A stretch of 42,037 nt of DNA from Lysobacterales bacterium (GTDB taxonomy: Bacteria > Pseudomonadota > Gammaproteobacteria > Xanthomonadales > SZUA-36), in contig JAOUCS010000018.1 in the NCBI GenBank assembly GCA_029859645.1, forward strand, positions 1 to 42,037. The letters run 5' to 3'. Positions 1 through 42,037 of the stretch are shown one piece after another (position 1 is the stretch's first letter; each line of letters opens with the position of its first letter). A program made the position numbers and the translations under genes. Below the pieces are notes generated by a model that was not told the DNA's origin, did no database searches, and saw nothing but the letters and a program-made list of their open reading frames with translations.

Positions 1-1199
1 CTGACATATAACTGCGCCTGCAACAAAACACTTTGATAATCTTCGGGCCGCACCCTGGCAGCTTCCTGGAGCAGTTTGAGGGCCTCACTAGGATTCCCTT
101 GCCTGATCCTGGTCCTGGCGAAAAAACACCAGGCCTCATACTTCCTGGGATCGATTTCCAATGCTTTTTCAAACGCCCTGGCGGCTTGTTCGCACTCGTA
201 TTCCATGCAATGAATGATACCCGAAGCAATGTGGGATTCAGCCAGTTTCGGGGCGAGAAGCAGGGCTTTTTCGCAGGCGCGCCGCGCCTCATCATGGTGT
301 GAAGCCGAAGCTTCAAAGTACATGTATGCAACCCCATGGGTGTAGGCCAGCCAGGCCCAGGCCCGGCCATAATTTGGATCGGCTTCAGTAGCCCGGCTGA
401 ACATCAAGGCGGCATATTTGAAGTCCCGGCAGTTGTGACGGGCAAAGTAATGCCGGCCGCGCAGGAAGAAATCATAGGCCCGGGGCGCAACCTCATGCTG
501 TTCGCGCAGGTGATTGTGCTTCAGCGTGAGACTCAACGCATCGACGATCTGGTTGGCAATATCTTCCTGAATCTCGAACAGGTCTTTTCGCTGGCGGTCG
601 TATTGGCGAGTCCAGAGGTGAAATCCATCTTCAGCCTGGATCAATTATGCCGTTACACGCAGATGCTCGCCGAATTGCCTGACGCTTCCCTCGAGCACGG
701 TCTGAACCTTGAGTTGTTTGGCAATCTCGGAAATATCGGCATGTTTTCCAGAAAAGCGAAACGCGGCCACCCGGGAGGCCACTCGCAGACCCGGAACCTT
801 GCAAAGGGAATTGAGTATTTCTTCTGCAATACCTTCACAGAAATAGGCCTGATCGCCATGCTCACTCATGTCATCAAATGGAAGCACTGCCACGGAAGGG
901 GCGGCAGAAATCATAGAGTTTCCTGATTGCATGCCCGGCAGTGGTGAATCGCTGGGATCCTTGATGATGCCTTCCGGTGTGACTTCATATGCCCAGGCCA
1001 GGACCAGGGCGATCGGAAATCCAAGGCAAACGATCACGATCAGCAGGGTCAGCGCCCAGGGCGGCAGGCCCAATGCCTCGAAAGTCACTTCGCCCACTTG
1101 CATCATCATCCAGCCGACGATCACATAGGCCAATCCTACGCGCATTACTTTGCGTCGATAGAACTGTCCCAGAAGTGACTTGTTGTCCTTGTCGGCCAT
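1..1199 (-). pseudogene. TolB-like/TPR membrane protein, interrupted by an in-frame TAA and cut by the window edge
   Basis: The first 184 codons (1199-645) encode an N-terminal cytoplasmic tail, two membrane helices (about residues 19-42 and 46-69), and a TolB/FlgO-like domain beginning SVAVLPFDDMS. That domain is the usual start of a large family of gammaproteobacterial TPR signalling proteins. The reading frame then meets TAA at 647-645 after RVTA. The same frame continues without any further stop to position 1 and reads as the expected rest of the family: LIQAEDGFHLWTRQYD, then TPR-like helices (for example ARAFEKALEIDP). Relatives normally have RVTAQLIQA, so the stop sits exactly at a Gln codon (CAA to TAA would suffice). 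The gene lies 51 bp downstream of the PrsW-like gene and may be co-transcribed. It could be a real nonsense mutation, a suppressed stop or a sequencing error. The C-terminus lies outside the window. Confidence 0.8.
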
Positions 1200-1228
1200 G
1201 ATTGAGCACAGGAAAACCTGTACCTCCT
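1197..1228 (-). promoter_or_regulatory. Shine-Dalgarno separated from its start codon by a small hairpin
   Basis: Reading the minus strand, a strong AGGAGGT (1228-1222) lies 22 nt before the ATG at 1199, too far for normal initiation. The first 14 of those nt (1221-1208) form a perfect inverted repeat, ACAGG-TTTT-CCTGT. Folding it would leave only 8 nt between SD and ATG, an optimal spacing. Seen directly in the sequence; the effect on translation is inferred. Confidence 0.5.
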
Positions 1229-1250
1229 CTACCTTAAGTATAGTGCAAAT

Positions 1251-2303
1251 TTATCGGCCGCTCTGGCTCTTTGTCTTTGCCCTGGTTCCCTGCCGGTCGA
1301 TCACGTGCATCTGCCACAGGTCTTTTCTCTCGATCTGGAGAAAGGGCTTCATAGCCAGGCATCCAGTTTTACCAATACTGTTTTCCAGGTAGCGCAGCTC
1401 TTCGAATTTCTCTCGCGTGCGTTCGCCAACCGGCAACTCAAGGCCGTTTTCACGGGCGATCAGCGCCGCTTTGGCCCGAATGGCCAGTTCTGTGTAAACC
1501 CGCAGATAACAGAGCATATCCACGACAATCGGACCTTCGAATTTCTCCCGCAAATCATCCAGGAATTCACCAATCTTCGACTCCGTGAAATGGCCGGATT
1601 CGATCATCGCGATCAGGTCCGCATCTGCGTCGAAATCCAGTTCCAGCCATTCATGCAAAGCCTGCGAACTCTTCTGAAAAACCAGTTGCAGCAGGAAGGG
1701 TAAAATGACCAGCGTTCCGACAGTCTGCAGCACGGGCGCGACGAGGAAATGATTGAATACCGAGTGCAGAAACACGGCGACTATCAAGCCGGGAAGATAG
1801 TAAAGAGGATTGATTTTCATCTGCCGCTCGGTCAGCGCCTGCGACATGATGGCAAAGATGGCGGCCACACCGCCGTGCATGATTGCCGTGCCAAAGCCAC
1901 GGACTACCCAGACCGCGAAACTGGCAGAGGACTGCATCTGCAGGTATTGGAGGTTCTCAACCAGGGCAAAGCCCGCCCCGACTGCAAACCCCATAATGGC
2001 CGAATCAACCAGGAATCCGATCCGGTTGGACCGAAACAGGTAAACAATAACCGACGCCTTGAAAATCTCCTCTACCCAGGGTGCAAGGTAGCGGGCGAAT
2101 GACTGAAAGGAAATATCGAACACGTTCAATAACGCGCCATTGACAACCATCGCAGCAATCGCGGTCAAGCCACCCATCACAATAACAGCCAATACGGAAC
2201 GGAGGGTGACCAGCTTGTAGCTGTCCATGTATACCAGGATAACCAGGAATATAAGTACGGGTAACAGGCCGACGGGCGCCCTGGCGAGAAGTTCCAGTGA
2301 CAT
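1251..2303 (-). CDS. PrsW-family intramembrane protease
   Basis: Multi-pass membrane protein of 350 residues carrying the PrsW/CPBP-type catalytic signatures: EE at 78-79 (WVEEIFK), FALVEN at 112-117, a membrane histidine in MHGG (H143), and HSVFNH at 180-185. PrsW in Bacillus makes the first cut in the membrane anti-sigma factor RsiW, releasing an ECF sigma factor. Here the gene lies directly downstream, on the same strand, of an ECF sigma/anti-sigma pair, so the anti-sigma factor at 2426-3160 is the obvious candidate substrate (inference). The hydrophobic part ends near residue 215. About 135 mostly charged residues follow, making it longer than the roughly 220-residue Bacillus protein; the role of this tail is unknown. 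No convincing Shine-Dalgarno precedes the ATG. Confidence 0.82.
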   Translation of the reverse strand: MSLELLARAPVGLLPVLIFLVILVYMDSYKLVTLRSVLAVIVMGGLTAIAAMVVNGALLNVFDISFQSFARYLAPWVEEIFKASVIVYLFRSNRIGFLVDSAIMGFAVGAGFALVENLQYLQMQSSASFAVWVVRGFGTAIMHGGVAAIFAIMSQALTERQMKINPLYYLPGLIVAVFLHSVFNHFLVAPVLQTVGTLVILPFLLQLVFQKSSQALHEWLELDFDADADLIAMIESGHFTESKIGEFLDDLREKFEGPIVVDMLCYLRVYTELAIRAKAALIARENGLELPVGERTREKFEELRYLENSIGKTGCLAMKPFLQIERKDLWQMHVIDRQGTRAKTKSQSGR

Positions 2304-2391
2304 TGCGTTTATATATTTTTGTTCGCGATTTTCGCGGGCAGTTCTGCTTTCAGATCTGTAGTATAACGATTTTCGCGCTGCCCATTGTCAC

Positions 2392-2431
2392 TGAGATGGA
2401 CAATTTCACATTGAGATGGACAATATCACTT
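2392..2431. repeat. Two 20-bp tandem direct repeats at the 3' end of the anti-sigma gene
   Basis: Two adjacent 20-bp units, 2392-2411 and 2412-2431, both begin TGAGATGGACAAT and differ at only a few positions. The second unit overlaps the last codons and stop of the anti-sigma gene. A second short repeat (the 10-mer CGATTTTCGC) occurs on both sides of the following intergenic segment, near 2328 and 2368. The pattern resembles repeated transposase-binding ends of some insertion sequences, but no transposase is present. Confidence 0.55.
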
Positions 2432-3160
2432 GAAGTCGATACTGATAGACCCGTCCGGGGCCGGACTACTGACCCCGCCTTCGCGCAGGAACACCGCAAA
2501 TTGCTGGTGTCCCTGGTTTACCACACGCAAAGTCCCCCCGGACATCGATACTGACTCAACGACCTTGTCCGCATTACCCTGGACTTCAGCAAATCCGCCG
2601 AATGCATAGCCGGTATCGTCGAGACCCACTTCAACTTCAGTTCCTGTCTCTGAGTTGAGATCAAAATTCAGAACATAGATACCGGAGTTTTCTCTCAGCG
2701 AAATCGTGCCGGAAAACCCCTCCCCATTCAGAACCATGTCATTCTTAAGAAAACCCGGCGGCTCCTGCTGGCCTGCAATCATCGTACCCACCATGCTGGC
2801 TGCATCATCCGAGACCGGACGGTCGGAGGAAATTTCATAAAACGCGACGGTCACTACCAAGCCCGCTGCAAAGGCAGCACCGACCGCGGCAGGCTGGATG
2901 GAGGGAAGCCATCCGGAGCCGAAGAAAGACGCTTTTTTGGCAGGCAATTTGATCTGTTGCAGAACCTGGCTTGCCAATTCAACCGGCGGCTGCTGCGCAG
3001 GTAGCCCTTCCATCAGGTTGGTTAACTTGAGCAACTCGGCATTCATCGCCCTGGCCTCGGCGGAGGACTCCAGGATCGCATCGAGTTCTGCCTGCTCGCC
3101 CGGGCCTAACTCGCCATCGATCGCGGCATTGATGAGTTCCAATGTTCGTTCATTAATCAT
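2426..3160 (-). CDS. Membrane anti-sigma factor
   Basis: A 244-residue protein with an N-terminal alpha-helical anti-sigma-like domain (about 1-60), a single membrane segment (about 88-108) and a periplasmic domain (about 110-244) rich in beta-prone sequence. It starts 12 bp after the ECF sigma gene stop, the standard sigma/anti-sigma gene order. The N-terminal helices (for example DGELGPGEQAELDAIL) look like the anti-sigma helical hairpin. The zinc-binding HxxxCxxC motif of ZAS-type anti-sigma factors is absent, so binding would be zinc-independent. The downstream PrsW-like protease suggests control by regulated proteolysis (inference). The periplasmic part has no family I recognise and could be the stress sensor. 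Confidence 0.75.
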   Translation of the reverse strand: MINERTLELINAAIDGELGPGEQAELDAILESSAEARAMNAELLKLTNLMEGLPAQQPPVELASQVLQQIKLPAKKASFFGSGWLPSIQPAAVGAAFAAGLVVTVAFYEISSDRPVSDDAASMVGTMIAGQQEPPGFLKNDMVLNGEGFSGTISLRENSGIYVLNFDLNSETGTEVEVGLDDTGYAFGGFAEVQGNADKVVESVSMSGGTLRVVNQGHQQFAVFLREGGVSSPAPDGSISIDFK

Positions 3161-3172
3161 ATGAATCGTTCC

Positions 3173-3715
3173 TCAATAAACTCCACGAGCCTCGAGCGCC
3201 TCTCGCATGATCTGGCGGGCCGAGTACAGCCGTGATTTCACGGTTTTTTCCGGAATCTGCAGAATTTCTCCTATCTGCCTGTAACTACATTCCGAAAAAT
3301 GACGCAGTACAACCACGGTGCGGTAGTCCTCTTTCAACTCCATCAAGCCGCCCTGAATTTGCCTGGACAGATCACCAGCATGCGCCGTTGCTTCAGGCCC
3401 CCGGGTATCTGCAACCTCTGTTTCGTCCAGCGGCTGCTGATTTTTCCCGCGCTTCAGCTGGTTGATGGATTCATTAACTGCAATTCGATAAATCCAACTG
3501 AAAAATTTGTACTTCGGATCGTATTGATCCAGACGCTCAAGTGCCCGCATAAAAACAACCTGCGTTATATCGGCTGCATCATCCGGATTACCCATAATCC
3601 GGTAGGCGGCATTGAATATGGGCTTCTCGTAATGCCTGACCAATTCCTCGAGCGCCCGTCGGTCACCCTGCTTACATCGCTCAATGAGTGCCTGATCACG
3701 ACCGCCATTACTCAT
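3173..3715 (-). CDS. ECF-type RNA polymerase sigma factor
   Basis: 180-residue sigma-70 family protein with only regions 2 and 4, as in extracytoplasmic function sigma factors. Region 2 covers about residues 22-92 and includes the DAADITQVVFMRAL and FFSWIYRIAVNESINQLKR segments. Region 4 covers about 125-175, with a helix-turn-helix YRQIGEILQIPEKTVKSRLY. It should direct core polymerase to stress promoters when freed from the adjacent anti-sigma factor. It lies 44 bp downstream of the STAS gene, so the partner-switching genes and the sigma genes may form one transcript. Target promoters cannot be identified from this window. Confidence 0.93.
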   Translation of the reverse strand: MSNGGRDQALIERCKQGDRRALEELVRHYEKPIFNAAYRIMGNPDDAADITQVVFMRALERLDQYDPKYKFFSWIYRIAVNESINQLKRGKNQQPLDETEVADTRGPEATAHAGDLSRQIQGGLMELKEDYRTVVVLRHFSECSYRQIGEILQIPEKTVKSRLYSARQIMREALEARGVY

Positions 3716-3759
3716 AACTACAGATCACACGCATAAAAGTTGGAAAAAAAAAACTGAAA

Positions 3760-4050
3760 TCATAAGGTTCTGATGACAAACAATTTGTCAAATCCCGAGT
3801 ATCGGAAAATATCGCCGATATGCTTATTGACATTGACCAGTTCCAAACCGGACTCGCCGCCCATCAATCGTTTGTGAGTACTGAGCAAAACACCCAGCCC
3901 GGCGCTGGAAATGTATTCCAGCGCGGCAAGATCCAGCACACAGCCATCTGTCACCAAATCCAGAAAATCCTGTGCCTTCTGCGCTTGTGCCGCATCCAGC
4001 CGCCCTTTCACCGCGACCTCGCCCGATTCCTTGAATTCAATTTCGAACAT
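3760..4050 (-). CDS. STAS-domain anti-sigma factor antagonist
   Basis: A single 96-residue STAS domain like SpoIIAA/RsbV. The phosphorylation segment YISSAGLG (46-53) contains the conserved serine that partner kinases modify. In its unphosphorylated form such a protein binds the RsbW-type kinase and displaces its other partner. The gene starts 9 bp after the RsbW-like kinase stop and belongs to the same operon as the PP2C phosphatase. No classical SigB-like factor is encoded nearby. The downstream partner may be the ECF system or something elsewhere in the genome. Confidence 0.9.
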   Translation of the reverse strand: MFEIEFKESGEVAVKGRLDAAQAQKAQDFLDLVTDGCVLDLAALEYISSAGLGVLLSTHKRLMGGESGLELVNVNKHIGDIFRYSGFDKLFVIRTL

Positions 4051-4059
4051 TCCGTTACC

Positions 4060-4467
4060 TCACTCCGCCACGACCCGGTTGGTGAAAGCTATTTTGCTCT
4101 TTCGGTCGTCGTATTCATAGTGTATCGAGTCCGCCATTTTCAGGACCAGGTAAAGCCCCAGTCCGCCGGGTGTTCGTTCAGACAGCGGTGCGTCTATGTT
4201 CACATCGCCGGCCAGCGTCGGATCGAATCGCTCCACGTCGAAATCCGTCAGGCTCACCTCGATACCGTGGTCGATTTTTTTCATCTCGATCATGATGTCC
4301 CGGTCGGTTTCCGTGTTGTAATTCACCATGTTTACAAAGAGTTCTTCGATCGACAAGTCGACTTTCATCCGCAGCGAGCTATCGATACCCTGCTCGTCGA
4401 AAAACTGTTCTGTATCCTCGACAATCACTTCGATCTGTTCGAAACTCCGCGGATAATACTTTTTCAT
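4060..4467 (-). CDS. RsbW/SpoIIAB-like serine kinase (GHKL ATPase)
   Basis: A stand-alone 135-residue HATPase_c domain. The N box is EELFVNMVNY (41-50), with the catalytic Glu and Mg-binding Asn. The G1 region is DFDVERFDP (75-83), and the G2 box is GGLGLYLV (101-108). Family members phosphorylate a STAS antagonist and sequester a sigma factor or other target. The usual DxGxPFDP signature of G1 is degenerate here, lacking its glycine, which might alter nucleotide binding. Its ATG overlaps the stop of the upstream phosphatase gene (ATGA), indicating translational coupling. Confidence 0.88.
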   Translation of the reverse strand: MKKYYPRSFEQIEVIVEDTEQFFDEQGIDSSLRMKVDLSIEELFVNMVNYNTETDRDIMIEMKKIDHGIEVSLTDFDVERFDPTLAGDVNIDAPLSERTPGGLGLYLVLKMADSIHYEYDDRKSKIAFTNRVVAE

Positions 4468-5738
4468 CCGTTCTCCTCCGAAAGTCGCTTGACCAGGACC
4501 AGGGTAATATCGTCCTCCTGGGAAACACCCTCGCCGTGTTCTAAGGTAGCCCGCAAAATCTGCCGGGACAGTTCAGCCATCGGCAACCGGTGGTGGTATT
4601 TAACCAATTGGGCAACACGATCTTCCCCGAACTGAACGCCCTGGTTGCTTTCGTATTCATACACGCCATCAGATAACAACACCAGCAAGTCGCCCGGTGC
4701 CATTTTAAGGACTTCCGCCTGGCCCGTCTCCTGCAACTCGAGAATACCTACCGGGAAGGTCGTGGGCCGGAACCAGTGACAGCTTTCATCCGTTGCCCGG
4801 AAATGCAGGATGGGACCCTGCCCGCCCGAGTGATAGCGGATTTCATTCCGTGACAAATCGAGGAATCCCATGAAGGCCGTGATAAATCGATCGTCCGGCA
4901 GGTCTTCGGCCACCTGGTTGTTGACGTGCAGGTACGCTTCCTCGAGATTGGCGCCGCAGCGAAAAGCCACCCGCAGCATGGCCTGCATCTGCGTCGCGGA
5001 CAGCGCCGGTCCAAAACCATGGCCAGTCGCATCCCCCATCAGGATGAACAACTCTTCGCCCAACACGACCAGGTCAAACAAATCACCACCCGCATGCCCG
5101 GTGGGCACGAAGTGACCAAATACATCATAGCCTGCAACTTCAGGCATCTCGGTGGGCAGGGTACTCATCTGGATTTCACGGGCCAGCGACACCTCCTCAT
5201 CCAGGCGTTCCTTGAGCAGCAAAGCCTCGGTCAACTGCATACGCTGCACCGCCACGGCACATTGAGCCGCCAGCGTGGACGCCAGCAGTTCATCACTTTC
5301 ATCAAACGGCCCGGTCGACTTGTTCGCCAATTGCAGCACACCAACCGGTTGTTTTTCCCAACCCAGCAGCGGCACATTCAGCACGGATTTGGTTTTGTAA
5401 CCGGTAGCCTTGTCCACCGTCCTGGTAAATCGCGGGTCGGCATAAGCATCTGCAACATTGATGGTTTCACGAGTCACGAGACATTCGCCCACCAGCCCCT
5501 CGCCGGCCGCCAGGCGCGGTGCCGGCTTGAAGGCCGGTACTTTCATGGTGAGCTCGTCCCTGGCCGGGTCATAAATCCAGAGAGAAGCCTTGTCCGCTGC
5601 CAGGACCGTTTCACCGGCCTGGACCACTTCTGCCAGCAGATGCTTCAGGTCATAGGGCAGCGCCAGTTTCTGCGTAACATCGAGTATATGAGCCAGAGCA
5701 GCCTGGCTCAGCCGCGGTGCATCGATCGCCTGGTTCAT
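4464..5738 (-). CDS. GAF-PP2C phosphatase (SpoIIE/RsbU type)
   Basis: A 424-residue sensor phosphatase. A GAF domain (about residues 30-170) is followed by a short coiled linker (about 172-192) and a SpoIIE-type PP2C domain (about 205-420). Metal-binding segments are visible: GHAGGDLFD, GDATGHG and LLSDGV, with QEDDITLVLV near the end. It should dephosphorylate the phospho-STAS protein encoded two genes downstream in response to a GAF ligand or partner. I place the start at the ATG at 5738, which has GGGAGAG 10 nt upstream. The frame is open to an ATG at 5792, but that lacks a ribosome binding site. The GAF ligand cannot be predicted. Confidence 0.88.
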   Translation of the reverse strand: MNQAIDAPRLSQAALAHILDVTQKLALPYDLKHLLAEVVQAGETVLAADKASLWIYDPARDELTMKVPAFKPAPRLAAGEGLVGECLVTRETINVADAYADPRFTRTVDKATGYKTKSVLNVPLLGWEKQPVGVLQLANKSTGPFDESDELLASTLAAQCAVAVQRMQLTEALLLKERLDEEVSLAREIQMSTLPTEMPEVAGYDVFGHFVPTGHAGGDLFDLVVLGEELFILMGDATGHGFGPALSATQMQAMLRVAFRCGANLEEAYLHVNNQVAEDLPDDRFITAFMGFLDLSRNEIRYHSGGQGPILHFRATDESCHWFRPTTFPVGILELQETGQAEVLKMAPGDLLVLLSDGVYEYESNQGVQFGEDRVAQLVKYHHRLPMAELSRQILRATLEHGEGVSQEDDITLVLVKRLSEENG

Positions 5739-5872
5739 ACCTGGATAACTCTCCCGAGGGGGCAGCGGAACGCACAATGTAACAGAGATCATCCATCGAT
5801 GAATTTTTCTCTATTAACATTAACTATCAATCGAATTGGAACAATCGATTTCTTTTATCGAAACGACCCGCC

Positions 5873-5878
5873 TACAAT
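5873..5878 (+). promoter_or_regulatory. Possible -10 element for the peroxiredoxin gene
   Basis: TACAAT lies 33 bp upstream of the peroxiredoxin ATG. The -35 position holds only a weak TTCTTT at 17-bp spacing, so an activator may be needed. The upstream 40 bp contain three ATCGA motifs that might be part of an operator. Confidence 0.3.
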
Positions 5879-5910
5879 GGCGCCATCATTTAAACAGGAG
5901 TAATCAAGCC

Positions 5911-6453
5911 ATGACCGAAACTCATTTGAACCCAGTACCTCATGTCGTTTTCAAAACCCGGGTACGGGACGAATCTGTCGAGGGTCCAAACCCGTTCCGC
6001 TGGCAGGATGTCAGTTCCGACGACATTTTTGCAGGAAAGAAAATCGTGGTCTTCGCGCTACCCGGCGCATTTACTCCTACCTGTTCCAGCACTCACCTGC
6101 CCGGATTTGAAGAAAAGTACGAAGAATTCAAGGCCCTGGGGGTAGACGAAATTTATTGCCTGAGTGTGAATGATGCTTTCACCATGTTCCAGTGGGGAAA
6201 ACACCAGGGCGTAGAAAAGGTCAAGCTGCTGCCGGACGGAAGCGGTGAATTTTCCCGCCTGATGGGCATGCTGGTCCGCAAGGACAACCTCGGCTTCGGC
6301 GATCGTTCCTGGCGATATTCGATGCTGGTCGAAGACGGCAACATCAAGGCGCTGTTTGAAGAACCAGGAAAATGTGATAACTGCCCGACCGACCCTTTTG
6401 AAGTCAGTGATGCCGGCACGATGCTGAATTTCCTGAAAGCACAACAGGGTTAA
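5911..6453 (+). CDS. Peroxiredoxin, Prx5 family
   Basis: A 180-residue thiol peroxidase that reduces hydrogen peroxide and organic hydroperoxides. The peroxidatic Cys58 lies in PGAFTPTCSSTH, with the Pro-x-x-x-Thr-x-x-Cys signature and downstream Prx5 blocks (LSVNDAFTMFQWG, DGSGEFSRLMGM, VSDAGTML). Cysteines in GKCDNCPTDPFE near the C-terminus are candidates for the resolving role. The start at 5911 is chosen because AACAGGAG precedes it; an upstream in-frame ATG at 5836 would add 25 residues without homology. No glutaredoxin domain is fused. The gene is divergent from the phosphatase operon, so its regulation may be separate. Confidence 0.92.
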   Translation: MTETHLNPVPHVVFKTRVRDESVEGPNPFRWQDVSSDDIFAGKKIVVFALPGAFTPTCSSTHLPGFEEKYEEFKALGVDEIYCLSVNDAFTMFQWGKHQGVEKVKLLPDGSGEFSRLMGMLVRKDNLGFGDRSWRYSMLVEDGNIKALFEEPGKCDNCPTDPFEVSDAGTMLNFLKAQQG

Positions 6454-6510
6454 CAGGGTCCTCTGATATAGTAATCTCTTGATTGTTTAATCATTGAGGA
6501 GAGACATCAG

Positions 6511-7185
6511 ATGGGCAAAACACTTCTCAGCACCCTGGCCCTGGCGGCAATGATCGCGGCGCCTGCTGCGATCATTGCCAAGTCCGAACCACCAGAGATC
6601 TCACTCGAGGGACTGGAACTGGTGGAGAAGACCCGCAGGGGCGCACTGTATGCCGACCCGGGCGTCGACTGGAATGTCTACGACCAGGTTCGGCTCGAGA
6701 CAGCTACTGTCGCATTCCGCAAAAATTGGCAGCGCGATCAGAACCGTTACCAGGTGCAGAAAGTCAGGGCATCCGATATGGAACGTATCAAGACCGGCCT
6801 GGCTGAGTTATTTGACCGCGTTTTTTCCGAGGAACTCAGCAAGGGTGGGTACGAAATGACTGAATCTTCCGCTGACAACGTCATGAGAATCGTCCCCAGC
6901 ATCGTTGACCTGGACGTGTACGCGCCTGACACGAGAGCTCCCGGTATTCAACAGTCCTACACCGAAACAGCAGGACGCATGACGCTGAAACTGGAAATGT
7001 ATGATTCCGTCACTGGTGATTTGATTGCGACCGTCAGCGACCGCCGCGAATCGCCACGACGAGGGTACATGCAGTGGACTACCAGCGTGACGAACAATGC
7101 CGAGGCCAGGCGCATGCTCCAGAGCTGGGCCGTTCGATTGGTTGAATTGCTGGACGAGGCGCGCAACGGCGACCTTACCCCGTAA
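6511..7185 (+). CDS. DUF3313-type exported protein
   Basis: 224 residues with a cleavable signal peptide (hydrophobic 4-22, likely cleavage around AIIAKS). The mature part resembles DUF3313, a family of exported or lipid-anchored proteins of unknown function; this copy lacks a lipobox cysteine. Recognisable parts are an opening segment with DWNVYDQVRLETATVAF, a middle DNVMRIVPSIVDLDVYAP and the late GRMTLKLEMYDSVTGDLIA. A strong GAGGAGAG ribosome binding site precedes the ATG, and a clear terminator follows the stop. It may be expressed alone or with the peroxiredoxin 57 bp upstream. Function unknown. Confidence 0.72.
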   Translation: MGKTLLSTLALAAMIAAPAAIIAKSEPPEISLEGLELVEKTRRGALYADPGVDWNVYDQVRLETATVAFRKNWQRDQNRYQVQKVRASDMERIKTGLAELFDRVFSEELSKGGYEMTESSADNVMRIVPSIVDLDVYAPDTRAPGIQQSYTETAGRMTLKLEMYDSVTGDLIATVSDRRESPRRGYMQWTTSVTNNAEARRMLQSWAVRLVELLDEARNGDLTP

Positions 7186-7186
7186 A

Positions 7187-7214
7187 AAAACACCCCGCTG
7201 TAACGGGGTGTTTT
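7187..7214. terminator. Bidirectional intrinsic terminator
   Basis: Perfect hairpin: AAAACACCCCG, loop CTGTAA, CGGGGTGTTTT. The A-tract before and T-tract after the stem let it work in both directions. It serves the DUF3313 gene (stop at 7185) and the convergent BNR-repeat gene (stop at 7227). Confidence 0.93.
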
Positions 7215-7226
7215 CCTTGATCCCTG

Positions 7227-10200
7227 CTACTTGGACCAGTCAGGCAACCTCGCCGGCGTCCACGGCGCCCCCTGCGACTCGAGCTCAGCTTCCAACGCAG
7301 CCAGGTCACTGGCTATGGACTTCAACTCCGTCAGGACCGCAGGGAACTGCGCAGCGGCAATCTCGTAAGAATCACGGTAATTACCGGTCACTGCAGACTG
7401 GCTTCCCCAGCTTCCGCCGGCGATCATTCCAATCCTCTGGGTCAGGGACATCGGTACGGGTTCGGCACGGCTGGATACCGTTCTGTCACCCTTCAAGCTG
7501 ACTTGCAGAACCTTCATCCGGGCATCGAGAGCCCGGACCGCTGCGGCCTGTGTTTCGGTAGTGGCCGGCGTATCCTGCACCGCTTTCAACAGGTGCTTGA
7601 TCCTGGTCTCGATTTCACCCGCGGCCCGATTGGCGCCCATCACGGCCCGGTACAACTCGGCGGTTTCAGCCTGGAATTCCAGCACGGCACCGCGGTCTTC
7701 GGCAACCAGGCCGCCCGTAAAGAGGGGCTTGAGCACAAATTCACGGGCATCACCGACTTCGTCCAGCCGGCCTTCAACGCGCTTGGCGAGTTGCACGCTG
7801 TAGGTGCCGGGTAACACCATCGGACCCTGCGGGGTCCCTTCCCAGGGCGCACGGTCAGTCGACGGACTGAGATCTACCGGATCCGGCGCAGGATAACGCA
7901 TGTCCCAGGCCACCCGATGGAATCCCTTGTCCGCCGGGCCATTGATTCGCTGAACCACGTTCCCCTGTGCGTCCCGAACGGTCAGCACCAGGGACGGCGC
8001 TTCTTCACGGTCTTCACGGCGCAATGCATCCCAGGCCGGGTACGGATTGTCTTCTCCTTTCTCCGCCCTTTCCTTTTCCGCCTTCCTGCGCTGATCTTTC
8101 AGCGACTGCAATTCTGCCGGCAGGTAATAGGAGAAGACCGCGCCATAGGGCGGGTTTTCCGCCACGTAACGGCCGGTACCCCAGTCACCCTTACCGCCCC
8201 AGCCACGACGCGCGTCAGGATTGAACAACCAGGTTTCCCGGACCGGGAACAGCACGGCTCCGGCATCCAGGTCCGCTTGCGGGGTTCGCAACGGGGCATA
8301 ATCGTCGAGGATGTAAAACCCCCGTCCAAAGGTCGTCACGACCAGGTCGCCTTCGCGGCGCTGGATTTCAAGGTCGCGTACTGAAATGGTCGGAAGCCCT
8401 GTCAGCTTGTTCCAGCTTTGTGCTCCGTCGTTCGTGAAAAACAGGCCAAACTCAGTGCCAGCAAACAGCAGGCTGGCGTCCTCGTGGTCCTCGATGATCG
8501 TGTGCGCAGTCCCCCGTTTGGGTAAGCCATCCACCAGTAACTCCCAACTTCGCCCGCGGTCCGATGTTTTCAGGACGTAAGGTTTATGATCCCCGCGCTT
8601 GTGATTATCGAACACTGCGTAGGCTACATTCGCATCATGATGAGAAGCGATAATATCCTCCACCAGTGACATGTCGGGCACACCCGTGAACGATTCCTGC
8701 CGGCGCCAGTTCTGCCCCCCGTCCTCACTCACATGAATAAGACCGTCGTCGGTGCCGGCGTAAAGCAGGCCTTCAACCAGCGGGCTTTCATCCACCGCGA
8801 TCAGGCTGCCATACATCGACGTCGACATGTTCTTGGCGATGGCATCCACACTCCAGATCCGTCCCATGACTTCCAGCTGGTTGCGGTCGAGCTGCCGGCT
8901 TAAATCTCCACTGACTGCCACCCAGCTTTCGCCACGGTCGTCCGAGCGGAACAGGCGTTCGGAACCGTAATATAGCCGGCTGCTGTTGTGCGGAGAAATG
9001 ATCAATGGCGCGTTCCAGTTCCATTTATAGGCGTTCTCATCGGCCCCGGGTTGCGGAGTGATCGCCAGGCGCTCACCGGTGACGCGATCGAAACGGACCA
9101 GGCCACCATACTGGTACTGTGCGTACACTATATTCGCGTCGGTCGGATCGATCTGCGCCTTGAACCCATCGCCAAACTGTGCGATCCACCAGTCGGCGTT
9201 CGAAATACCATCGGTGTAGGTGGTCCGGCTGGGGCCACACAGGGTGAAGTTGTCCTGCGTTCCACCGCAAACGTTGTAAAACGGCGCATCGTTGTCAGGC
9301 GTCCCCCGGTAAAACTGGGTGACCGGCAAGTTGGTCACGTGCCGCCAGGTCTCCCCGCGGTCCCAACTTTCATAGACCCCGCCATCACCACCAATGTACA
9401 AGTGTCGGCTGTCAGCCGGGTCGATCCACAGGGCGTGGTCATCGACATGGCGGTTCTTGAACGAAATCTTCTCCCAGGTTTTGCCTCCGTCCTCGGACCG
9501 ATGAGTGAAGGTGTCAACCGCGTAAACGACATCCGCGTCATTGGGATCAACATACAGTTCGTTATAGTACTGGGGGCTGCTGGTCATATGATCGGAGCGT
9601 TTCTCCCAACTCTCCCCGAAATCAGTACTTCGATAAACACCCTTGCCCTCGTCATCCGCTTCGATGATGGCATACAACGTTCCGGGAGCGGTCTCCGCGG
9701 CAACCAGCCCGATCCTCCCCATCTCGCCGGTCGGCAAGCCCTTGGTGATCTTTCTCCAGGTCTTGCCGCCGTCGCTGGTTTTATGAATACCGCTGCCGGG
9801 ACCACCATTGATCAGCGTCCACACGTGACGCCTGCGCTGATAGCTGGATGCGACGATCACATCGGGATTGACTGGATCGATTACGAACTCGTTGGCGCCG
9901 GTGTCCTCATCGATCTCGAGAATTCTTTCCCAACTGGCGCCGCCATCGATTGTCTTGTAAAGCCCGCGATCACCACCTGAATTCCATAGCGGACCCTGGG
10001 CGGCAACCCATACGGTGTTGCTGTCTTCAGGATGAATGCGAATCATCGAGATGTGCGCGGAATCCTTGAGGCCCATGTTCTGCCAGCTTTGACCGCCATC
10101 GAGAGATCGATAGACACCGTCACCGAACGCCACGCTGCGCTGCGAATTGTTTTCCCCGGTGCCGACCCAAACGGTATTCGGGTTCGAGGGATCCAGTTCA

Positions 10201-10487
10201 ACGACACCAATGGAATAGGAGGATTCCTTTTCGAATACCGGTTTCCAGGTGACCCCGTTATTTTCGGTTTTCCACAAGTTGCCGCTGGCGAACGCCACGT
10301 AATGAACCTGCCACTGCTCAGGATGAAAAGCGAAGTCAGAAACGCGGCCTGAGGTCAACGCCGGCCCGATCGAGCGCAAAGGGATGCCGGCCAAAGGGTG
10401 GCTGTCATTGGCAGCGACGCCCGGTTGACAGGAAATGAAAAGAAAAAGAGAAAGAACCGAAGTTCCCAGCAGCTTCGTGCGCAGCAT
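7227..10487 (-). CDS. Exported VPS10/sortilin-like BNR-repeat protein (paralogue 1)
   Basis: 1086 residues, exported. The N-terminus is hydrophobic, with either a signal peptidase I site near GVAA-N or a weak lipobox at FISC. Residues about 35-740 form two beta-propellers marked by at least ten Asp-box/BNR motifs (S/T-x-D-x-G-x-x-W), for example SLDGGQSW, TSDGGKTW and SEDGGQNW. About 740-1086 hold a beta-rich segment (VRDAQGNVVQRINGP, FHRVAWDMRYP) and a C-terminal helical region. Such proteins are annotated as glycosyl hydrolases or sortilin-like, but the Asp boxes are structural and no catalytic residues can be assigned. A binding role at the cell surface or in the periplasm is equally possible. 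A paralogue lies at 12634-15915. AAGGA precedes the ATG. Confidence 0.88.
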   Translation of the reverse strand: MLRTKLLGTSVLSLFLFISCQPGVAANDSHPLAGIPLRSIGPALTSGRVSDFAFHPEQWQVHYVAFASGNLWKTENNGVTWKPVFEKESSYSIGVVELDPSNPNTVWVGTGENNSQRSVAFGDGVYRSLDGGQSWQNMGLKDSAHISMIRIHPEDSNTVWVAAQGPLWNSGGDRGLYKTIDGGASWERILEIDEDTGANEFVIDPVNPDVIVASSYQRRRHVWTLINGGPGSGIHKTSDGGKTWRKITKGLPTGEMGRIGLVAAETAPGTLYAIIEADDEGKGVYRSTDFGESWEKRSDHMTSSPQYYNELYVDPNDADVVYAVDTFTHRSEDGGKTWEKISFKNRHVDDHALWIDPADSRHLYIGGDGGVYESWDRGETWRHVTNLPVTQFYRGTPDNDAPFYNVCGGTQDNFTLCGPSRTTYTDGISNADWWIAQFGDGFKAQIDPTDANIVYAQYQYGGLVRFDRVTGERLAITPQPGADENAYKWNWNAPLIISPHNSSRLYYGSERLFRSDDRGESWVAVSGDLSRQLDRNQLEVMGRIWSVDAIAKNMSTSMYGSLIAVDESPLVEGLLYAGTDDGLIHVSEDGGQNWRRQESFTGVPDMSLVEDIIASHHDANVAYAVFDNHKRGDHKPYVLKTSDRGRSWELLVDGLPKRGTAHTIIEDHEDASLLFAGTEFGLFFTNDGAQSWNKLTGLPTISVRDLEIQRREGDLVVTTFGRGFYILDDYAPLRTPQADLDAGAVLFPVRETWLFNPDARRGWGGKGDWGTGRYVAENPPYGAVFSYYLPAELQSLKDQRRKAEKERAEKGEDNPYPAWDALRREDREEAPSLVLTVRDAQGNVVQRINGPADKGFHRVAWDMRYPAPDPVDLSPSTDRAPWEGTPQGPMVLPGTYSVQLAKRVEGRLDEVGDAREFVLKPLFTGGLVAEDRGAVLEFQAETAELYRAVMGANRAAGEIETRIKHLLKAVQDTPATTETQAAAVRALDARMKVLQVSLKGDRTVSSRAEPVPMSLTQRIGMIAGGSWGSQSAVTGNYRDSYEIAAAQFPAVLTELKSIASDLAALEAELESQGAPWTPARLPDWSK

Positions 10488-10574
10488 AGCGAATCCTTCT
10501 TTGAATGATTACAGACTGGTCAGGAAGTGTACTTAATTTGAATTTCGCTTGCGACGATCAGGATCAATCTCCCA

Positions 10575-12092
10575 TTAATCCTCGGTACAGGTAGTCACGG
10601 GCGTGAGCCTCTGTAATTCGATTTCGCCCTGCACTCCGTCAATTTCCGAGAAAAAATTCATGCGGGCCCTGGTGCAACTGAGGAAAATGAGTTCGACATC
10701 ACCCCAGGCCCCGAGCGTGGCTTCACCCTCACCCGTAAATGAACCACCGGTCGGCTGCAGGAATTCGAGGACCGCGCGGCGACCATGTAACTGTCCCACA
10801 GCCACCATCCATTGTTGTTTTCCGGTTGCCGGTTCGAAAGTCATCCAGTAAATGACGACCTGTCCGGTACTGGGAACCACTTCCAGCATGAAACCCTGGT
10901 GCTTCCGCTCGGTATTGAACCAGGAACCGGTCAACCCGCCATCAGATACAGGATCGAAATCGGCGTCCACTCCATCAAGAATGATGTCGCGGATCGCAAA
11001 CCGCATATCCGGCCCCTCGTACTGGCCATTGTCGGCTGTCGACGCAATGACCATGTCCAGCTCCGGGATGACAAAAATATACTGGCCGGCAAACCCATCC
11101 GCCGTATGCACCGCGATGTCTCCACCAGGCCGAGGGTAATGACGGGTCCACCACTGGTAGCCATAGGAGACGTTTTCGGGAAACACCAGGGGGTCCGATA
11201 CAAAATTGCTGTACTCACCCCAACTCTCCTCGATCCATTCACGGGAGAGGATTCTCCGCGATTGCCACGCGCCCCGGTCAAGATATAGCTGACCGATTTT
11301 CGCCAGGTCAGTGGCCTTGAGCCACAGACCGTGACCCGTCGGTGTCAATCCGGGCTGGAATTCCCGGATACCGGTTCCGCGTGGCTGGCCTGCCAGGTCG
11401 ACCTCGAGGTAGTAGTCCCTGATGTCCATCGGATCGAACAGGTGCTCGATCGAGTAATTCAAGGCGCTTTGCCCGGTGAGGTTCCAGATGACACCGCCCA
11501 GCAGGTTTGACACGCCCGTACTGTAGCGAAAGTTACTGTCATGCGGGGCTGTCGCTGGCCTTGACAGAACGTAACGCCACCAGTCGCTGGATTGCGTCAT
11601 TTGGTAAACCGGGTTAGCGGGGTCGGTAAAGTAGCTCGACCACTCATCCCATTGCAGACCATGCCGCATGGTCAACAGGTCATGCAGCCGGATAAGGCGC
11701 TTTTCAGGTTCGGCCGCAAAAATATCTGCATAGTCCGGGAATAGCTGATCAATGGTCCGGTCAGGCGTCGGAATGTGCTGCCTGCCGATACCTATCCCGA
11801 TCAGGGCAGAAGCCCAGCTTTTAGTCACCGAGTAGAGGGGCATCAGGTCCCCTGGCCGGTATCCATTGAAATACTGTTCCAAGACCAGGCGTCCGTGCCT
11901 TGCGATCAGCAGGCTTTTCAGCCGGCCATAGTCACCCCGCTCGATTGCGGCAACGAGGTCGCTGATCATGCCCGGGTCAATATCAACAGCTTCCGGAGAA
12001 GCTTCCGGCCAAACGAAAACATCTGCCCGGATACTTTGTACCGGGCAGATGCTCGCCAGAAGGCTCAGCAGTATGAGGAAGAGGGCTTTCAT
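10575..12092 (-). CDS. Exported serine hydrolase (class C beta-lactamase/PBP fold) with C-terminal GSWY domain
   Basis: 505 residues with a signal peptide (hydrophobic 4-20). The catalytic domain (about 30-370) has the nucleophile motif S88-V-T-K91, a YSTGVSN segment in the position of the second motif, and a late HTADGFAGQ region in the place of the KTG/HxG motif. The family includes esterases, D-aminopeptidases and peptidases; the substrate is not predictable. Residues 389-505 form a separate domain starting GSWFNTERKHQGF and ending LQRLTPVTTC, related to the C-terminal domain of the protein at 20160-21419. No ribosome binding site is visible before the ATG. It lies between the small exported protein and BNR paralogue 1, all on the minus strand. 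Confidence 0.86.
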   Translation of the reverse strand: MKALFLILLSLLASICPVQSIRADVFVWPEASPEAVDIDPGMISDLVAAIERGDYGRLKSLLIARHGRLVLEQYFNGYRPGDLMPLYSVTKSWASALIGIGIGRQHIPTPDRTIDQLFPDYADIFAAEPEKRLIRLHDLLTMRHGLQWDEWSSYFTDPANPVYQMTQSSDWWRYVLSRPATAPHDSNFRYSTGVSNLLGGVIWNLTGQSALNYSIEHLFDPMDIRDYYLEVDLAGQPRGTGIREFQPGLTPTGHGLWLKATDLAKIGQLYLDRGAWQSRRILSREWIEESWGEYSNFVSDPLVFPENVSYGYQWWTRHYPRPGGDIAVHTADGFAGQYIFVIPELDMVIASTADNGQYEGPDMRFAIRDIILDGVDADFDPVSDGGLTGSWFNTERKHQGFMLEVVPSTGQVVIYWMTFEPATGKQQWMVAVGQLHGRRAVLEFLQPTGGSFTGEGEATLGAWGDVELIFLSCTRARMNFFSEIDGVQGEIELQRLTPVTTCTED

Positions 12093-12136
12093 GGACAGGG
12101 AAAGAGACCGCCCCCGGCCGTGATCGATTTCAGTTT

Positions 12137-12520
12137 TCAGCCTTCAGCAGCTGCTTTACGTTCCTTGTAACCACGGACTGCAGCGTTAAAACGTTCAGCG
12201 ATGCGCTCTTCCATTTCGACCGAGTAATTGAAAGAAGCTACGATAGCCGCCTTGTTACCGGGCGTGTTATCCGGGTCAGCCTCGGCCGCCTGCAGGCACT
12301 CACGAAAACCGACGACTTCCTCCTGGAACACGGCGATCTGCTTCTTCGCATTGACCAGATCATCATAAACCGCTTCTTCCGGAATGGCGTCCGGAGATGT
12401 AGGAAGAACACATTTCTGGGCAGCTTCGGGCAATACCTGCTCATAATCCGCGTCATCGTCCTGGGCAACAACATTGGCGCACAATACGGCTGCAGCAAGC
12501 AAAGTAAAAATTCGTTTCAC
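12137..12520 (-). CDS. Small exported protein of unknown function
   Basis: 127 residues starting at GTG (12520), with AAGGAG 7 nt upstream. The N-terminus is a typical signal peptide (MKRIFTLLAAAVLCANVVAQ) with cleavage likely after ANVVA. The mature protein of about 108 residues is acidic at its start (DDDADYEQ), contains two cysteines (in QKCVLP and FRECLQA) that could form a disulfide, and appears mainly alpha-helical (EERIAERFNAAVRGYKERK). I recognise no family. It lies 44 bp upstream of the serine hydrolase gene on the same strand. Confidence 0.7.
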   Translation of the reverse strand: MKRIFTLLAAAVLCANVVAQDDDADYEQVLPEAAQKCVLPTSPDAIPEEAVYDDLVNAKKQIAVFQEEVVGFRECLQAAEADPDNTPGNKAAIVASFNYSVEMEERIAERFNAAVRGYKERKAAAEG

Positions 12521-12549
12521 AGTGAGACTCCTTGATTAACCGAGAACCG

Positions 12550-12555
12550 ATTATA
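12550..12555 (-). promoter_or_regulatory. -10 element for the small exported protein gene
   Basis: A perfect TATAAT on the minus strand, 29 bp before the GTG at 12520. TTGTCA (12580-12575) sits at a rather long 19-bp spacing as a possible -35. It would drive the small protein and perhaps the serine hydrolase. Confidence 0.45.
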
Positions 12556-12633
12556 CATGGGCAGACGCCATGGTTGACAATGCCTGCCGAACAATTAACT
12601 CTTACGTGCTTGGATAAAATCAAGGAGTCCAGG

Positions 12634-15600
12634 ATGCCCTTTGCACTCAAGTCCCTTCTGTTCTTTGTCGCCCTGGCTGCCCTGGGTATTGGAATCACAT
12701 CGCCACTGGCGGCACAACTGGACGCCAGGCTGCTTGATGGCCTGTCTGCCCGAACGCTGGGACCGGCAGCAGTGAGCGGACGTATCACCGCTATCGACGC
12801 CGTCGCCACTGATCCGAACCATATCGTTATCGGCGCGGCCACCGGCGGAGTCTGGCTTTCCAGCAATGGCGGGCTGACCTGGACAGCCGTATTTGACGAC
12901 CAGCCGGTCGCTTCCATTGGCGCCGTGGCGATCAACCAGAACAACCCGGACATCATCTGGGTGGGGACCGGTGAGGGAAATGTCCGCAATTCCACGTCGA
13001 TTGGCGGCGGCATGTTCAAATCCATCGACGGTGGCAAAACCTGGCAGAACATCGGCCTGGAAGGTACCGAGCGCATCAACCGCATCGCGCTGCACCCGGA
13101 CCTGCCAAACGTGGCTTATGTGGCGGCCCTGGGCACGCTCTGGGGAGAGAACGAAGACCGGGGTATTTTCAAAACGACAGACGGTGGCAAAACCTGGCGC
13201 AAGATCCTCTATGTGGACCAGAAAACCGGCGGCACCGACGTCAAGCTGGACCCCTTCAATCCGGAGAAACTGTATGCCAGTATGTGGCAGCACCGCCGCT
13301 GGCCTTACTTCTTCGAATCCGGCGGCCCCGGTTCGGGCATGTATGTATCCTGGGATGGCGGCGAAAACTGGCAGCAAAAAACCGAAGACGACGGCCTGCC
13401 TGCGGGAGAGTTGGGACGTATCACTTTTGCCCCTTCAGCTGCCCGCAAGGGGCGTGTATATGCGCTGGTGGAGGCCAAAAAAAGCGCCATGTTGCGATCC
13501 GATGACGGCGGTCAGAGCTGGGCAAAAACCAATGAAGAGTACGACATTGCCGTCCGTCCTTTCTACTACACTGAAGTCGCTGCTGACCCGGAAAACGCCG
13601 ATCGTGTCTACAACATCTTTACCCGTCTGAGTGTTTCCATCGACGCCGGTAAGACGTTCGAACTCAACCCGGTCGTCGACTGTTGTGCAGCGGGCAATAC
13701 CATCCATATCGACAATCACTCACTCTGGATCAATCCCAGCGATTCGAGACACCTTATACTGGGTAACGATGGTGGTATCGCGATCAGCAGGGACCGGGGT
13801 GAAACCTGGCGTTTTGTTCGCAACCTGCCGTTGTCGCAGTTCTATCACATCCGGGTGGACAATGATGTTCCTTACAACATCTATGGCGGCCTGCAGGACA
13901 ATGGCAGCTGGCGCGGCCCCTCGGAAGTCTGGGAGAATGCCGGAATTCGCAACCTGCACTGGCAGGAAGTCGGTTTTGGCGATGGTTTTGATACCCTGCC
14001 CGACCCTGAAAATTCCCGCCGGGGCTACGTGATGTCCCAGGGCGGATTCCTCTCGACCTGGAACCTGGATACCGGTGAACAGCGCCTGATCAGGCCAGCC
14101 CCTCCGAATCCCGATGTCGACCTCAGGTTCAACTGGAGCGCAGCGATTGCACAGGACCCGTTCGAACCGGCGACCATCTATTACGGTAGCCAGTTCGTCC
14201 ACAAATCGACCGACCGCGGCGCCAGCTGGACGACCATCAGCGACGACCTGACATCCAACAACCCTGAGTGGCAGACATTCAGGGAAAGCGGCGGATTGAC
14301 CCGCGACGTAACAGCGGCCGAGAACTACACCACGATCGTTTCAATCGCGCCAAGCCCGCTCGAACAGGGAACACTCTGGGTGGGCACGGACGATGGCCGC
14401 ATCCACGTGACCCGCGATGGCGGCGATAGCTGGAAGCGAATTGACGAGGGCGCCAGGGGCGCACCTGCCAACGGCTGGGTGCCGATGATCACCGCTTCTC
14501 CGCATGATGCCGGCACCGCCTTCGTGGTGTTTGACAATCACCGCCGGTCCGATATGAACACTTATGTCTTTCGCGCACAGGATTATGGCCGCAGCTGGAC
14601 CAACCTGGGCAGTGAAGACCTGTCCGGCTATGCCCTGTCAGTCCTGCAGGATCCGGTTGACCCTCAATTGCTGTTCCTGGGCACCGAATTCGGCCTGTTT
14701 GTCTCGGTAGATGGCGGTGCCGGTTGGTCGAAATTTACCGCCGGCGTACCCACGGTATCGGTCATGGACATGGCGATTCAGCCCCGTGAGAATGACCTTG
14801 TGCTGGGAACACATGGCCGTTCTTTGTACGTGCTGGATGACTACAGCGCCCTGCGGGGGCTGGACAATTCCGCCTTCAATCAACGCCTTGCCATTCTCAG
14901 CGTCACCCCCGGGCAGCAATACACGGCAAACCAGACACCCTCCACGCGCTTTACCGGTTCCGGAGAATTCAGGGCGGCTAACGAACCGTATGGCGTGATG
15001 ATCACGTTCGTGGCCAGCGGCGATGACTTGCCGCATCCGGATGAATACCTTGAGCGTGAGCGCAAGTCCCTGCAACGCGCTGCCTCCTCCGGCAAGGACA
15101 CCGATGATGATGAGGATGATGAGGATGACAAGAACACGCCCCCCAAGGTTGAGATGACCGTTCGTGATGCCGCAGGAAGCATCATTCGAACCCGCAAGTT
15201 CAGTGTTCAGCAGGGCATCAACCGCATCGTCTGGGATATGCAGCGTGACGGTGTCAGGCCGATGCCCGGACCGGAACCGGCAGAGCTTGCAGACGGGCTG
15301 CCCGGCGGTCCCGAGGTGCCGGCCGGTGACTATGAAGTCACACTCAGCCTGGTCGGGGAGCACGATGAACCGGCTACCTCAAGTCAGCCCGTGACGGTTC
15401 TTGCCGATCCACGCTCCCCCTTCAGTGCCGCGGCCCGCGAGTCCAATTACCAGGCCCGGCTTGAAGTCATGGGAATGCAGGAACAGGCTGTCACCGCGGT
15501 CGAGCGTATTGCCCATGCGCAGGCCGGGGTTGCCACAGCACTCGAGCTGATCGGACAGCATCAGCAACCCGGTGCCGAACCGGATGAAAACCTGAAGACT

Positions 15601-15915
15601 TTGACAGAAAGCGCAAAAAGCGTGCAGAAAGGACTGGCAGAACTCGAGCAACGTTTCCGGACGCCGCCAAAAACAAAGGGCATCGTTTATGATGATGACA
15701 AGGTGACCAGCAAGGTCGGACTTGCCGGTTACTACATTGGCAGCACCAACGATGCACCGACGGCCACTGCAGCGATTTATCTGGAGCAGGCCAGGGTTTC
15801 GCTGGATACTGCCCTGGAAAGCCTCGAGCGTTTCATGCAGCAAGAGCTCGAGCCTTTCCGCAGGTCGATGTCAGATGCGGGCATCGGCCTGTTTGCGACA
15901 TCCATCGGCGAATAA
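12634..15915 (+). CDS. Exported VPS10/sortilin-like BNR-repeat protein (paralogue 2)
   Basis: 1093 residues from the ATG at 12634, chosen because AAGGAG precedes it and it begins a clean signal peptide (MPFALKSLLFFVALAALGIG, cleavage near PLAAQ). The frame is open upstream to 12532. At least ten Asp-box motifs (SIDGGKTW, TTDGGKTW, SDDGGQSW, TRDGGDSW and others) indicate tandem beta-propellers over about residues 25-740. About 835-850 contain a strongly acidic run (DTDDDEDDEDDKN). A beta-rich module (VRDAAGSIIRTRKF, NRIVWDMQRDG) and a C-terminal helical region follow, in the same order as in the paralogue at 7227-10487. Catalytic activity cannot be assigned. aceK starts 17 bp downstream. Confidence 0.88.
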   Translation: MPFALKSLLFFVALAALGIGITSPLAAQLDARLLDGLSARTLGPAAVSGRITAIDAVATDPNHIVIGAATGGVWLSSNGGLTWTAVFDDQPVASIGAVAINQNNPDIIWVGTGEGNVRNSTSIGGGMFKSIDGGKTWQNIGLEGTERINRIALHPDLPNVAYVAALGTLWGENEDRGIFKTTDGGKTWRKILYVDQKTGGTDVKLDPFNPEKLYASMWQHRRWPYFFESGGPGSGMYVSWDGGENWQQKTEDDGLPAGELGRITFAPSAARKGRVYALVEAKKSAMLRSDDGGQSWAKTNEEYDIAVRPFYYTEVAADPENADRVYNIFTRLSVSIDAGKTFELNPVVDCCAAGNTIHIDNHSLWINPSDSRHLILGNDGGIAISRDRGETWRFVRNLPLSQFYHIRVDNDVPYNIYGGLQDNGSWRGPSEVWENAGIRNLHWQEVGFGDGFDTLPDPENSRRGYVMSQGGFLSTWNLDTGEQRLIRPAPPNPDVDLRFNWSAAIAQDPFEPATIYYGSQFVHKSTDRGASWTTISDDLTSNNPEWQTFRESGGLTRDVTAAENYTTIVSIAPSPLEQGTLWVGTDDGRIHVTRDGGDSWKRIDEGARGAPANGWVPMITASPHDAGTAFVVFDNHRRSDMNTYVFRAQDYGRSWTNLGSEDLSGYALSVLQDPVDPQLLFLGTEFGLFVSVDGGAGWSKFTAGVPTVSVMDMAIQPRENDLVLGTHGRSLYVLDDYSALRGLDNSAFNQRLAILSVTPGQQYTANQTPSTRFTGSGEFRAANEPYGVMITFVASGDDLPHPDEYLERERKSLQRAASSGKDTDDDEDDEDDKNTPPKVEMTVRDAAGSIIRTRKFSVQQGINRIVWDMQRDGVRPMPGPEPAELADGLPGGPEVPAGDYEVTLSLVGEHDEPATSSQPVTVLADPRSPFSAAARESNYQARLEVMGMQEQAVTAVERIAHAQAGVATALELIGQHQQPGAEPDENLKTLTESAKSVQKGLAELEQRFRTPPKTKGIVYDDDKVTSKVGLAGYYIGSTNDAPTATAAIYLEQARVSLDTALESLERFMQQELEPFRRSMSDAGIGLFATSIGE

Positions 15916-15932
15916 TGCGGGAGTAACAAGCC

Positions 15933-17663
15933 TTGAACATGGACACCTGGGCAGGCGTGGCGCAAGCCATCCTCGACGGTTTCAACCGGCACTACTCGCT
16001 GTTTCGCCAATACAGCCGTGAGGGCAAAGAGTGCTTTGAACGGGCTGACTGGGCTCGCGCTACCCAGGTGAGCCGCGAACGTATCATGGGTTATGAGCAA
16101 CGCGTTCAGGAAACCGTCGATGCGATCCAGCGCGATTTTCCCGAAGTGAGCAGGAACGCCGAACTCTGGCCGCGAATAAAGATCGTGTTCATCGGAAAAT
16201 TGATGAATCATTTGCAATCTGAATGTGCAGAAACATTCTATAATTCAGTAGCATGCAGAGTACTCCACAGAGATTACTACAAAGGTGACTATATCTTCTG
16301 GCGCCCGGCGATCAGCACGCAGTACCTGCGTGGATCACAACCGGCTTACCGCAGCTACTACCCCGACAGCGACGGCCTGCGGCGTTGCTTCCTTGAAATC
16401 CTGACCAGTTTCAACCTGGCTAATCGTTTTGAAAACCTCCGGCGCGATACACGCTACCTCGAACGCGCCCTGCTGGAACGGCGCTCTGACAACTGGAAGG
16501 CGAAACCCAACTTCCAGGTACAGGTGCTCGATTGCCTGTTTTACCGCAACAAGGCGGCCTATGTGGTGGGCAGGCTGATCAACGGCGATATCAAGCAGCC
16601 CTTTATTATCCCGATACTCCGTTATGACGATGGAACGATCGGCATTGATGCCCTGTTGATGCGCCAGAAAGACGTGGCTGTGCTGTTCAGCTTTTCGCGC
16701 GCCTATTTCCTGGTGGACATGGAAGTGCCATCCGCCTACGTGTCCTTCCTGCTATCCATCATGCCCCGCAAGTCGATTGTCGATCTGTACGCGATGCTGG
16801 GTTTGCAGAAGCAGGCCAAGACAATTTTCTACCGGGAGTTGCAGCACCACCTGAGGCATTCGCGGGACATGTTCCAGGTTGCGCCAGGTGTGCGCGGCAT
16901 GGTCATGCTGGTGTTCACGATGCCGTCCATGCCGTTTGTTTTCAAACTGATCAAGGACCGCTTCGATCCGCCGAAAACCGCTTCAAGACAGGAGGTTAAA
17001 AACAAGTACCTGCTGGTCAAGAACCATGACCGGGTTGGCCGGCTGGCCGATACGCTGGAGTATTCCAACGTCGCCATACCGCTGGAACGCATCGACCCCA
17101 ACCTGCTGGAGCAGTTGCAGAATGACGCCGCGGGTTCGGTTGAAGTCGATGGCGAGATGCTGGTCATCAAGCACATCTATATCGAACGGCGCATGGAGCC
17201 GTTGGATAATTATCTCGCGCAGGCGTCACCGCCCGAAAGAAAGCGCGCAATCAGGGATTACGGCAACTCTATCCGCGACCTCGCCGGAGCCAATATTTTC
17301 CCCGGGGATATGCTGAAGAAGAATTTTGGCGTCACCCGCCATGACCGCGTGGTATTTTACGACTACGATGAAATCTGTTACATCACGGAATGCAATTTTC
17401 GCAAGGTGCCGCCACCCCGTGACTTCAATGACGTCATGTCGGATACGCCCTGGTATTCGATCAGGGAGAATGATGTTTTTCCGGAAACGTTTGGCCCTTT
17501 CTTTTTCGCCGACCCGGTTGACATGCAACTATTCAAGGAAGACCACGCTGAATTGATGACCGCCACGTGGTGGAATGAGGTTAAGGAAAACATTCTTACC
17601 GGCAACCAGGCCGACGTTTTCCCCTACCCCCGGAACAGGCGCTTCAAATACCGTTACGGCTAG
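15933..17663 (+). CDS. aceK: Isocitrate dehydrogenase kinase/phosphatase
   Basis: 576 residues, full length for AceK (E. coli 578). The enzyme reversibly phosphorylates isocitrate dehydrogenase, diverting carbon to the glyoxylate bypass on acetate or fatty acids. An N-terminal regulatory region (about 1-310) precedes the kinase-fold domain. There the ATP loop PGVRGMVMLVFT, the lysine segment FVFKLIKDRF, and the catalytic segments RDLAGANIFPGDMLKKNFG and FYDYDEICYITE are well conserved. The TTG at 15933 is 9 nt after GGGAG and is preferred over the ATG at 15939. The gene is usually the third of aceBAK, but here no isocitrate lyase or malate synthase gene is nearby. Its TAG stop overlaps the stop of the convergent dehalogenase gene. 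Confidence 0.97.
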   Translation: MNMDTWAGVAQAILDGFNRHYSLFRQYSREGKECFERADWARATQVSRERIMGYEQRVQETVDAIQRDFPEVSRNAELWPRIKIVFIGKLMNHLQSECAETFYNSVACRVLHRDYYKGDYIFWRPAISTQYLRGSQPAYRSYYPDSDGLRRCFLEILTSFNLANRFENLRRDTRYLERALLERRSDNWKAKPNFQVQVLDCLFYRNKAAYVVGRLINGDIKQPFIIPILRYDDGTIGIDALLMRQKDVAVLFSFSRAYFLVDMEVPSAYVSFLLSIMPRKSIVDLYAMLGLQKQAKTIFYRELQHHLRHSRDMFQVAPGVRGMVMLVFTMPSMPFVFKLIKDRFDPPKTASRQEVKNKYLLVKNHDRVGRLADTLEYSNVAIPLERIDPNLLEQLQNDAAGSVEVDGEMLVIKHIYIERRMEPLDNYLAQASPPERKRAIRDYGNSIRDLAGANIFPGDMLKKNFGVTRHDRVVFYDYDEICYITECNFRKVPPPRDFNDVMSDTPWYSIRENDVFPETFGPFFFADPVDMQLFKEDHAELMTATWWNEVKENILTGNQADVFPYPRNRRFKYRYG

Positions 17664-18562
17664 GCCGAAGCGACCCAGTCGACCACGGCCCTGGCCCAAT
17701 TTTCGCCATCTTCCTCCTGGATGAAGTGGCGTCCTTTGAGCGAGACATGCGGTTGCCCACGAGTGCCTGGAACCAGCTTCAGGAACGGCTTTTCCCCACC
17801 CTGCATGATCGGGTCCGCGTCCGAAAAACACATCAATGCCGGCTTTTGCCACTGCATCAGTGCTTTCCAAGCGCTGCGATTGGCTTGTGCAGCGGGATCG
17901 TCCGGGGCAATCGGCACCAGCAGCGGAAACTGGCGCGCACCCGCCTTGTAATCATCGTCGGGAAAAGGCGCCCGGTAGGCCTCCATTTCCGCCTCACTCA
18001 AATCGCCATGACCAAACAGGTTGACGATCATACCGGTATCGAAAACCGGATCATCCTGGCTGAATCTGCGCCAGCGGTGGAAAGCCTCGTTGATCTGCTG
18101 GTCACCCGTCGGCAGGCCGGTGTTGGACAAGGAGAAACGAGCAAAACGGTCCGGATCTTCGGCCACTAGCCGTAGACCGATCAGGCCACCCCAGTCCTGC
18201 CCCAGCAGGGTGATATCACGGATTCCCAGCGCGCTGATCCATTGCGCCATCCAGTACACATGCTTCCGGTAGCTGTAGTCCTGTCGCCCAGCGGGCTTGT
18301 CAGACCGGCCGAATCCGACCAGGTCCGGAGCCAGCACGCGGAAACCCGCTGCGACGAATACCGGGATCATCTTCCGGTAAAGGTAACACCAGGTAGGTTC
18401 TCCATGCAGGCAAAGCACGACAGGTCCGCCTGGTGGCCCCTCGTCCAGGTAATGAATGCGCAGCGGGCCGAGGTCTTGATCGGACACTTCAACATAATGA
18501 GGCTGAAACGGAAAACCAGGCAGGCCCTCGAAACGATCGTCAGGTGTGCGCAGTACGGCCAT
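17660..18562 (-). CDS. Haloalkane dehalogenase-like alpha/beta hydrolase
   Basis: 300 residues, close to DhlA-type (HLD-I) haloalkane dehalogenases. These hydrolyse carbon-halogen bonds through an Asp nucleophile. Visible features are the start block [18 protein letters not shown], oxyanion HGEPTW (53-58), nucleophile D123 in GQDWGG with the adjacent halide-binding W124, a cap-domain FHRWRRFS tryptophan that may match the second halide-binding Trp, the acid in FSDADPIMQGG, and the catalytic His in GRHFIQEEDG. The ATG at 18562 has GGAGGAAG just upstream. It lies inside the end of msrQ (23-bp overlap), so the gene is translationally coupled to msrPQ. Natural substrate unknown; epoxide hydrolase activity is less likely. 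Confidence 0.88.
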   Translation of the reverse strand: MAVLRTPDDRFEGLPGFPFQPHYVEVSDQDLGPLRIHYLDEGPPGGPVVLCLHGEPTWCYLYRKMIPVFVAAGFRVLAPDLVGFGRSDKPAGRQDYSYRKHVYWMAQWISALGIRDITLLGQDWGGLIGLRLVAEDPDRFARFSLSNTGLPTGDQQINEAFHRWRRFSQDDPVFDTGMIVNLFGHGDLSEAEMEAYRAPFPDDDYKAGARQFPLLVPIAPDDPAAQANRSAWKALMQWQKPALMCFSDADPIMQGGEKPFLKLVPGTRGQPHVSLKGRHFIQEEDGENWARAVVDWVASA

Positions 18563-19148
18563 ACTTCCTCCAGAGTCGATAGGTGAGCAGGAACGCAAGC
18601 ACCAGGGCGTAGAGGCTTGCGTCGAGTGTATCGAGTTTAACTTGCCAGTAGAAGTGCCACACCCCCAGCATGGCGACCAGGTAAACCAGTCGGTGCAGTT
18701 TCTGCCAGCGCCTCCCGAGACGTCTCATCATGCCGTTGGTAGACGTAATCGCCAGCGGCACCAGCAGCAGGAGCGCGGCAAATCCAATGGTGATGTAAGG
18801 CCTTTCAGCAATGTCTTCGAAGATAGCCTGCAAATCAAAACGTTGGTCGAGCCCCGCGTAAACCATGAAATGCATCAACACGTAAAAAAAGGCAAACAGG
18901 CCGAGCATGCGGCGAAAACGGATCAGCCAGTTCTTACCGGTGATAAATCGAAGCGGTGTGACGGCCAGCGTAATCAGCAGAAAATTCAGCCCCCAGATGC
19001 CCAGCCGGTGAAGCAGCGTTTCGACCGGGTTGGCCCCGAGACTCATTCCCGCAATGCCAAAGGTTTCCAACCCGAGTTTGCCAAGGGGTACCAGGCAAAG
19101 CAGGAACAACAGGATTTTAGCCAGTCGAATCGAACCTGGGTCCATCAA
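18540..19148 (-). CDS. msrQ: MsrQ, haem-binding membrane subunit of periplasmic methionine sulfoxide reductase
   Basis: 202 residues with about six membrane helices, matching the ferric-reductase-like MsrQ (YedZ) family. Conserved histidines expected to hold b-type haem are seen in [33 protein letters not shown] and GVWHFYWQ. MsrQ passes electrons from the quinone pool or flavin to MsrP in the periplasm for repair of oxidised methionine residues. The ATG overlaps the msrP stop by four bases (ATGA), the normal msrPQ arrangement. Confidence 0.94.
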
Positions 19149-20092
19149 AAATTCTTGCGCAGATCCAGCCCGGCGTAGAGATTCGCCACTTCTTCCGCGT
19201 ATCCATTGAACATCAGCGTGGGCTGCTTTTCGGCAAACAGCCCTGCACCGATTCGCCGTTCCCTGGCCTGGCTCCAGCGCGGGTGACTGACCTCCGGATT
19301 CACATTGGCGTAAAAACCATACTCGCGAGGCGCCGCCATTTCCCAGGAAGTATTCGGCTGACGCTTGACAAATTCAATCTCGACGATGGACTTGATGCCC
19401 TTGAATCCGTACTTCCAGGGTACAACCAGGCGCAATGGCGCGCCGTTCTGGTTCGGCAACTCTTTGCCGTACACGCCCACGACCATCAACGTCAGCGGGT
19501 GCATCGCTTCGGCCAGCGTCAGGCCTTCGACATAGGGCCAGCGCAGAACGGGACGCTTCTGGCCCGGCATCTGTTTCGGGTCCAGCAGTGTTTTGAACCG
19601 GACAAAGCGCGCATCCGAACCCGGGTCGAAACGTTTCAGCAGGTCACCCAGCGGGAAACCGACCCAGGGCACCACCATCGACCATGCTTCCACGCAACGG
19701 TGGCGGTAGACGCGGTCTTCAAAGGTATGGGGGCTGACGATATCCTCGTAAGCGTATTCGCCCGGTTTTCCGCACTCACCGGAGACTTTGACAGTCCAGG
19801 GTGAGGTCACGAAATCCTGTGCATTGCGGTAAGGGTCCTCCTTACCGGTGCCGAACTCGTAAAAATTGTTGTAGGTCGTTACATCCTGCCAGGAATTGGG
19901 CTCCTCTTCGGTGCTGTAAGGCCCCTTGACCGTGTCCAGGTCTCGCCCCTGAGCCCGCAGGTTTGCGGGCATACCGGCCAAAGCCAGGCCAGCGCCGGCA
20001 GCCAGGCCTGCATCACGGATAAACTGGCGACGGTTGAGGTAATTGCGCTCGCTGGTAATTTCCCAGGAGTGTATTTTTTTTCCAGTATTCAA
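19145..20092 (-). CDS. msrP: MsrP, molybdopterin catalytic subunit of methionine sulfoxide reductase
   Basis: 315 residues. A twin-arginine signal ([21 protein letters not shown]) directs folded export with the molybdenum cofactor. The sulfite-oxidase-type domain has the Mo-ligand cysteine in [16 protein letters not shown] and further family blocks ([21 protein letters not shown]). It reduces free or protein-bound methionine sulfoxide in the periplasm with electrons from MsrQ. I place the start at TTG 20092, which has AGGAAG 6 nt upstream. An in-frame ATG at 20149 would add 19 residues, overlaps the end region of the upstream gene's spacer and lacks a ribosome binding site. Confidence 0.94.
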
Positions 20093-20159
20093 GACTTCTT
20101 CCTGTTCGTTGTTGCCTATGAGACCCGACCGGGCCCCATTGCATTTCAAACAGTTTGGC

Positions 20160-21419
20160 TTACAAAGGCCCCGGCTTGTCAGGTCCTTCTGTCAGGGTTT
20201 CGCACAGTGGCACGGCGTCGTTGACGATTCGCTGTATCGGCACCGTTCCGGCCCGGCCGCTCTGGCCCAGATCATAGCTCACGTTTCCTGTAAAGCAGTC
20301 ATCGAACTCAACCGTCATTGAGCCATCCGATTCATTGACGACCGGGGGAGTTTCCGAATCCAATATCATTCCGGAACTCCAGGTAATGTCCAGATTGGCG
20401 GTATTACCGGTAAAAGGCCCAACCGCAGTCATCCAGCGATGACCCGGATCGCCGATCATGGCGGGTGTATCCGCCGGCGGGCGCTCGAGATCGTAGGTAA
20501 ACCAGGCCAGGAACATCAGGTTCTGCGTGTCAAACACATCGATCAGAAAACCCTGCCCGGTAGTCGGCGGATAGTACCAGCTTCCTGACATTGCGTAAGT
20601 GATGGAGAAAGGCGCCGGAGGTGCAAAAACATAAAAGAATTCGCCACTGGCGGGAGCCTGTAACGGCTGTGCCACGAAAAAATAGTCCTTGTTGGTCTCC
20701 AGTTCGACGTCACCCTCATCGTCCGCCCAAAATATGCGGTTATTGTAAGGATTGGCCGGATCGAAAGGAGCGGTGTAAATCTGCAGGCACATGTCCACAT
20801 CGAAATCGAGTGAAATATCGCGGTAGTAGTAAGTGCCGGTAGTGGAGACCTGAACAGGGCCGATCTGCTGATACTGTGAGTCGCCGCATTCAGAATCACT
20901 GGTTGGATCCCCGGGTGCAAAATCTCCCTCGGTCCACTCGGGAACTTCGACCTTGCTCACCGATGTTACCTCGCCTGGCCCTGAGTAAGTCACTGCCCAT
21001 GCGCCCTGGCGGTTGACCCAGACACGCTCCGGATTGCTGCACCAGAGCTGAACCACCAGCACGTAATTTACCCCGGCGATCAGGTTAACCTGGCTGGCTT
21101 CATCGATGCCAATTGGCGTGATCAGGTTATTCCCGGGACGATCGGGATCGAAGCTGTTTTCATAGACATTGGCGCTGATATCCACGCCCATTAAATTATA
21201 GGGGTCGGTCATGATGTAATTGCCGGTTGCCGCAACCTGAAATACACCGACTTCCTGGTAACCCAACGGATCAGTACCCCCGCAGGTGCCCGGCAACGGG
21301 GCGAGAAGTGGTTCGGACCCGTCAAAAACCCCCGAAACCACCGAATTTACGGCCAGGACGCTGAGCGGAAAAACCGCCAGCAGAAACATCAGTGCAGCTT
21401 GTTTAAGCCGGTTAGTCAT
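20160..21419 (-). CDS. Exported protein with two PPC-like repeats and a C-terminal GSWY domain
   Basis: 419 residues with a signal peptide (cleavage near LAVNS). Two related beta-rich modules follow, roughly 48-140 and 172-260. Both contain a short hydrophilic 'YQ.VG.FQV..TG.Y' start, a 'FDP..P.NN' segment and a late 'N.....V.QL/P' strand; they resemble bacterial pre-peptidase C-terminal (PPC) domains. Residues 279-405 form the GSWY domain ([33 protein letters not shown], and a closing TVPIQRI), also present in the serine hydrolase at 10575-12092. No catalytic residues are apparent. It lies upstream of msrP on the same strand. Function unknown. Confidence 0.78.
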
Positions 21420-21479
21420 TAATTGTCCCCTGTCGAATTACGTCAAGTTGATCAGTGTGCAAATCTACGAGGCTGGGGA

Positions 21480-22208
21480 TCAGAATACAAGTGGTACGAG
21501 CCACCAGCTGCTCGCTTTGTAGTCAGTCCAGCCTTCATGCCGGGACATGCTGACTTCCTTCATGATCATGTTTACCGCGAATAAACCCAGCCACACCCAG
21601 GCCAGCACCAGGAAAGGCAGCCAGTGCCAGACCATCAGCGCAAAACTTCCATAGATCATCATCTCGCCCAGGTAATTGGGGTGTCGCACATAGCGGAACA
21701 TACCATCGGTAATCAAGCCCCTGCTGACTCTCAGCGTGAAGTACTTTTGTGCATCTGCGGCCAGCATGATGGCCGTGCCGGTAACGCAGAGGGTAATGCA
21801 GAGTGCGAACCAGGCGCCCTGGGACAACGGGTAGTCGGGCGCGGCCACGCCGGAAATCAGCAACCATCCGAACACCCAGTACCAACCCAGCACTCCGATA
21901 AATGCATTGATGCCACCGGCAATGGTGATGCGCACCTGCCAGCCCGTATCCGGAAAAGCCATATCCTTGATGAACCAGGCCAGGCCATAACTGCCATGCA
22001 AACCCAGGTAGATCCAGGCTGCAACGGAAAAATTGCCGTAATACCACATCAGGAATCCAAGAAAAAAGAACGTTCCACACTTCTGGAAATTGATCACCCA
22101 GGAGAATTTCCAGGGCCGGGGCCCGCCGCCGAAGTCCTGCACCATATAATCGGTTAACCTGCGTGTCCTGACGGCCCACGCAGGTGCCTCTACGCCGGTG
22201 GGGAGCAT
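21480..22208 (-). CDS. Membrane methyltransferase of the ICMT/PEMT/DUF1295 type
   Basis: Multi-pass protein (242 residues from the ATG at 22208; 254 if the TTG at 22244 is used). The C-terminal motif GMFRYVRHPNYLGEMMIYGSFALM is the SAM-binding R-x-x-RHPxYxGE signature shared by isoprenylcysteine carboxyl methyltransferases, phospholipid N-methyltransferases and steroid-reductase-like proteins. The closing MKEVSMSRHEGWTDYKASSWWLVP fits the same superfamily. Substrate is not predictable from sequence. The region starts with a soluble stretch (about 30 residues), then about five to six helices. Neither start has a strong ribosome binding site. Confidence 0.75.
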   Translation of the reverse strand: MLPTGVEAPAWAVRTRRLTDYMVQDFGGGPRPWKFSWVINFQKCGTFFFLGFLMWYYGNFSVAAWIYLGLHGSYGLAWFIKDMAFPDTGWQVRITIAGGINAFIGVLGWYWVFGWLLISGVAAPDYPLSQGAWFALCITLCVTGTAIMLAADAQKYFTLRVSRGLITDGMFRYVRHPNYLGEMMIYGSFALMVWHWLPFLVLAWVWLGLFAVNMIMKEVSMSRHEGWTDYKASSWWLVPLVF

Positions 22209-22332
22209 GATACTGAATTTCCGTAAGCCCGTTGAAAGGCACAATTGAATTCAACCAGGTTCCATTGCATGATGCTTCCCATTGAATTTCGCGACAATAC
22301 CCACATTATGCATGTGTCCCGCTACCTTGCCA

Positions 22333-22338
22333 TATAAT
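22333..22338 (+). promoter_or_regulatory. -10 element for the MepK-like gene
   Basis: Perfect TATAAT, 20 bp before the ATG at 22359, in the 150-bp divergent intergenic region. No good -35 lies at 16-18 bp. The implied leader is only about 13 nt and holds no Shine-Dalgarno. Confidence 0.4.
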
Positions 22339-22358
22339 CCGTCCATGCAATAATTCCG

Positions 22359-22889
22359 ATGAAGAAATCCATACTCATAACCGCCTGGCTCTCACTGCTG
22401 CTGGTCTCACCGCTGGTCTCACCCCTGGTCCTGGATGAACAGGATGATTCCAGAACCTTGCGGTTTTTTCACACCCACACCACGAAAACCCTGGCTGTCA
22501 CCTATTATCGCGACGGGCTGTACCTGCTTGAACCGATGGAGGAACTGCGGGCTTTCCTGGCGGACTGGCGTGATGGCGAGAAAAAGGAAATCGACCCCAG
22601 GCTGATGGACATCCTGTGGAAAATCCAACAGGTAAGCGGCAGCAATGAAACCTACGAGGTGATCTCCGCCTACCGTTCGCCCGGCACCAACCGGTACCTG
22701 CGGAACAAGAGCAATGGAGTGGCGCAGAATAGCCAGCATATCCTGGGTAAGGCAATTGATGTACGCTTGCGTGGCATGGACACCAGGAAACTGCGCGACG
22801 TGGCCCTGCAACTGAAACTGGGCGGCGTGGGTTACTACGAAAAAACAGATTTCATTCATGTCGACACCGGCCGTGTCCGGCGCTGGTAA
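22359..22889 (+). CDS. MepK/YcbK-like murein endopeptidase (DUF882, M15 fold)
   Basis: 176 residues with an N-terminal hydrophobic export signal whose end contains a small internal duplication (SPLVSPLV). The metallopeptidase core has SAYRSPGTNRYLR (103-115), the zinc-binding H127 and D134 in SQHILGKAIDVR, and H167 in FIHVDTGRVRRW. All are characteristic of DUF882 proteins. E. coli MepK of this family cleaves mDAP-mDAP (3-3) crosslinks in peptidoglycan, the bonds made by L,D-transpeptidases. That matches the L,D-transpeptidase gene 13 bp downstream, and the two genes are also neighbours in E. coli (ycbB-ycbK). Confidence 0.88.
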   Translation: MKKSILITAWLSLLLVSPLVSPLVLDEQDDSRTLRFFHTHTTKTLAVTYYRDGLYLLEPMEELRAFLADWRDGEKKEIDPRLMDILWKIQQVSGSNETYEVISAYRSPGTNRYLRNKSNGVAQNSQHILGKAIDVRLRGMDTRKLRDVALQLKLGGVGYYEKTDFIHVDTGRVRRW

Positions 22890-22902
22890 AGGGAAGTAAC
22901 GC

Positions 22903-24266
22903 TTGAGATTTACACTATTGGTCCTGGCAGCCGGCCTGGTTTTCTCCAATGTCGATGCAGCAGCACAGACAGACGTCGCGCAGGACATCCGACAATTACT
23001 CGGGCAGGAAAACCTGGCAGTCAATGGAGTAGATATCCTGGCCCGCGACATCGTCGAGCACGTCTACAAGGATAACGCTTACCAGCCTTACTGGACGGAC
23101 TCCGCAAATATCCTGGAACTGATGCAACTGATCGAAGGCGCGGCGGACCATGGACTCAAGCCAACGGACTATAACATCGAGCCGCTGCGAGCGATCCTGC
23201 AACGGCGGCAGCAAAACCCTTCGGCTGCAATTGCTGCAGAATCGGACATCATGCTTACAGAGAGCCTGCTCCGATATGGTTACAGCCGTCGCTATGGCAA
23301 GGCCGACCCCGCAAAACTCGACTCTGACTTCAATTTCCGCCGGGAAACGCTTCGCAATCAGTGCAGTTCGACGAAGACCTCGAGAAGGCCGTGAAGACAT
23401 TTCAGCAACGCCACTCGCTGGATGCTGACGGCATCGTCGGTAAGCAGACTATCGCCTCAATGAACGTCCCGGTTGAGCAGCGTATCGACCAGTTGCGCGC
23501 CTCGCTGGAACGCCTCCGCTGGGTCAACCAGGAAGCGGCAGACACGCTGGTCGCGGTGAATATTGCCGGGTTCAAAGCCTTCTTCTTCGAGGGCGGTGAA
23601 CTGAAGTGGACTACCCGCACGATGGTCGGCAAAACATACCGGCGCACACCCGTCTTTCGCGGCGATATCCAGTACATGGAATTCAATCCCACCTGGACCA
23701 TTCCGCCAGGCATCCTGCAGAACGATACACTGCCGGCCATCAAGCGTGACCCAAACTACCTGGCATCAAAAAACATCAGGGTGATTGACCGCAACGGAAA
23801 ATTCGTCGACCCGGCAACCGTTGACTGGAATCAATACTCCAATGGAGTTCCTTACACCCTGAGGCAGGACCCGGGCCTGAACAATTCACTGGGAACGGTC
23901 AAGTTCATTTTTCCCAACAAACATTTCGTATTCCTGCACGATACGCCCCATCGCGAGCTGTTTGACCGCCCGGAAAGGGCTTTTTCGTCCGGTTGCATCC
24001 GGGTTGAAGACCCTCTGACACTGGCCGAACTGTTACTGAACGATCCGGAGTACCAGAGATCGGACCTGCAGGCTGTCGTGGATTCTCGCAAAACCCAGCG
24101 TATCAGCCTCGCGAACACCATTCCTGTACTGATCCTCTACCTGACAGCAAGTGTAGATGAAAGCGGTAATGTTCTGTTTTACAAGGATATATACGACAGG
24201 GACTCAAAGGTTCTGGCTGCACTTGACGGTGATATAAAGATCGATCTGCCTGCCGTCGGCAATTGA
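22903..24266 (+). pseudogene. YcbB/LdtD-like L,D-transpeptidase, broken by internal deletion and frameshift
   Basis: The 5' part (TTG at 22903 after GGGAAG) encodes a signal peptide and the start of the scaffold domain, ending ...LLRYGYSRRYGKADPAKL... at codon 153, then runs out of frame to a stop at 23394. From 23361 a second frame (+1/-2 relative) encodes a peptidoglycan-binding segment (FDEDLEKAVKTFQQRHSLDADGIVG) and a full YkuD catalytic domain with HDTPHRELF and SSGCIRV (catalytic Cys codon 23994-23996), ending at 24266. Intact relatives have roughly a hundred residues between these parts, so a deletion of length not divisible by three probably joined them near 23355-23367. The catalytic half is well preserved. 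An assembly error is the main alternative. Confidence 0.85.
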
Positions 24267-24275
24267 CCACAGCAA

Positions 24276-25952
24276 TCAGTCGATTGGCTTGACCGGCGGG
24301 TCCGCGGCAGCGCGGATCCGGTCGAGCTTCTGCCGCGTGAACTCGGCCTCGGCCGTGTTGCCAAGCCCCGCCTGGGCCTCTGACAGACCCAGCAAAGCGC
24401 GTGATTTCTGGCGGCTGCGTTCCAGTTGCAGCGTGAATGCGGTCACCGCATCCGCATACTGCTTTGTTCCCAGCAACAAATCCCCGAGGTACTCCGCAGA
24501 CGGATAATCGACAAACGGCGGGCCGAATGAATACGGCATGTCACCCTCGACCAGGCTGGCCTCCCCTGCCCAGCGCACAGCCTCCGCCAGGTCGCCTGCC
24601 GCATGGGCCCTGGCAGCTAACAATTCCAGTTCCATAACCGCCAGCCGTTCCAGGTACAACAGGTCGGTGGGCGCCTGTTCTTGCTGGCGGGAAATGATCT
24701 GCGTAAGCTCCTGCTTCAATTGGCGGAACTGCTCAAGAAAAGGGTCTACCCGGGCAGGCTCGCCGCTGTTTGCAGCCTGCATGGCCCGAACAAAACTGAT
24801 GTTCAGATTAGGGTCGAAAGCGCTGCCGGCGTTGAAGGTCCAGTTGGCCACTTCGCTGTCCCAGCCGCGCGTTTCGATCAGGTACCGCGCCCACATCTGC
24901 ACCACCGAGCCGACCAGTGAGCGGTCCGAATCCAGGTTCATGCGGTCGTTGGGTGGCTTGCCGTCCGCCTGGGCCTCGGCATAGGCGCTTGTCAACAGCT
25001 CAAGAGCAGTATCAAAGCGGCCCTGCTGCAAATACCCATACAGTAACCAGTAGTTATAGTGCCCCCAGTGCCGGGCTGCCATGCCGCGTTCCACGCGCAT
25101 GGCATTTTGGACCTCCACCGCTGCTTCATTAGCACTGACAACATCACTCCACATCCCAACCGCGGTGAAAATGTGGGAAGTCATATGTTGCGAGTGTCCG
25201 GCATCCGGCGCCATCACTGCCAGCGCACGCGCAGCCCGCAACCCCAGCACGGCGTGCACGGGATCGTCTACACCGTGGATCAGGTAGTGGGCGGCACCCG
25301 GATGTTGCGGATTCTTGCTGAACACGTCCTGCGCCAGCGCGGTGCACATCATGTAGGTAGCCGTATCGCGCACGCCGGCCTGAACCCCGAACAGGGACAG
25401 TGCATAGAACAGCTGCACCTCATGATCGTCAGGATAACGCGCGGCCAGTTGCTCCATCGCCCGCATATAGGCGACATCCCTCTGCGCCTTGGTTCCTGCG
25501 CCATACAGCATCTCGACAGCCGCGAGAAATCCCTGCTCCCGCGGGGCCGGCGTCGCCGTGATCCGCTGTTCCGGCGTAGGCGCGAGTTTCATCAAAGCCG
25601 CCCTTCCCGCTGCTGTGTTTTGCCGGTCCCAGATCGGGTGATTGTGCGTCATCGCTTCACCCCAGTAAGCCATTGCGAAGGCCGGGTCCAATTCCTGCGC
25701 CTTCAGGAACTCATCCCGGGCAAAAGGGTATTCGAACAGGTGTAGCAGCAGCACACCACGAATGAACGCGTCCTGTGCTTGCGCAGAGCCGGTCGTGGTT
25801 GGAAAGCTGATCTGGCCCAGCACCCGCCCCCCAGCCTGGCCCGGTTCATCGGTATGGTCTTCGCCATCATGCGCTCTGGCGCCGGGTAGAGACAGGCTTA
25901 CCGCCAACAGGGCCGGCAGAAACACGGAAAAAAACAGCGGTCTGATTCTCAT
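24276..25952 (-). CDS. Exported tetratricopeptide-repeat protein
   Basis: 558 residues with a signal peptide (hydrophobic 8-27, cleavage near ARAHD) followed by a His/Asp-rich HDGEDHTDE start. The rest is mostly alpha-helical with TPR-like pairs, for example FARDEFLKAQELDPAFAMAYWGEAMTHNHP and ALLGLSEAQAGLGNTAEAEF. A set of conserved histidines recurs in family members (MTHNHPIW, GAAHYLIHGVDDP, GHSQHMTSHIF, WGHYNYW), suggesting possible metal or haem contact rather than pure scaffolding (inference). The family is common in marine bacteria and usually annotated only as 'tetratricopeptide repeat protein'. Convergent with the broken transpeptidase gene; no terminator is seen between them. Confidence 0.8.
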   Translation of the reverse strand: MRIRPLFFSVFLPALLAVSLSLPGARAHDGEDHTDEPGQAGGRVLGQISFPTTTGSAQAQDAFIRGVLLLHLFEYPFARDEFLKAQELDPAFAMAYWGEAMTHNHPIWDRQNTAAGRAALMKLAPTPEQRITATPAPREQGFLAAVEMLYGAGTKAQRDVAYMRAMEQLAARYPDDHEVQLFYALSLFGVQAGVRDTATYMMCTALAQDVFSKNPQHPGAAHYLIHGVDDPVHAVLGLRAARALAVMAPDAGHSQHMTSHIFTAVGMWSDVVSANEAAVEVQNAMRVERGMAARHWGHYNYWLLYGYLQQGRFDTALELLTSAYAEAQADGKPPNDRMNLDSDRSLVGSVVQMWARYLIETRGWDSEVANWTFNAGSAFDPNLNISFVRAMQAANSGEPARVDPFLEQFRQLKQELTQIISRQQEQAPTDLLYLERLAVMELELLAARAHAAGDLAEAVRWAGEASLVEGDMPYSFGPPFVDYPSAEYLGDLLLGTKQYADAVTAFTLQLERSRQKSRALLGLSEAQAGLGNTAEAEFTRQKLDRIRAAADPPVKPID

Positions 25953-25960
25953 CGCGAAAG

Positions 25961-25966
25961 TATAAT
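25961..25966 (+). promoter_or_regulatory. -10 element for the deoxynucleoside kinase gene
   Basis: Perfect TATAAT 33 bp before the ATG at 26000 in a 47-bp divergent gap. No recognisable -35 at standard spacing. Confidence 0.4.
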
Positions 25967-25999
25967 GACTTTTTCATTGCACGGTCAGAAGCACTTCTA

Positions 26000-26641
26000 A
26001 TGAGCCAGCAAAAATTTATTGCCATCGCTGGCAACATCGGCGCGGGAAAATCCTCCCTGTTGCAGTTCCTGACCAGCACCTATGATATTTCACCTTTTTA
26101 TGAACCCAACGATGCCAACCCCTACCTGCCGGACTTTTACCGGGATATGCGTCGCTGGGCCTTCCAGTCACAGCTGTTTTTCCTCAGTAACAAGTTTCGC
26201 ATTCACCAGGAGGCAGACCGGACACCGGGAGTGGTCATCCAGGACCGGACCATTTTCGAAGATGCAGAGATCTTCGCCACCGCGTTGCACCGTATGCGCA
26301 AGATCGACAAGCGGGACTGGGAGACTTACTGGTCGTTCTACCGGAGTATTCTGCAAGCCATCAAGCCGCCGGACCTGATGATTTATCTGCATTGCTCCAT
26401 GCGAACCCTGCGGCAACGAATCCGGCTCAGAGGCCGCCAGATGGAGCAGGACATCCCACTGTCCTACCTCAAACGGCTACAGGGCCTTTATGACCAATGG
26501 ATTGAAAGTTATACGATGGGGGACGTGCTGGTGCTCGACTCCGGCAAACTCGATTTCGTCAACGACCTGGTAGATCGTCAGGACGTCAGGGAACGGGTTG
26601 AAGCCCTGCTGCCGGCAGCGTTAAAACGCAGCAAACGATAA
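26000..26641 (+). CDS. Deoxynucleoside kinase (dNK/dGK family)
   Basis: 213 residues. P-loop GNIGAGKSS (11-19), the substrate/catalytic region VVIQDRTIFEDAEIFA with the DR(T) motif, and the arginine-rich lid RQRIRLRGRQMEQDIPLSYLKRLQGLYDQWI match bacterial deoxyadenosine/deoxyguanosine kinases. These phosphorylate salvaged deoxynucleosides with ATP. The exact base preference cannot be read from sequence. Only a weak Shine-Dalgarno (AGAAG) precedes the ATG. The next gene follows after 51 bp but seems unrelated. Confidence 0.9.
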   Translation: MSQQKFIAIAGNIGAGKSSLLQFLTSTYDISPFYEPNDANPYLPDFYRDMRRWAFQSQLFFLSNKFRIHQEADRTPGVVIQDRTIFEDAEIFATALHRMRKIDKRDWETYWSFYRSILQAIKPPDLMIYLHCSMRTLRQRIRLRGRQMEQDIPLSYLKRLQGLYDQWIESYTMGDVLVLDSGKLDFVNDLVDRQDVRERVEALLPAALKRSKR

Positions 26642-26692
26642 CGAATTGCTTTATTATCTGCCGCCATTCAAAACCACCTTTCGGAGTCTTTT

Positions 26693-27151
26693 ATGAATGC
26701 TGTCAGAATGGCCGGGGTAGCCATACTCATCATGCTCTTGAGTCCATCTGTTGTGTTTGCACAAGCCAATTCACCCGTTACTTTCGAGGGGGTAACCCGT
26801 GTCACGGTCAAGGTGAATAACATATCTCCGCCGATCGGAACCGTTGAAGTGACCCTTTTCAACACTGAAGAATCATTCATGAAAGAACCTTACCGGCAGC
26901 AGTCCGGCCAGAGTGGTGAAAAAGGCATATTCGTCACCGAATTCAAGGATATTACGAGCGGCGAATACGCCGTGGTTGTGGTTCATGATGCCAACGACAA
27001 CGGCAAACTTGATACAGGTTTTCTGGGCTTTGGCGGAGAAAGCTATGGCTTTTCCAATAACGTAACTGCATGGTTCGGATATCCTGAATTTGAAGAGGCG
27101 AAGATCATTACCGCACCGGATGGCAACCTGGTCGAAATTGATCTGCAATAA
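26693..27151 (+). CDS. DUF2141 exported protein
   Basis: 152 residues with a signal peptide (cleavage near VFAQA). The mature beta-rich domain has the DUF2141 pattern: an early VEVTLFNTEESF strand, GEYAVVVVHDANDNGKLDTGFLG (an Asp/Asn-rich loop reminiscent of calcium sites) and ESYGFSNN near the end. Function of the family is unknown; members are periplasmic or outer-membrane associated. GGAG precedes the ATG. Confidence 0.85.
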   Translation: MNAVRMAGVAILIMLLSPSVVFAQANSPVTFEGVTRVTVKVNNISPPIGTVEVTLFNTEESFMKEPYRQQSGQSGEKGIFVTEFKDITSGEYAVVVVHDANDNGKLDTGFLGFGGESYGFSNNVTAWFGYPEFEEAKIITAPDGNLVEIDLQ

Positions 27152-27162
27152 GCTGCTGCCGT

Positions 27163-27837
27163 TCAGAACAGCGGTTGGCCCGTGGTGAAGTACGCCACCG
27201 CGTCGGCCAGTAAGGCAAGCCCCACCAGACCGAGCAGAACCGGCATCAGGACGCGGCTGACCTTATCCAGCCCTCGATTGATTTTATCCAGCAAGGGGCG
27301 GGCCTTTTCGCCCATGGTGGCGGACAATACCGGCACCAATGCAAACGGCAGCGCATAGACCAGGTTGTAGGACAGCAGCAGGAACGCGGCCTGGGTCGTG
27401 GAAGTGTCGGTTTTGGCGATCTGATCAACGGCTGCGAAATACGGCACGGCAAAGGGAATACCGATGAAATTTATCACGGCGCCAAGTCCGAACGCACCGG
27501 GCCAACTCAGTTCCGGCATCGGTTCTTCCGGTCGTTTGCCGGTGTTCTTGCGGGTGCCAAGAGCCACCCAGAGCAGAACCAGGCCAATGATGATTTCGAT
27601 AATGAAGTCAATCCGGCGGGGATTGGAAAAAAACTCTGAAATCGTCTCCATAAAGACGGCGAGCACAATCCCAGCCGAGAAATAGGCTACTGTGTGCCCC
27701 AGTAACATCGAACTGCTGGTCAGCACAGGCCGTTTCGAAGCAGCCGCGACTACCATGAATGCAAACAGTACGGGATTTACCACGTCGGTCAGCAATATCG
27801 GAAAAAGTATGGTCCAGATTTCCATGCGGTTTGCCAT
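27163..27837 (-). CDS. GAP/LysE-like polytopic membrane protein
   Basis: 224 residues with six probable membrane helices. The opening WTILFPILLTDVVNPVLFAFMVVAA, with a conserved D-x-x-NP motif, and a second half-repeat around AFGLGAVINFIGIPFAVPYFAAVDQI fit the GAP/LysE/DsbD-like superfamily of small exporters. This is recognised by pattern only. The hydrophilic loop in the middle (about 96-110) carries a KNTGKRPEEPMPE stretch. Substrate unknown. Divergent from the lipid-transport operon with a 50-bp gap. A second in-frame Met at 27825 is an alternative start. Confidence 0.6.
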   Translation of the reverse strand: MANRMEIWTILFPILLTDVVNPVLFAFMVVAAASKRPVLTSSSMLLGHTVAYFSAGIVLAVFMETISEFFSNPRRIDFIIEIIIGLVLLWVALGTRKNTGKRPEEPMPELSWPGAFGLGAVINFIGIPFAVPYFAAVDQIAKTDTSTTQAAFLLLSYNLVYALPFALVPVLSATMGEKARPLLDKINRGLDKVSRVLMPVLLGLVGLALLADAVAYFTTGQPLF

Positions 27838-27887
27838 TCCGTGTGTTCAGCAAACATTGTAAGTGATTTTTGCTAGACTGATGCGGC

Positions 27888-29006
27888 ATGAATGCGTACC
27901 TCAAAGTGGAGAAACAGGGGGGGCTGCTGCAGGTTTCGCTCAAGGACGACTGGACTTTTGACAACCTGACCGTCCTCCAGGAGACGCTGGACAAGATAGA
28001 ACCGGAGACCGAAACACAGGTGAAATTTTCCTGTGGCGGCCTCCAGAATTTCGATCTTGCCGGTGCCTGGGTCTTGTATGAACGTTCGATGGATTTCGAA
28101 GAGATCGGCATAGATACCGATTTTGAAGGTTTCCGTGCGTCCCACTTCAAGTTTCTGCAGCACATCATCGATCTCGCTGCGACGAAGGAATATGTTCCCG
28201 GTTTTTTTGACCCCAAACCACACCACTTCTTTCGCAACAGCATGCGAACCATCGGACACAACACCATTGAGGCCGTCGATTCAGTAGGTTTTATTGCCCG
28301 GGCTGTGCTCGATGGTATCAAGCGCCCCTCGCGCCTGGTGGTCGGGGAAATCATCAGGCAGGTTCATGCAACGGGCGCGGCTGCAATACCCATCGTGATG
28401 ACGGTCTGTTTCCTGATGGGTATCGTGCTGGCCTATCAGAGCGCACGCCAACTGGAACAGTTTGGCGCCAACATCTTCATGGTCGACCTGGTGGCCAACT
28501 CGATATTCCGGGAGTTGGGTGTGTTGCTGGCCGCGATCATGGTAGCGGGGCGTTCCGGTTCTGCCTTTGCGGCGGCACTGGGAACCATGAAACTCACCGA
28601 GGAAGTCGATGCATTGCGCGTGATGGGACTCAACCCCAACCAGATCCTGGTGATTCCGCGCGTGATCGGGTTGATGATCGCCTTGCCCCTGCTGACAGTC
28701 TTTGCAAATATTGCCGGATTGGCGGGAGGCGCATTCATCGGTGCGGTCGTACTGGACATCAACTGGTTCTCTTTCACCGAGAGGCTGGCCGAGACCATCC
28801 AGGTCAACGACGTGCTGGTCGGCCTGACCAAGGCGCCGGTGTTTGCATTCCTGATCGCCGTGACCGGCACGCTGCGAGGCATGCAGGTTAAGGGTTCGGC
28901 CGAGGAACTGGGTCGGTTGACGACCGTGGCGGTAGTACAGTCAATTTTCCTGATCATCGTCTCCGACGCCATTTTCACTGTCGTCTACTCGAGAATCGGA
29001 TTCTGA
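27888..29006 (+). CDS. MlaE-type ABC permease with fused N-terminal STAS domain
   Basis: 372 residues. The first about 110 resemble a STAS/MlaB domain (LDKIEPETETQVKFSCGGLQNFDLAGAWVLYE). The rest is the MlaE permease: an amphipathic interface helix (about 140-160), then about five to six membrane helices with family motifs ELGVLLAAIMVAGRSGSAFAAALGTMK and TEEVDALRVMGLNP. In E. coli MlaB is a separate protein; here it is fused to the permease, as in many other bacteria. The system moves phospholipids or other hydrophobic molecules across the envelope with the MCE protein encoded two genes downstream. Its TGA overlaps the ATG of the ATPase gene. Confidence 0.93.
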   Translation: MNAYLKVEKQGGLLQVSLKDDWTFDNLTVLQETLDKIEPETETQVKFSCGGLQNFDLAGAWVLYERSMDFEEIGIDTDFEGFRASHFKFLQHIIDLAATKEYVPGFFDPKPHHFFRNSMRTIGHNTIEAVDSVGFIARAVLDGIKRPSRLVVGEIIRQVHATGAAAIPIVMTVCFLMGIVLAYQSARQLEQFGANIFMVDLVANSIFRELGVLLAAIMVAGRSGSAFAAALGTMKLTEEVDALRVMGLNPNQILVIPRVIGLMIALPLLTVFANIAGLAGGAFIGAVVLDINWFSFTERLAETIQVNDVLVGLTKAPVFAFLIAVTGTLRGMQVKGSAEELGRLTTVAVVQSIFLIIVSDAIFTVVYSRIGF

Positions 29007-29785
29007 TGCCTGAACAGCACGAACATGTCATTACCATTCGCGGCCTGGTCAACCGGTTCGGAAGCCAGGTCGTGCATGACAACCTGGAACTCGATGTCCG
29101 CAGGGATGAGATCCTTGGCATCGTGGGGGGATCGGGAACCGGTAAGTCAGTGTTGTTACGCAGCATCCTGGGGTTGCACGGCCCGAATGAAGGAGAAATC
29201 AAAGTCCTGGGGCATGAGATCAAGTACCACCAACCCGGGCCACACAAACAGTGGGGGGTATTGTTCCAGGGCGGCGCTTTGTTGTCGGGCCTGACCGTGC
29301 AGGAGAATGTTGAACTACCCATCGCACTGCATTCGGATCTTTCGGTCGAAACGCGCCGGGAATTGGCTGTACTGAAAATATTCATGGTTGGCCTGGACCT
29401 GACCGCGGCAGCCAAGTACCCCAATGAACTCTCCGGCGGCATGCAGAAAAGGGCCTCGCTGGCACGTGCTCTGTCTCTGGAGCCCAAAGTCCTTTTTCTC
29501 GATGAGCCCACGGCGGGTCTCGACCCTATCTCGGCTTCACAATTCGATGAGCTGGTAAGCTATCTGCACGCAAACCTGGATTTGACCATCGTAATGATCA
29601 CGCATGATGTGGATACTCTGTTTGGTGTATGCGACCGGGTCGCAGTATTGGTGAATAAGGGTATCGTCGTGGATACCCGGGATGAAATCGTGAAAAATCC
29701 CGACCCCTGGATTCAGGAATACTTTGGAGATCCACGTGCTGTCAGGGCGCGAAAAGCGGCAAAAACAAACAAGGTAAAAACTTGA
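29006..29785 (+). CDS. MlaF-type ABC transporter ATPase
   Basis: 259 residues, a complete ABC ATPase: Walker A GGSGTGKS (about 37-44), signature LSGGMQKRA, Walker B VLFLDEPTAGLDP, and the H-loop VMITHD. The closest type is the MlaF/Ttg2A family that energises MCE-protein lipid transport. Start ATG shares its A with the permease stop (TGATG), giving one-base overlap. MlaD follows after 3 bp. Confidence 0.95.
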   Translation: MPEQHEHVITIRGLVNRFGSQVVHDNLELDVRRDEILGIVGGSGTGKSVLLRSILGLHGPNEGEIKVLGHEIKYHQPGPHKQWGVLFQGGALLSGLTVQENVELPIALHSDLSVETRRELAVLKIFMVGLDLTAAAKYPNELSGGMQKRASLARALSLEPKVLFLDEPTAGLDPISASQFDELVSYLHANLDLTIVMITHDVDTLFGVCDRVAVLVNKGIVVDTRDEIVKNPDPWIQEYFGDPRAVRARKAAKTNKVKT

Positions 29786-29788
29786 CCC

Positions 29789-30724
29789 ATGTTTAAAGGT
29801 GACAGGAATTTCGCAGTCGGATTGTTCGTCAGCATCGCTATTGCTTCGTTCATCTTTTTCGTCATCTGGCTGACCGGCCGGACCGGTGAGCAGGAACTGA
29901 CCCGTTACACGCTGTTGTTTCATAAGGACGTCAGCGGCCTGAACGTCGGCGGCCCGGTGAAATACATGGGCATGAAGGTTGGATCAGTCATCATGATGGA
30001 TATTGAGCGCATCGACGGTGTCAAGATCAGGGTGGACATCGACGTGTTGACTTCCACGCCAGTGGATACCGGCACTTTTGCCAGCTTGGCCTTACAGGGA
30101 ATCACCGGAGTCGCCGTGGTCAATCTCGAAACGGAACCGGGCGTGCATCCTCCCCTGGAAGTACAGAGCGGCAGGGATCACCCGATCATTCCGGTCAGGA
30201 TCGTCGGGTTCTCGGCGCTGATGTCCAGTGCGCCGGAGATCATGAGTAAGCTCAATAATATTCTCTCCCAGGCCGAAAAAATCCTGGGCGATGAAAACCA
30301 GCAAGCCATTGCAGGCACACTGGAGAACATACAATTACTGACCGAAACCCTGGCTGAGGAGCGAGCAGCCATTGGCGCGATTCCCGGCAACCTCAACGCC
30401 ACCATCGCCGAGGTCCAGGCCACAGTCCGGCAACTGCAGGGCATGATCACTGAACTGCAACCCAGCATCCATTCCACTATTGACAATGTTAACCAAAGCA
30501 GTGAAAACCTGGCCAGTCTGACCGGGCGGGTGGACGGTCTGTTGCGTGACCATGAACAGGATCTCGGCCGCTTCATGGAACAAGGCCTGGGTGAAGCACC
30601 CGCACTGATGGACCAGACTCGCAAGGTCCTGCGGGATCTCGAAAAACTGCTGCAGGACCTTCAGGACGGCCCTTCGCAACTCATATACCGCCATGACGAG
30701 AATTCAGTAGAGATAGAGCCATGA
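29789..30724 (+). CDS. MCE-domain (MlaD-like) periplasmic lipid-binding protein
   Basis: 311 residues: short cytoplasmic start, one membrane anchor (about 10-29), and one MCE domain (about 40-118) with LNVGGPVKYMGMKVGSV. A long helical, probably coiled-coil region of about 150 residues follows (IMSKLNNILSQAEKILG, LQGMITELQPSIHSTIDNVNQSSENL). E. coli MlaD (183 residues) lacks this long extension. PqiB/LetB-like and Mce proteins use such helices to build a tube or needle across the periplasm, so this protein may span more of the periplasm than MlaD (inference). Its stop overlaps the next start. Confidence 0.93.
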   Translation: MFKGDRNFAVGLFVSIAIASFIFFVIWLTGRTGEQELTRYTLLFHKDVSGLNVGGPVKYMGMKVGSVIMMDIERIDGVKIRVDIDVLTSTPVDTGTFASLALQGITGVAVVNLETEPGVHPPLEVQSGRDHPIIPVRIVGFSALMSSAPEIMSKLNNILSQAEKILGDENQQAIAGTLENIQLLTETLAEERAAIGAIPGNLNATIAEVQATVRQLQGMITELQPSIHSTIDNVNQSSENLASLTGRVDGLLRDHEQDLGRFMEQGLGEAPALMDQTRKVLRDLEKLLQDLQDGPSQLIYRHDENSVEIEP

Positions 30725-31332
30725 TAATGAAAAACACCACGCGATTGACCGTACTGACCCTGGCCGTTTTCCTGTTAAGTGCCTGTAGCGGAGTCATGGA
30801 CAGCAAGCGGGACGCCAGGCAAACCTATCTACTGACACCAGCCATTTCTGCCGGCGATGCAGGCGCCGTGGCTAACGCACCATCGCTCTCACTTGAAGTC
30901 AGCGTCGTTCCCGGTCTCGACACGGACCGGATCATGGCATTGAGCCCCGATGCCCGCCTGAACCCGTACGCCAACGCCCGCTGGCCAGACCATCTCCCGG
31001 AAGTCATCTCCTCGTTGATGAAACGTTCTCTGGCTGATTCCGGTCGATTTTCGTCGGTCGAGAATACATCCCGGGCCAGCGGTGACGGTTGGATGCTGAC
31101 CCTGGAAGTACAGCAGTTCTACGGTATACAAAACTCTTCCGGTGAAACATCCAGCGTCAGGGTGGCATTGGCGGGCGCGATCGAATGCAATGGGAACACC
31201 GCACCGATCAGGCTTTCTGACTCCAATTCAGTTTCGCAAGAGCGCCTGTCAGCCGTTGTCGCGGCACATCAAAAAGGCCTGAACGATGTGACCAGTCAAC
31301 TGCTTCAGCAAATCGATAGCGCTTGTCAATGA
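30721..31332 (+). CDS. PqiC-like ABC-transport auxiliary lipoprotein
   Basis: 203 residues with a lipoprotein signal (VFLLSACSG, acylated Cys22). The mature domain matches the DUF330/PqiC family: YLLTPA near the start, LSLEVSVVPGLDTDRIMALSP, NARWPDHLPEVISSLMKRSLADSGRF and LTLEVQQFYG. In the Pqi system the homologous outer-membrane lipoprotein receives the PqiB tube, so this one probably docks the MCE protein at the outer membrane. Overlaps the MCE gene by four bases (ATGA). Confidence 0.9.
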   Translation: MIMKNTTRLTVLTLAVFLLSACSGVMDSKRDARQTYLLTPAISAGDAGAVANAPSLSLEVSVVPGLDTDRIMALSPDARLNPYANARWPDHLPEVISSLMKRSLADSGRFSSVENTSRASGDGWMLTLEVQQFYGIQNSSGETSSVRVALAGAIECNGNTAPIRLSDSNSVSQERLSAVVAAHQKGLNDVTSQLLQQIDSACQ

Positions 31333-31799
31333 ATCTCGTCAGAGCCATTGCTCTGGTGTGTGTACTGTCGCTGCCAGGCTGCGCAACGCTGGATCCTGAT
31401 TACGAGCAGCCAACCGTCATGCTCAGTTCGTTCAGGGCGTTGCCCGCTGAAGGCATGCTGCCCAATTTTGAAATCGGCTTACGCATTCTCAATCCCAATG
31501 CGCAGGCACTGAACCTCGACGGTATCGTCTATACGATTTCGCTCGACGGCTATGAACTGGTCAAAGGGGTAGGCAAGGATTTCCCGGTTATCGAGGGCTA
31601 CAGCGAAGAGGCTGTGACACTCACCGCATCGGCTAATCTTTTGGCCGGAATGCGGTTTGTCAGCAGCATGATGCAGTCCCAGGGCGGCGCTTTTGAGTAT
31701 GAATTCAAAGCCAAGCTCGACCTCAGCGGACTCTACCCTTCAATTCGCATCAGGGAAACCGGCAACATCAACCTCGATGGAAGCAACACGCCCCGGTAA
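31329..31799 (+). CDS. LEA_2 (WHy-type) lipoprotein
   Basis: 156 residues from the ATG at 31329, which overlaps the stop of the PqiC-like gene (ATGA). A lipobox LPGC gives an acylated Cys18. The rest is an LEA type 2 domain (about 25-150): MLPNFEIGLRILNPNAQALNLDGIVYTISLDG and ELVKGVGKDFPVIEGYSEEAVTL. Bacterial LEA_2 proteins are mostly studied for stress protection. Eukaryotic LEA_2 folds (TMEM106B, Vac7) have been proposed as lipid carriers. As the last gene of a lipid-transport operon, this protein may be a periplasmic lipid acceptor (inference). Confidence 0.87.
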   Translation: MNLVRAIALVCVLSLPGCATLDPDYEQPTVMLSSFRALPAEGMLPNFEIGLRILNPNAQALNLDGIVYTISLDGYELVKGVGKDFPVIEGYSEEAVTLTASANLLAGMRFVSSMMQSQGGAFEYEFKAKLDLSGLYPSIRIRETGNINLDGSNTPR

Positions 31800-31815
31800 A
31801 TAACCCGATAATCAC

Positions 31816-31851
31816 CCAGGAAGTTACCAGGGTAATTCGTAACCTTCCTGG
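31816..31851. terminator. Possible terminator-like inverted repeat between convergent genes
   Basis: An imperfect inverted repeat: CCAGGAAGTTAC, an 11-base loop, GTAACCTTCCTGG (one unpaired base in one arm). It spans the end of the SDR gene and the space after the LEA_2 gene. No T-tract follows on either strand, so intrinsic termination would be weak. Confidence 0.3.
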
Positions 31852-32483
31852 TGCCAGAAGGTTCCGGTTTGCTCGATGCCCAGCGAGTCCATGCGTTCGA
31901 TCAGGCCTGCAGCCGACTGTTCCGCCGGGATCCCGGTCTGACCTGTCATCTCGGTGGAGACCCAGCCCGGATGCAACAGGATCACTGCGATCCCCTGCTC
32001 CTGCAGGTCCACGCTCAGGCTTTTTCCCGCCATGTTGACCGCCGCCTTCGACATCCTGTAACCGTATGATCCCCCGGAACTGTTATCTTCCACGGAACCC
32101 ATCCGGCTGGTGATGATGAAGACGCGCGAGCCGCTTTCGAGATTCGGCAGAAGCGCCGTGGTCACCCGCAGGGGAGCTACCGCGTTCACCCTGAACTGCC
32201 GCTCAATGGATTCACTGTTGAAATTATCCAGCGTATTCCGCTCCAGTATCCCGGCATTGTTCACCAGGCGGTCCAATAGCAAGCCGTCCAGCTCCCGCTG
32301 CAATACGTCGCAGGAATCGCTGGATGTGACATCGATACCGTCGATGACTCTTACTCCAAGGCCGTTTAATTCCGGACTGGTTTGACGGCATACCGCAATG
32401 ACTTCGTCACCACGGGCCGCATACTGCCTGCTCATTTCCAGGCCAATTCCCCGGTTCGCACCGGTGATCAATACATTTGTCAT
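31824..32483 (-). CDS. Short-chain dehydrogenase/reductase (C-factor-like)
   Basis: 219-residue Rossmann-fold oxidoreductase. The cofactor loop TGANRGIG (7-14), structural NNAG, and catalytic serine and YGYRMSK (Tyr-x-x-x-Lys) are present. A late segment LLHPGWVSTEMTGQ is typical of classical SDRs close to C-factor/carbonyl-reductase types. Its ATG overlaps the stop of liuD by four bases (ATGA), so it is part of the leucine operon transcript. No standard leucine-pathway step needs an SDR at this place, so its substrate is unknown. Confidence 0.88.
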   Translation of the reverse strand: MTNVLITGANRGIGLEMSRQYAARGDEVIAVCRQTSPELNGLGVRVIDGIDVTSSDSCDVLQRELDGLLLDRLVNNAGILERNTLDNFNSESIERQFRVNAVAPLRVTTALLPNLESGSRVFIITSRMGSVEDNSSGGSYGYRMSKAAVNMAGKSLSVDLQEQGIAVILLHPGWVSTEMTGQTGIPAEQSAAGLIERMDSLGIEQTGTFWHQEGYELPW

Positions 32484-34486
32484 GATTCACTCTCAAAGTT
32501 CAGCAATTCTTCTCCACCACCCACCTGCTCGCCCTGCTGGAAATAAAACGCTTTGACGATGCCATCTTGCGGCGCGCGGATCGTGTGCTCCATTTTCATA
32601 GCCTCCATGATAAGCAAGGGTTCGCCCTTTGCAACGGCTTGACCAACTTCGGCCAGCAATTTCACAATGACTCCATGCATGGGGGCTGTAAAAACATCGG
32701 CTGCAGCATGGCCGTCATCCTGGCCGAAGTCTGGCTGGGCCAGCGCAAACTGCACCGCTCCGTTCTGGCCAAAAAGCGTATAAATATCGTCGTGCGGAAC
32801 CACCTCGACGCGCTGACGATAACCGTCTATGTCGGCATAAAGAGTGTTGCCCTCCAGCTCTCCGGTCGCCAGCACCGAATCGCCGCCAACCATGATCAGG
32901 AAACGCCGTTGCCTGCCACTTCCTACCTCCCTGACGGGCACATCATATTTCGTTCCATTCAGAACGATAGATCCGGCGTGAATAGCCGGCTGATTGAGGC
33001 GCCATGCATTGGATGCGTTCCAGGGCGACTCGCGATCAGTCCTGTCCAGTCGGCAACGGCTGGTTCTTTCCATGTTGAGCAACAGGTAAAGTGACGCCAG
33101 CGGTAAATCTTTCACCTTGTCCTGTTCCGAAGAATGGAACAACAGGTCGCAATGATCTTCAATGAAATGGGTGCTCAGCTCAGCCTGTCCGAAGGGGCGG
33201 CTGGTAGCAATATTGTAGAGAAAGGAGAGATTGGTGCTCAGGCCGCTGATACGATACTCGCTCAGCGCCCTGACCAGGCGGGACAGTGCACGCTCCCGGT
33301 TTTCATCCCAAACGACCAGCTTGGCGATCATCGGATCGTAGTAGACGCTGACCTCGTCACCCTGCAGCACCCCTGTGTCTACCCGCACATGGCTGCTTTC
33401 CGCGGGTGGCTGCAGATAATGAAGCTTGCCCGTCGCGGGCAGGAAATCATGGTCCGGGTCTTCCGCGTAAATCCGGGCCTCGAAGGCATGCCCATGAATC
33501 TGCAGATCCCGTTGGCTCAACGGCAACGTTTCTCCTGCGGCGACGCTGAACTGCCAGGCGACCAGGTCCTGCCGGGTAATCATCTCGGTGACCGGATGTT
33601 CCACCTGCAGGCGCGTATTCATTTCCATGAAGTAGAATGCCCCATCCGCGTCCAGCAGGAATTCGACCGTACCGGCACCCTCGTAAGCAATCGCCCTGGC
33701 CGCGCGCACAGCAGCTTCACCCATTGATTCGCGTAACTCCGGCGACAGACCGGGTGCGGGCGCTTCCTCCAGCACTTTCTGATGTCGCCGCTGCACCGAG
33801 CAATCCCGTTCGAACAGATAAACGGCGCCGTCCTGGCGGTCGCAAAACACCTGGACCTCAACGTGGCGCGGCGCTGACAGATACTTCTCGACCAGCATCT
33901 CGTCATCGCCGAAGCTCGAATCGGCCTCACGCCTGGCCGCATCCAGCGCAGCATTGAAATCTTCCGGTTGATCAACCCTGCGCATACCCTTGCCGCCACC
34001 TCCTGCCACTGCTTTGAGCAGGACCGGATAGCCGATTTCGCTGGCGGCACGGAATAAATCTTCATCGGTAGGAGCGGCTTCATGATAGCCGGGCAGCAGT
34101 GGGACGCCAGCCTGTTCCATGATGTTCTTGGCCGCCGATTTCGAGCCCATCGCTTCAATCGCAGCGACCGGCGGCCCGATGAACACAATGCCTTCATCGG
34201 CACAGGCGCGGGCAAACTCCGGGTTCTCTGACAGGAAGCCGTAACCCGGGTGAATTGCCTCGGCGCCGGTCGCCCTGCAAGCGTCCAGCACCTTGTCGAT
34301 CCGCAGGTACGACTGCTGTGGCGCTGACGGACCGATAAACACGGCCTCGTCAGCCATGGATACATGCAAGGCGCTACTGTCTGCCTCGGAATACACGGCT
34401 ACCGTGGCTATGCCCATACGCCGCGCCGTGCGGATGATCCGGCATGCAATCTCACCCCGGTTTGCGATCAGTATCTTGCTGAACAT
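32480..34486 (-). CDS. liuD: Methylcrotonyl-CoA carboxylase, biotin-containing alpha subunit
   Basis: 668 residues. Biotin carboxylase domain (about 1-450: NRGEIACRIIRTARRMGI, ATP-grasp loop GGGGKGMRRV, MEMNTRLQVEHPVTE), a linking domain, and a C-terminal biotinyl domain with MEAMKMEHT, whose Lys carries biotin. With the beta subunit encoded upstream it converts 3-methylcrotonyl-CoA to 3-methylglutaconyl-CoA in leucine breakdown. Context (liuR, liuA, liuB) favours this substrate over acetyl-, propionyl- or geranyl-CoA. I start it at the ATG at 34486, after GGGGAAGAG. The frame is open further upstream, but that part overlaps liuB and lacks homology. Confidence 0.93.
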   Translation of the reverse strand: MFSKILIANRGEIACRIIRTARRMGIATVAVYSEADSSALHVSMADEAVFIGPSAPQQSYLRIDKVLDACRATGAEAIHPGYGFLSENPEFARACADEGIVFIGPPVAAIEAMGSKSAAKNIMEQAGVPLLPGYHEAAPTDEDLFRAASEIGYPVLLKAVAGGGGKGMRRVDQPEDFNAALDAARREADSSFGDDEMLVEKYLSAPRHVEVQVFCDRQDGAVYLFERDCSVQRRHQKVLEEAPAPGLSPELRESMGEAAVRAARAIAYEGAGTVEFLLDADGAFYFMEMNTRLQVEHPVTEMITRQDLVAWQFSVAAGETLPLSQRDLQIHGHAFEARIYAEDPDHDFLPATGKLHYLQPPAESSHVRVDTGVLQGDEVSVYYDPMIAKLVVWDENRERALSRLVRALSEYRISGLSTNLSFLYNIATSRPFGQAELSTHFIEDHCDLLFHSSEQDKVKDLPLASLYLLLNMERTSRCRLDRTDRESPWNASNAWRLNQPAIHAGSIVLNGTKYDVPVREVGSGRQRRFLIMVGGDSVLATGELEGNTLYADIDGYRQRVEVVPHDDIYTLFGQNGAVQFALAQPDFGQDDGHAAADVFTAPMHGVIVKLLAEVGQAVAKGEPLLIMEAMKMEHTIRAPQDGIVKAFYFQQGEQVGGGEELLNFESES

Positions 34487-34500
34487 GCGCTCTTCCCCGG

Positions 34501-36108
34501 TTACATGCGGAACACGCCAAAGCGCGTTTCTTCGATCGGCCGGTTCAGCGACGCTGAAATGGCCAGCCCCAGCACCTGGCGGGTCTGTGCGGGGTCGATG
34601 ACTCCGTCGTCCCACAAACGGGCTGAAGCATAGTAGGGATGCCCTTGCTCCTCGTAGCGATCAAGAATGGGCTGCTTGAAGGCCGCCTCATCCTGCTCTG
34701 ACCAGGCTTCACCGGCCCGCTCTTTCTGATCACGCTTAACCTGTGCCAGCACCCCTGCGGCCTGTTCTCCGCCCATCACCGAAATTCTTGCATTCGGCCA
34801 GGTGAACAGGAAACGGGGCTCATAAGCGCGGCCACACATGCCGTAATTGCCTGCGCCATAGGAGTTGCCAATAATCACGGTAAATTTGGGCACCTGCACT
34901 GCAGAGACGGCGGTTACCATCTTCGCTCCGTGCTTGGCGATGCCTTCGGACTCGTATTGCTTTCCAACCATGAAACCGGTGATGTTCTGGAGAAATACCA
35001 GCGGTATTTTTCGTTGGCCGCAGAGTTCGACAAAGTGCGCGCCCTTCTGAGCGGACTCGCCGAACAGGATGCCGTTATTCGCCACCACGCCCACGGGATA
35101 ACCGAATATCCGGGCGAAACCGCAAACCAGCGTGGTGCCGTAGCGTGCCTTGAACTCATCGAAAACCGAACCATCAACGATGCGCGCTATGATTTCAACG
35201 ACGTCAAAGGGGCGCCGGGCATCGCTGGACACAATGCCATGAATTTCCCGCGGGTCATATAACGGCTCCCTGGCTTCAGTGGTATCCATTTCAGCCGGCT
35301 TCACCCGGTTGAGCCGGCTGACCGCCCGGCGCGCCAATTTCAATGCATGATGATCGTTTTGCGCAAAATGGTCGGCGACACCGGACAGGCGCGTATGGAC
35401 ATCAGCCCCGCCCAGCTCTTCGGCGGTCACTATCTCCCCGGTCGCCGCCCGAACCAGCGGCGGACCGCCCAGGAAAATGGTGCCCTGCTCCCTGACGATG
35501 ATGGACTCATCAGCCATCGCCGGCACGTAAGCGCCACCCGCCGTGCATGACCCCATGACAATGGCGATCTGGGGGATGTTCTGCGCCGACATATTGGCCT
35601 GGTTGTAGAAGATCCGGCCGAAGTGCTCACGGTCCGGAAAAACTTCGTCCTGCATCGGCAGATAGGCGCCACCGGAATCCACCAGGTAGAGACAGGGCAA
35701 ACGGTTCTGTTCCGCAATGGTTTGCGCGCGAAGGTGTTTCTTCACGGTCAAAGGATAGTAGGTGCCGCCTTTTACCGTGGCGTCGTTGGCCACGATCATG
35801 CATTCCTGGCCGGCTACCCTGCCGATGCCGGTGACAATACCCGCCGCGGCGACCGGCTGTTGATAGACCTCGTGAGCGGCCAGTTGTGACAATTCCAGGA
35901 AAGGTGAGCCTGGATCGAGCAACGCGTCGATCCGGTCGCGAGCCAACAGCTTGCCGCGGGATTCATGCCGCTGCTGATACTTCTCGCCCCCCCCAGCGCG
36001 AACGGTTTCAACCACCTGCTCGAGGTCCTTGACCAGTGCCTGCATATGTCCGGCGTTGTTCAGAAATTCCTCTGAGCGCGGATTGATCCGGGTTTCTATG
36101 ATGCTCAT
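34501..36108 (-). CDS. liuB: Methylcrotonyl-CoA carboxylase, carboxyltransferase beta subunit
   Basis: 535 residues, the normal length for the MCC beta subunit. It has the two-part carboxyltransferase crotonase fold: N-terminal half with [19 protein letters not shown] and [17 protein letters not shown]-terminal half with [28 protein letters not shown] and [20 protein letters not shown]. It transfers carboxyl from biotin to methylcrotonyl-CoA. The ATG at 36108 is preceded by GGAGG, so an upstream ATG at 36150 inside liuA is not used. liuD begins 15 bp beyond its stop. Confidence 0.96.
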
Positions 36109-36127
36109 GGTATGCCTCCGGGCGTCC

Positions 36128-37303
36128 CTAATGGGGGGCCGTTTCTGCAAACAGTTCGCGACCGATCAACATCCGCCGAATCTCAGAAGTTCCTGCTCCG
36201 ATCTCGTACAGCTTGGCATCGCGCAGCAGGCGGCCGGCCGGATAATCGTTGATGTAACCGTTGCCGCCCAGGCACTGGATGGCTTCAAGCGCCATTTGGG
36301 TCGCGCGCTCGGATGTGAATAAGATTGCGCCGGCGGCGTCCTTGCGCTTTTCCATACCCCGGTCGCAGTTGGCCGCCACCGCGTAAACGTAGGCGCGTGA
36401 CGCGCTGAGCGTGATGTACATGTCAGCCACCTTACCCTGCATCAACTGGAATTCACCGATACTCCGGCCAAACTGCTTGCGCTCATGCAGGTAGGGCTCC
36501 ACCACATCCAGGCAGTTCTGCATGATGCCTACCGGGCCGGCAGACAAAACGGTCCGCTCATAGTCGAGCCCGGACATCAGCACCCTGACGCCGCCGTTTT
36601 CCTGCCCCAAGATGTTTTCCGCCGGAACGCGGCAATCCTCGAAAATCAGTTCGCAGGTATTTGAGCCGCGCATACCCAGCTTGTCGAGTTTCTGGCCGCG
36701 TGAGAATCCAGCCGCATCGCGCTCAACGATGAAGGCCGTGATGCCGCGGGAACCGGCCCCGACATCGGTTTTGGCGTAGACCACGCAGACGTCGGCCTCG
36801 GGACCATTGGTGATCCACATCTTGCTGCCGTTGAGCACGAAATGGTCGCCATCGCGGTCAGCCCTCAGGCCCATGCTTACGACATCCGAGCCCGCATTTG
36901 GCTCCGACATCGCCAGCGCACCCACCTGCTCCCCGGTGCATAGCCCGGGCAGATACTTCTGTTTCTGCTCCTCGCTGGCGTTTTTCCGGATCTGGTTCAC
37001 ACAGAGATTGGAATGCGCAGCGTAAGACAGCCCAACCGAGGCAGAGGCACGGCTGATCTCCTCGACCGCGATGCAGTGTGCCAGGTAGCCCATTTCGGTG
37101 CCGCCATACGCTTCTTCCACTGTTATCCCGAGCAGCCCCATGTCGCCCAACTTGCGCCACAAATCGGCTGGGAACAGGTTTTCCCTGTCGATCTCGGCGG
37201 CGCGCGGCGCGATCTCGGCGCGCGCAAACTGGTAGACCGCCTCGCGCAACATCTCGATTTCTTCACCCAGGTCGAAATCCAGGGAAGGAAAATGGGTATT
37301 CAT
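36128..37303 (-). CDS. liuA: Isovaleryl-CoA dehydrogenase
   Basis: 391 residues of the acyl-CoA dehydrogenase family, normal for isovaleryl-CoA dehydrogenase. FAD-binding and family blocks include [28 protein letters not shown], the catalytic-base region [18 protein letters not shown], and the C-terminal [33 protein letters not shown]. It oxidises isovaleryl-CoA to 3-methylcrotonyl-CoA, the substrate of the carboxylase encoded next. The start ATG at 37303 overlaps the liuR stop (ATGA). It is followed after 19 bp by liuB. Confidence 0.96.
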
Positions 37304-37695
37304 GATGGGTTCACTCCATTCAGGCATTCCGCCAGTGCGGTTCTGCACCGGTTTTCAGCGTCAGCCAGTTCACTCAGCATCGCATCCAGGTCAGCCCGCT
37401 GTTGTCTCAATTCGGCACGTTTGTCCTCGCAGGTAGCAATCAGCTTTTCCAGTTGTTTGCGGTTGTTACCCGGGGTGCCGTACATCAGGATGATTTCGGC
37501 ACTTTCGTCCAGGCTCAGCCCCAGCCGTTTACCCCGCAAAATCAATCGCAGCTTGGTCCGGTCAGCCGGGCTGTAAATCCGGCGGGTTCCCTCGCGTTTT
37601 GGATTAAGCAACCCTTTTTCTTCGTAAAACCGAATGGTTCGTGTGGTCACGTCAAATTCGCTGGCGAGATCACTGATGCTAAAACAATGGGCCAT
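37300..37695 (-). CDS. liuR: LiuR, MerR-family regulator of leucine degradation
   Basis: 131 residues. An N-terminal MerR winged helix-turn-helix ([44 protein letters not shown], here 10-53) is followed by a dimerisation helix (about 75-115). The effector region after it is short. LiuR controls leucine/isovalerate catabolism in many proteobacteria. First gene of the liu operon, behind a palindromic operator that overlaps its promoter, so autoregulation is very likely. Confidence 0.93.
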
Positions 37696-37721
37696 TTGCC
37701 TGTTCCTGCGGAAGTTGCCGA

Positions 37722-37750
37722 AGTATAACTAACGTTTACGTTAACGTAAA
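37722..37750 (-). promoter_or_regulatory. Promoter of the liu operon
   Basis: On the minus strand: -35 TTTACG (37750-37745), a 17-bp spacer, and -10 TATACT (37727-37722), 26 bp before the liuR ATG. Good sigma-70 match with standard spacing. The -35 and most of the spacer are covered by the LiuR palindrome. Confidence 0.75.
37735..37750. promoter_or_regulatory. LiuR operator palindrome
   Basis: Perfect 16-bp palindrome TTTACGTTAACGTAAA, matching the established LiuR binding motif of proteobacteria as I recall it. It overlaps the -35 and spacer of the liuR promoter, so binding would block RNA polymerase. Also 50 bp upstream of the divergent membrane-protein gene at 37800. Confidence 0.88.
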
Positions 37751-37787
37751 GCAATCACTCAGTCAGCCGGACGACGAAAGGCTGCGA

Positions 37788-37793
37788 TATAAT
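37788..37793 (+). promoter_or_regulatory. -10 element directly before the ATG at 37800 (leaderless start)
   Basis: Perfect TATAAT with its last base 6 nt before the start codon. Transcription would be expected to begin at or next to the A of the ATG, leaving no leader. There is no recognisable -35 and no Shine-Dalgarno. Confidence 0.5.
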
Positions 37794-37799
37794 GAGACA

Positions 37800-38435
37800 A
37801 TGCCTACCGATTTTGCCCAGCAGGCCCAGGTGCTTTTACGGGATCCCTCGCAGTTCCAGTGGTATGTCATACCCCTGTTGGCCATCGTGACCTATATTTA
37901 CGCGACCGAGATGTTCAACAAGAACTGGAACTCGGTCTTCGCAGGCCTGGCCTTCTGGGCAGCCGATTCGATCAATGAAATCCTGAACTCCGTTTTCTTT
38001 CACTTGAACGGCAGAGCACCGCTCTGGGCAACACCAGCAGACACGGCCTACTTGATCTTGATCGGACTGAATATCGAGATCATGTTCATGTTCGCGATCG
38101 CCGGCATCGCCTGGTCAAAGATGCTCTCGCCGGACCCGGCAGCACGCATCATGGGCATCCCCAACCGCTGGTTCATAGCGCTCACCGGCTCGGCGTTTTG
38201 TGTGCTGGTGGAAATCCTGCTCAACCGCATCGATGCACTCACCTGGGACTGGCCCTGGTGGAGTGCGACTGCACCGTGGCTGATTTATACCGTGGGTTAC
38301 CTGTGGTTTTTCATGATTGCGTTCTGGGTCCACGATCTGAACGACATAGGGCGTCAAGGCAGGGCCGTCGCTGCCCTGTGGGGAGCCGTGGTTGTCATGA
38401 TCGCGATTTTTGGAGCCTGGTTGGGTTGGCTATGA
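37800..38435 (+). CDS. Polytopic membrane protein of unknown function
   Basis: 211 residues with about five membrane helices (roughly 22-38, 43-62, 85-105, 127-145, 155-178 and 187-208 are hydrophobic). Tryptophan-rich, with acidic and asparagine residues inside helices (WAADSINEILNSVFFHLNG, FCVLVEILLNRID). I do not recognise a family. Convergent with the aldolase gene (stop codons 5 bp apart). It starts without a ribosome binding site, see the -10 element at 37788. It shares its upstream region with the liu operon and might be controlled by LiuR (inference). Confidence 0.75.
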   Translation: MPTDFAQQAQVLLRDPSQFQWYVIPLLAIVTYIYATEMFNKNWNSVFAGLAFWAADSINEILNSVFFHLNGRAPLWATPADTAYLILIGLNIEIMFMFAIAGIAWSKMLSPDPAARIMGIPNRWFIALTGSAFCVLVEILLNRIDALTWDWPWWSATAPWLIYTVGYLWFFMIAFWVHDLNDIGRQGRAVAALWGAVVVMIAIFGAWLGWL

Positions 38436-38440
38436 TCGAT

Positions 38441-39073
38441 TCAGCCTGATTGTGCGGCCTCGATGCACCGCCCTGCCCTTGCCTCGATAATATCCCAGCG
38501 GCCAGCAGCAATATCTTCAGGCACGAATAGCGGATTCACAAATCCCAGTGCATAAACCCCAGCAGCCAACCACTCGGCGGCATTGAATTCATCCACACCA
38601 TTGGTAGGCACTATTTTCAGCCAGGGCATCGGGCCCAGCACCGAACGGCTCCAGGCAGGACCACCCGCCGGCACCGGAAACAACTTGCAAAGCTGGGCTC
38701 CTGCGCGATGTGCCCGGAGCATTTCAGTCGGTGTGTGGGTTCCCGGCATGCTGGCCACACCAAGTTGAATCGCGGCAGAAATCACTACCGGGTCCACCAC
38801 CGGGGAGACCAGGAACCGGGCGCCCGCCTCCACCGATTTCTGCGCTTGCGTTTCATCCAGCACGGTACCGGTGCCTACTACCAGCCCTTCGCGGGCGGAA
38901 AAATCCTGGACCAGTTCATAGGCGCCCGGAATGGACAGCGTAAATTCAATGACACTGAAGCCGCCGCGAATCGCCGCTTCCATGGCCAGCGCGGCTTTCT
39001 CCTGGTTGTCGGTTCGCAGGATCGCACTGGCTTTTTTGCGGCCGAAATAATCGACAAACGAGTCCGGGGTCAC
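38441..39073 (-). CDS. eda: KDPG/4-hydroxy-2-oxoglutarate aldolase
   Basis: 210 residues, class I aldolase of the Eda family. Typical blocks: AALAMEAAIRGGFSVIEFT, VGTGTVLDETQAQKSVEAGARFLVSPVVD, PGTHTPTEML, and the Schiff-base lysine in AGAQLCKLFPVPAGGP. It cleaves KDPG or 4-hydroxy-2-oxoglutarate to pyruvate plus glyceraldehyde-3-phosphate or glyoxylate. Starts at GTG with GGAGAG upstream, 2 bp after the CoA-lyase stop. No Entner-Doudoroff dehydratase (edd) gene is adjacent. The linkage with a CitE-like lyase makes a 2-oxo-acid catabolic role as likely as sugar breakdown. Confidence 0.87.
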   Translation of the reverse strand: MTPDSFVDYFGRKKASAILRTDNQEKAALAMEAAIRGGFSVIEFTLSIPGAYELVQDFSAREGLVVGTGTVLDETQAQKSVEAGARFLVSPVVDPVVISAAIQLGVASMPGTHTPTEMLRAHRAGAQLCKLFPVPAGGPAWSRSVLGPMPWLKIVPTNGVDEFNAAEWLAAGVYALGFVNPLFVPEDIAAGRWDIIEARAGRCIEAAQSG

Positions 39074-39075
39074 GG

Positions 39076-39954
39076 TTACTCTCCTTCTGCCTGTGACAGG
39101 GTTTTTCGCGCCTGAACCAGGTGCGGCAAATCAACCATCACCCCGTCCAGGGACAGGGTGCCTGCTTCCGGATGGGCTTCGAACAGCTCAACGATCCGGC
39201 GCGCCTTGTGCAATTCTTCTGCACTGGGTGTGAAGGCGCGATTGATGACTTCCACCTGCCCGGGATGGATAGCCAGCTTACCGCTGAAACCGTCACGCCT
39301 GGCTTCTGCACAGGATCGTTCCAGGCCTTCGTTGTCGCGGAAATCAGCGAACAGCGTATCGATGGCCTCCACCTCCGCGGCGTGGGCCGCAAACAGGCAC
39401 AGGCTCCGGACCAGGCGATAAGGCTCGGTCCAGTTGCCCTGATCATCGCGACAGCTGATCGCACCCAGCGCTGCGCTCAGATCCTCCGCGCCCCAGGTCA
39501 ATGCAGCCAGGCGCTTGCCGCATTGTGCGTACTCGCCCAGCGTGAACAGGGATTGCGGCGTTTCGGTGGCAACGGGCAGAATCCGGGTAGAGCCCACCTT
39601 GATCTCGTGTTCAGCTTCGTAGGTACCGATGTGCCGGCCAAGCAATTCCACGTCGTTGGGGGAGCGGGTTTTAGGCAGCATGATCCCGTCGGGCCTGGCC
39701 GGCATCACCGCGGCAAGGTCCGCGCCCGCTTCACCATGGCCGATCGAGTTCATTCGCACCCACACCTGGGTGGAAGAAGATTGGTCACGTTGTGCAAGGT
39801 ACTCACAGACCAGGCCACGCGCCTGTTCCTTGTTGGCTGAAGCAACCGAGTCTTCCAGGTCCAGAATCAGCACGTCTGCAGGAATACCCTCACTTTTCGC
39901 CAGCTTTCTCTCGCTGTCTCCCGGCACGAACAGCAATGAACGCATCCGGGTCAT
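39076..39954 (-). CDS. CitE-like CoA-ester lyase (HpcH/HpaI superfamily)
   Basis: 292 residues, TIM-barrel lyase. Conserved motifs: [17 protein letters not shown] near the N-terminus, LDLEDSV, the arginine in VWVRMNS, the Mg-binding glutamate in [11 protein letters not shown] and aspartate in [12 protein letters not shown], and [14 protein letters not shown]. Family members split malyl-, beta-methylmalyl- or citramalyl-CoA into an acyl-CoA plus glyoxylate or pyruvate. Its start overlaps the stop of the MaoC gene by four bases. A hydratase followed by such a lyase resembles itaconate (Ich-Ccl) or mesaconyl-CoA-type degradation modules. The exact substrate is not decided by sequence. Confidence 0.88.
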
Positions 39955-40409
39955 GCCGCCGGTCTCCGATGCATCAGAGCCGTGCGTTTGCAGGATGCCA
40001 CCAAGTGGTCATCCTGGTTATAGGCACGGTGCTCAAAAATGACGATGCCGTTATCCGGGCGGGACCGGCTTTCACGCACTTCCAGGACTTCGGTCTGGAT
40101 ATGAACGGTGTCCCCATGGAACAACGGGCGGGGAAAGCGGACCTCGTCCCAACCGAGGTTGGCCACCGTTGTGCCCAGCGTCGTGTCATTCACCGAAATA
40201 CCTACCATCAGGCTGAGTGTCAGGCAGCTGTTGACGACCCGCTGACCGAACTCCGTGTGATTTCTACAGTACTCTTCGTCCAGGTGTAACGGAGCCGGAT
40301 TATGTGTCATGGTGCTGAAAACCACGTTATCCGTCTCTGTCAGCGTGCGGCGAATCGCATGGTCGAATACCTGCCCCACCTGAAATTCCTCAAAGTACAA
40401 ACCCGCCAT
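39951..40409 (-). CDS. MaoC-family enoyl-CoA hydratase
   Basis: 152-residue single hot-dog domain. The hydratase motif region is seen in [40 protein letters not shown], with the catalytic Asp/Asn-His pattern (MTHNPAPLH). [33 protein letters not shown] follows as in mesaconyl/itaconyl-CoA hydratase-like members. It should add water to an unsaturated CoA ester, delivering the hydroxyacyl-CoA to the CitE-like lyase translated next. The start is 56 bp beyond the RND permease stop. Confidence 0.88.
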
Positions 40410-40464
40410 TCAAACCTCCGCATTTGCCGTTACCTGGACCGGAGTCAGCTTACACCAAAGCCGC

Positions 40465-42037
40465 TTACCGCCGGAATTTTTCCAGCGGATGTTCGACCAG
40501 CGAATACACTGATGGTACGACCACCAGGGTCAACAGGGTGGAGCTGACCAGGCCGCCAATCACGGCTATCGCCAGCGGCCCATTGGTGCTCGACCCTGCT
40601 CCCAGGCCGGTGGCGGCCGGCAGGAGCGCCAGGATAATGGTTGCAGAAGTCATCAGCACGGGCCGCATGCGAATCGGACATGCGGTTTGGATGGCTTCGT
40701 CGATGCTCATTCCCTCTGCGCGCATGCTATTGGTCAGGTCGACCAGTAAAATCGAGTTCTTGGCGACCAGACCCACCAGCAGCACCAGGCCAATCATCGA
40801 ATAGATATTGAGTGAGTGGCCACTGAGCCAGAGCGCGCCGACGCCGCCAATGATGGCCAGCGGCTGCGCCACCATGATGATGAGCGGTTGAATGAAGGAA
40901 TTGAACTGGCTGGCAAGAACCATGTAGACCAGGATCATAGCGGTGACAAACGCAAACAGCATGTACCTGGCAGTCTTACCAAATTCTTCGGAGCGACCGG
41001 TCATTCGAACACGATAACCCGCTGGCAGCAACTTGCCGGATATCTCGCGAACTTTTGCGATAGCAGCCGCTTCGGCAATGGTCGGTGTACCCAGGAAGGT
41101 TGCCGAATACTGCAGGTCATAACGGGAAACCACGGCCGGCCCGAGGCCCGGATCAAGACGCGCGAGATTATCCAGCCGAACCCGTTCCCCTGATCTTGAG
41201 CGGATATAGATCCGGCTCAGGTCCGGCGCCTGCACAAGCTGGCCCTCCCCGGCCTTGAGGCGAATGTCATAACGCTCACCGTCACCGGGCTCGTCGTTGT
41301 AGCGTGCGATATCGTATCCACCCGACATCACGTTGACCGCCATGGCAACATCCCGCGAGGTTATGCCCAGGCTGTGCACCCTCTCCCTGGACAGCACCAT
41401 ATCCAGTTGCGGCAGGTCCAGTTGCAGATCAATATCCAGCTGACCCATCCCTGGCTCCCTGTCCAGTTCCTGCTTAAGCCGGCTGGCCAGCCCGGCCACC
41501 CGTTCCAGTTCCGGTCCCTGCAACACAAACTGCAGGGGGTCACCACGCTGACCACCTACTATGGGCATTTCCGTCACAAACACTTCAACACCCGGAACGG
41601 CTTTGAAGCGATGCCGCAACTGATCCATCATCTCCGCCTGCGACAGGTCCCGATCCTCCCAGCGAGCCATCTTGACGATGATGTTCGCCCGGCTGACCTG
41701 GCGGGCCTGGTCCTCACCGATGGTCGCGAAAGAACCGGTGATTTCAGGATACTCTGACAATATGGCTTCAACCTGACGGATCCTGGATTCCGTGTAATCG
41801 ATACTGGACCCCAACGGCGCTTTGATCGCGACGATGAAACGGGCCTCGTCCTCTTCGGGCATGAATCCCTTGTCGATCTGCCCGAATATGAAGCCGCTGG
41901 CCAGAACGGTGAGCAGCGCCGCACCCACGACTGTCCAGCGGTGCGCCAGGCTGAACGCGACCAGGCGCCGGTAAGACCGGTCCATTGCCTGGAACCCCGA
42001 TTCGATCACCCGGTAGATGCGCCCGTGCTGGCGGGAA
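40465..42037 (-). CDS. RND efflux permease, C-terminal half (cut by window edge)
   Basis: The frame is open to the right edge; about 523 residues are visible. They carry an RND signature: porter subdomain sequences (FVTEMPIVGGQRGDPLQFVLQGPE, GITSRDVAMAVNVMSGGYDIARYN), then the membrane part with FVTAMILVYMVLASQFNSFIQPLIIMVAQPLAIIGGVGALWLSG and GLVLLVGLVAKNSILLVDLTN (TM10-type), ending VVPSVYSLVEHPLEKFRR. This is the AcrB/HAE-1-like type of proton-driven drug or solvent exporters. The missing N-terminal half and any adaptor gene lie beyond the window. Confidence 0.94.
   Translation of the reverse strand, partial: SRQHGRIYRVIESGFQAMDRSYRRLVAFSLAHRWTVVGAALLTVLASGFIFGQIDKGFMPEEDEARFIVAIKAPLGSSIDYTESRIRQVEAILSEYPEITGSFATIGEDQARQVSRANIIVKMARWEDRDLSQAEMMDQLRHRFKAVPGVEVFVTEMPIVGGQRGDPLQFVLQGPELERVAGLASRLKQELDREPGMGQLDIDLQLDLPQLDMVLSRERVHSLGITSRDVAMAVNVMSGGYDIARYNDEPGDGERYDIRLKAGEGQLVQAPDLSRIYIRSRSGERVRLDNLARLDPGLGPAVVSRYDLQYSATFLGTPTIAEAAAIAKVREISGKLLPAGYRVRMTGRSEEFGKTARYMLFAFVTAMILVYMVLASQFNSFIQPLIIMVAQPLAIIGGVGALWLSGHSLNIYSMIGLVLLVGLVAKNSILLVDLTNSMRAEGMSIDEAIQTACPIRMRPVLMTSATIILALLPAATGLGAGSSTNGPLAIAVIGGLVSSTLLTLVVVPSVYSLVEHPLEKFRR

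Follow-up and report, generated by a model that had tools for sequence, protein, structure and literature searches.

A conserved and apparently undescribed locus that combines a partner switch, an ECF sigma/anti-sigma pair and a PrsW protease

Do a partner-switching module, an ECF sigma/anti-sigma pair and a PrsW-type protease that lie side by side in a gammaproteobacterium act as one regulatory system, or do they only share an address? We address this question for a locus at positions 1251 to 5738 of a 42,037-nucleotide stretch of Lysobacterales DNA (hereafter, “the window”). Six genes had been predicted there in a single direction with small gaps, and all six open reading frames are confirmed on the minus strand: a GAF + PP2C/SpoIIE serine phosphatase (4464-5738; Pfam GAF 7e-19, SpoIIE 2.6e-37), an RsbW/SpoIIAB-like HATPase_c_2 serine kinase (4060-4467; 1.5e-13), a STAS protein (3760-4050; STAS_2 2.7e-11), an ECF sigma factor (3173-3715; Sigma70_r2 2.5e-16, r4_2 6e-14), a single-TM anti-sigma factor without a zinc motif (2426-3160; below-cut-off profiles, alignment and hydropathy) and a PrsW intramembrane protease (1251-2303; PrsW-protease 9.5e-21). 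The alignment favors a phosphatase start at 5738 over a further-upstream ATG at 5792. The phosphatase and kinase genes overlap by 4 nt, and the remaining gaps measure 9 nt (HATPase/STAS), 44 nt (STAS/ECF), 12 nt (ECF/anti-sigma) and 122 nt (anti-sigma/PrsW). The six genes apparently constitute a conserved, seemingly undescribed bacterial control circuit, with an intracellular phosphorylation switch and a membrane protease both placed next to one stress sigma factor.

The upstream half has the composition of an Rsb-type switch, with a PP2C phosphatase, a HATPase_c_2 kinase and a STAS protein bearing a phospho-acceptor serine. This serine lies in a conserved YISSAGL site whose pattern is present in 51 of 54 relatives; the other three read ISSGG or ISSVG. 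The G1 box of the kinase had been called degenerate, and it is: LTDFDVERFDP is read in place of DxG, the box being altered to DFD with the N and G2 boxes intact (alignment A1). The window kinase thus lacks the canonical N, G1 and G2 set of Rsb-type kinases for want of the G1 glycine, which is also missing in 38 of the 53 readable relatives and present in 15. Its closest solved chain is RsbW 6m36 (E 0.19), and it scores far under the RsbW equivalog cut-offs (20.7 vs 145 and 20 vs 155). The phosphatase gene is upstream of the kinase gene in 46 of 50 testable relatives, the four loci in which the two do not adjoin being L104, L119, L120 and L122. No group-3 (SigB/SigF) cognate sigma factor is encoded at the locus; the six proteins include a single sigma factor, the ECF.

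That sigma factor has regions 2 and 4 only, which places it in the ECF class (group 4), and it scores 106.6 bits against a cut-off of 42.9 for TIGR02937. Its closest profiles are those of SigW (NF007223 and TIGR02948, the top two of 107 matched profiles), with scores under both equivalog cut-offs (130.8 vs 209 and 116.5 vs 243.1). The adjacent protein is an ECF membrane anti-sigma factor in the wide sense: it is encoded next to the ECF and has an N-terminal cytoplasmic domain and a single TM segment as judged by hydropathy only. Its matches to NCBIfam anti-sigma profiles (2e-7 and 7e-7) and to zf-HC2 (E 0.008; 16.6 bits vs 22.2) are all under cut-off. The absence of a zinc motif, suspected from the window alone, extends to the family, as neither HxxxCxxC nor CxxC occurs anywhere along the length of the 46 anti-sigma factors (0/46 each). 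What the family does share is a juxtamembrane periplasmic motif, MVGT in the window (residues 123-126; 2783-2794, minus strand), in which G125 and T126 are invariant across 14 rows (alignment A2). In strict form the GT motif is found in 34 of the 46 anti-sigma factors, and 11 of the remaining 12 have, by eye, G followed by T, S or A.

At the level of the family, PrsW exceeds the curated PF13367 cut-off (74.7 bits vs 23.5) and falls short of the equivalog for the B. subtilis type (NF033739; 37.9 vs 225). As excerpted, the family definition comprises EExxK, a conserved fifth-helix His and HxxxD/N (PMC4602095). In the window these correspond to E78, E79 and K82 (2058-2072, minus strand), H143, and H180 and N184 (1752-1766, minus strand), with N rather than D in the third motif, and all six residues are invariant in 25 sequences (alignment A4). 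The predicted model (pLDDT 78) matches APH-1 with a Z of 16.0 and an rmsd of 4.9 over 200 residues, in keeping with a CPBP/APH-1-like fold; matches other than APH-1 and the translocon/BOS group begin at Z 9.6, and Foldseek alone gives none below E 0.001. PrsW domains fused to cytoplasmic signaling domains are on record (PMC3482391, in part). The C-terminal helical tail of the modeled window protein (residues 223-350) is not a dedicated docking site for the switch, because the same tail is carried by an unlinked paralogue, even in the kinase-less genomes G005 and G009. Nor does linkage alone prove what a PrsW cuts, since the substrate of B. subtilis PrsW is the product of an unlinked gene.

Evidence that the two halves belong together comes from their inheritance. 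In an order-wide survey of 398 genomes (E cut-offs 1e-15 and 1e-30), the kinase is present in 24, and an orthologous PrsW is found in 23 of these 24 versus 0 of the 374 others. Sixteen of the kinase-PrsW pairs are on a single contig and seven are split over two, in which case the kinase contig terminates at the ECF, the anti-sigma or a repeat gene. Across 55 kinase-seeded loci, wherever the neighbor could be tested, STAS comes next (53/53), followed by the ECF (51/51) and the anti-sigma (44/44), and in all 13 family loci reaching from PP2C to the anti-sigma, order and strand are as seen in the window. Relatives of the locus with conserved order are found in other phyla. The carriers include a named strain, Halioglobus pacificus KCTC 23430 (L112), which has the six-gene form. 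The original prediction had put both logics in one locus and had named, as the observation that would count against it, relatives in which the halves are never neighbors. They are clearly neighbors again and again; the six genes are a conserved unit, and PrsW is genetically tied to the ECF/anti-sigma pair in Gammaproteobacteria.

The relatives also show that the locus has a larger form. In many of them, two additional genes lie at the position of the window's anti-sigma/PrsW gap (2304-2425): one for a membrane-anchored repeat protein with hypervariable 9-residue repeats, and one for a metallopeptidase/TolB-like-propeller/predicted-barrel protein, which is not found anywhere in the window's genome. 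PrsW is downstream of the peptidase/barrel gene in 20 loci; in L075 and L093, no PrsW adjoins that gene. The middle genes are missing with PrsW kept in six loci plus the window, and L086 retains the final codons of a lost gene in this gap. Judged from these gene comparisons, the locus in the window is the shortened form of one with eight genes, PP2C-HATPase-STAS-ECF-anti-sigma-(repeat protein-peptidase/barrel)-PrsW. In the complete genome G413, the ECF/anti-sigma pair is accompanied by a short anchored protein, the peptidase/barrel protein and PrsW, whereas the switch is missing from this neighborhood. The switch is therefore not needed for the ECF half, and we read it as an added cytoplasmic input.

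A predicted SigW-like promoter of its own, CCAACTTTTATGCGTGTGATCTGTA (3719-3743, minus strand), of the form CAACYTT...GTA, precedes the ECF gene, whose ATG begins 3 nt after the GTA. The element matches in AAC-X-TTT the SigW -35 consensus, given as TGAAACXTTT in the excerpted text of PMC6713349. It occupies the same position in 14/14 family loci and, by a strict pattern, in 42/54 wider loci. Given this conserved promoter-like element, a single simple transcript probably does not cover both halves. The picture of one joint locus thus holds in that the halves are conserved together, and is qualified by the ECF's own promoter element and by the switch-less ECF half of G413. Genome-wide, the element is only modestly enriched: together with a start codon it occurs once in the window's genome, as does the reversed control, and its totals are barely above those of the reversed pattern (75 vs 58 in 39 genomes; 4 vs 3 in the window's genome). 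Eleven of the 75 matches are nevertheless upstream of genes for small membrane proteins ending in PWGW, versus 0.036 expected. By a looser pattern the element is found in 18 of 34 repeat-gene regions, versus 0.7% of shuffles, and not in the other 16, which include those of the window's genus.

The reading that we favor, with somewhat better than even confidence, is that a single ECF sigma factor is regulated through two inputs, by a locus reduced from the eight-gene form. At rest, the anti-sigma factor would retain the ECF at the membrane. PrsW would cut the anti-sigma close to the periplasmic juxtamembrane VGT motif, further proteolysis would release the ECF, and the free ECF would transcribe its own gene, the anti-sigma gene and its targets. 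The phosphorylation state of STAS would depend on the GAF phosphatase and the HATPase kinase, and unphosphorylated STAS (or free kinase) would act on the anti-sigma/PrsW assembly, thereby setting the threshold for release. From sequence comparison, it is fairly likely that PrsW cleavage would free the ECF, and equally so that the switch would act on the same ECF pathway. That its target would be the anti-sigma or PrsW, not the ECF itself, is a tentative suggestion. In a mirror-tree comparison, a weak test, the strongest correlation of the HATPase (0.46) is with the PrsW membrane part and may just reflect a shared clock; partial correlations in the same weak test are -0.13 for HATPase-ECF, -0.02 for STAS-ECF and 0.19 for the ECF and the anti-sigma cytoplasmic part. 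A broader scheme, which we regard as speculative and on the unlikely side, is a self-contained signaling-and-surface system: PrsW would read the same juxtamembrane GT[IVM] tag on both the anti-sigma and the repeat protein, making sigma and repeat-protein release one event, the repeat protein would then be matured or exported by the outer-membrane peptidase-propeller-barrel protein, and the cytoplasmic serine-phosphorylation switch would set the gain; the window's lineage would then retain the control circuit but no longer the surface product.

Other explanations have to be weighed against the two-input reading. PP2C/HATPase/STAS sets, ECF pairs and PrsW proteins are each common in general, and they might have clustered by chance in a single genome as unrelated regulators; nothing found favors this, and the conservation of the locus (13/13 order, 23/24 vs 0/374, 53/53, 51/51, 44/44) refutes it, leaving it practically no chance. 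The HATPase might instead be a second anti-sigma factor in direct contact with the ECF, in the way that RsbW binds SigB, with release by STAS, and PrsW would work separately on the membrane anti-sigma. Its RsbW-like family, its intact N and G2 boxes and the adjacency of STAS and ECF in 51/51 loci are consistent with such binding. However, the ECF is already paired with an adjacent anti-sigma (44/44), the HATPase and STAS each show a partial correlation with the ECF of about zero, versus 0.19 for the ECF and the anti-sigma cytoplasmic part (a weak test), and the ECF has no region 3, whereas the known HATPase targets are, to our knowledge, sigma factors with region 3. We consider direct binding unlikely.

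It is also conceivable, and in our view quite unlikely, that PrsW chiefly processes or exports the repeat protein while another site-1 protease cuts the anti-sigma, the window's PrsW being a leftover. A juxtamembrane GT motif similar to the anti-sigma MVGT is present in 33 of 34 repeat proteins of relatives, PrsW sits behind the peptidase/barrel gene in 20 loci, and processing of exported proteins by PrsW has been proposed (PMC3482391, in part). Against this, PrsW persists without both middle genes in the six loci and the window, and loci of this kind share the invariant PrsW catalytic motifs (aligned rows) and keep the GT motif in their anti-sigma factors. Finally, the switch and the ECF half could be inherited together because they serve one envelope programme, yet without contact, the STAS partner being encoded elsewhere (e.g., a PWGW protein or an enzyme). 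A separate promoter element before the ECF and the switch-less ECF half of G413 would fit, as would enzymes such as SiaD among known STAS partners (excerpts of PMC9239204), but a cross-phylum gene order and co-occurrence of 23/24 vs 0/374 are unusually tight for independent systems, and we judge this arrangement rather unlikely.

The closest known systems each resemble a part of the locus. With SigW-RsiW-PrsW of Bacillus subtilis, it shares a SigW-closest ECF, a membrane anti-sigma, a PrsW-family protease and the AAC-X-TTT -35 element. In Bacillus, prsW is unlinked to the ECF pair, whereas here it is linked; furthermore, the window element begins CC rather than GA, the proteins are under the SigW and PrsW equivalog cut-offs, the anti-sigma has no zinc motif and a partner switch lies upstream. 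RsbU/RsbP-RsbW-RsbV likewise has a sensor-domain PP2C phosphatase, a HATPase kinase and a STAS protein in one block, but the window locus lacks a SigB/SigF-type sigma, its ECF has its own anti-sigma and the G1 box of its kinase is altered. In the excerpted text of two reviews, one partner switch on an ECF is named and no other, that of the EcfG-NepR-PhyR (ECF15) general stress response (PMC8999054, PMC8103513). In that system, a soluble anti-sigma is antagonized by a response regulator that mimics a sigma factor; the window anti-sigma has a TM segment, and Pfam detects a receiver domain in none of the six proteins. SiaABCD of Pseudomonas aeruginosa is also a gammaproteobacterial PP2C, kinase and STAS trio with a non-SigB output, in its case a diguanylate cyclase, and the excerpted account names no ECF, anti-sigma or PrsW for it (PMC9239204). 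In the excerpted polymorphic-toxin survey, PrsW is associated with the release of other proteins and occurs in fusions with cytoplasmic signaling domains (PMC3482391), whereas in the window PrsW is a protein by itself that adjoins the ECF pair, and by Pfam none of the six proteins has a toxin domain.

In many bacteria, one ECF is thus co-inherited with both an Rsb-type switch and a PrsW module, and natural variants with or without the repeat/barrel genes, and with or without the switch, separate the parts. The locus also yields a regulon prediction, consisting of the promoter element, the PWGW membrane proteins and an ABC exporter. Should the switch and PrsW both feed into a single sigma factor, this would be a place to study directly the integration of cytoplasmic and envelope signals ahead of sigma release, and to learn the substrate of a linked PrsW.

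Grouped between 1251 and 5738, as the original prediction had stated, and lying on the minus strand, the window carries genes for a GAF-PP2C phosphatase, an RsbW-like HATPase kinase, a STAS protein (together, “the switch”), an ECF sigma factor, a membrane anti-sigma factor and a PrsW protease (the “ECF half”), all in one direction. The window is the entire contig C198 of a genome of 3.84 Mb in 255 contigs (95.7% completeness). A divergent peroxiredoxin gene lies upstream of the locus. Downstream of PrsW is a TPR-like gene (3-1199) cut by the contig end; such a gene also follows PrsW in L030, a locus of the same genus. An Rfam scan of 1000-6500 gave no match at the gathering threshold, and a sigma-70 promoter scan (2 matches versus a shuffle mean of 3.4) was uninformative for PP2C or PrsW promoters.

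To establish how far these genes travel together, we used PrsW as a query against 39 family genomes, obtained a match in 24, and read the gene neighborhoods. Co-occurrence in the same order, for which the original prediction had suggested a search, holds in this set: all 13 family loci that span PP2C to anti-sigma have the window's gene order on a single strand, with PrsW downstream. We then searched 398 genomes of the order with kinase alignment A1 (E ≤ 1e-15) and for orthologous PrsW (E ≤ 1e-30). The kinase occurs in 24 genomes, 23 of which also have orthologous PrsW at 53-100% identity (the copy in genome G003 is a fragment), and the single exception, G021, is 65% complete with a contig ending inside the gene for PEP, a metallopeptidase/TolB-like-propeller/predicted-barrel protein described below. 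Orthologous PrsW is missing from all 374 kinase-free genomes; the only PrsW of G005 and G009 is a 43-47% identical paralogue elsewhere, and that of G025 a 29-residue fragment (E 5e-5). Kinase and PrsW share a contig in 16 genomes and lie on two contigs in seven, where the kinase contigs stop at the ECF, anti-sigma or REP gene. REP, a membrane-anchored repeat protein, has a gene that often breaks the assemblies of relatives, which fits these split loci.

A wider scan of GTDB representatives, seeded with the kinase and hence favoring loci that carry the switch, yielded 55 loci, mainly from gammaproteobacterial MAGs. The named relatives, almost all of them MAGs, include Halioglobus pacificus (L112) and records from Eisenbacteria (L120), Caldithrix (L121) and KSB1 (L122); the last three all end before the end of the locus. 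Where the contig suffices, PP2C precedes the kinase in 46 of 50 loci, and the kinase is followed by STAS (53/53), ECF (51/51) and anti-sigma (44/44). L104, L119, L120 and L122 have no adjacent PP2C, and no phosphatase ORF was seen upstream in the last three. Chance clustering was rejected on the order, strand and co-occurrence counts across the family, the order and the wide scan.

Two peculiarities noted in the original prediction proved to be features of the family. The degenerate G1 box of the kinase reads LTDFDVERFDP in the window, and the glycine of DxG is missing in 38 of 53 readable relatives and kept in 15. Similarly, a zinc motif is absent from all 46 anti-sigmas, taken as whole proteins. 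Most relatives have D[FY]D in the G1 box, while the canonical form, DDG or DNG, is found in kinases of the same locus type in L114, L116, L117 and L118.

Many relatives, including genomes of the window's genus, carry two further genes, REP and then PEP, between anti-sigma and PrsW. REP has an N-terminal membrane anchor, a conserved GT[IV]xPAERYRGEQI...LGDE..AQ.MQTD stretch, and usually tens of repeats, mostly of period 9 (8 in L073, 10 in L090, 11 in L121 and L122), whose letters vary between taxa. PEP, of ~985 residues, has an HExxH motif (H127, E128, H131) and E181 that are invariant in 22 sequences. Its propeller matches TolB (4jml; Z 21.9, rmsd 2.7 over 239 residues) in structure comparison and fills the structure-match lists. 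The C-terminal stretch is predicted to form long beta strands, with a weak Omp85_2 match (0.013) below the cut-off. The putative metallopeptidase and barrel assignments draw on HExxH with E181, the predicted strands and this weak match. PEP is found in 12 of the 39 family genomes, adjoining PrsW in 11, none of which has a second copy. PrsW is present in 26 of the 28 loci with room to judge; L075 and L093 have PEP and no adjacent PrsW.

The window lacks both genes, and PrsW follows the anti-sigma gene directly, as it does in six of the 55 wide-scan loci. Halioglobus pacificus (L112) likewise has the six-gene form. A misassembly could produce such a junction, but no PEP gene was found among the contigs of the window's genome, and the same-genus L030/L069 shows the same adjacency, which argues against misassembly as the cause of the 122-nt anti-sigma/PrsW gap; true absence is the likelier reading. 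Among the six loci, L086 (genome G022) represents a loss of PEP because its final codons (ISLKIL-stop) persist before the PrsW gene at 12405 as a deletion scar. The window itself has a 13-bp direct repeat, TGAGATGGACAAT, at 2392-2404 and 2412-2424 (plus strand), immediately downstream of the anti-sigma gene; lying in the gap of the two missing genes, it may be the scar of a deletion or of an insertion element. Distant PEP cousins, mostly of about 950-1000 residues, occur in 31 genomes of the class (e.g., L258-L265); none of the eight regions read has the other locus genes in order, and L259 has one weak PP2C match (46 bits).

Between STAS and ECF lies a predicted SigW-like ECF promoter (“the element”; 3719-3743, minus strand). 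The sequence [CTA]CAAC[TC]TT...GTA is found at this position in all 14 family loci including the window, and the ECF start codon follows at a distance of 0-3 nt. A strict form, AAC-N17-GTA-N3-start in frame, is present in 42 of 54 wider loci, among them the Eisenbacteria, Caldithrix and KSB1 records. Of the remaining 12, eight have a CCAAC box with small changes (by eye), L111 has the motif with its frame cut by the contig end, L119 has no CCAAC box, and in L107 and L113 the printed stretch stops short of ECF. As the element with a start codon matches once in the window's genome (here) and its reversed control also once, the weight lies on conservation rather than rarity. The best profiles of the ECF protein are those of SigW, and the -10 part is similar to the CGTA of SigW. 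The -35 part fits the SigW consensus TGAAACXTTT at AAC-X-TTT, as printed in an excerpt of PMC6713349. Since the start codon follows GTA so closely, the ECF transcript is likely leaderless. The original prediction would have been refuted by halves that are never neighbors, or by separate promoters together with a lack of physical interaction; a conserved promoter-like element does stand before the ECF gene, and the halves are neighbors in one locus.

The element may also have targets beyond the ECF gene. CCAACYTTT-N13-GTA has 75 matches in the 39 family genomes versus 58 for the reversed pattern, so that most matches outside the locus could be due to chance, and the case for targets rests on their positions. 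In nine loci a second copy lies in the anti-sigma/REP gap, besides the ECF sites. A looser pattern occurs in 18 of 34 REP regions of the wider set versus 0.7% of shuffled stretches (the L100 match falls within the frame and probably arose by chance). The other 16 lack it, including those of the window's genus, where the anti-sigma/REP gap is short and REP may be transcribed together with ECF.

Eleven of the 75 matches lie within 1.2 kb upstream, on the same strand, of a gene for a protein ending in PWGW, where 0.036 would be expected. The PWGW pattern has 93 matches versus 12 in the control, and a DNA pattern identifies 73 such gene ends in 34 of the 39 genomes, some of which may be chance. 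The proteins are small, with a single N-terminal hydrophobic stretch (e.g., on contig C108 of the window's genome, L174, and in L154, L157, L161, L177, L180, L194 and L195). The two that were scanned had no Pfam match, and no use of PWGW as a term appeared among the papers listed by a literature search. Two of the 11 element-preceded genes are in genomes without a detected kinase, G001 (89% complete) and G019 (87%). The element also precedes an ABC exporter in four same-genus genomes, including the window's, whose four sites are those at ECF, a PWGW gene and the exporter and a fourth with no evident gene; an alternatively written promoter pattern recovers the same four (control, 2). In genus g9, the element is in excess (24 versus 5 across six genomes; 22 versus 2 without G019). 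In this genus, where the PEP gene was not found, the element by eye precedes a family-2-glycosyltransferase-like gene (G017:C107, L162; G018:C90, L171; G019:C81, L182), possibly a replaced regulon.

In every one of the 25 PrsW sequences aligned, EExxK, the His of the fifth helix and HxxxN are retained; these are the PrsW motifs named in an excerpt of PMC4602095. The predicted structure of PrsW has an APH-1-like fold (Z 16.0), and Foldseek with PrsW, whose C-terminal tail spans residues 223-350, gave no match below E 0.001. Hydropathy gives the anti-sigma a single TM, and some 9-21 residues behind it 34 of 46 anti-sigmas have [VASI]G[TS][IVLM]; in 11 of the other 12, G is followed by T, S or A (by eye), the exception being the truncated L107. 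A similar motif lies 7-11 residues behind the anchor in 33 of 34 REP proteins. In loci without REP and PEP, the motif is retained in the anti-sigma, and PrsW is retained too. We infer that the motif marks a PrsW site or a docking tag. A second PrsW with the same C-terminal tail is encoded at G000:C203:457-1464 in the window's genome (L027, L052) and in G003, G005, G006, G009 and G042. This 43-47% identical paralogue was considered as the real partner and rejected: in the loci read, which leave out the G042 copy, it is flanked by a threonine-dehydratase-like gene or lies close to genes for transporters or other products, and no ECF is seen nearby.

Within the switch, STAS phosphorylation is plausible because the ISS[AGV]G site is conserved: a pattern search recovers it in 51 of 54 relatives, and the remaining three show it by eye. 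For the partner of the switch, we compared 24 loci and the window by mirror-tree, with L090, L107, L118 and L123 excluded beforehand. Across these 25 rows, which have one shared history, the expected pairs scored 0.28 (HATPase-STAS) and 0.19 (ECF-anti-sigma cytoplasmic part), and the others 0.24 (STAS-anti-sigma cytoplasmic part), 0.46 (HATPase-PrsW membrane part) and -0.13 (HATPase-ECF), values that are at most a hint.

By membership tests, the protease belongs to the PrsW family and the sigma factor to the ECF sigmas, whereas the proteins fall outside the SigW, PrsW and RsbW equivalogs and the anti-sigma outside ZAS. By analogy, the locus may work like SigW-RsiW-PrsW plus an Rsb switch. EcfG-NepR-PhyR is the only partner switch on an ECF named in excerpts of two reviews (PMC8999054, PMC8103513). 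The original prediction regarded the locus as the window's best candidate for an undescribed regulatory system, and no description was found among titles and abstracts; an ECF group number may already exist, because the main ECF classification lies outside that search.

Reciprocal seeds to the kinase scan were PrsW across the order and PEP across 369 genomes of the class. Full-length PEP was found in only three of the latter: G562 has the full eight-gene order, the G402 contig is too short to judge, and in G413 (L256, G413:C3) ECF, anti-sigma, a short lipoprotein-like protein, PEP and PrsW stand without the switch. The short protein, at the REP position, keeps AAGTIMAAKR without REP-type repeats. 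The one kinase-like gene of G413 (contig C33) was rejected as the missing switch, being located elsewhere in a different STAS/ABC context. Because G413 has the ECF half without the switch, our reading is that the PrsW/ECF half forms the core of the system and that the switch adds an input from the cytoplasm.
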